NCBI RefSeq assembly: GCF_900156065.1
Contig: NZ_FTNF01000002.1
Span: forward strand, 62,001-126,000
Reading direction: 5' to 3'
Length of the DNA: 64,000 bases
From: Micromonospora avicenniae
Lineage (GTDB): Bacteria; Actinomycetota; Actinomycetes; Mycobacteriales; Micromonosporaceae
The position numbers and the translations under genes were made by a program. The notes under the pieces are model-generated. The model did no database searches and was not told where the DNA came from. It was given only the letters and a program-made list of their open reading frames with translations. Shown here piece after piece: positions 1 through 64,000 of this stretch (positions are counted from its first letter, which is position 1; every line of letters begins with the position of its first letter).

Positions 1-341
1 GCGGTCCACAGCTCACCGTCGATCTTGACCAGGCCGTGCTCGGCGTCCACCCGCTCCAGCACCAGCGCCGTCGCCCCCTCGATCGCCTCGACACCGAACG
101 GCTGCTCGCCGCTCTCCAGCGCCGAGCGTCGGTGCCGCTTGATCACCGGCCGCACGACCGTCACGGTGAGCGCGGAGACCGCCGCGAACACCAGCGCCTG
201 CACGAGCGTCGGTGCACCGAGCGCCGCCGCGCCGGCCGCGGCGAACGCACCGGCCGCGAACATGATCAGGAAAAGCGTCGTCGTGAAAACCTCGGCGACC
301 GCCAGCAACACGCCCAACACGATCCACAGCACGGCGTCCAC
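1..341 (-). CDS. NfeD-like membrane protein (C-terminus outside window)
   Basis: Read on the minus strand from a GTG at 341, preceded by a GAGGGG ribosome binding site. The visible 113 residues begin with two hydrophobic segments (about residues 4-25 and 30-60) rich in Ala, Leu and Val, followed by a basic stretch (RPVIKRHRRS) and the start of a small soluble beta domain (LVLERVDAEHGLVKIDGELW). That order of short membrane region then OB-fold is the NfeD family pattern, whose members usually partner stomatin/SPFH proteins in membrane quality control. The gene runs off the left edge, so neither its end nor its partner is visible. The family call is by pattern only. Confidence 0.75.
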   Translation of the reverse strand, partial: MDAVLWIVLGVLLAVAEVFTTTLFLIMFAAGAFAAAGAAALGAPTLVQALVFAAVSALTVTVVRPVIKRHRRSALESGEQPFGVEAIEGATALVLERVDAEHGLVKIDGELWT

Positions 342-463
342 CCCTCGATCGTGACACGCAAATGCACGCGCGGCCGCCCCGCGATGATCAGTAAGCTCGG
401 CGGCGTCCGCGGCTGGCCACCGGCCGCGCGCCCAACGCACCCCAGCGAGCGAGGAGAACCCCT

Positions 464-1771
464 GTGTCCCTGCTGCCCGGAACCGCCCGTCAGGTCGACC
501 TCCTGGTCGCTCAGGCGCAGTCGGCGGGACGCGCGCCGTCGGTGGTGATGGGCGTGGTCCGCGACGGGTCGCTGGTGCACGTCGCCACCGCCGGCGAGCA
601 CCCCGCCGCCCATCCGGACCTGCAGTACCGGATCGGTTCGATCAGCAAGACGATGACCGCCGCCCTGGTCATGCAGGAACGCGACGCCGGCCGGCTGAGC
701 CTCGACGACCCGCTGGAGAAGCACCTGCCCGGCACCGGCGTGAGCGGGCTCACCCTGCGCCAGCTCCTCGGGCACGCGAGCGGCCTGCAACGCGAGCCGG
801 TCGGCGAGTGGTGGGAGCGGGCTGAGGGCGCGGACCTGGCCACCCTGCTGGCCGGGGTGAACGCAGACAAGATCGCTTACCCGGCGCACCGCGCGTACCA
901 CTACTCGAACCTGGCGTACGGGCTGCTCGGCGGGGTGCTGGAGCGGATCACGGGTACGCCGTGGGCCGACCTGGTCCGCCTGCGGATCCTCGACCCGTTG
1001 GGCCTGCGGCGCACCACCTACGCGGCGACCGAGCCCTTCGCCCGCGGGTACGTGGTCCATCCGTGGCACGGCACGCTGCGGGAGGAGCCCCGCACCGACA
1101 CGGGAGCGATGGCCCCGGCCGGCCAGCTCTGGTCCACGGTGGAGGACCTTGCCCGTTGGGCGGCGTTCCTGGCCGACCCGGCACCCGAGGTGCTCGCACC
1201 GGGCACGCTGACCGAGATGTGCGCCCCCGTGGTGATCAGTGACCTCGACTCGTGGTCCGGCGGGCACGGCCTCGGGCTGGAGCTCTACCGCGACGGCGAC
1301 CGCGTGTACGTCGGCCACGGCGGCTCGATGCCGGGCTACGTCTCCGCGCTGGCGGTGCACCGCCCGAGCCGTACCGCCGTGGTGGGCTTCGCCAACGCGT
1401 ACGGCTTCGGCATCGGCGGCCTGGGGCGGCGGATCCTCACCACCGTGCTCGACACCGAGCCCCCGCTGCCCCGCCCCTGGCGGCCGACCAGCGCGGCCCC
1501 GTCGACCGGGGTCACCGAGGTGACCGGCCGCTGGTGGTGGATGGGCGTACCCCTCGACATCAGCTGGGATGCGGCTGCCGGCGAACTGGACGTCCTGATG
1601 CGCGGCGAGCGGATGAACCGGTTCGTCGCCGAGGGGCCGGACCGCTGGCGCGGCTGCTCCGGCCCGGAGCACGGGGAGATCCTCTCGGTGCTGCGCGACG
1701 ACTCGGGCGCCGTCGTGGCGCTCGACATCGCCACCTTCGTCTTCACCCGCAGCCCCGACCAGGAACCCTGA
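464..1771 (+). CDS. Serine hydrolase, class C beta-lactamase-like family
   Basis: 435-residue protein of the serine beta-lactamase-like / D-aminopeptidase superfamily. The catalytic SxxK motif is SISK at residues 59-62; the Tyr-Ser-Asn element (YHYSNLAYG) is near residue 145 and the third motif HGG is in VYVGHGGSMPGY. The GTG start is preceded by GAGGAG. There is no clear signal peptide, so the protein is probably cytoplasmic. Members include esterases, peptidases and penicillin-binding-like enzymes, and the substrate cannot be told from sequence. The last 100 residues form an extra domain, as in many family members. It stands alone, convergent with the DUF3097 gene. Confidence 0.85.
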   Translation: MSLLPGTARQVDLLVAQAQSAGRAPSVVMGVVRDGSLVHVATAGEHPAAHPDLQYRIGSISKTMTAALVMQERDAGRLSLDDPLEKHLPGTGVSGLTLRQLLGHASGLQREPVGEWWERAEGADLATLLAGVNADKIAYPAHRAYHYSNLAYGLLGGVLERITGTPWADLVRLRILDPLGLRRTTYAATEPFARGYVVHPWHGTLREEPRTDTGAMAPAGQLWSTVEDLARWAAFLADPAPEVLAPGTLTEMCAPVVISDLDSWSGGHGLGLELYRDGDRVYVGHGGSMPGYVSALAVHRPSRTAVVGFANAYGFGIGGLGRRILTTVLDTEPPLPRPWRPTSAAPSTGVTEVTGRWWWMGVPLDISWDAAAGELDVLMRGERMNRFVAEGPDRWRGCSGPEHGEILSVLRDDSGAVVALDIATFVFTRSPDQEP

Positions 1772-1819
1772 CAGCGACTCGGCCCGGGCTCTGGCGACTG
1801 CCGCAGCCCAGGCCGCGGA

Positions 1820-2638
1820 TCAGTCGGTGGCGGGTTCCGTGACGAAGTCGATCAAGCGTTCCATCGCGTTGATGAGCGGCGTCTCCACGTCGGCGAAGCT
1901 GTCGACCCGGGACAGGATGTGCCGCCACATGTCGGCCGGTTCGGCGACACCCAGCGCGGCGCAGACCCCCTCCTTCCAGGGACGTCCCGGCGGCACCACC
2001 GGCCACGCCGCGATACCGAGCGCCTTCGGCTTCACCGCCTGCCACACGTCGACGTACGGGTGGCCGGTCACCAGCACGTGCGGTGAGGTCACCTTCGCCA
2101 CGATCCGGCTCTCCTTGGAGCCCGGCACCAGGTGGTCGACGAGTACGCCGAGCCGGCGGCCCGGCCCGGGGCCGAAGGCGCGCACTTCCGCGTCGAGGGC
2201 GTCGATGCCGTCCAGCGGCTCGACCACCACTCCCTCGATGCGCAGGTCGTCGCCCCAGATCCGCTCGACCAGCGCGGCATCGTGCACGCCCTCGACCCAG
2301 ATCCGGCTCGCCTTGGCCACCTGCGCCTTCACGTTGTCGACAGCGACCGAGCCGGACGCGGTCCGGCGACGCGGTGCGGGGGCCGGAGTCCGCACCGGGC
2401 GGCGCAGGGTCACCGGTTTTCCGTCCAGCAGGAACGCGGCCGGCAGCAGCGGGAAGTTGCGCCGACGACCGTGCCGGTCCTCCAGCACCACCGCACCCGA
2501 CTCGAAGCCCACCACCGCGCCGCAGAACCCGGAGTCGGCGTCCTCGACCACGAGGTCGGGTTCCGCGTCCACCTCCGGTACGACCTTGCGCCGCCGCCAG
2601 TTCCCCGCCAACACGTCGCTCTCGTACCGCCGCGCCAT
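1820..2638 (-). CDS. DUF3097 family protein
   Basis: 272 residues starting at MARRYESDVLAGNW, a typical beginning for the actinobacterial DUF3097 family. The frame is open further upstream but family members start here. The N-terminal third is a small beta domain (ESGAVVLEDRHGRRRNFPL). The rest includes acidic and His-containing stretches (WVEGVHDAALVERIWG, ILVDHLVPGSKE-like, VTGHPYVDVWQAVKP) that resemble the Toprim-like fold suggested for this family. Biochemical function is unknown. The family is nearly universal in actinobacteria, so it is a core gene rather than an accessory one. Confidence 0.8.
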   Translation of the reverse strand: MARRYESDVLAGNWRRRKVVPEVDAEPDLVVEDADSGFCGAVVGFESGAVVLEDRHGRRRNFPLLPAAFLLDGKPVTLRRPVRTPAPAPRRRTASGSVAVDNVKAQVAKASRIWVEGVHDAALVERIWGDDLRIEGVVVEPLDGIDALDAEVRAFGPGPGRRLGVLVDHLVPGSKESRIVAKVTSPHVLVTGHPYVDVWQAVKPKALGIAAWPVVPPGRPWKEGVCAALGVAEPADMWRHILSRVDSFADVETPLINAMERLIDFVTEPATD

Positions 2639-2865
2639 GTGGATCACGCTAACTGCCACCTCCCCATCCGCCCCGCCGACACACCGGACCCAGGTTGTCT
2701 CGCCGCTCACCCTCCGTCGACCGGCGAGCCGCCCATCCGTCGCCGGCGAGTCCCGGAATGCAATGCGCTGGGCGATCCAGCACCCCACCGGCGATACCCC
2801 GTACCACCGCGCGCACCCAGAGCGACGGCCGGCACGCCGGCCGGCCCACGACCACGTCCAACCGT

Positions 2866-2944
2866 CAAGATCGCGCTATAACACGGACGTAGTGGCCTCC
2901 CTGCGATGAGGAGACCACTACTTCGTAGATGCAGCGCGATCTTG
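2866..2944. repeat. Nested inverted repeat (REP-like) in a 535-bp gap
   Basis: Outer arms CAAGATCGCGCT (2866-2877) and AGCGCGATCTTG (2933-2944) are perfect complements. Inside lies a second pair, GTAGTGG (2889-2895) and CCACTAC (2915-2921). The element would fold into a two-tier hairpin and lies between divergent genes, so it is not an ordinary terminator. The rest of the gap from 2639 to 3161 shows no gene I can support. Confidence 0.6.
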
Positions 2945-3161
2945 CAGCGGTCGCGACGCACACGGCCCGGCATGATGTGCCGGGTCAGGGCGGCACGCCG
3001 AGCCGCGACACCGGATGACCGGTACGAAATGCTCCCGATGGCGTGCCACCAGCGCATGATCGACGGGACCTGACGGGGCGGTACGGAGACGGCGAAGCGG
3101 GCAGTTCGGCGCAGGCCACGCCGCAGCGCCGGCAGCCGAGACACAGCCGGTCGTGACCACG

Positions 3162-3167
3162 TACCCT
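3162..3167 (+). promoter_or_regulatory. Candidate -10 box, leaderless start
   Basis: TACCCT lies 6 nt before the ATG at 3174, with no Shine-Dalgarno sequence between. This spacing would place transcription start at or next to the start codon, as in actinobacterial leaderless genes. Confidence 0.45.
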
Positions 3168-3173
3168 TTCGGC

Positions 3174-3968
3174 ATGTCCACCCCCGCAACGGGCGCGGCG
3201 ACGCTGACGCCCCGCCGGTCGAGCCGGTTCGTTGCCTGGGTACGCGCGTGGCGCGCCGGGCTGGTGCCCTTCGACGAGGTCGCGAACGCGATCGCCGGTC
3301 ACGAGGAGCACCTGGTCGCGGACGCCCCCGGCACCTGGACCGACGTCCCGCTGGGCGAGGCGCTGCCCATCCTGGCCAAGCTGTCGCCCGACGAGATCCG
3401 CCTGGTGCTGCCCGCCCCCGGCGACCCACGCGGGCTGCCCGGGCCGGGCGACTTCACCGGCACGGCACTGGACGTGGGCGAGGCGGTGGTGGCCGGCGGG
3501 CTCGGACTGATCCCGCAGGTACGCACGCACACCTCGGGCTCCGGCGACACCTTCGAGACGGTGCTCTGGCAGGTCTACCCGCTGCCGGCCAACGCACCGG
3601 CGGCCTCGCTGACCCTCCCCGGCGCCGCCGAGGCGGAGGCGGAACTCGCCGCCGCGCTCGCCGAGACCACCGCCGCGCTGAACCGCCTCGACGTGGCCCA
3701 GTGGCGGCCCGAGCTGGCCGGGGCGCTGGAGGCGCTACGTCGTCCCGACGGCACCACCGACCTGCCGCCCGGCTTCGACCCGCGGGCCCGGCGGTTGTTC
3801 GCCCGGGCCGCGGTCCTGGACCGGGTGCTCGCCCTGGCCGGCCACACGGCGCCGGGCGGCGCGATCAACAACTACGAGGCCCAGCAGCGCGACGCCGCCC
3901 TGCGCCCGCTGACCACGGCGTGCCGACAGGCTCTGGTGGCCGCCTGCAACGCCCCGCTGCGTCCCTGA
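3174..3968 (+). CDS. Conserved hypothetical protein, possibly actinobacteria-specific
   Basis: 264 residues from the ATG at 3174, chosen over the upstream in-frame start at 3153 because of the -10-like box just before it. The sequence is rich in Ala and acidic residues with no signal peptide, membrane segment or known catalytic motif that I can see. It begins SRFVAWVRAWRAGLVPFDEVANAI, then alternates short helices and beta segments (EALPILAKLSPDEIRLVLPAPGD), and ends in a long helical half (LAAALAETTAALNRLDVAQW). It reads as a soluble cytoplasmic protein. I do not recognise a function. Confidence 0.7.
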   Translation: MSTPATGAATLTPRRSSRFVAWVRAWRAGLVPFDEVANAIAGHEEHLVADAPGTWTDVPLGEALPILAKLSPDEIRLVLPAPGDPRGLPGPGDFTGTALDVGEAVVAGGLGLIPQVRTHTSGSGDTFETVLWQVYPLPANAPAASLTLPGAAEAEAELAAALAETTAALNRLDVAQWRPELAGALEALRRPDGTTDLPPGFDPRARRLFARAAVLDRVLALAGHTAPGGAINNYEAQQRDAALRPLTTACRQALVAACNAPLRP

Positions 3969-3971
3969 GAG

Positions 3972-4007
3972 GTGGTGGCGGCGACGTGTCGCGCCGCCGC
4001 CGCACCG
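3972..4007. terminator. GC-rich hairpin between convergent genes
   Basis: GGTGGTGGCGGCG (3972-3984) can pair with CGCCGCCGCCGCACC (3993-4007). It follows the gene at 3174-3968 and precedes the end of the minus-strand HAD gene, so it may serve both. There is no T-tract, as is usual at this GC content. Confidence 0.5.
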
Positions 4008-4020
4008 CTGACCCGTCCGG

Positions 4021-4800
4021 TCAGATCTCGTCGATCAGGTCCGCCACCGACTCGACCATCCGTGACGGCCGGTACGGGTAGCGTTCCGCCTCGGCCCGGG
4101 TGCTGATCCCGCTCAGCACCAGGATCGTCTCCAGACCGGCTTCCAGGCCGCACAGGATGTCGGTGTCCATCCGGTCCCCGATCATCGCGGTGCTCTCCGA
4201 GTGCGCGTTGATCGTGTTCAGCGCCGAACGCATCATCATCGGGTTCGGCTTGCCGACGAAGTAAGGCTCGATGCCGGTCGCCTTGGAGATCATCGCCGCT
4301 ACCGAGCCGGCGGCGGGCAGCGCGCCCTCCATCGACGGCCCGGTCACGTCCGGGTTCGTGCAGATGAACCGCGCCCCGTCGTTGATCAGGCGGATCGCCT
4401 TGGTGATCGCCTCGAAGCTGTAGGTGCGGGTCTCCCCCAGCACCACGTAGTCGGGCGCGAAATCGGTAAGCACGTAGCCGACCGCGTGCAGCGCCGTGGT
4501 GAGCCCGGCCTCCCCGATGACGTACGCCGTGCCGCCCGGCCGCTGCTCGCCGAGGAACTGGGCCGTGGCCAGCGCCGACGACCAGATCGCCTCCTCCGGC
4601 ACGTCCAGCCCCATCCGGCTGAGCCGGGCCTGCAGGTCGCGCGGTGTGTAGATCGAGTTGTTGGTGAGCACCAGGAAAGGCTTGCCGGAGGCGCGCATCC
4701 GCTTGATGAACTCGGGCGCTCCCGGGACGGGCTGGCCCTCGTGCACCAGCACACCGTCCATGTCGGTGAGCCAGCTCTGCACGGGCTTGCGGTCATGCAT
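4021..4800 (-). CDS. HAD-IIA family phosphatase (NagD-like)
   Basis: 259 residues. HAD motif I is DMDGVLV near residue 14, motif II is the Thr of VLTNNS near residue 46, and motif III/IV are Lys in FVGKPNP and the acidic GDRMDTDI near residue 208. The large C2 cap between motifs II and III identifies subclass IIA, which includes NagD and p-nitrophenyl phosphatases. It probably dephosphorylates small sugar or nucleotide phosphates. The start at 4800 agrees with the usual length of about 260 residues. It is followed on the same strand by nothing close, and the ferrochelatase gene ends 37 bp upstream. Confidence 0.88.
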   Translation of the reverse strand: MHDRKPVQSWLTDMDGVLVHEGQPVPGAPEFIKRMRASGKPFLVLTNNSIYTPRDLQARLSRMGLDVPEEAIWSSALATAQFLGEQRPGGTAYVIGEAGLTTALHAVGYVLTDFAPDYVVLGETRTYSFEAITKAIRLINDGARFICTNPDVTGPSMEGALPAAGSVAAMISKATGIEPYFVGKPNPMMMRSALNTINAHSESTAMIGDRMDTDILCGLEAGLETILVLSGISTRAEAERYPYRPSRMVESVADLIDEI

Positions 4801-4837
4801 CGGGTGCTCCCAGGTCTGTCGGATGGGCGGGTCGGTG

Positions 4838-5866
4838 TCAGGAGCGGCGCGGCGGGACGCAGCAGACCGCCGGGCAGGTGTCCCAGATCGGCAGTTCGCC
4901 GAGGCGTCGACGCAGCTTCGCCCCGTCCGGGTCGGTTCGCTCGGCGACCAGCTCCCGGATCATCGCGACGAAGCGCGGGTCGACGCCGGGAGTGCCCGCG
5001 CGGGCGAAGTCCAGGCCGAGTTCCTTCGCCGTCTGCCGCGCCTCCGTGTCCAGGTCCCAGACCACCTCCAGGTGGTCCGAGACGAACCCGATCGGGCTGA
5101 TCACCACGCTCGTGGTGCCCGTCTCGGCGAGCGCTGCCAGGTGGTCGTTGACGTCCGGCTCCAGCCACGGCACCTGCGGCGGACCCGACCGGCTCTGCCA
5201 GACCAGGTCGTACGGCAGGTCGGGCGCGGCGGCCGCGGCCACCAGCCGGGCGGTCTCGCGCAGCTGCGCCTCGTACCGGCCGCCGTGCGGGCCGGCACTC
5301 TTCGCCATCGAGATGGGCACCGAGTGGGCGGTGAAGACCAGCCGGGTGCTGTCCCGCTTCGCCGGGTCGAGCTCGCCGAGGGCGGCGCGTACCGCGTCGA
5401 CGTGCGGCTCGACGAAGCCCGGGTGGTCCCAGAACTGACGCAGCTTCTCGATCATGGGGGCGTCGGGGCCCACTGCGGCACGGGCCGCGGCGATGTCCTC
5501 CTGGTACTGCCGGCACGAGGAGTAGCCGCCGTACGCGCTGGTGACGAACGCGAGGGCGTTGGTCACCCCGTCGTCGCGCATCTGCGTCACGGTGTCGGCG
5601 AGCATCGGGTGCCAGTTGCGGTTGCCCCAGTAGACCGGAAGATCAACACCGTTCGCGGCGAAATCGGCGCGGATCGCCGCGAGGAGTTCCCGGTTCTGCT
5701 GGTTGATCGGGGACACCCCGCCGAAGTGCTGGTAGTGCTCGGCGACCTCGGCCAGCCGCTCCGGTGGCACGCCACGACCGCGGGTGACGTTCTGCAGGAA
5801 CGGCAGCACGTCCTCGGGCCGCTCCGGCCCCCCGAAACCGACAAGTACCACCGCGTCGTACGCCAT
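4838..5866 (-). CDS. hemH: Ferrochelatase (coproporphyrin ferrochelatase type)
   Basis: 342 residues from the ATG at 5866 (MAYDAVVLVGFGGPE). The frame is open upstream into fabI, but homology starts here; an ATG three codons earlier is possible. The enzyme inserts ferrous iron into a porphyrin; in actinobacteria the substrate is normally coproporphyrin III. The conserved His lies in LVFTAHSVP and the conserved Glu in SDHLEVVWDLD. Four cysteines (one in YSSCRQY and three in the C-terminal TCPAVCC) match the [2Fe-2S] cluster ligands of actinobacterial ferrochelatases. A terminator separates it from fabG-fabI, so it is probably transcribed on its own. Confidence 0.93.
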   Translation of the reverse strand: MAYDAVVLVGFGGPERPEDVLPFLQNVTRGRGVPPERLAEVAEHYQHFGGVSPINQQNRELLAAIRADFAANGVDLPVYWGNRNWHPMLADTVTQMRDDGVTNALAFVTSAYGGYSSCRQYQEDIAAARAAVGPDAPMIEKLRQFWDHPGFVEPHVDAVRAALGELDPAKRDSTRLVFTAHSVPISMAKSAGPHGGRYEAQLRETARLVAAAAAPDLPYDLVWQSRSGPPQVPWLEPDVNDHLAALAETGTTSVVISPIGFVSDHLEVVWDLDTEARQTAKELGLDFARAGTPGVDPRFVAMIRELVAERTDPDGAKLRRRLGELPIWDTCPAVCCVPPRRS

Positions 5867-5917
5867 GGCTCCCATTCTTCCCCGCGGCCCGGCCGCTCCG
5901 ACGACGCCCTCGCCGAC

Positions 5918-5946
5918 TGGTGCCCCCGATCGCGGCGGGGGCACCA
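5918..5946 (-). terminator. Strong hairpin downstream of fabI
   Basis: TGGTGCCCCCG (5918-5928) and CGGGGGCACCA (5936-5946) are perfect complements around a 7-nt loop. It sits just past the fabI stop and would end the fabG-fabI transcript before hemH. Confidence 0.75.
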
Positions 5947-5954
5947 GGGCCGGA

Positions 5955-6722
5955 TCAGGCGCCGAGGGCGTGGTAGCCGCCGTCGACGTGCACGATCTCA
6001 CCGGTGGTGGCCGGGAACCAGTCCGACAGCAACGCCAGGCACGCCCGGGCGGCCGGCTCCTGGTCGGTGAGGCTCCAGCCCAGCGGGGCGCGTTCGGTCC
6101 AGGCCTGCTCGAACTGGTCGAAGCCGGGGATCGACTTCGCGGCCATGGTGCGCAGCGGACCGGCCGACACCAGGTTGCTGCGGATGCCCTGCTTGCCGAG
6201 GTGCAGCGCCAGGTAGCGGGAGGCGGACTCCAGCCCGGCCTTGGCCACACCCATCCAGTCGTAGACCGGCCAGGCCTTCGTCGCGTCGAAGGTGAGGCCG
6301 ACCACGGCGCTGCCCGGGGACATCAGCGGCAGCGCCGCCACCGCCAGCGACTTGTAGGAGTACGTCGAGACATGGACCGCGGTGGCCACGTCCTCCCACG
6401 GCGCGTCGAGGAAACCGCCACCGAGGCAGCTCTGCGGGGCGAAGCCGATCGAGTGGACCACGCCGTCCAGGCCGTCGACATGCTCGCGCACCTTGTCGGC
6501 GAGCCCGGCCAGGTGCTCGGTGTTCGTCACGTCGAGCTCGATCACCGGGGCCGGCTCGGGCAGCCGCTTGGCGATCCGCTCCACCAGGGAGAGCCGTCCG
6601 AAGCCGGTCAGTACGACCTGCGCCCCGTTCTCCTGCGCGAGCTTCGCCACCGAGAAGGCGATCGAGGCGTCGGTGATGACGCCGGTGATCAGCAGCCGCT
6701 TACCGGCCAGCAGTCCGGACAT
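5955..6722 (-). CDS. fabI: Enoyl-[acyl-carrier-protein] reductase, InhA/FabI type
   Basis: 255-residue short-chain dehydrogenase that does the last reduction of the FAS-II elongation cycle with NADH. Near the N-terminus GKRLLITGVITDASIAFSVA shows the FabI-type nucleotide loop, which differs from the usual GxxxGxG. The catalytic pair is Tyr and Lys six apart in YDWMGVAK. The sequence is InhA-like (LDGVVHSIGFAP, PLRTMAAKSIPGF). It lies 33 bp downstream of fabG on the same strand, the same order as mabA-inhA in mycobacteria, so the two are one operon. Start ATG at 6722. Confidence 0.95.
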   Translation of the reverse strand: MSGLLAGKRLLITGVITDASIAFSVAKLAQENGAQVVLTGFGRLSLVERIAKRLPEPAPVIELDVTNTEHLAGLADKVREHVDGLDGVVHSIGFAPQSCLGGGFLDAPWEDVATAVHVSTYSYKSLAVAALPLMSPGSAVVGLTFDATKAWPVYDWMGVAKAGLESASRYLALHLGKQGIRSNLVSAGPLRTMAAKSIPGFDQFEQAWTERAPLGWSLTDQEPAARACLALLSDWFPATTGEIVHVDGGYHALGA

Positions 6723-6755
6723 GCCGGGTTCCTCCGTCCTGTGTGGTGATCGGGG

Positions 6756-7460
6756 TCAGTGGCCCATGCCCAGGCCGCCGTCCACCGGGATCACGGCGCC
6801 GGACACGTAGCCGGCACCGTCCCCGGCCAGCCAGGTGACCACGGTCGCGACCTCGTCCGGGTGGGCCATCCGGCCGGCCGGGATCGACTTGCGAATCTCC
6901 GCCTTGCGCTCGTCGGACAGCACGGCGGTCATGTCCGTGTCGATGAAGCCCGGCGCCACCACGTTCGCGGTGATGTTGCGGCTGCCCAGCTCACGGGTGA
7001 TCGAGCGAGCCACGCCGACCAGCCCGGCCTTGCTGGCCGCGTAGTTGACCTGGCCGGCGCCCCCGGCGAGGGCGACCACCGAGGAGATGAAGATCATGCG
7101 GCCCCACCGGGCGCGGAGCATCTTGGTCGAGGCGCGCTTGGCGCAGCGGTACGCGCCGGTGAGGTTCGTGTCCAGCACCCGGGTGAACTGCTCCTCGGAC
7201 ATCCGCATGAGCAGCGTGTCGTCGGTCATGCCGGCGTTGGACACCAGCACCTCGACCGGGCCCAGCTCCGCCTCGATCGCGGTGAAGGCGGCGTCCACCG
7301 ACTCGCCGTCGGTGACGTCGCAGCGCACACCGAAGAAGCCCGCCGGGGCCTCCCCGCTACGGTAGGTCACCGCCACCCGGTCGCCCTGCTTGGCGAAGGC
7401 CTGCGCGATCGCCAGGCCGATCCCCCGGTTGCCCCCGGTCACCAGCACGGTACGGGCCAC
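6756..7460 (-). CDS. fabG: 3-oxoacyl-[acyl-carrier-protein] reductase (MabA-like)
   Basis: 234 residues from a GTG at 7460, which sits just behind AGGGGGA. An in-frame ATG 21 bp upstream lacks a good ribosome binding site. Motifs are the cofactor loop TGGNRGIG, NAG (SNAGMTDDT), catalytic Ser in ISSVVAL, and YxxxK in YAASKAG. It reduces 3-ketoacyl-ACP with NADPH in FAS-II. It is first in the fabG-fabI operon and divergent from the histidine kinase gene. The intergenic region between them carries a palindrome (7509-7522). Confidence 0.93.
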   Translation of the reverse strand: MARTVLVTGGNRGIGLAIAQAFAKQGDRVAVTYRSGEAPAGFFGVRCDVTDGESVDAAFTAIEAELGPVEVLVSNAGMTDDTLLMRMSEEQFTRVLDTNLTGAYRCAKRASTKMLRARWGRMIFISSVVALAGGAGQVNYAASKAGLVGVARSITRELGSRNITANVVAPGFIDTDMTAVLSDERKAEIRKSIPAGRMAHPDEVATVVTWLAGDGAGYVSGAVIPVDGGLGMGH

Positions 7461-7508
7461 GATTCCCCCTTGCGACGTCACGAGCGCGGACGGGACGGAG
7501 CCTAGGCG

Positions 7509-7522
7509 TTACCGGTAGGTAA
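7509..7522. promoter_or_regulatory. Palindrome between fabG and the sensor kinase
   Basis: TTACC-GGTA-GGTAA is a perfect 5+5 palindrome 48 bp upstream of the fabG start and about 97 bp upstream of the kinase start. It could be an operator for a fatty-acid regulator, but no regulator gene is adjacent. Confidence 0.35.
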
Positions 7523-7605
7523 GCGCTAACCGGAGTGCCGTGTCACACCTGGGTACGACCCGCGGGATGGCTCCGTGGGGGCACGACCGGGACGTCGTGT
7601 CGAAC

Positions 7606-7611
7606 TACTGT
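7606..7611 (+). promoter_or_regulatory. Candidate -10 box, leaderless start
   Basis: TACTGT lies 7 nt before the ATG at 7619 with no ribosome binding site between, which suggests leaderless transcription of the two-component operon. Confidence 0.45.
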
Positions 7612-7618
7612 GCGTGGG

Positions 7619-8839
7619 ATGGATCGCAGTCCAGTCAGCGCCGCCGTGTCAGCCCTTCGCCGTGTCGTGGCCGGGCCGGACTACCCCGCGATCCGGCCGC
7701 TGCGCCGCTCGCCCCGGACGGCCGCCGTCGCGTCGGCGATCGGGTCGCTGGCGCTGGTCGCGCTGACCCTGGTCACCGTGGTGTTCCTGCTCGACGCGCG
7801 GAGACTGCCCATCGCCAGCGCCTGGCTGATCGCGGTGCTCACCGTCGCGCCACTGCCGCTGCTGCCGGCCCGACCGCTGTGGGCCTGGCGGGTCATGTTC
7901 GTCGGGCAGTTGCTCGGCACGTTCAACCGGCAGGCGACGGAGACCTGGCCGTGGAGCCCCAGCCAGGTAATCGTCATCATCGTCGTGCTGTTCGTGGTGG
8001 CCGCCCGGGTCGACCGCGCCGTGCTGGCCTGGATCGGCCTGTTCAGTCTCATCCCGGTCTGGATGTACGTCGCACCGGCCGACCAGGTCGGCATCAGCCT
8101 GCTCTTCGTCGTACTGCTCATCGTCGGCGATCTGGTGCGGCGCAACGTGCACACCCGGCGGGCGCTGGCCGAGCAGGCCGAGCTGAGCGAGCTGGAGAAG
8201 GCCCGGCGGGCGGTGCTGGAGGAGCGCACCCGGATCGCCCGGGAGATGCACGACGTGGTCGCCCACCACATGTCGATGATCGCCGTGCAGGCGGAGACCG
8301 CACCGTACCGGCTCGACTCCGTGCCCGGGCCGGTACGCGACGAGTTCGCCGCCATCGCCGACTCCGCCCGTGCCGCGCTGACCGACATGCGGCGGCTGCT
8401 CGGCGTGCTGCGCAGCGAGTCGGAGGACCTCAGGACCACGCCGCAACCCGACCTCGCCGACCTGCCCGACCTGGTGGCCTCCGCCCGCCGCGCGGGCATG
8501 GCGGTGGTCTCGACCACGGACGTGCCCACCACGCCGCCCGCCCCGGTCGGGCTGGCCGCGTACCGCATCGTGCAGGAGGGGCTGGCCAACGCCGCCCGGC
8601 ACGCGGCGGGCGCGGCCGTGCGCGTGAACCTGCGCGCCCACGGCGGACAGCTGGCGGTGCGGGTGTCGAACACCGCCGACGGCGTCGCGGCCGGACCGGA
8701 CCGGGCCGGCGGGCACGGGCTGACCGGCATGCGCGAGCGGGCGGTCGCCCTCGGCGGTACGTTCACCGCCGGCGCCACCGACGACGGCGGCTACGCGGTC
8801 GAGGCGACGCTGCCGTACGCCGACGATGAGGAGAAGTGA
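7619..8839 (+). CDS. Sensor histidine kinase, NarL-partner (HisKA_3) type
   Basis: 406 residues from the ATG at 7619; further upstream codons are open but a -10-like box argues for this start. The N-terminal half has about five hydrophobic segments (residues 35-165) with no large extracellular loop, so the signal is probably sensed in the membrane. The phosphoacceptor is the His of REMHDVVAHHMSM, followed by a HATPase domain with AYRIVQEGLANAARHA and GHGLTGMRERA. The gene overlaps the response regulator by one base (TGATG), so the two are translated together. The stimulus is unknown. Confidence 0.9.
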   Translation: MDRSPVSAAVSALRRVVAGPDYPAIRPLRRSPRTAAVASAIGSLALVALTLVTVVFLLDARRLPIASAWLIAVLTVAPLPLLPARPLWAWRVMFVGQLLGTFNRQATETWPWSPSQVIVIIVVLFVVAARVDRAVLAWIGLFSLIPVWMYVAPADQVGISLLFVVLLIVGDLVRRNVHTRRALAEQAELSELEKARRAVLEERTRIAREMHDVVAHHMSMIAVQAETAPYRLDSVPGPVRDEFAAIADSARAALTDMRRLLGVLRSESEDLRTTPQPDLADLPDLVASARRAGMAVVSTTDVPTTPPAPVGLAAYRIVQEGLANAARHAAGAAVRVNLRAHGGQLAVRVSNTADGVAAGPDRAGGHGLTGMRERAVALGGTFTAGATDDGGYAVEATLPYADDEEK

Positions 8840-9501
8840 TGATCCGGGTGCTGATCGCCGACGACCAGGCGATGGTGCGGCAGGGCTTCGGCGCGCTGCT
8901 CGCCGCCCAGCCGGACCTGCTGGTGGTCGGCGACGCGGCGGACGGCGCGCAGGCGGTCGCCGCCGCCCGCCGGTTCGACCCGGACGTGGTCCTGATGGAC
9001 GTGCGGATGCCGGTGCTGGACGGCCTGGCCGCCACGCGCAAGTTGCTCGGCGACGGGGCCGTGCATCGACCCCGGGTGCTGATCCTCACCACCTTCGATC
9101 TGGACGACTACGTCTACGAGGCGCTGCGCGCCGGGGCGAGCGGGTTCCTGCTCAAGGACGCACCGGCCGCCGACCTGGTGCACGCGGTGCGGGTGGTGGC
9201 GGCCGGAGACGCCCTGCTCGCCCCGGCGGTGACCCGTCGGCTGATCGCCGAGTTCGCGGCCCGCCCGGAGCGGCACCGGCCCCGGCCCACCGAACTGGCC
9301 GCGCTGACGCCACGCGAGACCGAGGTGCTGCGGCTGATCGCCCGAGGTCGGTCCAACCAGGAGATCGCCGCCGACCTGGTGGTCGCCGAGCAGACCGTGA
9401 AGACCCATGTGGGCCGCATCCTGACCAAGCTGCACCTGCGGGACCGGGCGCAGGCGGTGGTGCTGGCGTACGAGACGGGACTGGTCGCCGCCGGCGAATA
9501 G
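8839..9501 (+). CDS. Response regulator, NarL/LuxR family
   Basis: 220 residues from the ATG at 8839, which overlaps the kinase stop. Receiver domain: acidic pair in IADDQ, phosphoacceptor Asp in VVLMDVRMP near residue 54, and the Lys of FLLKDAP. Output domain: LuxR-type helix-turn-helix in residues 150-215 (LTPRETEVLRLIARGRSNQEIA, TVKTHVGRILTKL). It probably controls the adjacent hydrolase and acyltransferase genes, which start 96 bp downstream on the same strand. That target is inferred from position only. Confidence 0.92.
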   Translation: MIRVLIADDQAMVRQGFGALLAAQPDLLVVGDAADGAQAVAAARRFDPDVVLMDVRMPVLDGLAATRKLLGDGAVHRPRVLILTTFDLDDYVYEALRAGASGFLLKDAPAADLVHAVRVVAAGDALLAPAVTRRLIAEFAARPERHRPRPTELAALTPRETEVLRLIARGRSNQEIAADLVVAEQTVKTHVGRILTKLHLRDRAQAVVLAYETGLVAAGE

Positions 9502-9597
9502 CCCCGGAGTATCGGGACAGAGATCCCTCCGCGGGGTGACGCTCGCCCCCGTGCTCCGCACGCACTCTCCCAACCGAGATCCGGAAGGGAGAACGAG

Positions 9598-10527
9598 ATG
9601 CGTTGGACAGTCCCCACCCGAGCCGCGCTGGCCGTCCTGTTGGGCACCGGTGTGGTGGTCAGTCGGCCGGAGCCCGGCACGGCGGCCGGGTTCGTCGAGG
9701 CGTACCCGGTCACCGCGGCGGCGATGCGCGCCGCGGGCCCGCCGTACGCCGACTGGGCGGCCCAGGGGCGGCGGTTCCTGCTGTTCGACAGGCGCGGCGA
9801 CGGTCGCGCCGTGGAGGTCCTCGGCGACCTGGCCACGGCGGACCGCATCGTGGTGCTGGTGCCCGGGGTGGGCACCACGCTCCGCGACTTCGATCGGGGG
9901 CTGGGCGGGGTGGCCCGGCGCGCACCGGCCGTACAGGCCGCCGCGCTCCACTCGGCGATGCGGGGGACGGACCCGGGCGCGCGGGTCGCGGTGCTGGCCT
10001 GGCTCGGCTACGACGCGCCGGACGGCGTGGTCGCCGCCGCCGGCCCGGCCCCCGCCCACCGCGGCGCCGCCGCACTGCGCGCGACGCTGCGCGAACTGGC
10101 CGCGCACCGCCCGTCGGCCACGGTGACCGTGGTCGGGCACAGCTACGGCGCGCTGGTCGCCGGGCTGGCCGCCCACCACGCGCCGCCGCAGGTCACCGAC
10201 GTGGTGACCCTCGGCGGGATCGGGACCGGCGCGGACCGGGCCGCCGCGCTCGGACCGGCGCGGCGGATCTGGGCGGCGGAGGCACCGGACGACTGGATCC
10301 GCCGGGTGCCGCCGGTGCGGCTGCCCGGCCTCGGGCACGGCCGGCGGCCGGCCGATCCGGACTTCGGGGCCCGTGCCCTGCCGGCCGCCGACGTGCACGG
10401 GCACGACGGCTACCTCGTGCCGGGCACCAGCACCCTGGCCGCCGTGGCGTCGATCGTGCTCACCGGCGCCGCCGACGCCGAGGCGCCGACCGGCGTCACC
10501 GGCACCGCGACGGGGGCGGCCCGGTGA
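9598..10527 (+). CDS. Exported alpha/beta hydrolase (DUF1023-type)
   Basis: 309 residues behind GAAGGGAG. The N-terminus (MRWTVPTRAALAVLLGTGVVV) is a signal peptide or membrane anchor. The nucleophile elbow is GHSYGAL near residue 180; a likely catalytic His is in DVHGHDGYLVPGT near the C-terminus. DUF1023 proteins are actinobacterial alpha/beta hydrolases of unknown substrate. Its stop overlaps the start of the acyltransferase (GTGA), so the two are translationally coupled, which hints at joint work on a cell-envelope ester. The pair follows the two-component genes and may be their target. Confidence 0.85.
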   Translation: MRWTVPTRAALAVLLGTGVVVSRPEPGTAAGFVEAYPVTAAAMRAAGPPYADWAAQGRRFLLFDRRGDGRAVEVLGDLATADRIVVLVPGVGTTLRDFDRGLGGVARRAPAVQAAALHSAMRGTDPGARVAVLAWLGYDAPDGVVAAAGPAPAHRGAAALRATLRELAAHRPSATVTVVGHSYGALVAGLAAHHAPPQVTDVVTLGGIGTGADRAAALGPARRIWAAEAPDDWIRRVPPVRLPGLGHGRRPADPDFGARALPAADVHGHDGYLVPGTSTLAAVASIVLTGAADAEAPTGVTGTATGAAR

Positions 10528-11753
10528 CGCGGGACTGGCCGGTCGACGCGTTGCGCGGGTACGCCGTGGCCACGGTGGTGCTCGGGCACTGGCTGGTGAC
10601 CGGCCTGGTGCTCACCGAGGACGGCTCGCTCGGACAGGCCAGCCCGCTCACCGCGATGCCGGCCCTGGCACCGGTCACCTGGCTGCTGCAGACCCTCGGG
10701 TTGTTCTACTTCACCGCCGGGTACGCCTCGGCCCGCTCGGCCGCGCGGTACGGGGGCGGCCAGGGTCGATGGCTCGCCCGCCGCCTGCGCCGGCTGGTGC
10801 TACCCGCGGTCGCGCTGCTCGGCAGTGGCGCGGCGGTGCTGCTGGCGGCGACCGTGGCCGGCGCCCCGGACGGCACGCTCTCCGTCGCGCTGACCCTCGC
10901 GGTGAGTCCGCTGTGGTTCCTGCTGCCGCTCTGCGCGCTGGTGGCGCTGACCGGCCCGCTGCGGGCGGCCGTACGCCGGTGGGGGCCGTGGTGGTGCGCC
11001 GCACCGGCGATCGCCGCGGTGGCCGGGGCCGATCTGGCCGACCGGCTGCTGCCGGCGGTCGACGGTGTACTGCCGATCCGCCTGCTGGCCGCCTGGGCAG
11101 TGCCCTACCTGCTCGGCCTGGCGTACGCCGACGGACGGCTCACGGGGCGCAGACCGGCAGCCGCGCTGGCGGTCTGCGGCGCGGCGACACTCGCCGCTCT
11201 GATCCCGGCCGGCTACCCGGCCAGCGCCGTCGGGGTGCCCGGGGCGGCGATGTCGAACCTGAACCCACCGTCGCTCTTCGCGGTCGCCCTGGCAGTCACC
11301 CAAATCGGCCTGGGGCTGCTCGCCCGCCCGGCACTGCTGCGACTCGCCCGCCGGCCGGTACCCGCCCGGACGGTGGACGCGGTGAACCGGTACGCGCTGC
11401 GGATCTACCTCTGCCACCAGCCCGTCCTGGTCGGCGTCACCGCGCTCACCGCGCTCGCTGCGCACGCCGGCGGGCCGCTGCCCGGACTGCACACGACGCC
11501 CGACGGCCCGCGCTGGTTGCTGGCCCGGGCGTGCTGGCTGCCGCTGCTCGCGCTGGTGCTGGCGGCGCTCGTGCGTCGGCGTCCGGAGCGACCCGCCGCG
11601 GCGCCCCGTCCGGACGAACCGGCCGAATGCGAACGTCCCTCCGGTCGGGTATACGATGTTCATCGTTCCGAGCCCCGCCGAACGCAGGAGGTGATCGCTG
11701 TGCGAGATAGCGATCCTCCTAGTCGTGGCCGGGCCGATCGTCAGCGCCGCTGA
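10524..11753 (+). CDS. Membrane acyltransferase family protein (acyltransferase 3-like)
   Basis: 409 residues from the GTG at 10524, overlapping the hydrolase stop. It begins RDWPVDALRGYAVATVVLGHW, the RxxA/LRG-then-His pattern of membrane O-acyltransferases, and has about ten hydrophobic segments through residue 360. It probably acylates an extracytoplasmic sugar or lipid. The last 35 residues (from VYDVHRSEP) are hydrophilic and unlike the rest; they read through a palindrome and a strong ribosome binding site (AGGAGG at 11685-11690), so the original stop may have been lost. The true end of the functional protein may be near 11640. Confidence 0.82.
   Translation: MTRDWPVDALRGYAVATVVLGHWLVTGLVLTEDGSLGQASPLTAMPALAPVTWLLQTLGLFYFTAGYASARSAARYGGGQGRWLARRLRRLVLPAVALLGSGAAVLLAATVAGAPDGTLSVALTLAVSPLWFLLPLCALVALTGPLRAAVRRWGPWWCAAPAIAAVAGADLADRLLPAVDGVLPIRLLAAWAVPYLLGLAYADGRLTGRRPAAALAVCGAATLAALIPAGYPASAVGVPGAAMSNLNPPSLFAVALAVTQIGLGLLARPALLRLARRPVPARTVDAVNRYALRIYLCHQPVLVGVTALTALAAHAGGPLPGLHTTPDGPRWLLARACWLPLLALVLAALVRRRPERPAAAPRPDEPAECERPSGRVYDVHRSEPRRTQEVIAVRDSDPPSRGRADRQRR
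11653..11666. promoter_or_regulatory. Operator-like palindrome (TetR-type pattern)
   Basis: ACGATG-TT-CATCGT has perfect 6-bp arms and overlaps a TATACG -10-like hexamer. It lies about 20 bp upstream of an AGGAGGTGAT ribosome binding site. This layout is common for self-regulating TetR genes, yet it sits inside the 3' end of the acyltransferase ORF. Confidence 0.4.
11700..11753 (+). pseudogene. Orphan translation start, possible remnant of a regulator gene
   Basis: A GTG at 11700 follows a near-perfect ribosome binding site (AGGAGGTGAT) and an operator-like palindrome, but the frame stops after 17 codons (MRDSDPPSRGRADRQRR). The last residues resemble the basic lead-in to the helix-turn-helix of TetR proteins, and nothing like the rest of a TetR protein follows. 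It is either a decayed regulator or a real short peptide. It is in frame with the acyltransferase and shares its stop. Confidence 0.25.
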
Positions 11754-11950
11754 GCCACGGCTGCAGCAGGTGAGCTGACCCAGCTCCGCTCCCGCACGTC
11801 GAGCCTCCGACTCCCGTCGGGGCGACGCGGCGTGCCGCCCGCCCGGCGGGCGCAGCGGGAGCATCCCGGTCACGAGTTCGTGTGTGCGTCCTGATCCACT
11901 CGACGGCCCCGGTGCGCCCGAGGCTGTCCAGTCGCCACTCGGAGCCGTCC

Positions 11951-12031
11951 ATGAGCCGCTACGTCGCCCCGCTGGGGTTCACCCTCGCCGCCGTCTGGGT
12001 GGCGGTCCTCTTCGTCCTCGCCGGGCGCTGA
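11951..12031 (+). CDS. Possible 26-residue single-pass membrane peptide
   Basis: ATG at 11951 opens a 26-codon frame: MSRYVAPLGF, then TLAAVWVAVL, then FVLAGR. It is almost entirely one transmembrane helix with Arg at both ends. A GGAG lies 6 nt before the ATG. It stands in a 527-bp gap (11754-12280) with no larger gene that I can support. The gap also holds an imperfect hairpin at about 12092-12118. Small membrane peptides of this kind are often missed by gene finders. Confidence 0.4.
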   Translation: MSRYVAPLGFTLAAVWVAVLFVLAGR

Positions 12032-12280
12032 CGCCGTCGCACCGACCCTGACGAGGCGTCACGGGCCGCGACGCCAACCTGAAACGGCTGTGCCGACGCG
12101 CGCAGTACGCGTGTCGGCTAGCGGACAGGAGGCGCCACCCTCGTCTGGGAGGATCGGGACTCGATCCGGGTACATCTCCGTCGTCAGCCGCTCGCGTGAT
12201 GACTACCTCCGTCGAGGCGAAGAGCAGGCCGACCCCCGGATCACGCCGTTCCTGCGACTTCCCCGCCCCAGAGGAGCGAC

Positions 12281-13258
12281 ATGGAAACCGGTCAGGTCTT
12301 CGTCTCCTACTGCCGCGACGACGAGGATCTGGCGAGGGCCCTGCGCGACCGCCTCCATGACGCCTCGATCGACTGCTTCATCGACTCCTCTCGGATACGC
12401 GCCGGCGACCACTGGCGCAGCGCGATCGTCTCAGCTCTGCACGAATCGGCCGCGGTGGTCGTCGTCTGCACCAACCGATCGGTCCAATCCCACGAAGTGA
12501 CCTTCGAATGGTCGTACGCCTCAGGGCTCCGGCTACCGGTCATTCCGGTGATCTACGAACCGTCGCTGGCTCTACCGGCCGGGCTCGACGGCCTGGACCG
12601 GTTGGACTTCGTCGATCCACGTGGCCGCCAGTGGGACCGCCTCGTCTCCAGGATCATGGAAGCTCGAGCGGAGAACAGCGCGACTGTCGCACACCTCGTT
12701 CGCCTCGGCATCAGCAACGTCTTCAGCGACCGGCAGGAGCTGTTCCGCCGGTTCACGGTGTCGCAGGTGCTGGATCGGATCGCCACCTCGTCTGACCTGC
12801 TCGTGGTGGGGCGAAGCCTCGAGGCGTGGGCTCGTGAGTTCCGCGGGGTCTGGACGGCGTGCGAGACGCGATCGATCCGCGCACGCTTCGCGCTGGTCGA
12901 TCCGGCCCTGCCCAAGGACTCCTGGATGACGCCATCGGCGTACGCGACCCTCGACGTTCAGCCCAGCGTCGAGAAGTTCCGCCTGATGCCCCACCTCTCC
13001 CCTCAGGCGGAAGGATCGTTCGAGCTGTACTTCCTGCCCAACGCGCCGCTCTTCTCATTCACCTATTACCAGGATCTGATCGGCCCGTGCGGGATCTTGG
13101 AGATCGGCGCGGGACTTCCTTTCGAGAAGCGGCATTCATTCATTCTCAGAGCCACGGACAGCTCCCAGGCGAGTCTTCTCGAATCCATCCTGGCCACGTG
13201 TGAAAGCATGCTGACTGAACGCGTTCCGGCATTCACTCTGGAGAGCCGAGAACCCTAG
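12281..13258 (+). CDS. TIR-domain protein with a C-terminal sensor-like domain
   Basis: 325 residues behind GAGGAG. Residues 4-95 form a TIR domain: first strand QVFVSYCRDDEDLA, loop CFIDSSRIRAGDHW, then a Ser-x-x-Ser...Glu-x3-Ala element with Glu76 in the position of the catalytic Glu of NAD-cleaving TIRs. Residues about 145-320 hold a second domain (DLLVVGRSLEAWAREF, RARFALVDPALP) that loosely resembles phospholipase-D-like or DUF5919-type sensor folds, without HKD motifs. There is no membrane segment. It is first in an apparent three-gene operon with a cupin and an FAD oxidoreductase. Codon use is visibly less GC-biased than in the neighbours. NAD cleavage and a defence role are inferences from the TIR family. 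Confidence 0.8.
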   Translation: METGQVFVSYCRDDEDLARALRDRLHDASIDCFIDSSRIRAGDHWRSAIVSALHESAAVVVVCTNRSVQSHEVTFEWSYASGLRLPVIPVIYEPSLALPAGLDGLDRLDFVDPRGRQWDRLVSRIMEARAENSATVAHLVRLGISNVFSDRQELFRRFTVSQVLDRIATSSDLLVVGRSLEAWAREFRGVWTACETRSIRARFALVDPALPKDSWMTPSAYATLDVQPSVEKFRLMPHLSPQAEGSFELYFLPNAPLFSFTYYQDLIGPCGILEIGAGLPFEKRHSFILRATDSSQASLLESILATCESMLTERVPAFTLESREP

Positions 13259-13309
13259 CCCTCCCTGCCCGCGTGCACCGTTGTCGTCCGGAGACAGGAT
13301 CACCTGGAC

Positions 13310-13678
13310 ATGAGACTGCTCGACCATCCACGAGTTTCGACCGGAAACGCCGGTGACGGACAGTTCGACGCACACCGCGGCTGGTTCATCGGGCCGTACT
13401 GGGCCCAGGATGCGGGCCTTCGCAGCACCAAGGACATCGAGGTGAAGTGGAGTTCCCACGTCGCCGGCGCGGAGCGAGCACCCGCTGCGGCGTACCAGAA
13501 CTTCGTGAGCCTGGCGGTCCTCGTCACCGGCACATTCCGTTTCACCTTTCCCGGCGAGGCGTTGGACGAGGTACTGCTCCGTGAGCGAGGGGACTACGTC
13601 ATCTACGGCCCCGAGGTGCCCCACTCCTGGAAGGCGGTGGAGGATTCGATAGTCATCACCGTGCGTTGGCCGGGTTGA
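13310..13678 (+). CDS. Small cupin-fold protein
   Basis: 122 residues starting 51 bp after the TIR gene. The pattern of short beta strands (LAVLVTGTFRFTFP, VLLRERGDYVIYGPEVPHSW, SIVITVRWPG) is that of a single cupin barrel. Only one obvious metal-ligand-like His is present (VPHSW), and the first cupin motif lacks its two His, so it may bind a ligand without metal catalysis. The conserved GxxxIYGPEVPHSW turn resembles sensor cupins. It probably shares a transcript with the TIR and FAD genes. No substrate can be assigned. Confidence 0.65.
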   Translation: MRLLDHPRVSTGNAGDGQFDAHRGWFIGPYWAQDAGLRSTKDIEVKWSSHVAGAERAPAAAYQNFVSLAVLVTGTFRFTFPGEALDEVLLRERGDYVIYGPEVPHSWKAVEDSIVITVRWPG

Positions 13679-13724
13679 ATCGGCGGCCGTTTCGGCGGCC
13701 GGGACGGACGAGGGCGGTCGGAGG

Positions 13725-14849
13725 ATGTCGCGTGAGATAGCGTCCGACGTGGTGGTCGTGGGTGCTGGCGTCTCCGGGCTGCTGACCGGCTTGAAGCTGG
13801 CGCAGGTCGGCCTACGGGTGACTCTCGTCGAGCGCTCGGCGACGATCGCCCCCGCCGCGTCGTCCCGCAACGAGGGATGGCTTCACGCCGGGACGTACCA
13901 CGCTTCGGCGATCGCGGACCCGCACGAGGCGGTTCAAGTCGCCCGCAAGTGCCTGTACGGCTACCACCAGATCCGGAACCTGGCACCGGAGTCTCTCGAG
14001 TGGTCCAACGGGCTCGCGATCGCGCTGGTCGCCGAACCGGTGCGGGCACAGCAGGCCGAGGAGCGGTGGGAGGAGGCACAGGTCCGCTTTCGGAGGGTCC
14101 GCCCGCGGGACGTCGAACCCGCTCTCCCGAACGTCGACCTCGGCCGTGCGGTATGCGCGTACCTCGTCCAGGACGTGGGGATAGACATTCGACTCCTGTA
14201 TCGCCGACTGCTCACGGAGGCGCTGAGAAGTGGCGTGAGCATCGAACTCGACTCGGAGTTCCACTTCGTCTCGGACACCGCCGGGGAATGCGTGCGTCGG
14301 CCCGACGGCGCCGTTTCAAGGCTCCGCTACCGTCGGGCCGTGCTCGCGGCAGGCCACGAGATCAATCGGCTGAGCACGCAACTCGGTTGCCCGGTTCCGC
14401 TGCGGCTGTGGAAAAGTCACATTCTCTACGGGCCGCAACTGGTGGACCGGCCGGTCTTCTGGCTGGATCCTCTGGAGGTCGCAATCGTCAACCACGCCCC
14501 GTCGGTCAGCGTCGTCGGCATGACCACCGACGCGATCGAGGTGGAGAAGGCCGACTTCGAGGTCGAGCCGAGCCGGGTCGCTCTCGTCGAGGAGGCGATG
14601 AGACGAACCATCGTGGGTGAGTATGGCGACCGTTTCACCGCGTACGCATGCATCAAGGTCGACATGCGGTCGGGGCGAGCGCCCCTCTCGGTGAACTCCG
14701 AGATCCGGCGCCTCTCATCCGCCGTCTACTGCGTGTCGCCCGGAAAGCTCACCGAGGCCCCGTTCGTCGCCGATCGGGTCGTCCATCACATCTGCGACGA
14801 GCTGCTCGACAGCCGGATACCAGTGCGCCCGTGGGACCGGGCGTTCTGA
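13725..14849 (+). CDS. FAD-dependent oxidoreductase (DAO/LhgO-like)
   Basis: 374 residues starting 46 bp after the cupin gene. The N-terminal dinucleotide-binding motif is VVVVGAGVSGLLTGLKLA, followed by the acidic end of the second strand (LVERS). The motif SSRNEGWLHAGTYHA resembles the FAD-contact loop of L-2-hydroxyglutarate oxidases and glycerol-3-phosphate dehydrogenases (DAO superfamily). The C-terminal half carries the usual substrate domain. It probably oxidises a small amine or 2-hydroxy acid. It ends the TIR-cupin-FAD operon and converges on the VWA gene 18 bp away. Confidence 0.8.
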   Translation: MSREIASDVVVVGAGVSGLLTGLKLAQVGLRVTLVERSATIAPAASSRNEGWLHAGTYHASAIADPHEAVQVARKCLYGYHQIRNLAPESLEWSNGLAIALVAEPVRAQQAEERWEEAQVRFRRVRPRDVEPALPNVDLGRAVCAYLVQDVGIDIRLLYRRLLTEALRSGVSIELDSEFHFVSDTAGECVRRPDGAVSRLRYRRAVLAAGHEINRLSTQLGCPVPLRLWKSHILYGPQLVDRPVFWLDPLEVAIVNHAPSVSVVGMTTDAIEVEKADFEVEPSRVALVEEAMRRTIVGEYGDRFTAYACIKVDMRSGRAPLSVNSEIRRLSSAVYCVSPGKLTEAPFVADRVVHHICDELLDSRIPVRPWDRAF

Positions 14850-14867
14850 CCGCGACACTCCCGCAGA

Positions 14868-15818
14868 TCACAGCATCCGGGACGACCAGAGCAGGCTCAG
14901 CGCGCCGGCGCAGAGCGCGAGCAGCAGCGCGATCCCCGCGTACCACTGGGTGATCTCCCGTGGCTCCGTCCGGAAGCCGATCGAGCTGCCCATGTCCTGG
15001 TAGACCTGCTTGAGCTCGGTCACCGAGGCCGCCTCGTAGAAGTAGCCCTCGGTCGTCTCGGCCAGTTCCGCCAGGGCCATCCGGTCCACCGGCACCCGTT
15101 GCAACTGCCCGCCGATGTCCACCTGCCCGCCGTCCGTGCCGAACGCGATGGTGGAGACCGGCACGTTGGCCGCCTGGGCGGCCGCGGCCGCCTCCTCCAC
15201 GGCGCGGCCCGCGGTGCGGTAGCCGTCGGAGAGCAGCACGATCCTGGCCGGCGGAATCCCGGCGGCCCCGTCGGCGGGCACCGACCGGATCGCCTCCAGG
15301 CAGGTGAAGACGGCCTCCCCGGTCGCCGTCGCCTCGGCCAACACCAGCCCGTCGATCGCGCTGGTCACCGCACCCCGGTCCTTGGTGGGCGGCACCAGCA
15401 CGTTCGCCGACTTCGCGAAGGAGACCAGACCCAGGTTGTAGCTCTCCGGCAGCTCGTCCACGAACTGCTTGGCGGCCTCCTGGGCAGCCTCCAGCCGGTT
15501 CGGCGCCACGTCGTCGGCCTGCATCGACAGCGACACGTCGATGGCGAGCATGACGGTGGCCCGCTCCAGCGGTTCCTTGGTGTCCACCGCCGGCCGGGCC
15601 AGCGCGGTGGCGAGCACGAGCAGGCAGAGCAGGAAGGCGGTGGCCGGCGCGTGCCGCCGCCACCCGAGCCCCTTCGGCGCCAGGGTGCGCAGCAGCTCCA
15701 CGTTGGTGAAGCGCATCGCGTACGCCCGGCGGTTCAACTGCCGCCACACGTACAAGGCGGCGAGGGCGAGCACCGGCAGCACGGCCAGCAGCCACCACGG
15801 TTGCATGAAACGGATCAT
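14868..15818 (-). CDS. VWA-domain membrane protein
   Basis: 316 residues. There are two N-terminal membrane segments (residues 7-25 and 55-75) and one at the C-terminus (ITQWYAGIALLLALCAGALSLLW cut short here), flanking a von Willebrand A domain from about residue 88. The MIDAS metal site is DVSLSM, with a distal Thr in ATATGEAVF and Asp in LLSDGYRT. This is the BatA-like partner of MoxR systems. It starts with ATG overlapping the DUF58 stop (ATGA), so it is the last gene of the moxR-DUF58-VWA operon. Confidence 0.9.
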   Translation of the reverse strand: MIRFMQPWWLLAVLPVLALAALYVWRQLNRRAYAMRFTNVELLRTLAPKGLGWRRHAPATAFLLCLLVLATALARPAVDTKEPLERATVMLAIDVSLSMQADDVAPNRLEAAQEAAKQFVDELPESYNLGLVSFAKSANVLVPPTKDRGAVTSAIDGLVLAEATATGEAVFTCLEAIRSVPADGAAGIPPARIVLLSDGYRTAGRAVEEAAAAAQAANVPVSTIAFGTDGGQVDIGGQLQRVPVDRMALAELAETTEGYFYEAASVTELKQVYQDMGSSIGFRTEPREITQWYAGIALLLALCAGALSLLWSSRML

Positions 15819-16792
15819 CGTGTCGTCCCTCGGGTGCGGGTGTGCCGCTGCGCGGCCACGAAGCGCACCATGTCCAGCAGCCAGTCTCGATCGGTACGCA
15901 GGCGCAGGTGCCCGGCCCCGGCGGACCGCAGCGCGGCGGAGATCTCCGCGCGCTGGGCGGCAGCCGCCTCGGCGTAACGGTGGCGCAGGCGCGGGTCGGC
16001 GGTCTGCACCTCGTGCAGCTCACCGGTCTCCGGGTCGACCACGGGCAGCACGCCCACGTCGGGCAGTTCCAGCTCACGCGGGTCGACCACCTCGACGGCC
16101 AGCAGGTCGTGGCGTACCCGGAGCTTCCGCAGCGGCCGGGCCCACTGCGCGGGCGGCGCGAGGAAGTCGGACACGACAACGACCAGACCACGCCGGCGGG
16201 GCGGCCGGTTCAGCATGTCGATCAGGGCACCCAGATCGCTGCGGCCGGGCCGCAGCTCGGTGCCGGCGACGGCGCGGAGCAGACCCTGGGCCTCCCGGCG
16301 ACCGGAGCGGGCGGGCAACCGGGTCAGCACCCCGGGCGCGGCGGCCGGTGCGACGAGGCGACGGCGACCGGCGGGCGGTGCGCCGGCCCCGGTGCCGATC
16401 ACCGCGCCGACCCGGTTGCCGCCGCGCACGGTCAGGTGGGTGATCGCGGCCACCGCTGCTACCACCACCTCCCGTTTGAGCCACCGCCCGGTGCCGAAGT
16501 CGAGGCTCGCGGAAAGGTCCACCGCCAGCCACGTCTCCAACTCCCGGTCGGCGACCGTCCGCCGGACGTGCGGTGTGGTGGTGCGCGCGGTCACCGGCCA
16601 GTCCATCCGGCGTACGTCGTCGCCGGGGCGGTACTCGCGGGACTCCCCCGCCTCGCTGCCGGGGCCGGGCAGCAGTCCGACGTAATCGCCCTGGAGCAAC
16701 CCGTCCAGCTTGCGGGTGACCAGCAGTTGGAGGCGGGAGAGGACGGCCTCCGACCGATCTGCGGGGGCGGGACGAGGGGTGGCTGAGGTCAC
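15815..16792 (-). CDS. DUF58 family protein
   Basis: 325 residues from a GTG at 16792 that overlaps the moxR stop. The family signature SREYRPGDDVRRMDWPVTART is near residue 60 (shown in part), followed by a VWA-like fold (TWLAVDLSASLDFGTG, LVVVVSDFLAP). DUF58 proteins accompany MoxR ATPases and are thought to help deliver metal cofactors or assemble complexes at the membrane. This one lacks the membrane helices some members have. Both junctions are overlapping, so synthesis of the three proteins is coupled. Confidence 0.9.
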   Translation of the reverse strand: MTSATPRPAPADRSEAVLSRLQLLVTRKLDGLLQGDYVGLLPGPGSEAGESREYRPGDDVRRMDWPVTARTTTPHVRRTVADRELETWLAVDLSASLDFGTGRWLKREVVVAAVAAITHLTVRGGNRVGAVIGTGAGAPPAGRRRLVAPAAAPGVLTRLPARSGRREAQGLLRAVAGTELRPGRSDLGALIDMLNRPPRRRGLVVVVSDFLAPPAQWARPLRKLRVRHDLLAVEVVDPRELELPDVGVLPVVDPETGELHEVQTADPRLRHRYAEAAAAQRAEISAALRSAGAGHLRLRTDRDWLLDMVRFVAAQRHTRTRGTTR

Positions 16793-17895
16793 GGGCGCTG
16801 CCCGGGCCATCCGGCGCCCGGCGGCGGCGCGATGGGCGCCGGTGTCGCCTGCTGTCTCGGCGCGACCTCGGGCAGCGGGATCGTGGACATCACCCGGTGG
16901 ACGATGTGGTCGGCCGGTACGTCGTCGGCCAGCGCGTCGTAGCTGAGCACCAGCCGGTGGCGCAGGATGTCCGGCGCGATGTCCTGCACGTCCTGGGGAA
17001 GCGCGTAGTCCCGACCGCGGAGCAGCGCCAGCGCGCGGGTGGCCCGGACCAGCCCGAGCGAGGCGCGCGGGCTGGCCCCGTACTGGATGAGCTGCGCGAC
17101 GTCCGGCATGCCGTGCTCGGCCGGGGCACGGGTGGCGAGCACCAGCCGGACCGCGTAGTCGACCAGCGCGTTGTGCACGAAGACCTGGTCGGCCTTGCGT
17201 TGCAGCGCCACGAGGTCGGTGGCGGTGAACACGGGCGCCGGTTCGGGGGCGGCCACCCCCATCCGGTAGACGATCTCCCGTTCCTCGGCGTCGGTGGGGT
17301 AACCAACGACGATCTTCATGAGGAAGCGGTCCCGCTGCGCCTCCGGCAGCGGGTAGACACCCTCCTGCTCGATCGGGTTCTGGGTGGCCATCACCAGGAA
17401 CGGGTCCGGCACCCGGTGGCTCTCCCCGCCGATCGAGACCTGCCGTTCGCTCATCACCTCGAGCAGCGCCGACTGCACCTTGGCCGGCGCTCGGTTGATC
17501 TCGTCGGCGAGCAGGAAGTTGACGAAGACCGGGCCGAGTTCGATGTCGAACTTCTCGCTCGACTGCCGGTAGATGCGGGTGCCCATGATGTCGGCCGGCA
17601 CCAGGTCGGGGGTGAACTGCACCCGCGCGAACGAGCCACCGACGACCTTGGCGAGGGTTTCGACGGCCAGGGTCTTGGCCACCCCGGGCACCCCTTCGAG
17701 CAGGCAGTGACCGCGGGCGAGGAGCGCGACGACCATCCGCTCCACCATCCGGTCCTGCCCGACGATCACCCTCTTGATCTCGAACAGCGCCCGTTCCAGC
17801 AGGGTCGCGTCCTCGGCGGGGGTGGTCACCGGCGGGGACGTCTGGGGTGCTGTCCCGTTCGGCGTCGGGGCGTCGGGCGTGGTCGGCTGGGCCAC
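16789..17895 (-). CDS. MoxR family AAA+ ATPase
   Basis: 368 residues. Walker A GVPGVAKT near residue 70, Walker B LLADEINRAP near residue 130, sensor 1 MATQNP, and arginine-finger region EAQRDRFLMK are all present. The first 30 residues are a Pro/Thr-rich tail. MoxR proteins act as chaperones that mature complexes, often with VWA partners, and here DUF58 and VWA genes follow directly in the operon. The start at 17895 agrees with the homologous part beginning LLERALFEIKRVIVGQ at residue 32. Confidence 0.93.
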   Translation of the reverse strand: MAQPTTPDAPTPNGTAPQTSPPVTTPAEDATLLERALFEIKRVIVGQDRMVERMVVALLARGHCLLEGVPGVAKTLAVETLAKVVGGSFARVQFTPDLVPADIMGTRIYRQSSEKFDIELGPVFVNFLLADEINRAPAKVQSALLEVMSERQVSIGGESHRVPDPFLVMATQNPIEQEGVYPLPEAQRDRFLMKIVVGYPTDAEEREIVYRMGVAAPEPAPVFTATDLVALQRKADQVFVHNALVDYAVRLVLATRAPAEHGMPDVAQLIQYGASPRASLGLVRATRALALLRGRDYALPQDVQDIAPDILRHRLVLSYDALADDVPADHIVHRVMSTIPLPEVAPRQQATPAPIAPPPGAGWPGQRP

Positions 17896-18123
17896 CGGTC
17901 CTCCACAGCATGATCGGTTGTCGCGGCGTGGTGCGTATCAAGACTCGCATGCCTGGCTGAGTACCGAGGTGGGGAGAAGGCGATTTCCGCCGCGCCGTCC
18001 CGAGCAGCCGGATCGCCACGTTCGGGGTGGACAGGAACGGCACCGGCGCGTGTACGATTCACCCGTCGCCGGGCGGCTCCCCCCGTGGCCGCCCGGCGCT
18101 CATCTTCTCCGCTCCCGCTGGCC

Positions 18124-18129
18124 TAGACT
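18124..18129 (+). promoter_or_regulatory. Candidate -10 box, leaderless start
   Basis: TAGACT lies 7 nt before the ATG at 18137 with no Shine-Dalgarno sequence, in a pattern repeated at 3162, 7606, 22047 and 41267. Confidence 0.5.
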
Positions 18130-18136
18130 GGCCGGG

Positions 18137-18367
18137 ATGAGCATTCCCTCCCCCGCCGACGAGCCGCTGATCTGCTCGGCAAAGGGGTGCCAGGCGCCCG
18201 CGACCTGGGCGCTGCGGTGGAACAACCCTCGGCTGCACGACCCCGACCGGCGCAAGACCTGGCTCGCCTGTCCGGCCCACCGCAAGACACTCGGCGACTT
18301 CCTCGACGCACGCGGCTTCCTGCGTGCGGTCGCACCACTGGCCGGATCGCCTACGCTCGAAGCGTGA
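18137..18367 (+). CDS. Small Cys-containing conserved protein
   Basis: 76 residues from the ATG at 18137, just past a -10-like box. It has the sequence CSAKGCQAPATWALRWNNP near the start and WLACPAHRKTLGDFL later, so three Cys and a Cys-x2-His arrangement suggest a small zinc-binding fold. Homologues in actinobacteria are often labelled acetone carboxylase without basis; nothing here supports that enzyme. It is followed 22 bp later by a PH-domain gene and is probably co-transcribed with it. Function unknown. Confidence 0.75.
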   Translation: MSIPSPADEPLICSAKGCQAPATWALRWNNPRLHDPDRRKTWLACPAHRKTLGDFLDARGFLRAVAPLAGSPTLEA

Positions 18368-18389
18368 GCGCGCAGAACGGAACGCCCCG

Positions 18390-18974
18390 GTGAGCGCCGC
18401 GGAGTCCCACCAGCCACCGGCCGCGGCCGGTCCGCCGGCCGTGCCCGGCCCCTTCCCGCCCCCGTCCGTGCCGGGCCCGCCGCCGGCCGGGCCGCTGGAG
18501 CCCTGGCCGGAGACCGTCCGCTGGCAGCCGATCTCCCGGGACCTGATCTGGGTCGAGTTGCTCAGGCTCGCCGCCGTCCTGGTGGTCGTCCTGCTGGGAG
18601 TGGTGATCGGCTGGGTTCTCAACGGTCACTGGCTGTTCGGGCTGGGCTTCGCCGTCGTGCTGCTGCTGGGCGCGGGACGTGCCGTCTCGATCGTCCGCGC
18701 GGTCCACGCCTGGGGCTACGCGGAGCGTTCCGACGATCTGCTGGTCCGGCACGGGCTGCTGGTCCGACGGCTGTCCATCGTGCCGTACGCCCGGATGCAG
18801 TTCGTCGACGTCAGCGCCGGCCCGCTGGAGCGCGCCTTCGACCTCGCCACCGTCCAGTTGCACACAGCCGCGGCGGCGAGCGACGCCCGGGTGCCGGGGC
18901 TGCGGCCGGCCGAGGCGTCCCGGCTGCGCGACCGGCTCACCGCGCTGGGCGAGGACCGGGCGGAGGGGCTGTGA
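18390..18974 (+). CDS. Membrane protein with bacterial PH domain
   Basis: 194 residues from a GTG at 18390. A 45-residue Pro/Ala-rich lead is followed by two membrane helices (LLRLAAVLVVVLLGVVIGWV and the next hydrophobic run) and one bacterial PH domain (formerly DUF304; WGYAERSDDLLVRHGLLVRR, IVPYARMQFVDVSAGPLER). This is the YdbS arrangement. The next gene encodes a larger protein with more such domains, the YdbT counterpart. The pair is thought to work at the membrane, but the role is not known. Confidence 0.85.
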   Translation: MSAAESHQPPAAAGPPAVPGPFPPPSVPGPPPAGPLEPWPETVRWQPISRDLIWVELLRLAAVLVVVLLGVVIGWVLNGHWLFGLGFAVVLLLGAGRAVSIVRAVHAWGYAERSDDLLVRHGLLVRRLSIVPYARMQFVDVSAGPLERAFDLATVQLHTAAAASDARVPGLRPAEASRLRDRLTALGEDRAEGL

Positions 18975-19017
18975 TCGTCCGTTGCGGCTCGTCGCCGGTG
19001 CTCACGGAGCCGGCCCG

Positions 19018-20799
19018 ATGAGCGACGGCCCGGCCGAGCCGGCCGCCCGCCCGCCCGCGCCGTCGCCCGAGCCGCCCTCCGCCGGCACACCGGCGCCGCC
19101 TGAGCCGCCCCCCACTCCCGGAGCACCCGCCGCCGCGCCGGTACCACCGCCGCACCCCGGCACCCCGCCGTTCCCCGTCAACCCGGCGTACCCCGGCGCG
19201 CCGATGCCGTACCCGGGTCCACCGGCGTACCCGGGCGGACCGCCGCAGGCCGCGCCCTACCCGGGCGGACCGCCACACGCCACGCCCTACCCCGGACCGC
19301 CGCACGCCGCGCCGTACCCCGGTGGGCCGTACACCGCGCCCTACCCGGGTGGGCCGCCGCACCCCGGGCGGTACCCCGGTGCGGCCTGGCCCGCGACACC
19401 GTACGGCGGCTCGCCGCCGGTCGGGCCGGGCATGTACGTCCGGCCCGGCCCGCCGGCCTGGCCGGATCCGGTGGAACCGCGAAAGCGGCTGCATCCGCTG
19501 AGCCCGGCCCTGCACGGCGCCAAGTCGCTGGTCGTGGTGATCGCCGGACTCTCCTGGTCGACCCTGTCCCGGGTGGGCTTCGGCTGGTTCGCCGCGATGG
19601 TGGTGGCGCTGGCCCTCGGGGCGACTGTGATCTCGATCATCAGCTGGTACAACACCGGCTACCACGTGGTCGGCCGGGAACTGCGGGTGTACGAGGGGCT
19701 GCTCTGGCGGCGTACCCGCGCCATCCCGCTCGAACGGTTGCAGGCCGTGGAGGTGGTCCGGCCGCTGCTCGCCCAGCTCACCGGTCTGGCCGAGCTGCGC
19801 CTCGAGGTGGTCGGCGGCGGCAAGACCGAGGCGCCCCTCGCGTACCTGACGGTGGCCGACGCGGCCGCGCTGCGCGGGCGGCTGCTGGCCCTCGCCGACC
19901 GGGCCGGGCAGCCGGCGGCCGCACCGGCAACCGGCGCGGCGGTGCCGGCAGCGCCGGGCCGGCCGGCCGCCCCGGCGGCGGTACCGCCCGGCCGGGCACT
20001 GCATACGGTGGGCAACCAGGACCTCCTGGTCAGCCAGTTGCTCACGCCGCAGGCGTTCCTGCTGCCGCTCGGTCTGGCGTTCGTGGTGGCGCAGTTCCTC
20101 TCCGAGGACTCGTGGTCGTTCATCGCGGTGGCGAGCACGCTCACGGCGATGGCCGGCGTGGTGCTGCAACCCGTCCGGCGGGTCCTCGACGACTGGAACT
20201 TCCGGCTCGCGCGCGACGACGGGACGCTGCGGGTACGCAACGGTCTGCTGGAGACCCGGGCGCAGACCGTTCCACTGCGCCGCGTGCAGACCGTGCGGGC
20301 CACGTGGCCGCTGCTGTGGCGGATGAAGGGCTGGCTGCGGCTGCGGCTGGAGGTGGCCGGCTACTCGGTCGGCGAGGGCGACGAACGCAACCGTCCGGAC
20401 CGGCTGCTGCCGGTCGGCGACCTGCCCACCGCCGAGCTGATCGTGGCCGAGGTGCTGCCGGGGGTACGCCTGACCGGGCTGCCGCTCACCCCGCCGCCAC
20501 CCCGGGCGCGTTGGCTGCACCCGCTCGGGCGCAACGCCCTCGGCGCCGGGCTGCACGAGCAGGTCGTGGTGGTCCGCTCCGGGCTGCTCACCCGGCAGTT
20601 GACCGTCGTGCCGTACGCCCGGATCCAGAGCGTCCGGGTGGTGCAGGGGCCGCTGCAGCGCCGGTTGCGGCTCGCCACCGTGCACGCGGACACCGCGGGT
20701 GGCTCGGGCGCGGCGGCCGAGTCCCGCGACGTCGACGAGGCGTGGGCGCTGGCCGCGGAGTTGACCGCACGGACGCACACCGCGCGCCGGGCCGGCTGA
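19018..20799 (+). CDS. Large membrane protein with repeated bacterial PH domains
   Basis: 593 residues from the ATG at 19018; the frame is open far upstream but that part overlaps the YdbS-like gene. Residues 1-150 are Pro-rich with repeated PYPGGPP-like units. Then come membrane helix pairs and three PH-type units, seen as repeats of a ...R..L..R.RxIPLxRLQAVEVVRPLL pattern (in part), QTVPLRRVQTV and TVVPYARIQSVRVVQGPL. This matches YdbT-like proteins. The long Pro-rich cytoplasmic tail is unusual and could bind other proteins. It follows the smaller PH gene by 43 bp. Confidence 0.85.
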   Translation: MSDGPAEPAARPPAPSPEPPSAGTPAPPEPPPTPGAPAAAPVPPPHPGTPPFPVNPAYPGAPMPYPGPPAYPGGPPQAAPYPGGPPHATPYPGPPHAAPYPGGPYTAPYPGGPPHPGRYPGAAWPATPYGGSPPVGPGMYVRPGPPAWPDPVEPRKRLHPLSPALHGAKSLVVVIAGLSWSTLSRVGFGWFAAMVVALALGATVISIISWYNTGYHVVGRELRVYEGLLWRRTRAIPLERLQAVEVVRPLLAQLTGLAELRLEVVGGGKTEAPLAYLTVADAAALRGRLLALADRAGQPAAAPATGAAVPAAPGRPAAPAAVPPGRALHTVGNQDLLVSQLLTPQAFLLPLGLAFVVAQFLSEDSWSFIAVASTLTAMAGVVLQPVRRVLDDWNFRLARDDGTLRVRNGLLETRAQTVPLRRVQTVRATWPLLWRMKGWLRLRLEVAGYSVGEGDERNRPDRLLPVGDLPTAELIVAEVLPGVRLTGLPLTPPPPRARWLHPLGRNALGAGLHEQVVVVRSGLLTRQLTVVPYARIQSVRVVQGPLQRRLRLATVHADTAGGSGAAAESRDVDEAWALAAELTARTHTARRAG

Positions 20800-20810
20800 C
20801 CTCGGCCGGC

Positions 20811-21899
20811 TCAGCCGGTGACTCGTACCCCCGCCGGATCGACGGCCGGTGCGGCGTCCTCGACTCCGGCCGGCGGCGCGTCTGCCGCCGGGCCGTCGCC
20901 GGTCGGTACCGGGTCGCTGCTCGCCGCCGCGGTGCCGGCCGGGCCTCGGCGGGCACGGCGGGCGGCCCACCACCGCTCGGCCAGGCCGACGACGAGGAAC
21001 GTCACCCCGACGTACGTCCAGCCGACCAGGACGTCGATCACGTAGTGCTCGCCGGAGTACACCAGGGTGAAGGTCATCGCCAGCGGGTAGGCCAGCAGCA
21101 GCGGCCACCAGCGCTTGCGGGTGCCGGTCAGGAAGAACAGCACCACGAAGAGCGCCCAGGCGGTGTGCAGCGACGGCATCGCGGCCACCGGGTTCGAGGC
21201 GATCTGGCCGGCGTTGAGCAGGTTGCCGGCGCCGTGCATGCCGAACTCCTTCCACCCCCGGGTGGAGATGCGGGCCACCTCCTCGATCAGGCCGTTCTGC
21301 GCGGCCCACCAGGGCGGGGCCGCCGGGTAGAGGAAGTAGGTGGCCAGGCCGGCGGCGCAGAGGAAACCCCACCGCCGCATGTACGCCCCCCAGCGCGACC
21401 GGTTACGCAGCCACAACACCGCGGCGGCGCTGAGCGCCACCACGAAGTGCGAGAAGTAGACCCAGCTGGCCGCCACGTCCCACCACTGCACCTCGGGCCG
21501 GTACAGGTGCTGCTGAAGCCAGACGGTGGGCACCTGCCCGCCCGTCGCCCAGCCGAACATGAAGCGGTCGGCGGCGACTAGCTCGTACGCGTGCGGCACC
21601 GCGCCGTTGTCCGCGAAGCCGCGGGAGAGGTTGTACACCGCGAAGAGCACCACCACCGGCACCCAGTCGCGCGCGAAGCGCAGGTGGCTGCGCCAGGGCC
21701 GGGACGAGTGCCAGGCGATGGTCGCCGCCCAGATCCAGACGAACGCGTACGCCGGGTCGGTGGGCAGCCCGATGAGGAACCAGGCGGCGACGAAGGCCAC
21801 CCCCCAGATCGTCATGGCGACCAGACGGCGGCGCCCGCGGTCCGGCGGCGCGGGCGGGTCGGTCCGGGCGGGGGGCTGGGGGTCAGTCACGACGGCCAT
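20811..21899 (-). CDS. PAP2-superfamily membrane protein
   Basis: 362 residues from the ATG at 21899, ten codons inside the longest frame. It has about six membrane helices between residues 30 and 290. The PAP2 catalytic pattern is present in part: SLHTAWA with its His, and YSGEHYVIDVLVGW with the second His and Asp. The family includes phosphatidic acid phosphatases and actinobacterial inositol-phosphate transferases (AUR1-like); this one looks most like the latter by length and spacing. The last 55 residues are an Ala/Pro/Asp tail without clear role. Confidence 0.82.
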   Translation of the reverse strand: MAVVTDPQPPARTDPPAPPDRGRRRLVAMTIWGVAFVAAWFLIGLPTDPAYAFVWIWAATIAWHSSRPWRSHLRFARDWVPVVVLFAVYNLSRGFADNGAVPHAYELVAADRFMFGWATGGQVPTVWLQQHLYRPEVQWWDVAASWVYFSHFVVALSAAAVLWLRNRSRWGAYMRRWGFLCAAGLATYFLYPAAPPWWAAQNGLIEEVARISTRGWKEFGMHGAGNLLNAGQIASNPVAAMPSLHTAWALFVVLFFLTGTRKRWWPLLLAYPLAMTFTLVYSGEHYVIDVLVGWTYVGVTFLVVGLAERWWAARRARRGPAGTAAASSDPVPTGDGPAADAPPAGVEDAAPAVDPAGVRVTG

Positions 21900-22046
21900 C
21901 GCGGTCAAGGTTAACGGCGGGCGAGGCATCGACCGAAGCCAGCCACCAGCGCGTCGCCGGTCGCCGGCCGGGCTGCCACGTCACGGGCCGGTGCAGAGCT
22001 CCTGTCCACCGCCGTCGCGGGCATGGCCCCCGGGCCACCCGGCACC

Positions 22047-22052
22047 TAGGCT
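22047..22052 (+). promoter_or_regulatory. Candidate -10 box, leaderless start
   Basis: TAGGCT lies 7 nt before the ATG at 22060 with no ribosome binding site between. Confidence 0.5.
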
Positions 22053-22059
22053 GTTGGCC

Positions 22060-22464
22060 ATGCAGGAACAGCCCGAGCCCGGACTCACGCCGGGGCTGAC
22101 CGCCCGGATGGAGTTGACCGTCACCGACGCCGACACAGCGCAGGCGGTCGGCTCGGGAGACGTGCCGGTCCTGGGCACGCCCCGCGTCCTGGCACTGGCC
22201 GAGGCGGCGTCGGTGGCCGCGACCGCCGCGAGCCTGCCGCCCGGCATGACCACGGTGGGGATCCGAATCGAGCTCGACCACCGGGCCGCCACCGCGGTCG
22301 GGAGAACGGTGCACGCTCAGGCCCGGCTCGCCGAGGTCGACGGGCGACGGCTGCTGTTCGAGGTGCGCGTGACCGACGGTACGGAGACGGTGGCCGACGG
22401 GCGCGTGGAGCGGATGCTCGTGGACCGCCGGCGCTTCGTGGAGCGGGCCACCCGTACCGCATGA
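22060..22464 (+). CDS. Thioesterase-like hotdog protein (FlK-like)
   Basis: 134 residues. The pattern GLTARMELTVTDADTAQAVGSGDVPVLGTP and later TVGIRIELDHRAATAVGRTV (given in pieces) matches the single hotdog fold of fluoroacetyl-CoA thioesterase-like proteins. These hydrolyse small acyl-CoA thioesters, though most members have no known substrate. The start at 22060 is supported by the -10-like box; upstream in-frame codons overlap the divergent PAP2 gene. Its stop overlaps the start of the MBL hydrolase (ATGA), so they form an operon and may act on the same metabolite. Confidence 0.75.
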   Translation: MQEQPEPGLTPGLTARMELTVTDADTAQAVGSGDVPVLGTPRVLALAEAASVAATAASLPPGMTTVGIRIELDHRAATAVGRTVHAQARLAEVDGRRLLFEVRVTDGTETVADGRVERMLVDRRRFVERATRTA

Positions 22465-23294
22465 CCGGCCGTTTCGTCGAGGTCGCCGACGGCGTGCACG
22501 TGTTCAACGAGCCGGTGCTCGACGTCAACGTCACGCTTGTCGTCGGGGACGGCGCCGCCCTGCTGGTCGACACGCTCTCCACCGCCGGGCAGGCCGCCGA
22601 GCTGGCCGCCGCCGCCCGAGCGGTCACCACCGCCCCGCTGACGGTGGTGAACACCCACCACCACTTCGACCACTGCTTCGGCAACGCCGTCCTCGCCGGG
22701 CAGCCGCCACGCCCGATCTACGCGCACGAGCGCGTCACCGCGGCGCTGCGAAAGCACCCGGACCGGCTGCGCCGGGAGGCGTACGACGAGGTGTCGGCCG
22801 GTTGGCCGGAACTCGCCCCCGCGCTCGCCGCCACCGTGCTGCTGGCACCGAGCCGGTCGGTACGCACGGAGACGCTGCTGGACGTGGGCGGCCGGCCGGT
22901 GCTGCTGCGCCATCCCGGACCGGGGCACACCGACGGCGACCTGGTGGTGCAGGTACCGGACGCGGACGTGCTGGTCGCCGGGGACCTGATCGAGGAGAGC
23001 GGGCCGCCCGCGTTCGAGGACGCGTACCCGCTGCGCTGGCCCGACGCCGTGGTCGACCTGTTGCGGCTCTGCACCGCCACGACGGTCGTGGTCCCCGGGC
23101 ACGGCCGCCCGGTGGACGTGGACTTCGTCCGGGCCCAGCAGCGGCAGCTGACGGAGCTGGCCGGGCTGATCCGGGCCGGGCACCGGGCCGGCGTCGCGCC
23201 GGAGCGGCTCACCGCCGACGCCCCGTTCGGCCCCGACGCCGCGCTGACGGCGATCCGCCGCGGCTACACCGAACTCGACGCCACCGCCCCCTGA
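22461..23294 (+). CDS. Metallo-beta-lactamase-fold hydrolase
   Basis: 277 residues, coupled to the hotdog gene by an ATGA overlap. The metal-binding motif is HHHFDHC near residue 59; further ligands are His in HPGPGHTDGD, Asp in VAGDLIEES and His in VVPGHGRPVD. The family covers glyoxalase II, lactonases and thioesterases. Partnership with a thioesterase-like protein suggests an acyl-thioester or lactone substrate, but that is inference. No signal peptide is present. Confidence 0.88.
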   Translation: MTGRFVEVADGVHVFNEPVLDVNVTLVVGDGAALLVDTLSTAGQAAELAAAARAVTTAPLTVVNTHHHFDHCFGNAVLAGQPPRPIYAHERVTAALRKHPDRLRREAYDEVSAGWPELAPALAATVLLAPSRSVRTETLLDVGGRPVLLRHPGPGHTDGDLVVQVPDADVLVAGDLIEESGPPAFEDAYPLRWPDAVVDLLRLCTATTVVVPGHGRPVDVDFVRAQQRQLTELAGLIRAGHRAGVAPERLTADAPFGPDAALTAIRRGYTELDATAP

Positions 23295-23307
23295 TCGGCG
23301 GACCTGT

Positions 23308-23763
23308 TCAGCCCGGTTCGCGGAGCAGTTCGGCGAGACGCTCCAGGTGCGGTACGGCGGCGGTCAGCGCGTCCCGCGCCTCGGGGTCGAGGCGGTTCAG
23401 CGCGTCGGTGAGCAGGGCCGCCCGGTGCCGGTGGTGGTCGGCGATCCGCTCTCGGGCCGCCTCGGTGACCCGCAGCCGCGCCACCCGGCCGTCCACCGGA
23501 TCGCGCTCCCGTCGCACCAACCCCGCCGCGACCAGGTCGCGTACCAGGGTGCTGACTGTGTTGGGCGCGGTACGCATCCGGCCGGCCGCCTCCTTGACGC
23601 TCACGCCCGGGTTCGCCCGGACCAGCAACATCAGCTCCGCCTGCGCGTCGGGTAGCTCGGGGCGGTTCGCCCGCTGGGTCGCCGAGCGACGCAGCCGCCG
23701 GTGCAGATCGCCCACGAGCGCGCCCAGCCTCGTCATGCTGTCGCTCGACATGACCTCCCCCAC
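23308..23763 (-). CDS. MarR family transcriptional regulator
   Basis: 151 residues with a winged helix at about residues 35-105 (SVKEAAGRMRTAPNTVSTLV, then wing ERDPVDGRVARLRVTEA). MarR proteins are usually repressors released by small phenolic or other ligands. It is divergent from an MFS drug exporter, and two short palindromes lie in the 81 bp between them, so it probably represses both. An internal ATG (MSSDSMTR) 12 bp later is an alternative start. Confidence 0.9.
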   Translation of the reverse strand: MGEVMSSDSMTRLGALVGDLHRRLRRSATQRANRPELPDAQAELMLLVRANPGVSVKEAAGRMRTAPNTVSTLVRDLVAAGLVRRERDPVDGRVARLRVTEAARERIADHHRHRAALLTDALNRLDPEARDALTAAVPHLERLAELLREPG

Positions 23764-23789
23764 GAGATGACCCTACCCAGGAGAAATAC

Positions 23790-23830
23790 CTCTGACTACA
23801 GAGCTAAGGTTACCGGCCGAGATCGTCTCG
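23790..23830. promoter_or_regulatory. Two operator-like palindromes between marR and MFS genes
   Basis: CTCTG-ACTA-CAGAG (23790-23803) and CGAGA-TCG-TCTCG (23818-23830) are both perfect 5+5 inverted repeats. Between them is TAAGGT, a possible -10 for the MFS gene. Binding by the MarR protein would block transcription in both directions. Both are seen directly; the regulator assignment is inference. Confidence 0.55.
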
Positions 23831-23844
23831 ATGGGGGAAGAACC

Positions 23845-25089
23845 ATGGTCCAGGCCGCACAGACACCCGTACGGACGCCGTCAGGCGGCCGCGACGCGAA
23901 CGCCGGACCGGCGCGCGGCGGCCCCGGTCTGGTGGCGCTGCTCGGCCTGCTGACCGCGTTCGGGCCGCTGTCGCTGGACATGTACCTGCCGGCGTTCCCC
24001 GCCATGGCTCGCGACCTCGGGGCGGACCAGGCGCACATCCAGCTCTCGCTCACCACCTGCCTGGTCGGAATGGCTGTCGGGCAGTTCGTGACCGGCCCGC
24101 TCAGCGACCGGTTGGGGCGGCGCCGGCTGGTGCTCGTCGGCGTGCTCGCGTACGCCGTACTCTCCCTGGTCTGCGCGGTCGCACCGAACGCCTCCGCGCT
24201 GGCGGTGGCACGCTTCGCCCAGGGCTTCGCCGGCGGGATGGGCGTCGTGGTGGCGCGGGCGGTGGTCCGCGACCTGCACTCCGGTCGGGCCGCGGCGAAG
24301 TACTTCTCCCAGCTCACACTGATCTTCGGCGTCGCCCCGGTCGCCGCGCCCGGCATCGGCAGCCTGGTGCTGCGGTTCGGCTCGTGGCGTGCGGTCTTCG
24401 TCGCCCTCGCGGCGATCGGCCTGCTGCTCGCCGTGGCGGTCGCCTGGCGGCTGCCCGAGACCCTCCCGGTCGAGCGTCGCAACGGCGCCGGCCTGGTCAG
24501 CACCGTACGGACGATGCGGATGCTCGCCACCGACCGGGTCTATCTCGGCTACGCGCTGACCCAGGCCCTCGCCTTCGCCGGGCTGTACGCCTACATCTCC
24601 GGTTCGTCCTTCGTCTTCCAGGACGTCTTCGGTGTCTCCGACGCCACCTTCAGCCTGATCTTCGGCCTCAACGCGCTGGGCCTGGTCGCCGTCGGGCAGG
24701 CCAACGCGCGACTGCTCGACCGTTCGGACCCGCGGACACTGCTGACCCGCACCCTGATGGTCAGCACGGCGGCCGCGGCTGGACTGCTCGCGGGTGCGGC
24801 GGTCGGCAGCGCGTGGGCCGTGGCGGTCTGCCTGTTCGTGTTCGTCGGCTCGCTGGGCATGGTGACGCCGAACAGCACCGCGCTCGGACTGGACCGCCAT
24901 CCGCGCCACGCCGGCAGCGCCGCGGCCCTGCTCGGAACGGTCCAGTCGGTGGCCGGGGCGCTCGCCGCCCCGCTGGTCGGTCTCGGTGGCGAGGGCAGCG
25001 GGGTGCCGATGGCCGCGGTCGTCGCGGGCGCCGTCGTGCTCTCCCTCACCGCGGTACTGGCCCTGACCCGCCACAGCCCGGCCGCCTGA
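23845..25089 (+). CDS. MFS multidrug exporter, Bcr/CflA family
   Basis: 414 residues from the ATG at 23845 behind GGGGGAAG. There are twelve hydrophobic segments. The signature of the family is present: LGLLTAFGPLSLDMYLPAFP in helix 1, and GPLSDRLGRRRLVLVG in the loop after helix 2. These are proton-driven exporters of drugs such as bicyclomycin and chloramphenicol or of metabolites. It is paired divergently with a MarR gene, the common layout for an inducible exporter. Confidence 0.92.
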   Translation: MVQAAQTPVRTPSGGRDANAGPARGGPGLVALLGLLTAFGPLSLDMYLPAFPAMARDLGADQAHIQLSLTTCLVGMAVGQFVTGPLSDRLGRRRLVLVGVLAYAVLSLVCAVAPNASALAVARFAQGFAGGMGVVVARAVVRDLHSGRAAAKYFSQLTLIFGVAPVAAPGIGSLVLRFGSWRAVFVALAAIGLLLAVAVAWRLPETLPVERRNGAGLVSTVRTMRMLATDRVYLGYALTQALAFAGLYAYISGSSFVFQDVFGVSDATFSLIFGLNALGLVAVGQANARLLDRSDPRTLLTRTLMVSTAAAAGLLAGAAVGSAWAVAVCLFVFVGSLGMVTPNSTALGLDRHPRHAGSAAALLGTVQSVAGALAAPLVGLGGEGSGVPMAAVVAGAVVLSLTAVLALTRHSPAA

Positions 25090-25104
25090 ACCGGTCGCCC
25101 ACCG

Positions 25105-25139
25105 GGTCGCGCTCGCGTCCCGCCGGCCGGCGCGCGACC
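25105..25139. terminator. Weak hairpin between convergent genes
   Basis: GGTCGCGC (25105-25112) can pair with GCGCGACC (25132-25139) over a 19-nt loop, between the MFS exporter and sugar kinase ends. Weak but well placed. Confidence 0.35.
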
Positions 25140-25171
25140 TGGTCGCGTACCGGCTGGCGGCAGGACGCGAC

Positions 25172-26107
25172 TCAGTCCGCGAAGCGGGCCAGGACGGCGG
25201 CGCGGGTGGGCATCGACGTGGCGCCGCCGGGCGACTCGCAGACCAGGCCGGCGACGCGCAGCGCGAACGCGACCCGCTCGATCCAGCCGGCCGGCTCCCC
25301 CGGCTCGCCGGCGACCAGCAGGTCGGCGATGATCGCGGCCATCACCGAGTCGCCCGCGCCTGTCGTGTCCACCGGATTGACCTTGGGCGCCGGTACCCGG
25401 ACCGGGTCCGCGTCGGCGGCGGCGAGTACGGCGCCGTCCGCCCCAAGGGTCACCACCACCGTGGCGGCGCCGAGTTCCCGCAGGTAGGCGGCGACCCCCT
25501 CGGCCGGCTCGCCGGGATAGAGCAGCGCGGCGTCGGCATCGCTCAGCTTGACCACGTGCGCTCCGGCGGCGAACTCGGCCACCACCTCGCGCAGCCCGGC
25601 GAGCGCGGCCTCACCGTCGAGCAGCCGGGGGCGGACGTTCGGGTCGAAGACCCGCAGGCCGGTGGCGAGCGACCAGGCGCGCCGCGCCGCGGCCAGCACC
25701 GTCGGACGGAGCAGCACGACCGACCCGCAGTAGAGCACGTCCGCGCCTTCCACCACTGCGACGTCGAGGTCGTCGGCGGCGAGCAGACCGTACGAGGGCG
25801 GCTCGCCGTAGAACCGGAAGTCCGGTTCCGCACCGGCGTGCGTGATCACTGCGAGCGCGGTGGCTGCCGGCACGGTGACCGCCCCGTCGAGCCCGACGCC
25901 GGCGGAGGCGAGGAAGTCACGGATGCGGCCGGCCAGGGCGTCGTCGCCGAGCGACCCGACGAACTGCGCCGCGCCGCCGAGCCGGGCCACCCCGACCGCG
26001 ACGTTCAGCGGTCCGCCGCCGATCGCCTGCCGGTAGACCGGCGCCCCGTCGTACTCGGTCTCGATCAGGTCGACGAGCGCCTCGCCGAGCACCATCGCGT
26101 ATCCCAT
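25172..26107 (-). CDS. PfkB-family carbohydrate kinase (fructokinase-like)
   Basis: 311 residues from an ATG at 26107 that follows GGGAGGGA. The first PfkB signature is GGGPLNVAVGVARLGGAAQF near residue 30 (Gly-rich). The second, DTTGAGDSVMAAIIADLL, is near residue 250 and contains the catalytic Asp. It transfers phosphate from ATP to a sugar, and the pattern is closest to bacterial fructokinases. No sugar transporter or regulator is next to it, so the sugar is uncertain. It is divergent from the SnoaL gene. Confidence 0.88.
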   Translation of the reverse strand: MGYAMVLGEALVDLIETEYDGAPVYRQAIGGGPLNVAVGVARLGGAAQFVGSLGDDALAGRIRDFLASAGVGLDGAVTVPAATALAVITHAGAEPDFRFYGEPPSYGLLAADDLDVAVVEGADVLYCGSVVLLRPTVLAAARRAWSLATGLRVFDPNVRPRLLDGEAALAGLREVVAEFAAGAHVVKLSDADAALLYPGEPAEGVAAYLRELGAATVVVTLGADGAVLAAADADPVRVPAPKVNPVDTTGAGDSVMAAIIADLLVAGEPGEPAGWIERVAFALRVAGLVCESPGGATSMPTRAAVLARFAD

Positions 26108-26218
26108 TCCGGTCCCTCCCGTCCTCGCAGGCTGCCGCACCGCCCGACGCGACGGTCACCCGCGCCCGACGTCACGCCTGGGAAGATCTTGTCGTACCAG
26201 GCTGGCACAGTGCGCACC

Positions 26219-26617
26219 ATGGCGGACGTCGAAGACACGGTAATGGTGTACTGGCATGCTTGCGAGGCGAGGGATTGGGAGCGGATGGGCACACTGCTCG
26301 CCGACGACATGGTCTACCACCTGCCGCAGACCCGGGAGCGGATCCGGGGCCGCGAGGCGTTCCTCCAGTTCAACCGGGAGTACCCGGGCGGCTGGCACCT
26401 GTCGGTGACCCGGGTGACCGGGGCCGGCGCGCGGGCCGCCAGCTGGATCACCGTTGACATCGACGGCGAGGAGCAGCCGGCGGTCAGCTTCTTCGACCTG
26501 GACGAGGCGGGCCGGATCAGCGTCATCACCGAGTTCTGGCCGGAGCCCTACGAGCCGCCGGCGGGCCGCGAGCACCTCGTCGAGCGCTACGCGGTCGCTG
26601 AGGTGCAGCCCGCCTGA
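26219..26617 (+). CDS. SnoaL-like (NTF2-fold) protein
   Basis: 132 residues from MADVEDTVMVYWHACEARDW. The alternating helix-sheet pattern with WERMGTLLADDMVYHLPQ and SVITEFWPEPYEPP is typical of SnoaL-like proteins, which bind small ligands or act as isomerases and hydrolases. No catalytic residues can be named. Its stop is directly followed by the IS-derived repeat at 26618, so that element may form the 3' end of its transcript. Confidence 0.8.
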   Translation: MADVEDTVMVYWHACEARDWERMGTLLADDMVYHLPQTRERIRGREAFLQFNREYPGGWHLSVTRVTGAGARAASWITVDIDGEEQPAVSFFDLDEAGRISVITEFWPEPYEPPAGREHLVERYAVAEVQPA

Positions 26618-26719
26618 CTAGGCCGTGTCCTGTCGATCATGTCGAGCCGAGGCGGGATCCAGGTGGCGGCCCGGCTGGACCCGACGCAGGCTGGCAATGA
26701 CCGGCAGGACAGGGCCTAG
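26618..26719. mobile_element. Short non-coding IS-derived element (MITE-like)
   Basis: A 102-bp element is bounded by CTAG at both ends (26618 and 26716). Its ends are imperfect inverted repeats of about 25 bp: left CTAGGCCGTGTCCTGTCG and right read in reverse CTAGGCCCTGTCCTGCCG, continuing with TCAT. The GGCCGTGTCCTG end resembles terminal repeats of IS5-family elements of actinobacteria. It codes for nothing. Its right end supplies the stop codon of xdhC. Confidence 0.65.
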
Positions 26720-27873
26720 CCGGGGTGGTGGATCGGTCCGGCCAGTTCGGCCAGCGGCCGACCGCTGCCACGCCAACGATCGGCGACGATCTGCGCGGCC
26801 ACGCTCACCGCGGTCTCCTCGGGGGTACGCCCGCCCAGGTCGAGCCCGATCGGGGAGGCGAGCCGGGCGAGCTGCTCCGGCGTCACGCCCGCCTCGCGCA
26901 GGCGCTTGCGCCGCTCGTCGTGGGTACGGCGGGAGCCCATCGCCCCGACGTACGCCATCGGATGGCGCAGCGCCAACGCGAGCACCGGCACGTCGAATTT
27001 CGGGTCGTGGGTCAGCACGCAGACGACCGTCCGCCCATCGACCCGGCCCGCGTCCAACTGGCCCTGCAGGTAGCGGTGCGGCCAGTCGACGACCACCTCG
27101 TCCGCGCCGGGGAAACGCCGAGCGGTGGCGAACACCGGTCGGGCGTCGCAGACGGTCACCCGGTAGCCGAGGAACGAGCCGATGTGGGCGACCGCCGCGG
27201 CGAAGTCGATCGCGCCGAAGACGATCATGCGTGGTGGTGTGGTGTATGACGCGACGAAGAGGCTGACGCCGCTGCCGCGGCGCTGTCCGTCGTAGCCGTA
27301 GCGGAGCGTCCCGCTGCGGCCCGCGACGAGCAGCCCGAGCGCGTCGGCGGCGGCCGCGGCGTCCAACCGTTCGCTGCCGAGCGAGCCGAGGACCCGATCG
27401 CCCGTGAGCACCAGCCTTCGGCCCAACCGGCCGCCCGGGTCGACGGGGACCGCGCCGGGCTGGTCGCCGGCGTCGGCCGCGACGCAGGTGACGACCGCCG
27501 ACGGCGTCCCGGCCCGACGGGCCGCGGCGACCGTGTCGAGCTGCGGAAAGCCGGCCGGGCCGATCCGCTCGACGAACACCTCCAGCACTCCGCCGCAGGT
27601 CAGGCCGACGTTGACCGCGTCGTCGTCGCTGACGCCGTACCGGACCAGCTCGGGCACGCCGCTGCCGAGCACGGCACGCGCCCGTTCGTAGAGGTCCGCC
27701 TCGACGCAGCCGCCGGAGACGCTGCCGGTGACCGTGCCGTCGGCGGTGACGAGCATCGTGGCACCGGGCGGTTGGGGCGCCGACCGCCAGGTGGCCACGA
27801 CCGTGGCCAGGGCCACCGCTTCCCCCGCCCGCCAGCGGCGGTGCAGTTCGTCGAATGCGTCCCGCACCCGCAC
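26716..27873 (-). CDS. xdhC: XdhC/CoxI family molybdenum-enzyme maturation factor
   Basis: 385 residues. The N-terminal XdhC/CoxI domain has ATWRSAPQPPGATMLV and GSVSGGCVEADLYE near residue 52. The C-terminal Rossmann half has MIVFGAIDFAAAVAHIGSF and later YVGAMGSRRTHDERRKRL. These proteins bind molybdenum cofactor and insert its sulfurated form into xanthine-dehydrogenase-type enzymes. It is divergent from the three-subunit oxidoreductase at 27995-31759, its evident client. The stop codon lies inside the IS-derived element, so the native C-terminus may have been slightly changed. Confidence 0.92.
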   Translation of the reverse strand: MRVRDAFDELHRRWRAGEAVALATVVATWRSAPQPPGATMLVTADGTVTGSVSGGCVEADLYERARAVLGSGVPELVRYGVSDDDAVNVGLTCGGVLEVFVERIGPAGFPQLDTVAAARRAGTPSAVVTCVAADAGDQPGAVPVDPGGRLGRRLVLTGDRVLGSLGSERLDAAAAADALGLLVAGRSGTLRYGYDGQRRGSGVSLFVASYTTPPRMIVFGAIDFAAAVAHIGSFLGYRVTVCDARPVFATARRFPGADEVVVDWPHRYLQGQLDAGRVDGRTVVCVLTHDPKFDVPVLALALRHPMAYVGAMGSRRTHDERRKRLREAGVTPEQLARLASPIGLDLGGRTPEETAVSVAAQIVADRWRGSGRPLAELAGPIHHPG

Positions 27874-27994
27874 CGTCCCACCTCCCGGCGCGCCGCCGGG
27901 CTCCGGCCGCCAGACGGGTTAAGTCCGACCATGCCTACCAAATCACAACGATTCGGAATATATGGTCGGCCGGACGACTAGGGGGTGCGAGTTG

Positions 27995-28543
27995 GTGAAG
28001 TCTCACCAGGCGATCCGGACCGCGCCGGCCCCGGACAGCGCGGTGGTCCGAGGTCCGGACGAGGTGGAGGTCCGCCTGCGGGTGAACGGGACCACCCGGA
28101 GGATGTTCATCGAGCCCCGGGTCAGCCTGCTCGATGCGCTTCGGGACCGGCTCGACCTGCATGGCACCAAGAAGGGCTGCAACCAGGGCGCGTGCGGAGC
28201 CTGCACGGTCTGGGTGGACCGGCGGCGCGTGCTGGCCTGCCTGACGCTTGCGATCAGCTGCGAGAACCGCGAGATCACCACGATCGAGGGCCTGGCCGAG
28301 GGCGACACGCTGCACCCGATGCAGCAGGCGTTCCTGGACGCGGACGCGTTCCAGTGCGGCTACTGCACCCCCGGCCAGATCATGTCCGCCGTCGCGCTGC
28401 TCACCGAGGGGCATGCCCGTGACGACGACGAGATCAAGGAGTGGATGAGCGGAAACCTCTGCCGCTGCGCCGCGTACCCACACATCCGCAGGGCGATCCG
28501 GCGGGTCCGGGACGAGCAGGGAGGCGAACGTGCGTCCCATTAG
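27995..28543 (+). CDS. [2Fe-2S] subunit of molybdenum aldehyde oxidoreductase (PaoA-like)
   Basis: 182 residues from a GTG at 27995; an ATG 33 bp upstream is in frame and possible. The first cluster motif is GCNQGACGACTVWVD with a later Cys (VLACLTLA), and the second is CGYCTPG with CRCAAYPH. Both match the small subunit of xanthine-dehydrogenase-family enzymes. It passes electrons from the molybdenum centre to FAD. It overlaps the FAD-subunit gene by 14 bp. No Tat signal is evident, so the complex may be cytoplasmic. Confidence 0.92.
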   Translation: MKSHQAIRTAPAPDSAVVRGPDEVEVRLRVNGTTRRMFIEPRVSLLDALRDRLDLHGTKKGCNQGACGACTVWVDRRRVLACLTLAISCENREITTIEGLAEGDTLHPMQQAFLDADAFQCGYCTPGQIMSAVALLTEGHARDDDEIKEWMSGNLCRCAAYPHIRRAIRRVRDEQGGERASH

Positions 28544-29525
28544 CTATTCGCGGGTCTCGGACGTCGGGACCGCGATCGGCACCGTCGCCGCCGACCCCCA
28601 CAGCGCCTTCCTGGCCGGTGGCACCAACCAGGTCGACCTGCTGCGCATCTACGTCGAACAGCCCCGCCGCCTGGTGGACATCAACGACCTGCCGTTGAAG
28701 CAAGTCGAGGAGCTGCCCGGCGGCGGGCTGCGGCTCGGCGGGCTGGCCCGCATGAGCGACGTGGCCGAACACCCGACGGTACGCCGGCGCTATCCGATGG
28801 TGACCGAGTCGCTGCTGCTGGGCGCCTCGCCGCAACTGCGGCACATGGCGAGCGTCGCCGGCAATCTCATGCAACGGGTCCGGTGCACGTACTTCCGCGA
28901 CACCGAGGCGCCCTGCAACAAACGCGCACCCGGCACGGGGTGCAGCGCCATGGAGGGGGTCAACCGGGGGCACGCGGTGCTCGGCACGAGCGAGTGCTGC
29001 ATCGCCACCCACCCGTCCGACCTCGGGGTCGCGCTGATGGCGCTGGACGCGGTGGTGCAGACCGAGGGCCCGGCCGGGCAGCGCAGCATCCCGATCGACG
29101 ATTTCTACCTGCTGCCGGGGCGGACCCCGGAACGGGAGCACCCACTGACGCACGGCGAACTGGTGACCGGCATCGACCTGCCACCGCTCCCCGTCGCGGC
29201 CCGCTCCCGCTACATCAAGATCCGCGACCGGGAGTCGTACGAGTTCGCGCTCGTCGCGGTCGCGGTGGCCATGTCGGTGGCGGGCGGGCGGATCGCCGAA
29301 ATCCGTCTTGCCCTCGGCGGGGTGGCCACCAAGCCGTGGCGGGCCCGCGCGGCCGAGCGTGAACTCGACGGTGCCCCGGCGACCCCCGAGTCCTTCACCC
29401 GCGCCGCCGAGGCGGAGATGGCGGGGGCGACACCGCACGGGATGAACGCCTTCAAGATCGAGCTTGGCAAGCGGACGATCGTCCGCGCCCTCACCGAGAT
29501 GGCGGAGCGGGAGGGATCGGCATGA
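28530..29525 (+). CDS. FAD-binding subunit with extra Fe-S site (PaoB-like)
   Basis: 331 residues. FAD-binding elements are AGGTNQVDLLR near residue 30 and LLLGASPQLRHMASVAGNLM cut to show position 90-109. Next comes a Cys-rich insertion, RCTYFRDTEAPCNKR, GTGCSAMEG and TSECCIATHPSD, which matches the [4Fe-4S]-binding insertion of E. coli PaoB. It carries electrons to the final acceptor. It overlaps the large-subunit gene by 4 bp (ATGA). The extra cluster separates this enzyme from plain xanthine dehydrogenases and CO dehydrogenases. Confidence 0.92.
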   Translation: MRPISYSRVSDVGTAIGTVAADPHSAFLAGGTNQVDLLRIYVEQPRRLVDINDLPLKQVEELPGGGLRLGGLARMSDVAEHPTVRRRYPMVTESLLLGASPQLRHMASVAGNLMQRVRCTYFRDTEAPCNKRAPGTGCSAMEGVNRGHAVLGTSECCIATHPSDLGVALMALDAVVQTEGPAGQRSIPIDDFYLLPGRTPEREHPLTHGELVTGIDLPPLPVAARSRYIKIRDRESYEFALVAVAVAMSVAGGRIAEIRLALGGVATKPWRARAAERELDGAPATPESFTRAAEAEMAGATPHGMNAFKIELGKRTIVRALTEMAEREGSA

Positions 29526-31759
29526 GCCCGGCGATCGGCGCCACCCTGAACCGGGTGGACGGCCGCTACAAGGTACGCGGCGAGTCCCGGTACTCGGCCG
29601 AGGTGCCGGTGCCCAATCTGGCCCACGCGGTAGTGGTGAACGCGAAGGTGGCCAGCGGGCGGATCACCTCGATCGACACCAGTGAGGCGGAACGCGCCAC
29701 CGGGGTGCTGGCCGTGCTCACCCACCGCAACCTGGGCCGGGTCGCCAACGTGCCGCGGCTGCTGCCGTCGCTGGCCGGGCTCGCCGCGCCCGGCCAGACG
29801 TTCTTCCCGATGCAGGACGAAACCGTCCACTACGGCGGCCAACCGGTCGCCATCGTGGTCGCCGACACCATCGAGCGCGCCGACCACGCCGGCACCCTGA
29901 TCCGCTTCGAGTACGAGACCACGCCGGCGACCACCCTGCTCGATCAGGCCCGCGACCGGGCATACGTGCCGGAGCGGATCTTCGGCGGCCTGCTGCCGGG
30001 GCAGGGTTCCCGCGGTGACGTGGCCAAGGCCCTGGCCGAGGCGGAGGTGTGCGTCGACGCCACCTACCGGTTCGCACCCAACCACCACAACCCGATCGAG
30101 ATGTCGGCCAGCACCGCGATCTGGGACGACGTCGACCGGCTGACCATCTACGACTCGACGCAGGGACCGAACGCCGTCCAGCTCACCGTCGCCGAACTGC
30201 TCGGCCTGCCGCCGATCTCGATCCGGGTCGTCAGTCACGCCGTGGGCGGCAGTTTCGGTTCCAAGGCGATGGTCTGGCACCATCCGACGCTGGCCGCGCT
30301 GGCCGCCCGGCACGTGGGCCGGCCGGTCCGGCTGGTGCTCACCCGGGAGCAGATGTTCACCTCCTGCGGGCACCGTGAGGAGCAGGAGCAGCGGATCACC
30401 GTCGGCGCGCGCGCCGACGGGCGGATCACCGCGCTACGCCATCACAAGATCTCCCTGACCTCACCGTTCGACGACTGGGCCGAGCCGTCGTTGCAGAGCG
30501 CGGCGGTGGCCTACCTCAACCCCAACTACGAGGGCGTCTACCACCTGGTCCGGGGCAACACCATCACCCCCACCTTCATGCGCGCGCCGGGCGAGGCGAC
30601 CGGCATGTTCGCGCTCGAGTGCGCGATGGACGAGCTGGCCGAGCGGGTGGGGATCGACCCGCTGGAGTTGCGGATGCGCAACTACTCGGACACCGACCCG
30701 GAGAGCGGGAAACCCTGGTCCAGCAGCGGGCTCCGGGAGTGCCTCCAGCGGGCGGCGGAGCTGTTCGGCTGGCACGACCGGGACCCGCGGCCCGGGTCCC
30801 GCCGCGAGGGGCAGTGGCTGATCGGGACCGGCCTGGCCAGCGCGCTCTACCCGGTGACCCAGCCGGTCAACCCGCAGCGGGCGAAGGCCCGGATCTACAA
30901 CGACGGCACGGCGGTCGTCGAGGCCGGGGTCTCGGAGTTCGGCACCGGCGTCTTCACGGCGATGACCCAGGTCGCCGCCGACGCGCTGGGCCTCCCGGTC
31001 GAGCGGGTGCGGTTCGTGGGTGGCAGCAGCAACCTGCCGAACATCACCGCCGCGGTGGGGTCGGCCGGCACCAGCGCGGTGGGCTCCGCCGTGCATGTGA
31101 CGGCGTGCGAGCTGCGCGACCAGTTGATCCGGCGCGCCGTCGGCGACGACCACTCACCGCTGCACGGTGCCGATCCGGCCAGGGTGGAGGTCCGTGACGG
31201 CAAGATGGTGCTGGCGGACCACCCGGACGTCGGCGAGACGTACTCCGACCTGCTGCACCGCACGATGACGCCGGACGTGGAGGTGCTCGGTACCTGGAAC
31301 CCGCCGCCGCAGGACGCCGGGTACGGCATCCACACCTTCGGGGCGCAGATGGCCGAGGTGGCGGTGGACGCGGAACTCGGTGTCGTACGGGTACGCCGGA
31401 TGGTCGGCGTGTTCGCACCGGGACGGGTGCTCAACCGCAAGCTGGCGCACAGCCAGCTCATGGGCGGAATGCTCTGGGGGCTGGGCCAGGCGCTGATGGA
31501 GGCCACCCGGATGGACCCGCGGCTGGGACGCTGGGCCAACGCCAGCCTCGCCGACTACCTGGTGCCGGTCAACGCGGACGCGCCGGACGTGGTGGTGGAC
31601 ACCGTCGAGATGCGGGACGACGTGGTGAACCCCATCGGGATCAAGGGGGTGGGCGAGATCGGCGTGGTGGGCGCGGCCGCCGCCATCGCCAACGCCGTCC
31701 ACCACGCCACCGGCCGCCGGTGTTACGAGCTCCCCATCACCCTGGAAAAGCTCCTCTGA
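29522..31759 (+). CDS. Molybdopterin-binding subunit (PaoC-like)
   Basis: 745 residues, near the 732 of E. coli PaoC. It starts NRVDGRYKVRGESRYSAEV, the usual first motif. Cofactor-contact stretches include VGGSFGSKAMVWHH, FMRAPGEATGMFALE and GSAGTSAVGSAV. The catalytic Glu is in IKGVGEIGVVG near residue 715. With the other two subunits it would oxidise aromatic aldehydes to acids, if the PaoABC likeness holds. The three genes overlap end to end and xdhC faces them, so this is a complete enzyme with its maturation factor. Confidence 0.92.
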   Translation: MSPAIGATLNRVDGRYKVRGESRYSAEVPVPNLAHAVVVNAKVASGRITSIDTSEAERATGVLAVLTHRNLGRVANVPRLLPSLAGLAAPGQTFFPMQDETVHYGGQPVAIVVADTIERADHAGTLIRFEYETTPATTLLDQARDRAYVPERIFGGLLPGQGSRGDVAKALAEAEVCVDATYRFAPNHHNPIEMSASTAIWDDVDRLTIYDSTQGPNAVQLTVAELLGLPPISIRVVSHAVGGSFGSKAMVWHHPTLAALAARHVGRPVRLVLTREQMFTSCGHREEQEQRITVGARADGRITALRHHKISLTSPFDDWAEPSLQSAAVAYLNPNYEGVYHLVRGNTITPTFMRAPGEATGMFALECAMDELAERVGIDPLELRMRNYSDTDPESGKPWSSSGLRECLQRAAELFGWHDRDPRPGSRREGQWLIGTGLASALYPVTQPVNPQRAKARIYNDGTAVVEAGVSEFGTGVFTAMTQVAADALGLPVERVRFVGGSSNLPNITAAVGSAGTSAVGSAVHVTACELRDQLIRRAVGDDHSPLHGADPARVEVRDGKMVLADHPDVGETYSDLLHRTMTPDVEVLGTWNPPPQDAGYGIHTFGAQMAEVAVDAELGVVRVRRMVGVFAPGRVLNRKLAHSQLMGGMLWGLGQALMEATRMDPRLGRWANASLADYLVPVNADAPDVVVDTVEMRDDVVNPIGIKGVGEIGVVGAAAAIANAVHHATGRRCYELPITLEKLL

Positions 31760-31779
31760 CCCCCACCCCACCGGGAGAT

Positions 31780-31833
31780 GATCAAGAGGTTTGCGTCACC
31801 GGACGACGGCCGGATGACGCAAACCTCTTGATC
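31780..31833. repeat. Perfect 19-bp inverted repeat (REP-like, possible bidirectional terminator)
   Basis: GATCAAGAGGTTTGCGTCA (31780-31798) and its exact complement (31815-31833) flank a 16-nt loop that can itself pair (CCGG with CCGG). It lies between the converging PaoC-like and asnB genes. The arms are A/T-richer than the surroundings, unlike the GC hairpins used elsewhere as terminators. Confidence 0.8.
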
Positions 31834-31852
31834 GTGGTGGAGTTGGCGGAGG

Positions 31853-33814
31853 TCAGCGGACCATGGAGCCGACCACTGGCTTCGTGAGCAGGGCCGACTG
31901 GTTGCGCTGGATGCCCGGGTCGAGGGTCTTGGCCACGAAGATGGCGTGCCAGATGCAGAAGATCAACACGGTCCACACCTTGCGGGAGTGGTCCGCCTCC
32001 TCCCGCTTGTGCTCGTCGAGCAGGCGCATCGCGTACGACAGGTCGAGCAGGTCACCGGCGCCCGAGGTGGCCAGCACGTGCCGCGCCCACTCGTACATCT
32101 CGCCCCGCAGCCAGACCCGCGTCGGGGTCGGGAAGCCGAGCTTCTTCCGGTTGACGATCGCCGGCGGCACCACGCCCTGCAACGCCTGGCGCATCGCGTA
32201 CTTCGTGGCGTCGGAACGCGGCGGCAGCTTCAGATCCACCGGGATCTTCGCCGCCACGTCGAAGACCTCGCGGTCGAGGAAGGGCACCCGCACCTCGAGC
32301 GAGTGCGCCATCGAGATCCGGTCGGCCTTCACGAGGATGTCGCCGCGCAACCAGGTGTAGAGGTCGACGTACTGCATCCGGGTGACGTCGTCCAACTCGG
32401 TGCTCTCGGCGTAGATCGGCGCGGTGACGTCGGTGTAACGCACCGAGGGGTCGTACCGGCGCAGCAGGTGCTGCTTCTCCTCCTCGGTGAACATCCGGGC
32501 GTTGCCGTAGTAACGCTCCTCCAGCGGGGTGGTGCCACGTTCGAGGAAGCTCTTACCCTTCACCCCCTGCGGGATGGCCTTGGAGACCGCCCGCAGCCCC
32601 TTCTGCACACCACCCGGCAGGTTGTTCACCGAACTCAGCGAGAGCGGCTCCCGGTAGATGGTGTAGCCGCCGAAGAACTCGTCCGCGCCCTCGCCGGAGA
32701 GCACCACCGTGACGTGCTCGGCGGCCTTCTTCGCCACGAAGTAGAGCGGCACCAGAGCCGGGTCGGCGACCGGGTCGTCGAGGTGCCAGACGATCTTCGG
32801 CAGCGCCTCCATCATGTCCTGCGGCCCGATCTTGGTCGGGATGGTGGTGACGTCGAGGTGCCGCGCCGAATCCTGGGCGACGTCGATCTCCGAGTAGCCG
32901 GGGACGTCGTAGCCGACGGTGAAGGTGAGGATGTTCGGGTTGAACTCCCGGGCCAGCGCCACCACGGCGGTCGAGTCGATGCCGCTGGACAGGAACGAGC
33001 CGACCGGCACGTCCGAGCGCATGTGCATCCGGACGCTCTCCCGGAGCGTCTCCCGGATCTCGTGGTACAGCTTCTGCTCGTCGGGCACCGGAGCGGGCCG
33101 GAACACCGGCCGGTACCAGCGGCGCACCTCGATCCGGCCACCCGGAGTCCAGGTCAGGTACTCCCCCGACCCGATCCGGTGGACCCCCTTGTGCAGGGTG
33201 CCCGGCTCGGGGACGTACTGGAGGGTCAGGTAGTGGCTGAGGTTGGCGGTGTCGATACCGGCGTCGCCCTCGTAGTTCGAGTGCGCGAAGGGCAGCAGCG
33301 CCTTCTTCTCCGAGGCGAGGTAGAGCCCGTCCGCGGTCTCCAGGTAGTGCAGCGGCTTGATGCCGAAGTAGTCGCGGCCACCGAAGGCCCGCCGCTCCTG
33401 CCGGTCCCAGATGACGAACGCGAACATACCGCGCAGCCGGGTGAGCACCTGCTCGCCCCAGTAGTGGTAGCCGGCCACGATCACCTCACCGTCGCCGGCC
33501 GTGGCGAACTGCGCACCGAAGTCGCGGATCAGCTCGTCCCGGAGCTCGATGTAGTTGTAGATCTCACCGTTGAAGGTCAGCAGGTAACGGCCGTTCGCGT
33601 ACGGCAGCGGCTCGTGACTGGAAGCCACATCGATGATCGCCAGACGCTTGTGCGCGAAGACCGCGTCCGCGTACCGGCCGGACGCGTCGCCCACCAGCTC
33701 GACCCCTGTCTCGTCGGGGCCACGGTGGTGCAGGCACTCCAACGCGCCGGCAATGTGGTCGCGGTGCGCGCCGGCGTCACCGCGCGCGCTGAAGAAGGCC
33801 AGGAGTCCGCACAT
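31853..33814 (-). CDS. asnB: Asparagine synthase (glutamine-hydrolysing)
   Basis: 653 residues from ATGTGC at 33814. This start is required because the catalytic Cys must follow the initiator Met; longer frames are excluded. The N-terminal glutaminase domain (residues 2-200) has CGLLAFFS, LAIIDVASSHEPL, TFNGEIYNY and SEKKALLPF. The synthetase domain has the pyrophosphate loop SFLSSGIDSTAVVALA and VVLSGEGADEFFGGY. It makes asparagine from aspartate, ATP and glutamine. Some close relatives work in secondary metabolism or lipid modification, but no such genes are near. It is divergent from pepP. Confidence 0.93.
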   Translation of the reverse strand: MCGLLAFFSARGDAGAHRDHIAGALECLHHRGPDETGVELVGDASGRYADAVFAHKRLAIIDVASSHEPLPYANGRYLLTFNGEIYNYIELRDELIRDFGAQFATAGDGEVIVAGYHYWGEQVLTRLRGMFAFVIWDRQERRAFGGRDYFGIKPLHYLETADGLYLASEKKALLPFAHSNYEGDAGIDTANLSHYLTLQYVPEPGTLHKGVHRIGSGEYLTWTPGGRIEVRRWYRPVFRPAPVPDEQKLYHEIRETLRESVRMHMRSDVPVGSFLSSGIDSTAVVALAREFNPNILTFTVGYDVPGYSEIDVAQDSARHLDVTTIPTKIGPQDMMEALPKIVWHLDDPVADPALVPLYFVAKKAAEHVTVVLSGEGADEFFGGYTIYREPLSLSSVNNLPGGVQKGLRAVSKAIPQGVKGKSFLERGTTPLEERYYGNARMFTEEEKQHLLRRYDPSVRYTDVTAPIYAESTELDDVTRMQYVDLYTWLRGDILVKADRISMAHSLEVRVPFLDREVFDVAAKIPVDLKLPPRSDATKYAMRQALQGVVPPAIVNRKKLGFPTPTRVWLRGEMYEWARHVLATSGAGDLLDLSYAMRLLDEHKREEADHSRKVWTVLIFCIWHAIFVAKTLDPGIQRNQSALLTKPVVGSMVR

Positions 33815-33981
33815 GGTCGTCATCTTTTCACGGGCGGAGAAGAGCCGTCGCGGCCGTCCGGCGATCCGGACCGCCACTCGCGCCGCTGCGGGTGGCGCCG
33901 CTCGCCGCCTCCCGCGGGTTCACGAGCGCACGGGAACGCAGGTACCGTCGGCACCAGGATCCACGCGAGAGGAAACACAGC

Positions 33982-35463
33982 ATGACCGAGGAGCGCGCCG
34001 CCGACAAGCCGACGGATGGTACGGAATCGCACGATCCGGCCTTCCCGGAGGCGTTTCTGTCCTTCATGCGGCAGGGCTGGCGGGACAGCGAGCTGGCGGT
34101 CACCCCCGCCCCCCAGGCACCCAACCACGCCAAGCGCCGCGCCGCTCTCTCGGCGGCCTTCCCCGGCGAGACGCTGGTGATCCCCACCGGGAACGAGAAG
34201 GTACGCGCGAACGACACCGCCTACCCGTTCCGGGCCGGCAGCGACTTCGCCTATCTGACAGGTGATCTCGAGCCGGACAGCGTGCTGGTGATGCGGCCGA
34301 ACGGCTCCGGGCACGACGCGACGCTGTACATGCGCCCCCGCTCGTCCCGGCAGACCGACGAGTTCTTCCGCAGCCGGCACGGCGAGCTGTGGGTGGGCCG
34401 ACGGCCGACGCTGACGGAGAAGTCGACCGAGCTCGGCCTGCCTACCGCTGACCTGGCCGAGCTGGAAGTGGCCCTCGCCGACCTGGCGCCACGGCGTACC
34501 CGGGTGCTGCGCGGTTTCGACTCACGGGTCGATGCGGCAGTGCGCCCGTACGACGGCCCGCGCGCCGAGGGCCAGCCGGCCCGGGACCACGAACTGGCTG
34601 TCGTGATCTCCGAGCTGAAGCTGGTCAAGGACGAGTGGGAGATCGCGCAGCTCCAGGAGGCGATCGACGCCACCGTACGAGGCTTCGAGGACGTGGCGCG
34701 TGTTCTCCCCGCCGACCGGGGCGTCTCCGAGCGGCTTCTGGAGGGTGTCTTCGCGCTGCGGGCCCGGCACGACGGCAACGACGTCGGTTACGGCTCGATC
34801 GTCGGGGCCGGGGAGCACGCCACCACCCTGCACTGGGTGCACAACCACGGCACCACCCGTCCGGGTGAGCTGCTGCTGATGGACATGGGCGTGGAGAACC
34901 GCAACCTCTACACCGCCGACGTCACCCGGGTGGTGCCGGTGGACGGCCGGTTCACGCCGCTGCAACGCCAGGTCTACGACATCGTGTACGCGTCGCAGCA
35001 GGCCGGCATCGACTTCATCAAGCCGGGAGTCGAGTTCCGTGAGGTCCACCGGACCTGCATGCGAGTCCTCGCCGCAGGCTTGGCCGACCTGGGCCTGCTT
35101 CCGGTGAGCGTGGACGAGGCGATGGACGAGAAGTCGACGGTCTACCGGCGCTGGACGCTGCACGGCTTCGGGCACATGCTCGGCATCGACGTACACGACT
35201 GCGCCAACGCCTCGAAGGAGAAGTACCGCGAGGGCACGCTCGGTGAGGGCTACGTGCTGACGGTCGAGCCCGGGCTCTACTTCCAGCCGGAGGACGAACT
35301 GGTCCCCGAGGAGCTGCGCGGCATCGGCATCCGCATCGAGGACGACGTGCTGGTCACCGCGTCCGGCGCGGTGAACCTCTCGGCCGGCCTGCCGCGAGCG
35401 GCCGACGAGGTGGAGACCTGGCTGGCCGCGCAGCGGGAGGCCGGTCCGCGCCTGCCGAACTGA
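33982..35463 (+). CDS. pepP: Xaa-Pro aminopeptidase (M24B)
   Basis: 493 residues from an ATG at 33982 behind GAGAGGAA. The N-terminal creatinase-like domain spans residues 30-210. The catalytic pita-bread domain follows, with metal ligands Asp in LLMDMGVENRN and YTADVTRVV, His in HGFGHMLGIDVHD, and Glu in LTVEPGLYF and GIRIEDDVLV. It removes N-terminal residues ahead of proline and uses two metal ions. There is no signal peptide, so it is cytoplasmic. Confidence 0.93.
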   Translation: MTEERAADKPTDGTESHDPAFPEAFLSFMRQGWRDSELAVTPAPQAPNHAKRRAALSAAFPGETLVIPTGNEKVRANDTAYPFRAGSDFAYLTGDLEPDSVLVMRPNGSGHDATLYMRPRSSRQTDEFFRSRHGELWVGRRPTLTEKSTELGLPTADLAELEVALADLAPRRTRVLRGFDSRVDAAVRPYDGPRAEGQPARDHELAVVISELKLVKDEWEIAQLQEAIDATVRGFEDVARVLPADRGVSERLLEGVFALRARHDGNDVGYGSIVGAGEHATTLHWVHNHGTTRPGELLLMDMGVENRNLYTADVTRVVPVDGRFTPLQRQVYDIVYASQQAGIDFIKPGVEFREVHRTCMRVLAAGLADLGLLPVSVDEAMDEKSTVYRRWTLHGFGHMLGIDVHDCANASKEKYREGTLGEGYVLTVEPGLYFQPEDELVPEELRGIGIRIEDDVLVTASGAVNLSAGLPRAADEVETWLAAQREAGPRLPN

Positions 35464-35481
35464 CCCCGCACCCACGACCAC

Positions 35482-35546
35482 GGCGGGCCCCGCCGCCGAC
35501 GTCCGCGACGCACCTCGTCGTCAGGGCGCCGGCGGCGGGGCCCGCC
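35482..35546 (+). terminator. Long GC hairpin after pepP
   Basis: GGCGGGCCCCGCCGCCG (35482-35498) pairs perfectly with its complement at 35530-35546. Flanking CCACGAC and GTCGTGG extend the stem. The loop is 31 nt. Confidence 0.65.
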
Positions 35547-35895
35547 GGCGTCGTGGCCTGATCTCATCTCTCCCCGCCCGACCTGCCCGGCCTGCGGTCG
35601 CTCGACCCGCATCTGCCATCTGCGGGGCGCTACGGGCTGTGCATGCCCGATCATCACCCTCGCCCCACTGGGGTATCCGGGCATGCTTCTCGCCGCCAAC
35701 CATGCCCTGATGGCACCCGTGGGCTCTCCGTCACCGGGCGCGCTCCGAGCACCAGTCGTGTCAGGCAGGACTCGGGCGTCCGGACTACCGCCATGCGCGC
35801 CGTGCACACCTAATGTGGGGTTATCTCAGGTATGGCCGCATAGTGAAGAACTCTCCCATACGGTGTTGTTCAGCAGCTACAACCGATTTGTAGCG

Positions 35896-35925
35896 AAGGC
35901 CGCCTCGCCATGGCGAAGCGACCTT
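35896..35925 (+). promoter_or_regulatory. Hairpin in the leader of the beta-helix gene
   Basis: AAGGCCGCCTCGCCA and TGGCGAAGCGACCTT form a near-perfect inverted repeat with two mismatches, centred on the palindrome TCGCCATGGCGA. It ends 32 bp before the start codon at 35958. In RNA it could affect stability or translation. Apart from this and the terminator at 35482, the 494-bp gap 35464-35957 holds nothing I can identify. Confidence 0.4.
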
Positions 35926-35957
35926 GTCTGGGTACAAGGAGAGGGCAGAGAGCTCCG

Positions 35958-38261
35958 ATGTCCAACCACCTTCGCAAGAACGATGACGCGACTGGCGAGA
36001 AGAACTCCCCGTTCCGCCGCCGCCGGCTCTGGCTCGTCACAGGCGTTGCGGGCCTCGCGGGAGCGGTCGGCCTCACCGGCGTCGCGTACGCCACCACCGG
36101 CGTGACCGGCGCGCACCGACTGGTTGACGTCAAGTGGTCGACCTCCCAGTTGGTCAGCGACGACGGCAAGGACCAGGCCAAGGACGACAAGGACAAGGAC
36201 GACAAGGGCAGGGACAAGGACGACCGCGACGAGGTGCGGGAGGTGGAGTGCGACGACGATGCCCTCGTCGAAGCCCTCGAACTCGCCAACCGTGACGACG
36301 GCGGAACGCTGAAGCTGGCCAAGGACTGCACCTACGAGCTCGACCAGCACGACAAGAAGTCCGAAGCGGGCCTGCCGACGATCAAGCAGGAAGTCACCAT
36401 CGAGGGCAACGGCGCGACGATCAAACGGGAAGCCGAAGAGGGCTTCCGGATCTTCCGGGTCGCCGACGGCGGCAACCTGACCCTGAAGGACGTCACGGTC
36501 CGCAACGGCGCCGCCGGCGAAGACCGCAAGGACGACAAGGACAAGCACGACAAGGACAAGGAGCCGCCGAAGAAGTGGGTTCCCGGCAACCAGCCCGGGA
36601 GCTGGGGTGGGGCTCCGGCCGCACCCGCCGCTCCCGCTGCGGCTCCGGCCCAGGCCGCCGCTCCCGCTGCGGCACCGGCCAAGGCCGCCGTACCGGCCAG
36701 GGCCGCCGCTCCCGCTGCGGCACCGGCCAAGGCCGCGGCACCCCCCCAGGCCGCAGCACCGGCCCAGGCCGCCGTCGAGGCTGCGGTCGAGGCCGCAGCA
36801 CCGGCCCAGGCTGCCGTTCCGGCTGCGGTCGAGGCTGCGGCACCGGCTGCGGCCGTCAAGGCACCCGCCGCACCCGCCGCTCCCGCTGCGGCTGCGGCTC
36901 CGGCCGCCGCTGCGGCTCCGGCCCCCACGTCCACGAAGCCGGCCGAGGACAAGAAGGAGTGGGACGGCAAGGACAAGCACGACAAGGACAAGCACGACGA
37001 GGACCGCAAGGACGACAAGGAGCACGAGGGCGACGGCGGTGGCCTGCTGGTCGAACGCGGCGGCGAGGCCCACCTGGTGAACGCCAAGTTCGTCCTCAAC
37101 AGCGCCGAGAACAACGGCGGCGCCATCGCCAACTTCGGCCGGGTCAAGGCCGAGGGCAGCACCTTCGACAACAACCACGCCGGAGAGGACGGCGGCGCCA
37201 TCTTCAACGCCGGAGTCCTCGACGTCAAGGGCTCCGACGGCAAGGGCCCCGAGTCCCGCATCAGCAACAACACCGCGGGCAAGGACGGCGGCGGCATCGC
37301 CAACGGCCACAGCGACAAGAAGAAGGACGAGCACGACAAGAAGAAGGACGAGCACGGCAACACGAGCCCCGCCAGCAGCGGCTGGTACGGCGAGGAGTCC
37401 GGCAAGGACAAGGACAAGGGCAAGGACAAGCACGACGAGGACCGCAAGGACGACAGGGCCGGCACCGTCACGATCGAGAAGACGCTCATCGAGGGCAACA
37501 GCGCCAAGAAGAACGGCGGCGGTCTGTCCAGCAGCGATGGCTTCGTCGAGGTCCGGTGGACGTTCATCAAGAACAACACCGCCGGCGAGAACGGTGGCGG
37601 CATCGCCGCCGTCGACACTGTACTGACGGTCAAGGACAGCTCCGTCGAGAAGAACAAGGCTCACAAGGACGGCGGCGGTATCTACAACGTCAGCAGCGAC
37701 GACGACAAGAAGCACGACTCCTGGAGCGGCAAGGACAAGAACAAGGACGAGGAGGACCGCGCCTCCGCCACCGTCACCGACAGTGAGATCTTCGAGAACA
37801 GCGCGGGCCGCTTCGGTGGCGGCATCTTCAACGGCAAGCCGTTTGAGGACAAGGACAAGGGCAAGGACTGGCACAACGGCGCCAACCTGGCCGGCCCAAC
37901 CGCCTGGGACACCTCGTGGTGGAAGGACAAGGACGGCGAGGACCGCAAGGACCTCGGCGCCAGCCTGGCCCTGCGCGACACCAAGATCAAGGAGAACTTC
38001 GCCGGCAAGAACGGCGGCGGCATCTACAACAACGAAGGCAAGGTGACCCTGACCAACACCAAGGTCACCAAGAACAAGGCCGACAACGGCAACGAGCACG
38101 ACAAGGGCAAGGACAAGGGCAAGGACGGCGACAAGGACCACAAGGGGATCGCCGGCGGCATCTTCAACAAGGATGGGAAGGTCAAGCTCGACGACGACTC
38201 GACCATCACCGACAACGACCCCACCAACTGCGCCAACACTGTCGAGGACTGCTTCAACTGA
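35958..38261 (+). CDS. Secreted beta-helix surface protein with Lys/Asp-rich insertions
   Basis: 767 residues from an ATG at 35958; upstream codons to 35910 lie in the leader hairpin. A basic run and hydrophobic helix (RRRRLWLVTGVAGLAGAVGL) act as signal peptide. From about residue 85 the protein is a parallel beta-helix with nine GG[AG]I-type turns (for example NNGGAIANFG, DGGAIFN, NGGGIYNN), as in chlamydial Pmp-like and other surface proteins. The helix is broken by highly charged insertions of alternating Lys and Asp (KDDKDKHDKDK and similar) and one Ala/Pro-rich block of about 110 residues. There are only four Cys, two of them at the very end. No sortase motif is seen. Probably an adhesin or wall-associated protein; the charged insertions have no parallel that I know. 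Confidence 0.75.
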   Translation: MSNHLRKNDDATGEKNSPFRRRRLWLVTGVAGLAGAVGLTGVAYATTGVTGAHRLVDVKWSTSQLVSDDGKDQAKDDKDKDDKGRDKDDRDEVREVECDDDALVEALELANRDDGGTLKLAKDCTYELDQHDKKSEAGLPTIKQEVTIEGNGATIKREAEEGFRIFRVADGGNLTLKDVTVRNGAAGEDRKDDKDKHDKDKEPPKKWVPGNQPGSWGGAPAAPAAPAAAPAQAAAPAAAPAKAAVPARAAAPAAAPAKAAAPPQAAAPAQAAVEAAVEAAAPAQAAVPAAVEAAAPAAAVKAPAAPAAPAAAAAPAAAAAPAPTSTKPAEDKKEWDGKDKHDKDKHDEDRKDDKEHEGDGGGLLVERGGEAHLVNAKFVLNSAENNGGAIANFGRVKAEGSTFDNNHAGEDGGAIFNAGVLDVKGSDGKGPESRISNNTAGKDGGGIANGHSDKKKDEHDKKKDEHGNTSPASSGWYGEESGKDKDKGKDKHDEDRKDDRAGTVTIEKTLIEGNSAKKNGGGLSSSDGFVEVRWTFIKNNTAGENGGGIAAVDTVLTVKDSSVEKNKAHKDGGGIYNVSSDDDKKHDSWSGKDKNKDEEDRASATVTDSEIFENSAGRFGGGIFNGKPFEDKDKGKDWHNGANLAGPTAWDTSWWKDKDGEDRKDLGASLALRDTKIKENFAGKNGGGIYNNEGKVTLTNTKVTKNKADNGNEHDKGKDKGKDGDKDHKGIAGGIFNKDGKVKLDDDSTITDNDPTNCANTVEDCFN
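36610..36932 (+). repeat. Ala/Pro-coding tandem degenerate repeats
   Basis: Within the beta-helix gene, units like CCCGCTGCGGCACCGGCC recur with small changes and encode APAAAPAKA- and APAQAAVEAA-like runs. Such tracts change length by slippage and here make a flexible linker between two halves of the beta-helix. Confidence 0.7.
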
Positions 38262-38295
38262 GCAACGCGACAGCGAAGCAACGACGCAGAAGTTC

Positions 38296-38326
38296 GGCCC
38301 CCTGCCACCTCCGGTGGCAGGGGGCC
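38296..38326 (+). terminator. Strong terminator after the beta-helix gene
   Basis: GGCCCCCTGCCACC (38296-38309) and its exact complement (38313-38326) with a 3-nt loop, 34 bp past the stop codon. Confidence 0.85.
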
Positions 38327-38529
38327 GACACGTGCGATCCAGCGCTGCGAAAACCACACGCCGCGGGCCGAGCCTCGCCGTGGAGCAGGATCGACTTGCC
38401 GTCCACGCCGTCGCGGGCCGGGGTCAGGCGGTCCAGTGCCTCCCGTACGGCCAGGATGTTCGCCTGGGGCGCAAGGAACGCGACGCCGAGGGCCTGCCAC
38501 CCGTACCGCAAGCCCCGCGGGAAGAGGAG

Positions 38530-39261
38530 TCAGAGACCGCTGCAGGTGACGCCGTTGACGGAGCACGCCACCGGGCGGGTCTCCGCCCGCTCCACATGGA
38601 ACATGAGTCGCACCGACGCGCCCGGTGCGAGGTCGGCTCCACCTGTGTAGGTGTAGATGTCGTCGTTCTCGCGCAGCTTCCCCTGCTGGGCGTTCATCAC
38701 CCAGGCGGTGGTCACGCGACCACCGGAGAACTCCAGCCGGACCTGCCAGTCCTGGTCGTTCCCGGAGACGTTACTGACCTGCACCTCCCCGATGAAGCCG
38801 CCGCTGAAGGTGCTGCTCACCCGGTACCGGCCGGTCAACGTGGGTGGTGCCGGCGGCGCCGCTGACACCTGCGGCGCGTCGGAGACCCGCGGACTCGGAG
38901 TGACCGAGGGCGATCCGGGCGGAGCCGCCGTCGCACTCGACGCCGACGCCGACGACGTCGGCACGGCCGAGGTCGACGAGGGAGTCGGCGTGACCGACAC
39001 CGACGGTGGACGCGTCCCACCTGTCGAGTCGGCGGACGCGGAGCCGGTCGGCGACGCGGACAGCCAGGGCGGCGTCGGCATCGGCGCTCCGACTTCGAGC
39101 CCGCGCGGCACCTCCGAATCATCGGAGCGGCCCCGGTAGGTGCTGAGCACGATGATCAGCAGCACCACCATGACCACCACCCCGGCGAAGACCACGATCC
39201 AAGGCGAGGACGCCACGGCCCTGCCATGTCTGCGTCGGGCGCCCTGATCCGTGCCGGACAT
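38530..39261 (-). CDS. Membrane-anchored CBM2-like protein A
   Basis: 243 residues from an ATG at 39261 right after GGGAGG; the frame is open further upstream without a better start. Residues 20-45 are one membrane helix (WIVVFAGVVVMVVLLIIVL). Then comes a Ser/Thr/Pro linker of about 95 residues. The C-terminal 100 residues resemble a family 2 carbohydrate-binding module (YRVSSTFSGGFIGEVQVSNV, DWQVRLEFSGG, with surface aromatics and a final Cys pair CSVNGVTC). No catalytic domain is present. It probably binds polysaccharide at the cell surface. A paralogue is encoded just upstream. Confidence 0.75.
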   Translation of the reverse strand: MSGTDQGARRRHGRAVASSPWIVVFAGVVVMVVLLIIVLSTYRGRSDDSEVPRGLEVGAPMPTPPWLSASPTGSASADSTGGTRPPSVSVTPTPSSTSAVPTSSASASSATAAPPGSPSVTPSPRVSDAPQVSAAPPAPPTLTGRYRVSSTFSGGFIGEVQVSNVSGNDQDWQVRLEFSGGRVTTAWVMNAQQGKLRENDDIYTYTGGADLAPGASVRLMFHVERAETRPVACSVNGVTCSGL

Positions 39262-39299
39262 GTCCCTCCCTCTCCTGGTCGCCCGGGGAGCGTAACGGG

Positions 39300-39962
39300 T
39301 CAGGCGAGGACGCACTCGTTGCCGTTCACCGCGCACCCGCTGAGCTGGTCGCCGCGGCTGAACCGCAGATGCAATTCGACGCTTCGCCCCTGCGGGAGCG
39401 AGCCGTGGCCGCGCAGCACGTACCGGCCGTCACCTCCGGGCACCACAGAGACCGGTGCGCCGGAGACCCGCAGGTGCCGGACCCGGCCGGTGAAGATGAG
39501 GTCGACCGTCCACTCCTCGGGGCGGCCGGTCTCGTTGCGCAGCACCAGCTCCGCGACGACGTCGTTCCGGTCGGTCTCCCGCACCCGGTAGGTGGCCGTC
39601 AACGCTCCGCCGTCGACGGGCGCCGGCTGGTTGGACTGAGGCGCGGACGGGGACCGAGGCGACGTCGCGGTCGGCGACCGGCGTACGGCTCGGGACGGAC
39701 TTACCGCAGCGCGGGAAGGGCTCGTCCTCGGGGTGGGCGATGCGGCGGTGGAACCGTTCGTCGCCGCCGGCGAGACCGGTGACACCGGCGGTGGTCCCGG
39801 AGCGGCAGCCGGCTCCGGCTCACGGACCCGGAAGGACAGCGACGCGACGAGCAGGAGGATCGCCAGGGTGAGGACGCCAAGCAGCACGACGACCCACGGC
39901 GCGGACGCCACCACCTTGGACGCGGTCCCCGGTTCCGGTGCCCCGGCAGGCCGCACAGGCAT
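39300..39962 (-). CDS. Membrane-anchored CBM2-like protein B
   Basis: 220 residues from an ATG at 39962 behind GAGGAGAGGGG. The layout is the same as in its neighbour: short cytoplasmic tail, helix (WVVVLLGVLTLAILLLVASL), Ser/Thr/Pro linker, and a CBM2-like beta domain (ATYRVRETDRNDVVAELVL cut short, EEWTVDLIF, final CAVNGNEC). The two proteins are clearly related but far apart in sequence. The genes are 38 bp apart on one strand and probably co-transcribed. The binding target is not known. Confidence 0.72.
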   Translation of the reverse strand: MPVRPAGAPEPGTASKVVASAPWVVVLLGVLTLAILLLVASLSFRVREPEPAAAPGPPPVSPVSPAATNGSTAASPTPRTSPSRAAVSPSRAVRRSPTATSPRSPSAPQSNQPAPVDGGALTATYRVRETDRNDVVAELVLRNETGRPEEWTVDLIFTGRVRHLRVSGAPVSVVPGGDGRYVLRGHGSLPQGRSVELHLRFSRGDQLSGCAVNGNECVLA

Positions 39963-40069
39963 CTGTCCCCTCTCCTCGAAGCCGATCCGCAGCGTAGCCA
40001 GGCTCGGCCACGAGGGAAACGGCATCTCGACCGAAGGGATCGGCCGTCCGGACGGAAGGCTCGCTCCGG

Positions 40070-40459
40070 TCAGCCGGTGCGCACGACGGTACAGATGGCC
40101 GGGCCCGTTTCGGTGCCGCGCAGCAGGTACCGGTAGCGCTCGCCCGGCACCCGCGCGCCGCCGCTGTCCAGGAACTCCCACTCCACGGCAACCATGGCGA
40201 GCAGCGCGGAGATTGGTTGCACGTCCTCGATGAGCGCGTGCGCGGCGATCAGCTCCCGTTCCCGGTAGTCCGGCGCCGCACCCACGAAGGAGAGCGCCAC
40301 CGCCGCCAGCGAGCTGAAGGAGAAACTGTAGGTGTCGGCGACCACCAGCCCGGGCAGGGCATAGCAGCCGGCGAGGGCAGGCACGTCGCCGGCCGTCAGC
40401 GCCACGCCGTACCGGTCGAAGAAGTCGGTCAGCGTATCGAGATCGGTGGAGGCTCTCAC
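40070..40459 (-). CDS. SnoaL-like (NTF2-fold) protein
   Basis: 129 residues from a GTG at 40459 (RASTDLDTLTDFFDRYGVAL). The helix-sheet order and the C-terminal half with WEFLDSGGARVPGERYRYLL suggest the NTF2 fold. No catalytic residue can be named. An ATG 84 bp upstream is in frame but overlaps the next gene. It probably has its own promoter. Function is unknown. Confidence 0.6.
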   Translation of the reverse strand: MRASTDLDTLTDFFDRYGVALTAGDVPALAGCYALPGLVVADTYSFSFSSLAAVALSFVGAAPDYRERELIAAHALIEDVQPISALLAMVAVEWEFLDSGGARVPGERYRYLLRGTETGPAICTVVRTG

Positions 40460-40496
40460 AGCGCAAGCTGTTGCCGGTGGGCGGAGTGGCCAAACC

Positions 40497-41180
40497 TCAG
40501 CGCGCCGGAACGCGTACCTCGATCTCGGCGCCGAGCCGGGCATTCCCGGCCAGACCGAGGTCGTCGCCGCTCCAGAACCGGCCCGGGTCGTACCAGTTCG
40601 GACGCCGGCCGGGCGGCAGCAGATCCATCGCCTCGTAGGTCACCGCCACCACCTCGGCGCAGTACGCCGTCTCCAGCGCCCGGTCGGGGACCGTCGCCGG
40701 TCGGGGTGATCTGCTCCCACCAGCGCGCGCCAGCATGTCACGACCGGGCCGGGGCAGCTGCGGCAGTCGGCCACGCAGCCAGCGCCAGGCGAGCTGCGCG
40801 GTCGACGGGAACGGCGTGCCGTCGAGCCGGGCGATCGTACGGAGCACCGCCTGCTCCGTCTCCGCCCCCGCCGGCGGGTCGAGCTGGCGCAGCCAGGCAC
40901 GCTGCCCGTAGCGGTTGGCCCAGACGCGGACCGCGTCCGCCAGGTCGTGCAACTGCACGCCGCGCTGGTGACCGCCGGACCACAGGTCCGGGAGCGACCT
41001 GCCCAGCTCCGCGTGCCACATCAGGGGCGGCATGTCGTCCAGCACCACGGCCATGCCGACGTGGTTCACCGGGCTGTTGGTGGTGAGCTGGATGGCTCGG
41101 TCCGGCACGCTGCGGCCACGGAAGACCCACAGGTCGCCGGTGCGGGTCAGCTCCACCGCCTCGTCGAGACTGACGCTCAT
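40497..41180 (-). CDS. Permuted papain-like (YiiX/NlpC-type) protein
   Basis: 227 residues from MSVSLDEAVELTRTGDLWVF. A His lies early, in SPVNHVGMAVVLDD near residue 38, while the candidate catalytic Cys comes late, in TAYCAEVVAVTYE near residue 175. This reversed order is typical of permuted NlpC/P60-like enzymes (YiiX and LRAT type), which cleave amide bonds in peptides or lipids. No signal peptide is seen, so a wall substrate is doubtful. The frame extends upstream but family features begin here. Confidence 0.65.
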   Translation of the reverse strand: MSVSLDEAVELTRTGDLWVFRGRSVPDRAIQLTTNSPVNHVGMAVVLDDMPPLMWHAELGRSLPDLWSGGHQRGVQLHDLADAVRVWANRYGQRAWLRQLDPPAGAETEQAVLRTIARLDGTPFPSTAQLAWRWLRGRLPQLPRPGRDMLARAGGSRSPRPATVPDRALETAYCAEVVAVTYEAMDLLPPGRRPNWYDPGRFWSGDDLGLAGNARLGAEIEVRVPAR

Positions 41181-41266
41181 AGGCGCTGAGCCTATGCCGA
41201 TGTCGCTGCCGCGGCGACGGACTCGTCCCGGCGGGTGTCGCACCTGCTCGCGACGGCCGGGGCGTC

Positions 41267-41272
41267 TACGCT
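41267..41272 (+). promoter_or_regulatory. Candidate -10 box, leaderless start
   Basis: TACGCT lies 6 nt before the GTG at 41279 with no ribosome binding site between. Confidence 0.45.
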
Positions 41273-41278
41273 GGACCG

Positions 41279-41461
41279 GTGCGGCGACGGATGCGGTGGT
41301 GGAAGGTGCTCGGGCTGGCCGGTCTCGCCGGTGTGGCGGCCACCGGAGTGGTGATCGCCCGCGCCGAGCGGCGTCGCCGCGCGTACACCCCGGAGGAGAT
41401 CCGGGCACGACTGCTCGCCCGGCACGCGGAGGCCACGGCGCAGGGCGACGACGTCCGCTGA
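41279..41461 (+). CDS. Small single-pass membrane protein
   Basis: 60 residues from a GTG at 41279. A basic start (MRRRMRWWKV) leads into one helix (LGLAGLAGVAATGVVIA), then a charged tail with YTPEEIRARLLARHAEA. This is the layout of small conserved actinobacterial membrane proteins of unknown role. It is supported by a -10-like box and by the change from overlapping minus-strand coding on both sides. Confidence 0.65.
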   Translation: MRRRMRWWKVLGLAGLAGVAATGVVIARAERRRRAYTPEEIRARLLARHAEATAQGDDVR

Positions 41462-41472
41462 AACGCGCCGGG

Positions 41473-43143
41473 TCAGTCCTCGTCGTGGTGGTTGCCGTCC
41501 CAACGCCCACCGACCGGCGGGGTGTCCAGCCGTAGCGGGCCTTCGGCGTTGCCTGCGAAGTCGTTGTCCTGGACCCGGCAGCTGACGCAGCTTCCCCGCG
41601 AGGTGACCCAGATTCCGTACGTCTGGCCCTGCTCGTCGCGGCGGTCCCAGATCCGGTTGCCCCGCACGGTGGCCGAGTCGAAGGCCGCGTTCACGGTGAT
41701 ACCGGCCCGCACCGGCTCCGGATCCGGCAGCTCGTACCTGGTGCCCGGGGCGGGAACGGCCTCGTTCCAACCGGTGGTGGCGTCCGGACGCACCTCGGCG
41801 AGGCTGAGTTCCGTGTCGGTGTTCCTCGCAACCAAGGCCACCCGGGAACCGACCCGCACCACCTTGCCCCGATGGCCGTCGGCGGGCCAGCGCGCCGTCC
41901 GGTCCGTCACGGACCGGGGGCCGTACCGCACGGCTTCGCCGCCGCCGGTCGCGGCGGGAGCGCGTCGGCGGCCGTTGTTGCGGATCCGGTTGTTGACGAT
42001 GACGGCGTCCGCCATCGGACGGTCGATCCGGATCCCGTCGAGGCCGTTGTCCCAGATCTCGTTGCTGTCGATCACGACGTGCTCGGCCGGGCCCGGGTAG
42101 GCCGGCCCGAGGTCGTGCTCGTGGTGGCCGTGCGCCCCGTTGCCACTGATCCGGTTGCCCCGCACGGTGTACGGACCCGGCGTGTTGCCGATGCTCACGC
42201 CGTCGCCGACGTTGCGGTCGATGACGCAGTCGGTCAGCAGCCCGCCGCGGCCGGCGACGCCGGCGGTGCCGTTACCCGAGACGTCGAAGCCGGCCTCCAG
42301 GTTGCCGGTCAGCGTGCAGGCCGACACGATGAGGCCGTCCGCACCCCAGTCGGAGATGCCGAAGCGGTTGGCCTGGCTGTGGCAGCCGATGATGCGGAAC
42401 CCTCGCGGTGGCGTCCAGTAGTCCTTCTGCAGCTCGAGGAAGATGCCGTTGGTGCCGTTGCCGATCGTGGTGCAGTTGGCGATGGTGAGCCGCTCCACCG
42501 CCCCCCAGCCGCCGATGCCGACGCCGATCCCGGCACCACCTATCTCCTCGCCGCTGTCCAGCCGGCCACAGCCGACCACCACGCACCCCTCGATGAGGCT
42601 GTCCTGCAGGAAGTCGCAGCCGAGACCGGTCGCCGCGGTGTGGTGGATGTAGAGGTTGCGGAACACGCCCCGTACGACGTACTGGAGCCCGAGCCCCTTG
42701 GCGAGGTAGCTGTACTCGGCCATCGCCACGCCGGATCCGTCGATCTCGAAGTCGGCGAACGAGCAGTCGGCGATGTGCCGGTCCCGGTCGGCGCCGTGCT
42801 GCACAGTTGTCCAGTACGCGAGTGGCGTCGGATCGGCCCGGTTCCCCTCGTTGCTGAGCACGAAGCGGGTGGCCGCCGGGCCCGCCCCGATCAGTGACAC
42901 TCCGCTGCGCCAGACCGTGCCGGCGTCACGAATCGAGTAGATGCCCGGCGGGCAGTAGATGACCCGGGGACGGCCGTCGGAGGCGTACCCCGCGCCGAGG
43001 CGGTCGACGAGAGCGGAGAGCGCGGGCTGGTCGTTGGTCACCCCGTCGCCCTGCAAACCGCACTCGCGTGCGTCGCAGTACAAGGGGGCACCGGCGACCG
43101 GCGTGGGTCGCTGCGCGACGGTCGGCAAGCCGTGCTGCGACAC
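41473..43143 (-). CDS. Right-handed beta-helix repeat protein (pectate-lyase-3-like)
   Basis: 556 residues from a GTG at 43143. It starts with the CGLQGDGVTNDQPALSALVD pattern (the GDGxTDD-like motif of pectate_lyase_3 and phage tailspike proteins) at residue 28. Through residue 400 there are repeated rungs such as GNGTNGIFLE, GNLEAGFDVSGNG, DRNVGDGVSIG and DNGLDGIRID. This is a parallel beta-helix, usually a polysaccharide lyase, hydrolase or epimerase. No signal peptide is visible, so secretion is uncertain. Catalytic residues cannot be assigned. Confidence 0.8.
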   Translation of the reverse strand: MSQHGLPTVAQRPTPVAGAPLYCDARECGLQGDGVTNDQPALSALVDRLGAGYASDGRPRVIYCPPGIYSIRDAGTVWRSGVSLIGAGPAATRFVLSNEGNRADPTPLAYWTTVQHGADRDRHIADCSFADFEIDGSGVAMAEYSYLAKGLGLQYVVRGVFRNLYIHHTAATGLGCDFLQDSLIEGCVVVGCGRLDSGEEIGGAGIGVGIGGWGAVERLTIANCTTIGNGTNGIFLELQKDYWTPPRGFRIIGCHSQANRFGISDWGADGLIVSACTLTGNLEAGFDVSGNGTAGVAGRGGLLTDCVIDRNVGDGVSIGNTPGPYTVRGNRISGNGAHGHHEHDLGPAYPGPAEHVVIDSNEIWDNGLDGIRIDRPMADAVIVNNRIRNNGRRRAPAATGGGEAVRYGPRSVTDRTARWPADGHRGKVVRVGSRVALVARNTDTELSLAEVRPDATTGWNEAVPAPGTRYELPDPEPVRAGITVNAAFDSATVRGNRIWDRRDEQGQTYGIWVTSRGSCVSCRVQDNDFAGNAEGPLRLDTPPVGGRWDGNHHDED

Positions 43144-43297
43144 CCGGCGCTCCTTCCGCGGTCGGTCCCGTCAAGCGCCGCACGTATTCCCGCTCGCCTC
43201 GGCCGAAAACGCCCGCCCCCGCACACCACGCTCGAAGAGCCAGCCGGCCTCCGCGCAGCGCGAGGTCCGGCCCCAAAAGCACGGCTCGGCGGTACGG

Positions 43298-43678
43298 TCA
43301 GCCGTCGGACGACCGGTCGACAGCCAGCCGCAACACCTCCGGGGTACGGCCGACCAGCGCGCCCCCGTCGTCCAGGAGCAGGATCGGCCGCTGGATCAGT
43401 TCCGGGTGAGCCACCATCGCTTCGATCCACCGAGGCTCGCTCGCCTCGTCCTGGGGCCAGTCGGCCATGCCCAGCTCACGCGCTGCCGGTTCCTGGATCC
43501 GGCACACCTCCCAGGGCCGCGCCCCGAGCCGCTGCAACACCGTCGTGAGCTCTGCGGCGCTGGGCGGCTGTTCCAGGTACGCCCGCAGCCGGTAGGGCAC
43601 CTGGGCCTCGTCAAGCGTCGCCCGGGCCGTCGCGCACTTCGAGCACGCAGGGTTGTTCCAGATCTCCACGCCCGCCAT
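43298..43678 (-). CDS. arsC: ArsC-family reductase (glutaredoxin-like)
   Basis: 126 residues from MAGVEIWNNPACSKCATARA. The thioredoxin-like fold and the Cys in CSKC at the end of the first strand match glutaredoxin-type arsenate reductases and the related Spx/YffB proteins. The arsenate-binding Arg is plausibly in QRPILLLDDG. There is no arsenite pump or ArsR gene nearby, so it may not be a true arsenate reductase. The next gene (beta-helix) is downstream on the same strand. Confidence 0.8.
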   Translation of the reverse strand: MAGVEIWNNPACSKCATARATLDEAQVPYRLRAYLEQPPSAAELTTVLQRLGARPWEVCRIQEPAARELGMADWPQDEASEPRWIEAMVAHPELIQRPILLLDDGGALVGRTPEVLRLAVDRSSDG

Positions 43679-43984
43679 CGTGCCAGGGAGCACGATCCGG
43701 CGATGTCCGGCCGTGTGCCGACGCGATCAGCCTCATTCGGAAGAAATGTCCGGGTCGGCGAGCCGGAGGCGCGTCGAATGTCCGGTATCGGGGTGTGCAT
43801 CCGTGTCCAGGGCCACCCTCGCCGCGGAATCATGCCGGGAGCCGGGTCGTTGAACGTGGGGCCGAGCGGGGCCTCGGAAACCAGCCCCGGCCAGCCCGCC
43901 GGCGGAACATCAATCGCACGCCGGCACGGCGAGCGATGGATCGCCGCACGTCGCGGGAGCCCGCCGGAATCACCAGCCCGCCCG

Positions 43985-44067
43985 CACCGTTACATCTCGC
44001 AGTCCCGCGACCACCATCCCGGGAATCGGGCCCCTGGCGGAATGCCGAACCGGGCCCCACCGTTACA
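43985..44067 (+). promoter_or_regulatory. Direct repeats of CACCGTTACA upstream of the C39 peptidase gene
   Basis: CACCGTTACA occurs at 43985-43994 and 44058-44067, 73 bp apart, or about seven helical turns. GTTAC-containing repeats of this kind are bound by regulators such as MtrA in actinobacteria, and cell-wall genes are among MtrA targets. That link is inference. The rest of the 491-bp gap 43679-44169 shows no gene or riboswitch I recognise. Confidence 0.35.
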
Positions 44068-44169
44068 CCCCGGACCGACCGCGCAGGTCACGCCGCCGGG
44101 CACTCCTTTTCGATTTCACTCGTGTGGCCCCATGCCGCACGTGCGCCCCCGAACAGAGAGGCACACATC

Positions 44170-44832
44170 ATGCGTACCGATCTGATCCGCAAGACCGTCC
44201 TGACCGCAGCTGGTATCGCCGCCGCAGGCGGCGGCATCGCCGGCCCGGCCATCGCGGCCAACGCCGCCCCGGCCGAGAAGCCGAACACCACGGCCTCGCA
44301 GCAGAGCGACCGCAAGGGCCACAGCGAGCACGAGCTCACCATGCGTTACCAGGCGCAGCCGAACTTCTTCTACTGCGGCCCGGCCGCCGCCCGCAACGCC
44401 CTCTCCGTCCAGGGCAAGGACATCAGCATCGACGCCATGGCCCAGGAGATGGGCACCAACGTGCACGGCACCAACTCCATCTTCGACATCACGCCGGTGC
44501 TGAACAAGGAGACCGGCAAGAACGCGTACCACAGCGTCGAGATGTCCAGCCCCACCGCCGACGACAAGCAGACCAACCAGCTCCAGGCTGACATCGTCCG
44601 CACCGTCGACGACGGCCGCGCCGTGGTCGCCAACATCTTCGGCACGGCCACCGACACCGATGGCAACGTCCACTCCTACGAGGGCGGCCACTACATCAGC
44701 GTCATCGGCTACCGCGACGGTGGCAAGACCGTCACCATCGCCGACAGCGCCGACCCGAACATGGCCTCCTACCGGATGAGCGTCGACCACCTCGCCGACT
44801 GGATCGCCACCCGCGGTTACGCCACCAGCTGA
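44170..44832 (+). CDS. Secreted C39-type cysteine peptidase-like protein
   Basis: 220 residues from an ATG behind AGAGAGG. A signal peptide covers residues 1-33 (IRKTVLTAAGIAAAGGGIAG, Ala-x-Ala ending). The mature part has Cys69 in NFFYCGPAAARNAL, His in GGHYISVIGYRD and Asp in IADSADPN, in the order of papain-like C39 peptidases. It is exported and may process peptides or cell-wall bridges. There is no ABC transporter beside it, so it is not a bacteriocin exporter. It converges on the DedA gene and ends at a shared terminator. Confidence 0.88.
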   Translation: MRTDLIRKTVLTAAGIAAAGGGIAGPAIAANAAPAEKPNTTASQQSDRKGHSEHELTMRYQAQPNFFYCGPAAARNALSVQGKDISIDAMAQEMGTNVHGTNSIFDITPVLNKETGKNAYHSVEMSSPTADDKQTNQLQADIVRTVDDGRAVVANIFGTATDTDGNVHSYEGGHYISVIGYRDGGKTVTIADSADPNMASYRMSVDHLADWIATRGYATS

Positions 44833-44855
44833 CCGGAGTAATCGGCACTACCGAC

Positions 44856-44891
44856 CGAGGGCCGGCCCCCACAGGGGGGGGCCGGCCCTCG
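44856..44891. terminator. Bidirectional terminator between convergent genes
   Basis: CGAGGGCCGGCCCCC (44856-44870) pairs exactly with GGGGGCCGGCCCTCG (44877-44891). It serves the peptidase and DedA genes. Confidence 0.85.
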
Positions 44892-44897
44892 TGCGTG

Positions 44898-45536
44898 TCA
44901 CGGAGTTCCGCTGGAGACCTTCTCGTCGTGCTCCGGCGTGCGGTGGGCCCGTCGCCGTAGCCACCAGGTGCTGCCGACCCCGGCCAGCAGTGCCAGGGCG
45001 AGCCCGGCCCAGGAGAAGTTCTTCAGCCAGTGCTCGGCGACCCGGCCGAGGTGGAAGAGCAGGTACGTGGTGGCGAAGGCCCAGACCAGGCCGCCTGTCG
45101 CGTTCGCGAGCAGGAACCGGCGGTACGGCACGTGCAGCGCGCCGGCCAACGGTCCGGCGAGGATGCGCAGCAGCGCGATGAACCGGCCGAAGAACACCGC
45201 CCACACGCCGTGCCGGGCGAAGGTCTGCTCGGCACGGGCGAGGTGGTCCGGGCCCAGGTGTCGGGGAAAGCGCCGGCCGAGCCGGACGAGCAGTGGTCTG
45301 CCACCCCGGCGGCCCACCGTGTAGCCGAGCGAGTCACCGATGATCGCGCCGAGCGCCGCGGCCACCGCCACCCATTCCGGCTCGACGACCCCGGTCGCGG
45401 CGAGCAGCGCCGCGCTGAGCAGGGTGATCTCGCCGGGCAGCGGTATGCCCATGCTCTCCACCCCGATGATCCCGGCCACGGTCAGGTAGATCACCAGCGG
45501 CGGCAGCGCCCCGAGCCACTGTTGTACGTCCAGCAC
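44898..45536 (-). CDS. DedA family membrane protein
   Basis: 212 residues from a GTG at 45536 behind GGGAGGG; a longer frame upstream lacks support. The family signature is GIPLPGEITLLSAALLAATG near residue 30, then GDSLGYTVGRRGG and FFGRFIALLRILAGPLAG with its key Arg residues. DedA proteins are half-hairpin membrane transporters that recycle lipid carriers such as undecaprenyl phosphate. It has four or five membrane segments and ends in a basic tail. Confidence 0.9.
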   Translation of the reverse strand: MLDVQQWLGALPPLVIYLTVAGIIGVESMGIPLPGEITLLSAALLAATGVVEPEWVAVAAALGAIIGDSLGYTVGRRGGRPLLVRLGRRFPRHLGPDHLARAEQTFARHGVWAVFFGRFIALLRILAGPLAGALHVPYRRFLLANATGGLVWAFATTYLLFHLGRVAEHWLKNFSWAGLALALLAGVGSTWWLRRRAHRTPEHDEKVSSGTP

Positions 45537-45709
45537 GCCACCCTCCCCGCTTCGGCGCTCGAACGCTACCTGCGCCCGGTGACGACCGGCGAGGCGCATC
45601 GGGGCGTTTCCCGTCACGCCGCGGGCCGCTCACCCGCCCGTCACGCCGGGGCCGCTTACCGGACACCGTCGGCCCCGGCCACCTCCGCCGAGGCGCCGAG
45701 GCCTGCCGG

Positions 45710-46066
45710 TCAGGCCACCGGCGCGACGAACTCCAGCCGGTTGCCGTGCACGTCCTCGGTATGGAACCGGCGCATCCCGGGGAGCTCGTCGTCACCCCAG
45801 ATGACCGGGGCACCGGCCGCGGCGAGCCGGGCGGCCAGGGTGTCCAGGTCCGGGCGGAGCAGGGCGGGGTGGGCCTTGCGGGCGGGCCGGAAGTCATCCT
45901 CGACGCCGAGGTGCAGTTCGGCCCCGTACCCGGTGAACCAGCAGCCACCGCGTGCCGCGAGCACCGGTGGCTTGGCCTTCTCCGTCATGCCGAGCAGGCC
46001 GACGTAGTACGCGCGGGAGGCCTCCTCAGAGCCGCGCGGGCAGGCGAGTTGGACGTGGTGGATCAT
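45710..46066 (-). CDS. VOC/glyoxalase-like protein
   Basis: 118 residues from an ATG at 46066 right after GAGGAGGTG. It starts IHHVQLACPRGSEEASRAYY and ends FHTEDVHGNRLEFVAPV, with the usual His and Glu metal ligands of the vicinal oxygen chelate fold. It may be a lyase, a dioxygenase-like enzyme or a resistance-type binding protein; the substrate is unknown. It is divergent from acnA. Confidence 0.85.
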   Translation of the reverse strand: MIHHVQLACPRGSEEASRAYYVGLLGMTEKAKPPVLAARGGCWFTGYGAELHLGVEDDFRPARKAHPALLRPDLDTLAARLAAAGAPVIWGDDELPGMRRFHTEDVHGNRLEFVAPVA

Positions 46067-46235
46067 GAAGGCACCTCCTCGTATCGGACCATGGCACGAG
46101 GTTGCGTTAATAGCAAGACGGACGTACGGTTTTGTTTGCATGCGGTAAGCGGGTAAGTGTCGCCTAACCTCGGCGGCCCCCCTACCGGTGCGACAGACTG
46201 CTCAGGACACGGTCGCTGGTGTGAAGGAGTACGAC
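46067..46235. promoter_or_regulatory. Divergent promoter region of the VOC gene and acnA
   Basis: The 169-bp region contains an unusually A/T-rich stretch at 46100-46140, with TTGC-GTTAATA-GCAA (46102-46116) and TAACCT at 46166-46171 as a possible -10 for acnA. It is a likely regulator site, but the arms are only 4 bp. Confidence 0.3.
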
Positions 46236-49073
<2,838 letters not shown>

Positions 49074-49084
49074 CGCACCACGCA

Positions 49085-49123
49085 CGAGGGCCCCTTCCCG
49101 CAGCTCGCGGGAGGGGGCCCTCG
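49085..49123 (+). terminator. Strong terminator after acnA
   Basis: CGAGGGCCCCTTCCCGC pairs with GCGGGAGGGGGCCCTCG around AGCTC, 11 bp past the acnA stop. Confidence 0.85.
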
Positions 49124-49223
49124 CCGTTGTGGGGCACGCGGGACGGGACCGTGGGCACCGGCGGGTGGACGCGCCGGCGTCCGGTGCCGGGCGGCCACCG
49201 GCCGCAGGCGCGCCCCCGTCCGG

Positions 49224-49826
49224 TCAGTCGGACGTGCGGCGCGCGTCGCGGGTCTTCATGGCGTGCTCCAGCAGGGTGATGAGCACCTCCTTGCTGGATT
49301 CCCGCCTGCGCGCGTCGCAGAGGAGCACCGGCACATCCGGGTCCAGGTTCAGCGCCGCCTGCACCTCGTCCAGCCGGTACTGCTTGGCCCCCTCGAAGCA
49401 GTTGACCGCCACCACGAACGGCGTCCCCCGCCCCTCGAAGTAGTCGATCGAGGGGAAGCAGTCGGCCAGCCGGCGAGTGTCGGCGAGCACCACCGCACCG
49501 ATCGCGCCGAGCGCCAGTTCGTCCCAGACGAACCAGAACCGGTCCTGCCCCGGCGTACCGAAGAGGTAGAGCACGAGGTCGTCGCTGATCGTGATCCGGC
49601 CGAAGTCCATCGCGACGGTGGTGGTGCTCTTGCTTTCCACACCGGACAGATCGTCGATGCCGACCCCGGACTCGGTCAGCACCTCCTCGGTACGCAACGG
49701 GCGTGTCTCGCTGACCGCGCCGACCATGGTGGTCTTACCCACCCCGAAACCGCCCGCGACCAGAATCTTGATCGCGGTGGGCAGTGGGGTAGCTCCCGCC
49801 GGCCGCTCAGAGGGCCCGTAGTCCAT
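49224..49826 (-). CDS. cvnD: Conservon small GTP-binding protein (CvnD), copy 1
   Basis: 200 residues from an ATG at 49826 inside the cvnC gene (20-bp overlap). The P-loop is GGFGVGKTTMVG near residue 25, the switch region TTTVAMDFGRI, then LFGTPGQDRFWF (G3) and VVAVNCFEG in the place of NKxD. These are Ras-like G proteins found only with roadblock and DUF742 partners. The protein works in conservon signalling at the membrane. It is about 80% like the second copy at 52461-53078 by eye. It is last in its operon. Confidence 0.92.
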   Translation of the reverse strand: MDYGPSERPAGATPLPTAIKILVAGGFGVGKTTMVGAVSETRPLRTEEVLTESGVGIDDLSGVESKSTTTVAMDFGRITISDDLVLYLFGTPGQDRFWFVWDELALGAIGAVVLADTRRLADCFPSIDYFEGRGTPFVVAVNCFEGAKQYRLDEVQAALNLDPDVPVLLCDARRRESSKEVLITLLEHAMKTRDARRTSD

Positions 49827-50193
49827 TGATAACCGCCTCGAAAACACTGTTGTCGGGAAGCCCGGCCGAGGTGCGCGGCTCGCGAACCTGGACCAGGTTG
49901 CGGGCCACCAGATCACCCAGCAGGACCCGGATGGTGCCCACCGGGAGGTCCAGGTGGGCGGCGATCTCGGCGACGGACTGCATGCGCTGGCAGAGCCCAA
50001 CGATCGCCACGTGCTCCGGCCCCAGGCCGATTTCCGCGCTCACGTCGGCGCGGGTCGCCGTGACCAACGAGATCAGGTCGAACGTGCCGGTGACCGGGCG
50101 GGCCCGGCCGCGCGTGACCGCGTACGGACGCACGACCGGCCCGGCATGGTCGTCCACCCACTGATGCTCTGCGGACTCCCCCTGCACCGTCAT
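49807..50193 (-). CDS. cvnC: Conservon DUF742 protein (CvnC), copy 1
   Basis: 128 residues. DUF742 has a winged-helix shape: VVRPYAVTRGRARPVTG near the start, IVGLCQRMQSVAEIAAHLDL and GTIRVLLGDLVARNLVQV as the helix-turn-helix, then GLPDNSVFEAVINGLRAL at the end. CvnC is thought to link roadblock protein and G protein. The gene overlaps cvnD by 20 bp and follows cvnB by 5 bp. Confidence 0.92.
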   Translation of the reverse strand: MTVQGESAEHQWVDDHAGPVVRPYAVTRGRARPVTGTFDLISLVTATRADVSAEIGLGPEHVAIVGLCQRMQSVAEIAAHLDLPVGTIRVLLGDLVARNLVQVREPRTSAGLPDNSVFEAVINGLRAL

Positions 50194-50198
50194 CGCGG

Positions 50199-50621
50199 CT
50201 ACTTCTCGCCGGTCGGCGGTTCGGCGGGCCGGGTCGGCGAGGCCACGTGCTTGCCGACCCGGGTGACGAGCATCGCCATCTCGTAGGCGATCAGCCCGAC
50301 GTCGGCGTCCTCACTGGCCAGAACCGCGAGACAGGCGTTTCGCCCGGCGGCTGTGACGAAGAGGAACGAGGACTGCATCTCGATGATGGTCTGCTGCACC
50401 TGGCCACCACCGAACCGCTTCCCCGCACCCCGGGCGAGGCTCTGGATCCCGGCCGCCATCGCGGCCAGGTGCTCACCGTCGTCCCGGCTGAGACCCTGCG
50501 AGGAGGCCATCAACAGGCCGTCCGTCGAGAGCGCGACCGCGTGCTCGGCCTGCTTCACCCGGCCGACCAGGTCATCCAGCAACCACGTCAGGTCGGCACC
50601 CGATGCCGTCTTCTGGGCCAC
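50199..50621 (-). CDS. cvnB: Conservon roadblock/LC7 protein (CvnB), copy 1
   Basis: 140 residues from a GTG at 50621. The roadblock/LC7 fold is seen in LTWLLDDLVGRVKQAEHAV, STDGLLMASSQGLSRDDG and TIIEMQSSFLFVTAAG. Such proteins act as GTPase partners or activators. The normal upstream gene, the kinase cvnA, is replaced by the mosaic ORF at 50713-51552. It is 91 bp from that ORF, a wider gap than in the intact copy. Confidence 0.92.
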   Translation of the reverse strand: MAQKTASGADLTWLLDDLVGRVKQAEHAVALSTDGLLMASSQGLSRDDGEHLAAMAAGIQSLARGAGKRFGGGQVQQTIIEMQSSFLFVTAAGRNACLAVLASEDADVGLIAYEMAMLVTRVGKHVASPTRPAEPPTGEK

Positions 50622-50712
50622 TCGTCGTCCTCTTCTCCCACGGCTGATGTAGCCGTCTTCGTCTGGTGCTGACCGCTCCGTCGCGGGCGGACTTCCGCGC
50701 CGCCGGCACTGG

Positions 50713-51552
50713 TCAGGTCGCTTGCTGCTCGTCGGCCTCCGGGCCCGGCCCGGCTTCCGGCGCGTCATCGTCGCCCAGCAGGCGCGCCGCCTCCGTCCGG
50801 CCCCGGCGGGTCCCCTTCTGGTACGAGCTCATCATCCGGCGCACCTGCTCGGGCTGCCGCACCATCTCCTCGTCCTCGTCAGCGCCGGTCGCCGCGGGAT
50901 CGTCACGCAGTTCGGGCCGATGCGCCCCGGTCTCCTGCGTGATCTGACGGTCGTCCAGACCGCCGAGCGCGTCGAACACGTCGAAGATCGAGTCGATCAC
51001 CCCGACGTACGCGTTCATCGTGCGGGTCTGCTCGACTTCGATGTCGACGGTCCGGCCGTCCCGTGACGGCTTGTCGAGTTCGTCGACCGACTCCCGGATG
51101 GCCTCGGCCATCCCGTCCAGCAGCGCCTCGATCCGTTTGGCGGTGAACATCGGCTGGAGCATCTTCCGGCTGGCCGACCCGATCTGTCCCTCGCCGAATA
51201 GCCGTTCCACGGGCCGCCAGGACAAGCCGTCGTCGGCCCGCTCGTAGCTCTCCGACCGCTCGCACGGCACGTGCCGCACGTGCCGGGGATGCGTCACCAG
51301 GTACGGCCGGAAAGAGCCCAGGTTGATGCGGACCAGTTCCCCGCCGGTCCGGTCACCGACGGCTATCAGCGCACGGGCCGGGTCTCGGAGCAGGCTCGGC
51401 ACCATCTGGTGCGGCAGGACGGTGTGCGCTGGTCGGACGCGGGACTGCCCGCTATCTGCCGATTGCACCTGGCCCGCCCCCCCTCTTTGCAACTGTCCGT
51501 CGTGGAACGACTCTGTGGTCAGAACCCAGCGAGCATGCCATTGCACCGTCAA
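50713..51552 (-). pseudogene. In-frame mosaic of cytochrome P450 and CvnA fragments
   Basis: A 279-residue open frame in three parts. Residues about 50-178 match the N-terminal third of the P450 at 58986-60368 (shared features FRPYLVTHP, LFGEGQIGSASRKMLQPMF, ESVDELD). Residues about 181-207 (AYVGVIDSIFDVFDALGGLD) match residues near 150 of the intact CvnA (AYTQVVDSMFQLYDVVGGLD). Residues 211-279 match the CvnA tail (RRMMSSYQKGTRRGR versus RMMMSSYQKGTQRGR). The heme Cys, the kinase core and most of the sensor domain are missing. Both junctions, near 51015 and 50928, keep the frame. The start is uncertain; MVPSLLRDP at 51405 is possible. It is probably a deletion product. Confidence 0.8.
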
Positions 51553-51759
51553 ACTTCGCTAAGCTTGACCTTCAACCTCCGAGGTTACTGTCGCGACCCC
51601 GGGCGGACAGAAACAGCCCTTGATCGATGATCTTCTCATCTAGGGAAGAACACCAATAACCGGAGGGCTGTTCTGGTGATCAATGTGCATAACCGTGGTC
51701 CGGCTGATGCCGTCGGGAGTTGGCAGGGTTCCGGTTGGAGTTCCAGCCATCGTCAGCGG

Positions 51760-52182
51760 GCGTCCGGACATCAATTGGGTGCGCACCTGCCTCGCGGCGA
51801 TGCCGTTGCCGCGGCGGCTGATGGACGCGTGGTATTGGCGGTGGGCATCACCTGCTGGTTGCGGCTGGGATGCGCATACCTCGCCGCAGTGGATCATGTG
51901 TCACACCTGCGGTCGCGGCAAGGATCAGACCATCATGATCCCGGGCTGGCCGTTTCGATGGTCGTGGCCTGAGAACCGGGGCCGAAGTTCATGACCACGC
52001 CCTTGGACACGGTGCGGCTGGCGCCTGGTGATGACGCGGTCGGGGTAACCGCTGAGCAGTTGCGGGACATCGTGGGGCGCCTGATCGCGGCCGGGCCGTG
52101 GCGCGACGGTGACCTGGGAATCCTGATCGTGGCCGACGCCCGCCTCGACGCGTCCCGGATGGCGTTCCTCCTGCGCACTCAA
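51760..52182 (+). pseudogene. Frameshifted remnant of an IS701-family transposase
   Basis: Three pieces of one transposase are found in two frames. First AADGRVVLAVGITCWLR (51820 region). Then, in the next frame, CHTCGRGKDQTIMIPGWPF (about 51899-51955). Then, back in the first frame, TAEQLRDIVGRLIAAG and ILIVADARLDASRMAFLL (51990-52170). These stretches are typical of IS701-type DDE transposases, in which the second Asp lies in the ADA part. Both ends of the gene are missing. A 9-bp inverted repeat (AACAGCCCT at 51612, AGGGCTGTT at 51664) just to the left may be an old IS end. Confidence 0.75.
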
Positions 52183-52409
52183 TCGGCCATCGCTTCGGAA
52201 GCCTTTTCCAACTCCGCGAGGCCTGCCTTCAAGGCGATTCCGGTCGCACGGAGGCTCGCGAACTCGTCAGGCTGCCGGAGCAGAACGTCGCCTGGGAGCG
52301 TCTGCCCAATCGCACGCAGCCGTCGAGCCATCACGAACGGGTCAGCGGGCAGCATGAAACCAATCGTGGCCAAAGTCGGCCAGACTGGCTCTCTGGGGGC
52401 GGGACACAT
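52179..52409 (-). CDS. Short ORF of unknown nature between the conservons
   Basis: A 76-codon frame with a helical, charged C-terminus (MARRLRAIGQTLPGDVLLRQ and ALKAGLAELEKASEAMAD). I do not recognise it. It lies in the debris zone between the two conservons and may be a fragment of a lost gene or part of the IS region. It starts 51 bp past the stop of the downstream cvnD on the same strand. Confidence 0.25.
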   Translation of the reverse strand: MCPAPREPVWPTLATIGFMLPADPFVMARRLRAIGQTLPGDVLLRQPDEFASLRATGIALKAGLAELEKASEAMAD

Positions 52410-52460
52410 CTCGGACGCCTGACCTTGTCGGCCCGCTTGCTGCTCAGCACGCCCCGAACG

Positions 52461-53078
52461 TCATGACCCGACCGATGCCGGTTCTCGGCCCGCAGCGCGG
52501 CCTTTCATCACGTGCTCAAGCAGAGTAATCAGAACGTCCTTGCTCGAGTCCCGCTCCCTGGCGTCACACAGCATCACGGGCACCTCTGGGTCTAGGTTGA
52601 GCGCCAGCTTCACTTCGTCGATGCTGTACCTGCGCGCACCGTCGAAGCAGTTGACCGCCACCACGAACGGCAATCCGTGCTGCTCAAAGTAGTCGACAGA
52701 GGGAAAGCAGTCGGCCAAGCGGCGTGTGTCGGCGAGAACAACAGCGCCGAGGGCACCGAGGGCCAGCTCGTCCCAGACAAACCAGAACCGGTCTTGTCCA
52801 GGTGTACCGAAGAGATACAACACGAGGTCGTCGCCGAAGCTGATTCGACCGAAGTCCATAGCGACCGTGGTCGTTGACTTTGACTCCACCCCGGAGATGT
52901 CGTCGACCCCCACTCCCTGCTCGGACAGGAGCTCCTCCGTCCGCAGCGGCTTGGTCTCGCTAACGGCACCGACGAGGGTGGTTTTGCCGACGCCGAAGCC
53001 GCCGGCGACGAGGATTTTGACGGCAGTGGGTAGGACGGCGGCCCGGGCCTCGTCCCCGTCAGAGCGCTCGTAGTCCAT
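52461..53078 (-). CDS. cvnD: Conservon small GTP-binding protein (CvnD), copy 2
   Basis: 205 residues from MDYERSDGDEARAAV, overlapping cvnC by 20 bp. P-loop GGFGVGKTTLVG, switch STTTVAMDFGRI, LFGTPGQDRFWFVWDELALG and VVAVNCFDGARR are all kept. Compared with copy 1 the core is nearly the same while both ends differ. Last gene of the complete conservon, and probably of the whole unit that begins with the P450 gene. Confidence 0.93.
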   Translation of the reverse strand: MDYERSDGDEARAAVLPTAVKILVAGGFGVGKTTLVGAVSETKPLRTEELLSEQGVGVDDISGVESKSTTTVAMDFGRISFGDDLVLYLFGTPGQDRFWFVWDELALGALGAVVLADTRRLADCFPSVDYFEQHGLPFVVAVNCFDGARRYSIDEVKLALNLDPEVPVMLCDARERDSSKDVLITLLEHVMKGRAAGREPASVGS

Positions 53079-53439
53079 TGATCAGTGCCTCAAATACGCG
53101 GTTGTCGGGAAGGTTGGTGTGTTGCGCGGGCTCGGTGACTCGCACGAGCTGCCGAGCGAGCAGGTCGTCAAGCAGGACACGAACCGTGCCTAGAGGCAGG
53201 CCGAGGTGCGCGGCTACCTCGGCCATCGCCAGAGGGCGTTCCTGACAGAGTCCGACGATCCTGATGTGCTCTGGTCCGATGCCGACCTCGGCCGGTGGCG
53301 CCACCCGGGTGGCGGCCACCAGCGAGATCACGTTGAAGCGGTTCTTCGCGATGGCGCGGCCCCGGGTCATCGCGTACGGCCGCACCACGGGTCCCGCGTC
53401 GTCGTCCACCCACCGCGGCTCTGCATCCGACGTTGTCAT
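53059..53439 (-). CDS. cvnC: Conservon DUF742 protein (CvnC), copy 2
   Basis: 126 residues. WVDDDAGPVVRPYAMTRGRA at the start, helix-turn-helix AMAEVAAHLGLPLGTVRVLL, and LPDNRVFEALINGLRAL at the end. It follows cvnB by 8 bp and overlaps cvnD by 20 bp, exactly as in copy 1, so the two loci share one ancestor. Confidence 0.93.
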   Translation of the reverse strand: MTTSDAEPRWVDDDAGPVVRPYAMTRGRAIAKNRFNVISLVAATRVAPPAEVGIGPEHIRIVGLCQERPLAMAEVAAHLGLPLGTVRVLLDDLLARQLVRVTEPAQHTNLPDNRVFEALINGLRAL

Positions 53440-53447
53440 CGCGGCTC

Positions 53448-53870
53448 CTAGCTGCGTGCCGACGTCTGAGGAGTTCGAGACGGCGACGCGAGATACTTGC
53501 CCGCGCGGTCGACAAGCGTGGTCATCTCGTAGGCGACAAGCCCGAGGTCGGCGTCCACCGCCGCCAGAACCGCGAGGCAGGCCCCGTAACCGGCGGCGGT
53601 GACCAGCAGGAAGGACTTCTCCAGCTCGATGATGGTCTGCTGGACAGCGCCACCGCCGAATCGTGTTCCGGCGCCCTTGGCAAGGCTGTGGATGCCTGAC
53701 GCGATGGCAGCCAGGTGTTCACCGTCGTCGCGGTTCAAATCAGCTGACGCGGCGATGAGCAGCCCGTCGACGGAGAGAACGATGGCGTGCTCGGCCTGCT
53801 TCACCCGACCCACCAGGTCGTCCAGCAAGAAGGCAAGATCGCTGCTGGATCTGTGCTGTTGCTGTACCAC
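53448..53870 (-). CDS. cvnB: Conservon roadblock/LC7 protein (CvnB), copy 2
   Basis: 140 residues, the same length as copy 1. Roadblock features are LAFLLDDLVGRVKQAEHAIV, SVDGLLIAASADLNRDDG and TIIELEKSFLLVTAAG. It lies 15 bp after cvnA. The roadblock protein is expected to bridge the kinase-like CvnA and the G protein. Confidence 0.93.
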   Translation of the reverse strand: MVQQQHRSSSDLAFLLDDLVGRVKQAEHAIVLSVDGLLIAASADLNRDDGEHLAAIASGIHSLAKGAGTRFGGGAVQQTIIELEKSFLLVTAAGYGACLAVLAAVDADLGLVAYEMTTLVDRAGKYLASPSRTPQTSARS

Positions 53871-53885
53871 TTCGAGTTCCTCTTT

Positions 53886-56288
53886 CTACCGTTCGGTCTC
53901 GGTCGCTGCCGAGCCATCGGTGTCCCGTGGGTCCGTGTCCTTGTCGTCGCCGAGTCGGCGCTCCGTCTCCGCACGACCGCGCTGGGTGCCCTTTTGGTAG
54001 GAGCTCATCATCATGCGGACGCGGTCGGGGTTTCGCGCCGGCTCATCCTCATCCGTGCTTTCCGCCGCTGGGCGTTTGTTGTCGCGCAACTGCGGTGCCA
54101 GGCTGGTCTGTCGCACGCGGACCGGTAGCCCACTCGGCGTCTGGGATTCCTGCGCTGAAGGCGCCGCCGGTGGTGCCGACCGCGCGGGAAGCACGGAGGG
54201 GCTGCCGGTCGTCGCATCCGGCGTTCGCTGGCTCGGCACCTTATGCACGACGGGGGAACCGAGCTTGGGTGTCGGAGATGTCAGCGCAGAGATCGGGGCG
54301 TCGACGAGCCCCTCCGGGCGGCTGGGCGCGGTGAGCGCAGGTTGCCGCTCGGCCGGTTTGCCACTAGCCGTCTCGCCCTCGATGCCTCCCGCGCCTACGC
54401 CGGGGGCTGTGGCGTTGGTGACCAGCCCCATCGGGATGAGTACCACAGCGGTCGTGCCGCCATACGGGGAGGTCTTGAGGTGCACAACGCACTTGTGCCT
54501 ATCCGCCAGCCGACTGACCACGAACAGGCCAAGTTTGTTGGCGTTGGACAGCGAGAACTCCTGGTGCTGCGCGATCTGCTCGTTGGCCGCTTTGAGCTCT
54601 GCGGCGTCCATGCCCAGCCCGCGGTCTTCGATCTCAACGGCGAAGCCCCGCGCGACGAGCTGGCCGCGGACCTGCACCTCGGTGTGAGGAGGCGAGAACG
54701 ACAAAGCGTTCTCGATCAGCTCAGCGAGCAGGTGGATGATGTCACCGACCGCACGGCCGGCGAGGCCGACCGATTCGATCGGCATGACGCTGACCCGCTG
54801 GTAGTCCTCGACCTCCTGCACAGCGCCACGGACGACGTCGACCATCGGCACGTCGCGACGCCAGGCACGGGCGGGAGCCGCGCCCGACAGCACTACCAGG
54901 TTTTCGGCGTTGCGGCGCATACGAACGGCGAGGTGGTCCACGCGGAACAGGTCCTCAAGCTCTTCGGAGTCTTGCTCGCGGCGCTCCATCTCGTCGAGGA
55001 GCGAAACCTGCCGGTGAACGAGGCTCTGGGTACGCCGGGCAAGGCTTAGGAAGACATCGCGGACCCCTTGGCGCAACTGCGCCTGCATCACTGCGGTGGC
55101 GATCGCCGTCTCCTGGACCCGGTTGAACGCCTCGCCCACCTTGCCGATTTCATCGTCACCGAAGTCGAGTGGCGGCGCTTCGGCCGCGACGTCGACCTTC
55201 TCGCCGCGCCCGAGGCGCTCAACCACGCCCGGCAGTCGCTCGTCGGCTAGCTTGTGGGCTGCGGCGCTCAGACGCTGCAGCTGCGCGACCAGCGCGCGGG
55301 CGGTGGTAACGGAGACCACGATCGACGCGATGACAGCAAGCAGACCAAGACCGGCTGCGAGCAGCAGCCGAACGATGACCCACACCGCGACCGGGGCAGC
55401 CCGGTCAACGACCGCGTCGCCGGCGGACAGCACCATGTCTTGCAGCTCGGACAGAGCGGACTGAGAGGCATCGTTCCACTCCTGTGCCGAGACGGCTGGC
55501 TTGGACCTGGTGCGCTCGCTCTGAAGAATACGGTCTTCGATTTCGCGGAGTTTGGTGAACGACGGACCCGCGATCACCTGATCGAACTGGGTGCGCTCGG
55601 AGGGACGGAGCTGGTCCGAAGCCCGACCGGCCAGGAACCGCTGCGCGGCGACGAGCTGAGTGAATTCGACGTTTTCGGCGGGGGTGGTGCGCCCCGCGGC
55701 GAGAGCACCGGTGAGCAGTGCGTCCTCCTGGGACATTAGCTCGCGAATCCGGTAGAGCTCGATGAGGTTGCGGGTGTCCGCCTCGATGTCCGGGTCGTCG
55801 AGGCCGCCCACGACGTCGTAGAGCTGGAACATGGAGTCGACGACTTGGGTGTAAGCCTTCGCGGCTGCCGCGCGATCGAGGTCACGGCTGTCAATTGACT
55901 CGCGGGTGGCAGGCAGGGTGTTCAGCGCCGCAATCGCCGCGTCGACGGTGCGTTCGGCTTCGGCCCCAGCCATCAGGTCGGCTAGCCAGCTCTGGGCAGA
56001 CTCTCTGAACTCTGCCGCGGCAGCGTCGACCCTCTGCCGGCTCGCGGCCAACTCATCCTTGCCGGCTGAGCTGGACGAACCCAGCTGCGCCGTAGACAGC
56101 CGCCGTTCGACTTGCAACTCGAGCAGCAGGGGTTCGCTTGGCGCGACGATTTTGCTGTCGACTGTTTGGACTCCCAGCAGGTTGACCCCGTCCCGGAGCG
56201 TCACCCATGCCGCGAACGACCAGAGAGCGACCAGTGACACCAGGAGAGCGACAACCTTGGTGCGCAGATTGGTACCGCGAGACCGCAT
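53886..56288 (-). CDS. cvnA: Conservon sensor histidine-kinase-like protein (CvnA)
   Basis: 800 residues. An N-terminal membrane helix (residues 9-28) precedes a helical nitrate/nitrite-sensing-type (NIT) extracellular domain to about 285. A second helix (residues 298-325) and a HAMP linker follow. The HATPase domain has HLLAELIENALSFSPPHTEV near 520, EIEDRGLGMDAAEL, and NKLGLFVVSRLADRHKCVV. The final 200 residues are a Pro/Ser-rich tail ending MMMSSYQKGTQRGRAE, a motif also found in the mosaic ORF of copy 1. No typical phosphoacceptor His box is clear. It lies 179 bp after the class II cyclase and may have its own promoter there. Confidence 0.92.
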   Translation of the reverse strand: MRSRGTNLRTKVVALLVSLVALWSFAAWVTLRDGVNLLGVQTVDSKIVAPSEPLLLELQVERRLSTAQLGSSSSAGKDELAASRQRVDAAAAEFRESAQSWLADLMAGAEAERTVDAAIAALNTLPATRESIDSRDLDRAAAAKAYTQVVDSMFQLYDVVGGLDDPDIEADTRNLIELYRIRELMSQEDALLTGALAAGRTTPAENVEFTQLVAAQRFLAGRASDQLRPSERTQFDQVIAGPSFTKLREIEDRILQSERTRSKPAVSAQEWNDASQSALSELQDMVLSAGDAVVDRAAPVAVWVIVRLLLAAGLGLLAVIASIVVSVTTARALVAQLQRLSAAAHKLADERLPGVVERLGRGEKVDVAAEAPPLDFGDDEIGKVGEAFNRVQETAIATAVMQAQLRQGVRDVFLSLARRTQSLVHRQVSLLDEMERREQDSEELEDLFRVDHLAVRMRRNAENLVVLSGAAPARAWRRDVPMVDVVRGAVQEVEDYQRVSVMPIESVGLAGRAVGDIIHLLAELIENALSFSPPHTEVQVRGQLVARGFAVEIEDRGLGMDAAELKAANEQIAQHQEFSLSNANKLGLFVVSRLADRHKCVVHLKTSPYGGTTAVVLIPMGLVTNATAPGVGAGGIEGETASGKPAERQPALTAPSRPEGLVDAPISALTSPTPKLGSPVVHKVPSQRTPDATTGSPSVLPARSAPPAAPSAQESQTPSGLPVRVRQTSLAPQLRDNKRPAAESTDEDEPARNPDRVRMMMSSYQKGTQRGRAETERRLGDDKDTDPRDTDGSAATETER

Positions 56289-56467
56289 TAGACCGTCCCA
56301 TGCCGGACATCATTCGCTTGTCGGCGATGTTTGCCGTACAAGCCTTCGAGTGTGCAGACCGGGGCACGCTAGCAGGAATCTGACTCATCACTCAAGGTCG
56401 CCTTGAACATCGACGGTACGTATCGAGAATCCGCAGTTGAGCGATGTGCGGGCATCGGCAATGCTCG

Positions 56468-58075
56468 TTACATCCTGCTGCCCGACAGATACTCCTGCCC
56501 ATGAGCCGTAGAGACACGCTCGGCTACGTGCCGTGCTGCGAGGACAGCTGCGCGAACGATCATGGTGGGGCGGTAGAGGTCCTTGTCGTGCCATAGCGCT
56601 GGCCCATCTTCCTCGCTGTGCTCCTCGAGGTACGCGCGGCCGCGCAGGAGAGCGGTGCCCGCGCCGGGCAGGTTCCGGCCGGCGGCCACAAGCACCTGTA
56701 TCGCGTACGCGGTTTCCTCCACGGTGCCGCCCCACCGGCCCCAGGAGCCGTCTACCCGTTGCGACGCGGCGACCCAACGCGCCGCCCGGACGAGAGCGCT
56801 GGCAGCCGATGGCTCGGCGGCATCAGCTACCGCGAGGGTGCAACACATAGTGGCGTAGTACGGAGAGGCGTGCCATCGGTCCTGCCAGCTACCGTCCGCC
56901 TGCTGACGGGCTTGCAGCGCGTCGACCAGGCGGCGGACGGCGACCGGGTAGCGCGTGGACGTGTTGGGCCGGGCAGCCACGTGCTGGGTGAGGGCATCCA
57001 GGACGTGCGCGTTGGTGGTCAGTGAAAACCCATCCTCCCCCGGCCATGTGCAGAAGCCTTGCGGCGTCTCGTACCGCCACAGGCACTCGGTGTCGCCCGG
57101 AGCGCCGAGGGCAGTGAGGGCATACAAGGTCACAGAGGTTGTGTCTGCGTCCGCCGGCAGCCCGGGCCCGGTCGGAATGCCGTCCACCGTGAGATCCGCT
57201 GTGAGGCTGCGGATGAGATCCGGCGATGCCGGAACCCTTAGTCCGGCCCGCTTCAGGCTGCTGACGACCCAGGAGCGCTCGAACGCCGTGATCGGTGTGG
57301 CACACGGCGCTAGGCTGCCGTGTCGCTTGACGACGGACTCCAGGTACGCGCGGGACGCGGGATGGTTCGCCGCGCCGCTAGGCCCTCCGAGCCACGCCGC
57401 GGTCGCCGCCGCCGATGCGCCAACGATGCCGTGCGGCGGCGGTTCGACGCCGCGGGCCTGCCGGGCGAGGTCACCGACGACCTCCAGAGCGTGCAGTAGC
57501 TTTTGCGGCACGCTGCCGCCACTGGCTATCAGCCTGCGGACCGCCGCGAGTCTCCGTCCGTCCATTCCGATCGGCAGGTTGAGAAGCGCGCCGGCGTGCC
57601 AGTGTTTCAGCTCGGTGATCGCCTCTGGCCGGGAGAGATGCGCGTTGATTGACTCGACCAGCGCCGGCACGATGAGTTCAATCGCGGGCGTGTCGGGGAT
57701 GGCGCGTACGGCAGGAAGCCACTTAGCGAGCGCCTGCAAGCCGCGATCCGCTGCGGCGAGCAAATCCTCCTGTGGTGACGTCCGCGCGACGGCGAGCAGA
57801 GCCTCGGTAGCGCTCAAGGTGGGAACGAGGGCGTATTCCCCGCGAGGGCCCCATCCGCCGTCTGGACGCTGACTGCTCAGCAGGAAGTTCACCCGATCGA
57901 CATGCCCAGTCAGCCAGGGCGCCAGGCTGACAAGTCGAGCGGTCTCGTACACAGACGGGGACACCTGACCGGCGGGCTCGCTTGCCATCGCGGCGAGCAG
58001 ACGCTCGATGGCGCCGGCACGCTGAGTCGGCAGAACGGCTGATGTGGTCGTTCCCGCTGCTTGGTTAGCGCTCAA
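56468..58075 (-). CDS. Class II terpene cyclase (diterpene type)
   Basis: 535 residues with the beta-gamma double alpha-barrel pattern of bacterial class II cyclases: QW-like repeats QRPDGGWGPRGEYAL near residue 70, QADGSWQDRWHASPYYA near 405 and RVDGSWGRWGGTVEETAYAI near 465. The acid motif is D309-A-D311-T-T, in place of the usual DxDD. The enzyme would protonate and cyclise a prenyl diphosphate, leaving the diphosphate for a class I enzyme. It overlaps the class I gene by 11 bp. The start ATG at 58075 is fixed by that overlap. The exact substrate (C20 or C15) is uncertain. Confidence 0.87.
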   Translation of the reverse strand: MSANQAAGTTTSAVLPTQRAGAIERLLAAMASEPAGQVSPSVYETARLVSLAPWLTGHVDRVNFLLSSQRPDGGWGPRGEYALVPTLSATEALLAVARTSPQEDLLAAADRGLQALAKWLPAVRAIPDTPAIELIVPALVESINAHLSRPEAITELKHWHAGALLNLPIGMDGRRLAAVRRLIASGGSVPQKLLHALEVVGDLARQARGVEPPPHGIVGASAAATAAWLGGPSGAANHPASRAYLESVVKRHGSLAPCATPITAFERSWVVSSLKRAGLRVPASPDLIRSLTADLTVDGIPTGPGLPADADTTSVTLYALTALGAPGDTECLWRYETPQGFCTWPGEDGFSLTTNAHVLDALTQHVAARPNTSTRYPVAVRRLVDALQARQQADGSWQDRWHASPYYATMCCTLAVADAAEPSAASALVRAARWVAASQRVDGSWGRWGGTVEETAYAIQVLVAAGRNLPGAGTALLRGRAYLEEHSEEDGPALWHDKDLYRPTMIVRAAVLAARHVAERVSTAHGQEYLSGSRM

Positions 58076-58973
58076 AGCTGCCCCAGAAGTCGGTGCCGTG
58101 GTAGAAGCCCGTGGTGAAGCCGATCTCGCGGGCCAGGTAGTGGGCCTGTTGGGGGCAGAGTGCCTCCACGCTGCTGTCCAGGAGGTCCCGGCACTGGCTG
58201 ATGCGGTCGGCCACCCGCCGCTGGATGTCGTCCCGGTCGACGCCGAGCATGAGCCCGTTGAGGTCGCCGGACTTCAGGTCCCGCTCGTAGCTGGCCAGGT
58301 CGTTGACCAGCCGAAGCACCTGCTGCACCTCCCTGCTCGCCGCTATCAGCTCGGGGAGGTGGTCCAGCGTGTCCTCGTCACCCGTCGCGATCCAGTGAGA
58401 CACGTTGACAAAGGTCGCGCCGTAGTTGTCGGCGTTGGCGAGGTACTCCGCGAAGGTGGGCAACTGCGTCTCGTCGGTCGCCCGGGCGGCCCGCCACCGC
58501 CACTCGCGCGCGTCGGCGGTGAGAACCCTGCGGACTTCCTCACGCCAGAGCGGCTGCACCGCGCCGAACGACGCGGTGGTGGCCAGCTCGTCGCGGATCT
58601 CGGCGAGGAACTGGCCAAGCTCGTCTTCTTCTGCGGGAGCATCACCGTCGGCGACGCTGAGGCAAGCGGAGACGGTCGCCTCAACCTCGTCGACAGTGGC
58701 TGCGACGTTGTCGATCCGCCAGTCCTCGGCGGTGATCCACAGCGAGGCGCGGTTGGCGACCCGGAGTTGCTCGGCCGTGCACCACGGAGCGATGAACGCC
58801 GTGCTCAGCGCCAGGGCACTGAGCATGGCATCGTCGACCGGCGGGTTGGGGAACAACTTCGGGTATGCCGCTACCCGCTTCTGCAGGTCGCGTTGACCGC
58901 GGGCGGCGAGTGAGCAGATGCGTCCCTGCTCGGTGGCGACCGTGAGCCCGTCGCGGACGGCGTACGGAGGCAC
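58065..58973 (-). CDS. Class I terpene synthase
   Basis: 302 residues, the size of single-domain bacterial class I enzymes. The second metal motif is NDLASYERD at residues 224-232, an NSE-type variant ending in Asp. The first metal motif should lie at residues 82-89 (AEDWRIDN), which has two Asp four apart rather than DDxxD. It would ionise the product of the class II cyclase and complete the ring system. It lies 12 bp after the P450 gene and overlaps the cyclase gene, so all three are one transcript. Confidence 0.82.
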   Translation of the reverse strand: MPPYAVRDGLTVATEQGRICSLAARGQRDLQKRVAAYPKLFPNPPVDDAMLSALALSTAFIAPWCTAEQLRVANRASLWITAEDWRIDNVAATVDEVEATVSACLSVADGDAPAEEDELGQFLAEIRDELATTASFGAVQPLWREEVRRVLTADAREWRWRAARATDETQLPTFAEYLANADNYGATFVNVSHWIATGDEDTLDHLPELIAASREVQQVLRLVNDLASYERDLKSGDLNGLMLGVDRDDIQRRVADRISQCRDLLDSSVEALCPQQAHYLAREIGFTTGFYHGTDFWGSFER

Positions 58974-58985
58974 GATGGTGTGCTC

Positions 58986-60368
58986 CTATCGGGTGACGGA
59001 TCGTTTGAGAGGAATCAAGGTCATCTCTACCCTGCGCGCTGGGCGCAGCGAGGCGGCGACCCGGGCCCCGGGCATGGTGGAGTCGGTGAGCCTGAACCGG
59101 TACCGGCTGAGCAGCGTGCTGACGATCAGCACGGCCTCCAGGTTGAACAGGTGCTCGCCGAGGCAACGGTGCATCCCAGCCCCGAATGGGTAGTGGGCAT
59201 AGCGGTGCTGGCCGTCGGCAGCGGCGCGGCCGGGCGCGAACCGTTCGGGGTCGAACTCCGTTGCCGTCGGCCCCCACCAGGCGGACATGCGCTGGGTCGC
59301 GTACGGCGAAAGGATAATCGTCGCGCCCTTGTCGATGCGCACTCCGCCGAGCACATCGTCGGCGGCCGCGCGGCGAGGCACGATCCAGCCCGCCGGGTAC
59401 AGCCGGAGGAGTTCCTCCAGGACCATCTTGGTGTAGGTCAGCTCGGACAGATGGTCGGCGTTGACCGGCCCGGGTCCGACCACGCGCTCGATCTCGTCGA
59501 CCAGCCTGTCGGCGATGTGGGGGTGGTTGGCGAGCACTGGCCACAGCCAGGTCAGCACCACGTAGCTGGTCTCGGTGGTCACGGCGACCATCGACACCAG
59601 GTCGTCACGCATCTGCTTCTCGCTCAGTGGCTGGCCGTCGGGGGTCCGGGCTTGTGCGAGCGTGGACAGCACGTCGTCGCCGTCATTCGGTTCGCGTACG
59701 GCCTCGCGGAGCACCGGTAACAGGATGTTGTCGATGCCCTGCACTGCGGCGCGGAAGCGCCGGTCTCCGGGCATCGGAACCCACCACGGCATGAACGGTG
59801 CCAGCAGTCGCGGAGCCATCGCGGTGACGATGGTCTCCTGGGCGGCTATGATCCGTAGCCCGTCCTGAACCGAGATGCGGTCGGCGAAGAAGACTCTCAT
59901 GATGGCGCTGCAGACGATTCGCGACAGCTCACGTCCGACGTCGACCGGCTGCCCGGCGGCCGCGGGGGCGTCGAGTTCGTCGACCGCCGTGGCGATCGCA
60001 TCGGCCATGGTCTCGACCAGGCGGTTGATGCGGGCGGGCCGGAACAGCGGCGCGAGGATGCGGCGGCTCGCCGCCCACGTCTCGCCCTCGGCGAGGATGC
60101 CATCGCCGACGAGCTGCCGGACGGAGCGCCAGAGCGCGGTGTCGTCGCCTCGCGGGTAGATAGCCGCCTTCTCTTGCAGGACCTCCTGCACGTGGGCAGG
60201 GTTGGTGACCAGGTAGGGGCGTGAGACGCCGAGCGAGACACGCACGACGTCCCCGCCGGACTGGTTGCCGACGTCGACGAGAGCGCCGTGAGCGTCACGG
60301 ACGACCGACGGTAGGGCCCGCCAAGCGGGGATCACCTTGGCGCGGGCTCCTGGCAGTGATCTAGACAT
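58986..60368 (-). CDS. Cytochrome P450
   Basis: 460 residues from MSRSLPGARAKVIPAWRAL at 60368. The heme-binding motif is FGAGMHRCLGEH near residue 405, and the ExxR motif is EELLR near 325. The oxygen-binding helix reads MVAVTTETSY, without the usual (A/G)Gx(D/E)T. Position suggests oxidation of the terpene made by the next two enzymes. No ferredoxin or reductase gene is nearby. Its N-terminal third has a relative in the mosaic ORF of the other conservon. Confidence 0.9.
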   Translation of the reverse strand: MSRSLPGARAKVIPAWRALPSVVRDAHGALVDVGNQSGGDVVRVSLGVSRPYLVTNPAHVQEVLQEKAAIYPRGDDTALWRSVRQLVGDGILAEGETWAASRRILAPLFRPARINRLVETMADAIATAVDELDAPAAAGQPVDVGRELSRIVCSAIMRVFFADRISVQDGLRIIAAQETIVTAMAPRLLAPFMPWWVPMPGDRRFRAAVQGIDNILLPVLREAVREPNDGDDVLSTLAQARTPDGQPLSEKQMRDDLVSMVAVTTETSYVVLTWLWPVLANHPHIADRLVDEIERVVGPGPVNADHLSELTYTKMVLEELLRLYPAGWIVPRRAAADDVLGGVRIDKGATIILSPYATQRMSAWWGPTATEFDPERFAPGRAAADGQHRYAHYPFGAGMHRCLGEHLFNLEAVLIVSTLLSRYRFRLTDSTMPGARVAASLRPARRVEMTLIPLKRSVTR

Positions 60369-61156
60369 GCGAATTCTCCACAATGCCCCTTCCCCACCGG
60401 CGGCGGAGCCTAATTGATCCGCGGCTCAGGATCTAAGCGGCGTTAAGTGTCCTCTCTGCACCTACCGTCATGCAATGTGTGATCGGCTTCGCTTTCAGTG
60501 TGGGCGGTTTCCACCCCTTCCTGTCGCTCGCGGGGCGAGGCGTCCTTGCTGGTCGGCGCCGGATCAGCAGGCCTCCGGCTGTTCCTCGCATGCAAGGGAC
60601 ACGTGGACGATGGACCGTCGAACGTGGTGCGTGACGTGAGTGGCAGTCCTGTCCGGGTGGCTCACGGCACCGTGGCAGCATGCGTGGCGTGCGGCCCTCC
60701 AATGACGACCGAGCGGTTGCCGCAGCGTGCGCCGTTAGAGGTGGCCGGCAACGTGTGCCGTGTGTTTCGCGGTGCCAGGCGAGGCGTGCCGCATGGTGTT
60801 GTCGGAGCCGGGCCAGAAAGCTGGGGCTCGGTGGCCGAACGCCGAAGGTGCACCGGCGGCGACGGGCAGCAGCCAGTGACGCGGCACGTCGCCAGTCGCA
60901 TGCGCCGGGCGGAGCGCCCGAGGATGGCACGCAACCGGCGGACGATCCCCTGCCTGCGGGGGGAGCAGCCGGCTGGCCGGGTAGGTCAACGGGCCGGGGC
61001 TGGGGCGGGCTGACGGGCAGCGGTCAGCGACGTCGCGAGGCGGCGGCCACCCCGCGAGCGGCAACCGCGACGGGTCATGATCAGGCCCTACAGGCAGGTC
61101 GGACGACCGGATCGGCGGGGTAACCTGCGCGGCCCCAGGCGCCCTGTGCCAGGCTC
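60369..61156. other. 788-bp gap without a supported gene
   Basis: Several long frames are open on both strands here, but all are Arg/Pro/Gly-rich, lack good ribosome binding sites and show no recognisable domain. The region includes the promoter of the P450-terpene-conservon unit (right-hand side of 60369) and the start region of the DUF2630 gene, with TAACCT at 61121-61126. GC content is lower than in the flanking genes, and it may be decayed DNA. Confidence 0.5.
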
Positions 61157-61411
61157 ATGGACATGGACGACAAGAACATCCTGAACCGGATCTCCGAGCT
61201 GGTCGACGAGGAGCACCAGCTGCGCGCGGCCGCGCAGGCCCACGAGAAGGGCACCGACGAGGAGGCGCAGAACCGGCTGCGCGAGCTGGAGGAGTCGCTC
61301 GACCAGTGCTGGGACCTGCTGCGCCGGCGTCGCGCCGCCCGGGCCACCCACGGCGACCCGGACGCCGAGGGCGTACGACCCAAGCCCGAGGTCGAGCGCT
61401 ACCTCCAGTGA
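61157..61411 (+). CDS. DUF2630 family protein
   Basis: 84 residues; an ATG six bases later (MDDKNILNRI) is equally possible. The whole protein matches the DUF2630 pattern: ISELVDEEHQLRAAAQAHEK, ESLDQCWDLLRRRRAAR and the end RPKPEVERYLQ. It is a helical, coiled-coil-like small protein of unknown function, common in actinobacteria. It converges on the RIO kinase gene. Confidence 0.88.
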   Translation: MDMDDKNILNRISELVDEEHQLRAAAQAHEKGTDEEAQNRLRELEESLDQCWDLLRRRRAARATHGDPDAEGVRPKPEVERYLQ

Positions 61412-61418
61412 CCCTGAG

Positions 61419-61507
61419 GGGTGGGCCGGGCGGCTTCGCCGCCACGGTGCCGGACCCGGGAGATGCCCGGTCGCGCCGGACCCGTGGCGCGGCCGCCCGG
61501 CCCACCC
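61419..61507. terminator. Bidirectional terminator between DUF2630 and RIO kinase genes
   Basis: GGGTGGGCCGGGCGGC (61419-61434) and its exact complement (61492-61507) bound a region that can form a further inner hairpin. Confidence 0.65.
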
Positions 61508-61510
61508 GCT

Positions 61511-62446
61511 TCAGCGGATACCCGCCTCCCGCAGCAGTTCCCCCGTCAGCACGCTCGGGTCGGCCAGCTCGGCCGGCAGTCCCCGCGCCGCGAACCAATT
61601 GCCCACCACCCGGACGTCCCGGGCCAGAAACTCGGGCCCCTGCGGGTTGCCCACCAGGTCGACCACCTGCGGTAGGTCGATCATGACCAGCCGGTCGCGG
61701 TGCACCAGGAGGTTGTACGGCGACAGGTCGCCGTGCGCGTACCCGGCGCGGGCCAGCACCACCAGCGCGTCGACCAGTTGGTTCCAGAGGTCGCGCAGAC
61801 CGGCCCGGTCCGGCCGGAGCTGGGCCAACCGGGGTGCGGCCTGCCCGCCTTCCGGGTCACCGAGAAACTCGAGCATCAGCTCGGTGCCACGCAACTGCAC
61901 CGGGTAGGGCACGGCGATCGTGCCGTGCTCGGCACCGATCTCCCAGAGCCGGGCGAGCGCGGCGAACTCGGCCGCCGCCCATTGCCCGGCGATCAACTGC
62001 CGCCCGAAGGCGGTCCGCCCGGCCATCGCCCGGTTCTCCCGGGATCGGCGCACCCGCCGCCCCTCCAGGTAGCCGGCGTCCCGGTGGAACAGCCGGTGCT
62101 CGGCGTCCCGGTAGCGCTTGGCGGCCAGCAGGCAGGCCCGGTCGGTGCCGGGCACCGCCCGGCGGACGAGGTGGACGTCCGCCTCCTTGCCGGTCTTGAG
62201 CACACCGAGGTCGGTGTCCTTCGCGGCCAGCTCGGTGACGAGCCAGGCGGGATGCGGCTCCGGGCCGTGCACGGCGTCGTCCCAGGACGACCAGCGTTGG
62301 CCGGTCTCCGGGTCGGACTCGTCGTCCGGGTCACCGTCGGCCGGCTCGGTTCGCCGGCCGTGCTTCAGGAACTGTGGTTCGTCATCGTCGAAGCGGCGTC
62401 GGCCGCGGGCCCGGCGCTCCGGCGCCGGGAAGTCGTACTCGCGCAC
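61511..62446 (-). CDS. RIO-type serine/threonine kinase
   Basis: 311 residues from a GTG at 62446. After an acidic 80-residue lead come the RIO features: GVLKTGKEADVHLVRR as the ATP loop, catalytic loop YAHGDLSPYNLLVH near residue 245, and IDLPQ in the metal site. RIO1-like proteins act in ribosome maturation in archaea and eukaryotes; bacterial members are less understood. It appears to be a single gene. Confidence 0.88.
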   Translation of the reverse strand: MREYDFPAPERRARGRRRFDDDEPQFLKHGRRTEPADGDPDDESDPETGQRWSSWDDAVHGPEPHPAWLVTELAAKDTDLGVLKTGKEADVHLVRRAVPGTDRACLLAAKRYRDAEHRLFHRDAGYLEGRRVRRSRENRAMAGRTAFGRQLIAGQWAAAEFAALARLWEIGAEHGTIAVPYPVQLRGTELMLEFLGDPEGGQAAPRLAQLRPDRAGLRDLWNQLVDALVVLARAGYAHGDLSPYNLLVHRDRLVMIDLPQVVDLVGNPQGPEFLARDVRVVGNWFAARGLPAELADPSVLTGELLREAGIR

Positions 62447-62701
62447 TGCGGTGCTTGTCCCTTGTTCGAGGTTGATGGAGGCCGGTGGGAACGACCTGCG
62501 AAGACGGCCATGACCGACCTCCCCTCCTCGACCGGGCGCACGCCCGGGTGCACGATGCGTGGACCATGCTCATCCCCGGTCCGGCACCGGTCAACCGAAA
62601 TACGGCCGTCCGCCCGGCGAGCGGAGTCGGCCGGTCGATCGCGGTGCGGGCTCCGAACGGCCGCGTGCCGAGCGGGCACGCCAGGTGGCTGGCAGCGACC
62701 T

Positions 62702-63346
62702 TCAGCCGGCCAGCACGGCGGCGACCGCCGCGATCAACCCGTCCGCCGTACGGGTCGGCCGGAACCTGCCGTCCGACCAGGTACGTCCCCGGTGCAGCCA
62801 GACGCTGGGCAGGCCGGCCGACGTCGCCCCGCCGATGTCCGCCTCCGGGCTGTCGCCGACCATCCACGCACCCCGCAGCGGCATCCGTACGCGCTGGGCG
62901 GCGAGCGCGAAGATCCGGGGATTGGGCTTGCTGACGCCCGCCTCCTCGGAGATCACCCAGTCCGCGACGTACCGGTCCAGCCCGGTCCTACGAATCTTGC
63001 CCTCCTGCTGCCGGACGGCGCCGTTGGTGACCACCACGGGCACCCAACCGGCGTCGTCCGCGATCCGCAGCGCGCAGGCGATCAGTGGATCCAGTCGGGT
63101 GTGCGCGACCAACCCGTCGTGCAACTCCTCGACGAGGTCGATCGAGGGGACGCGCAGGTCGTACCGGTCCCGGATCGCGTCGGCCACGTCCCAGCGGTCG
63201 GTCAGCCCGTCGGCGTCGATGGAGAGCAACCATTCGATGTCGGTCTCAGGCGCCCCGATGCCGTCCAGGAAGCGTTGCCCCCAGGCGCGGAACGGCCCGG
63301 CCCGGTCGAGCAGGGTGTTGTCCAGATCCAGGAGGAGCAATGGCAC
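62702..63346 (-). CDS. HAD-superfamily hydrolase
   Basis: 214 residues. Motif I is LLLDLDNTLLD with the two catalytic Asp near residues 7 and 9, motif II is VVVTNGAV, motif III is SKPNPRIF, and motif IV is MVGDSPEADIGGA. A helical cap lies between I and II, as in phosphoglycolate-phosphatase-like enzymes. The substrate is not known. A 255-bp gap before the RIO gene shows nothing I can name. Confidence 0.9.
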   Translation of the reverse strand: MPLLLLDLDNTLLDRAGPFRAWGQRFLDGIGAPETDIEWLLSIDADGLTDRWDVADAIRDRYDLRVPSIDLVEELHDGLVAHTRLDPLIACALRIADDAGWVPVVVTNGAVRQQEGKIRRTGLDRYVADWVISEEAGVSKPNPRIFALAAQRVRMPLRGAWMVGDSPEADIGGATSAGLPSVWLHRGRTWSDGRFRPTRTADGLIAAVAAVLAG

Positions 63347-63401
63347 TCGGGCACCCTACGGGAATGAGCGCATCCAGCGACAGATCCGTTACGTTAACTC
63401 C

Positions 63402-64000
63402 TCATCCCAGCAACGAGAGCCGGGTGGGGCCCTGATCGGGCAGCCGGTCGAGGAGCATCGAGTGCGCGGCCCGGGTGGCCGCCAGCTGAGCCGGATCCAG
63501 CGTCACGACCAGCACCTCCTCGCCGGTGTCCGCGCCTCGGGCCAACGTGCGTCCCTCGGGGTCGTGGACGGCGGCCCCGCCGTTGAACCGCCACGGGTCC
63601 GTGCCCCCGACCGAGTTGGCGAAGACCACGTACATGGTGTTGTCCAACGCGCGGGCCGCGTAGTAGAGGTCGCGGCGGTGCTCGGAGCCGACCACATAGC
63701 CGCTGGGGCAGAGGTAGCCGTGCGCGCCGTCGGCAGCGGCGGCCCGGCCGTGCTCCGGGAAGCAGCCGTCGTAGCAGATGCCCAGCCCGAGCCGCCAGCC
63801 GTCGACGAGCAGGGTGGCCCCTCGCGTGCCGGGCACGAACAGCTCCCGTTCGTCACCCCAGAGCTGCTGCTTGTCGTAACCGGCCCGAACGTTTCCGCGA
63901 CGGTCGACGACCAGTGAGGAAATGGTCCGCCGGCCGTCGGGGTGGCGCACCGCGGCGCCGATCACCACGCTGATGCCGCCGGCCACCGCCGCGGCGCTCA
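63402..64000 (-). CDS. Carbon-nitrogen hydrolase (nitrilase family), N-terminus outside window
   Basis: About 199 visible residues; the frame runs off the right edge. The catalytic Lys is in GYDKQQLWGDER and the Cys nucleophile in GICYDGCFPEHG. The catalytic Glu belongs to the missing N-terminus. Later parts (VVFANSVGGTDPWRFNGGAA, DPEGRTLARGADTGEEVLVV) fit the family. It hydrolyses an amide or nitrile, but the substrate is unknown. It is about 65% complete by usual length. Confidence 0.9.
   Translation of the reverse strand, partial: SAAAVAGGISVVIGAAVRHPDGRRTISSLVVDRRGNVRAGYDKQQLWGDERELFVPGTRGATLLVDGWRLGLGICYDGCFPEHGRAAAADGAHGYLCPSGYVVGSEHRRDLYYAARALDNTMYVVFANSVGGTDPWRFNGGAAVHDPEGRTLARGADTGEEVLVVTLDPAQLAATRAAHSMLLDRLPDQGPTRLSLLG

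Follow-up and report, generated by a model that had tools for sequence, protein, structure and literature searches.

A probable deletion pseudogene in place of a conservon kinase gene, beside an intact terpene-enzyme conservon operon, in Micromonospora avicenniae

Two conservon operons side by side

We analysed a window of 64,000 nucleotides from Micromonospora avicenniae (NCBI RefSeq assembly GCF_900156065.1, contig NZ_FTNF01000002.1, positions 62,001 to 126,000), in which an intact operon lies directly upstream of the remains of a related, diverged one, both on the minus strand. We refer to the kind of the intact operon as type 1 and to the kind present in Micromonospora musae MS1-9 (G103) as type 2. 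The type 1 operon comprises genes for a P450, a terpene synthase and a squalene-cyclase-like protein (56468–60383, assigned by domain matches), the sensor kinase gene cvnA1 (53886–56288, with NIT, HAMP and HATPase domains in Pfam) and open cvnB1, cvnC1 and cvnD1 (52461–53870), with a Pfam match for CvnD1 only. The P450, synthase, cyclase-like and CvnA proteins of this operon share 56, 51, 53 and 56% identity with their M. musae counterparts, and CvnD1, CvnC1 and CvnB1 are 97.6, 98.4 and 100% identical to those of Micromonospora sp. 15K316 (G016). The squalene-cyclase-like protein (56468–58075) carries a DADTT motif and no DxDD; we take the former to resemble the motif of drimenyl diphosphate synthases.

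The two operons are separated by a probable transposon remnant (51562–52449), assigned from recurring DNA and a transposase fragment. A 142-base piece adjoining the P450 stump described below (51559–51700) recurs in at least 11 genomes of the genus, and residues 2–64 of an open reading frame on the plus strand (51991–52422) match the NF041680 transposase family at 30.9 bits (E 1.4e-7), below the family cut-off of 440. No counterpart of window positions 51331–52448 was found at the same place in 15K316.

At the far end of the type 2 remains stand three open genes in the usual conservon order: cvnB2 (50199–50621, with a Roadblock/LC7 match in the frame 50199–50768), cvnC2 (49807–50193, DUF742 by Pfam) and cvnD2 (49224–49826, a small GTPase by homology, with PF03029 in the frame 49224–50000), all on the minus strand and 97, 98 and 97% identical in protein to their M. 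musae counterparts. The place of cvnA in front of them is taken by the subject of this study, a mosaic frame (50713–51552) that had been picked out in a preliminary description made from the letters alone. As that description had it, the frame is open over 279 codons and remains so across both of its joins, and we place it on the minus strand, beginning with a TTG. If it is translated at all, translation more probably begins at 51468, with the GTG of the old P450, and covers 50713–51468, or 251 codons; this GTG is preceded by the purine-rich string AGAGGGGGG, which, judged from its letters, may have a role there.

Composition and origin of the mosaic frame

The mosaic consists of three pieces, all on the minus strand: the N-terminal stump of a type 2 P450 (51035–51468; 84% DNA identity to M. 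musae over 51021–51561), a piece of the NIT sensor domain of CvnA2 (50924–51035) and the CvnA2 C-terminal tail (50713–50922, within a 95.3% DNA match to M. musae that runs from 50922 to 49212, through cvnD2). The boundary between the stump and the NIT piece can be placed only to within about 15 bases, and the P450 part has lost a further 15 bases in frame relative to M. musae. About 30 residues are left of the NIT domain, and the tail comprises about the last 68 of CvnA. While the P450 N-terminus and the CvnA tail had been recognised correctly, the internal piece had been placed in the middle of CvnA; it corresponds to approximately residues 138–175 of the M. musae homologue, that is, to roughly the first fifth of the protein (84% DNA identity to M. 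musae over 50906–51035, and 90% to G026 over 50924–51012).

The proposed loss of the heme site and the kinase core bears out. A Pfam search of the mosaic at E 0.001 returned no family, and thus no recognisable heme domain or HATPase. The heme-binding Cys loop (FxxGxxxCxG; FGAGMHRCLG at residue 400 of the window's intact P450) is absent, the P450 part stopping long before it, and the HAMP and HATPase domains of CvnA lie within the stretch taken out by the second of the two deletions described below. LPxR, given as the C-terminal motif of conservon kinases in the part of PMC4316618 available to us, is missing too: in M. musae CvnA2 the motif, LPVR, comes upstream of the part that the mosaic has kept as its tail.

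The preliminary description had compared the mosaic with the intact P450 and CvnA of the same window, and the suggested alignment does find both: mosaic residues 30–195 match the P450 (41% identity, E 6e-34), residues 213–262 match the CvnA tail (63%, E 2e-14) and residues 115–208 match CvnA residues 60–172 weakly (27%, E 3e-7). As the source of the pieces, however, these genes have to be rejected, since the type 2 proteins of M. musae are far closer (75% identity for the P450 part, 93% for the tail). The best match outside M. avicenniae, among 61 genomes searched, has an E value of 7e-79, a resemblance far beyond chance.

In a DNA search of 160 genomes of the genus, the P450 part and the tail appear as separate matches about 6 to 6.5 kb apart in M. 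musae, M. costi CS1-12 (G075) and G026. We compared the layout of the locus in these three genomes and in G095. In all four, an operon of the type 2 layout lies between the same flanks as in M. avicenniae, in the order P450, terpene synthase, squalene-cyclase-like protein, cvnA-B-C-D. The uninterrupted order that was to be sought in relatives thus exists, but P450 and cvnA are not direct neighbours, two enzyme genes standing between them. All seven M. musae genes translate without a stop, and the cvnA frames of M. musae, M. costi, G026 and G095 span 873, 892, 885 and 858 codons; the other operon genes outside M. musae were judged by tblastn coverage only. The flanks are shared from about 61065–61140 of the window outwards and, on the other side, beginning with the trio, over 50922 to about 45700. 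Full-length homologues at the same locus, between the same flanks, support the reading of the mosaic as a deletion product. By the same comparison the M. avicenniae locus lacks a complete cvnA-B-C-D series: B, C and D are open, and A is reduced to two pieces.

Relative to M. musae, the first join leads from P450 position ~4661 to cvnA position ~8630–8645, and the second from ~8743–8761 to 10536, at a short shared string, CATCG, identified by eye; the losses amount to about 4 kb and 1.8 kb. By chance, the two joins alone would both stay in frame about once in nine cases. In 15K316, which has the same tandem of a type 1 operon upstream of type 2 remains, the second join is identical and the first enters cvnA at 8631, no more than about 15 bases from its position in M. 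avicenniae. The P450 side of the first join differs: in 15K316 it ends at 4822, with ~4575–4722 missing inside. The 15K316 stump also contains a stop in frame, frameshifts from three deletions (7, 5 and 1 bases) and a 1-base insertion, and two in-frame deletions (9 and 3 bases). The simplest order of events would be a first deletion common to both lineages, which then grew in that of M. avicenniae and was joined by an internal loss in that of 15K316; the alternative is two separate first deletions in the two lineages. An assembly error as the source of the mosaic is unlikely, since the second join recurs in 15K316.

The outcome named beforehand as speaking for a true gene family, the same conserved mosaic in many genomes, is not what we see, and we reject such a family: among the matches listed from the 160 genomes (M. 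avicenniae included), only M. avicenniae and 15K316 span both joins, and the frame of the latter is broken. Likewise, a scan of genome contigs returned four loci related to the mosaic, with the P450 part and the tail together only in 15K316. The tail on its own matched in 158 of the 160 genomes, at least 11 of these tails sitting in frames no longer than 308 codons; among the 11 listed, eight run off a contig end (G171, G079, G014, G116, G086, G064, G010 and G022) and the internal ones are those of M. avicenniae, 15K316 and G153. In G153 (L050, 5694–8161) cvnA is split in two, with the tail in a 308-codon frame and with the enzyme genes and cvnB-C-D kept, reflecting either a separate loss of the kinase or a sequencing error.

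Selection and competing explanations

We counted changes on single branches, leaving out gapped codons and codons that the outgroups M. costi and G026 do not settle; the intact type 1 P450 of 15K316 was left out of the stump comparison, and the 15K316 stump was counted separately. On the M. avicenniae branch, the P450 stump has accumulated 8 synonymous and 17 nonsynonymous changes, as compared to 7 and 4 on the M. musae branch, a difference that is not significant (Fisher 0.14). For cvnB2, cvnC2 and cvnD2 together the M. avicenniae branch shows 15 synonymous and 3 nonsynonymous changes, which differs from its stump (Fisher 0.0016) and not from the trio on the M. musae branch (16:2, Fisher 1.0), so that constraint on the trio looks unchanged here. 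The tail, with 1 synonymous and 2 nonsynonymous changes, offers too few to judge, the count being limited to 51 codons by the short G026 match. In 15K316 the tail has a 5-base deletion and 1 synonymous to 6 nonsynonymous polarised changes, and the P450 pieces, compared with M. musae without polarisation, differ by 22 synonymous changes, 24 nonsynonymous changes and 1 stop.

Protein identities of CvnB2, CvnC2 and CvnD2 to M. musae, M. costi, G026 and 15K316 are 95.7–98.4%, and to G095 they are 97.1, 97.7 and 93.8%; dN/dS between M. avicenniae and 15K316 is 0.13, 0.16 and 0.10, respectively, and in the six pairs among M. musae, M. costi, G026 and G095 it is 0.00–0.12. Such purifying selection suggests that the three genes are probably expressed and used in M. 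avicenniae. In 15K316 the constraint may be weaker, as suggested by 8 synonymous to 7 nonsynonymous changes on its branch (M. musae 11:2, Fisher 0.11) and by a cvnC2 dN/dS of 0.38 between M. musae and 15K316. A slight relaxation between M. avicenniae and 15K316 is possible: about 48 synonymous and 17 nonsynonymous differences separate their trios, against 75:11 for M. musae and M. costi (Fisher 0.056) and 88:18 for M. musae and G026 (Fisher 0.17).

Taken with the joins, these counts make it very probable that the mosaic is a deletion pseudogene left by a decayed type 2 operon. The type 2 operon is the one that belongs at the locus in relatives; with the diverged type 1 operon directly upstream, its enzyme genes and kinase would have decayed, through one deletion from within the P450 gene into the NIT part of cvnA and another from there to the cvnA tail, probably in that order, followed by further losses in each lineage. 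Against a pseudogene count a frame that has stayed open despite two joins and the loss of 15 bases, and an old P450 start that remains together with its purine-rich motif. The open frame is probably luck: when we simulated neutral change in a 444-base stump (4000 runs), 63, 49, 37 and 23% of the runs were free of stops after 15, 25, 35 and 55 changes, and the open frame is thus no sign of function. The same open frame from the old start, along with the 93% identity of the tail to the intact M. musae tail, would also suit a new small protein, a predicted fusion of 251 residues that would serve as an adaptor or decoy without a kinase, its CvnA tail holding CvnB2-C2-D2. We regard this as highly improbable given the near-neutral 8:17 of the stump, the frameshifts and stop in 15K316, the missing LPxR motif and the lack of a Pfam match. 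Selection might instead act on the DNA, with the cvnA tail holding a promoter or leader of cvnB2-C2-D2, as would fit a second deletion that ends at the tail and the high DNA identity to M. musae from the tail through cvnD2. The damaged tail of 15K316, with its 5-base deletion and nonsynonymous excess, and a scan of 49200–53000 that found no sigma-70-like site (0.2 expected; the scan covers that promoter type only) make this unlikely as well, if less so than a new protein.

How the two operons met is a separate matter. Instead of an incoming operon displacing an older one, the tandem may be ancestral and lost differentially by species. For seven type 1 genes, dS between M. avicenniae and 15K316 is 0.09–0.26, much as in three flanking frames (0.115–0.24, leaving out a fourth frame that is antisense), and by this measure type 1 shows no sign of being younger than its surroundings. 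Moreover, the flanks of 15K316 are nearer to those of M. musae (92–96% DNA identity) than to those of M. avicenniae (89–92%), yet M. musae has no tandem; a single-line history would therefore need transfer, reversal or repeated deletion. An ancestral tandem is nevertheless doubtful. A search at E 1e-10 of the stretches fetched from M. musae, M. costi, G026, G095 and G173 showed no second copy. In G173 (L047, 1491–17476) the type 1 operon stands alone between the same flanks, and a sensitive search of the 1.3 kb gap there gave no convincing trace of type 2, the hit being a 26-base piece in the cvnA tail region at E 0.08. Finally, G065 (L049, 3975–12025; same flanks) is a hybrid: its P450 and synthase are 74 and 67% identical to type 1 versus 56 and 54% to type 2, its CvnB, CvnC and CvnD are 90, 84 and 88% identical to type 2 versus 71, 62 and 77% to type 1, and its CvnA is equidistant (61%). 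This mix points to exchange by recombination. G095 (L046, 5421–13485; flanks 82–91% identical in DNA to the window) hints at exchange of modules too, having a type 2 kinase and trio (CvnB-C-D 96–99% to type 2) with a synthase and a cyclase-like protein that reach only 58 and 54% identity to their type 2 counterparts. Judged from these comparisons, the locus seems to be a place where the enzyme and sensor part is swapped. G144 and G063 have type 1-like operons with no matching flanks in the stretches fetched.

Known systems and implications

Compared with conservons of the cvnA-B-C-D kind (such as cvn8 and cvn9 of Streptomyces coelicolor), cvnB2-C2-D2 is an ordinary trio in the usual order but without a kinase of its own. 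The P450 does not fit the published CvnE type: in the part of PMC13343842 available to us, the genes scored as CvnE P450s come four places after cvnA, and their partner CvnA proteins have no sensor domain, whereas here the P450 lies upstream of cvnA, separated from it by the two terpene-type enzyme genes, and CvnA1 has a NIT domain. Adjacent duplicated conservons of which one is depleted of genes are described in the accessible part of PMC4316618, although the pair there lost the GTPase (mglA/cvnD), whereas the present pair keeps the GTPase and has lost the enzymes together with most of cvnA. The Salinispora terp1/sat cluster likewise has a P450 together with a class I synthase and a further cyclase; the text of the paper on it (PMC9814573) contains neither ‘roadblock’ nor ‘histidine kinase’, so no linked conservon is described in it. 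Among open-licence papers we found none that joins conservon, terpene and P450, which says little about the literature in print; no such locus appeared in the titles listed for conservon, pseudogene and Micromonospora, and papers on diterpenes and drimanes, such as PMC11035983, offered general relatives only in the parts seen.

It is common for one of two copies to decay once a gene set has been duplicated or displaced, and the mosaic itself is ordinary decay. The setting is more useful than the fusion: species seem to swap modules of terpene enzymes and sensor at this locus but to keep the cvnB-C-D trio. Work on cvn8 mutants has raised the possibility of cross talk between conservons (PMC8510531, seen in part), and an open cvnA1 lies next door; input in trans from another kinase such as CvnA1 would be the most likely reason for the retention of cvnB2-C2-D2. 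That CvnA1 itself drives CvnB2-C2-D2, one kinase feeding two G-protein modules, is a tentative proposal; if true, it would be a branched conservon produced by operon displacement. A kinase-less CvnB2-C2-D2 kept beside a complete conservon is a useful point, and with both operons side by side the locus is a natural test of whether CvnB-C-D works without its own kinase.
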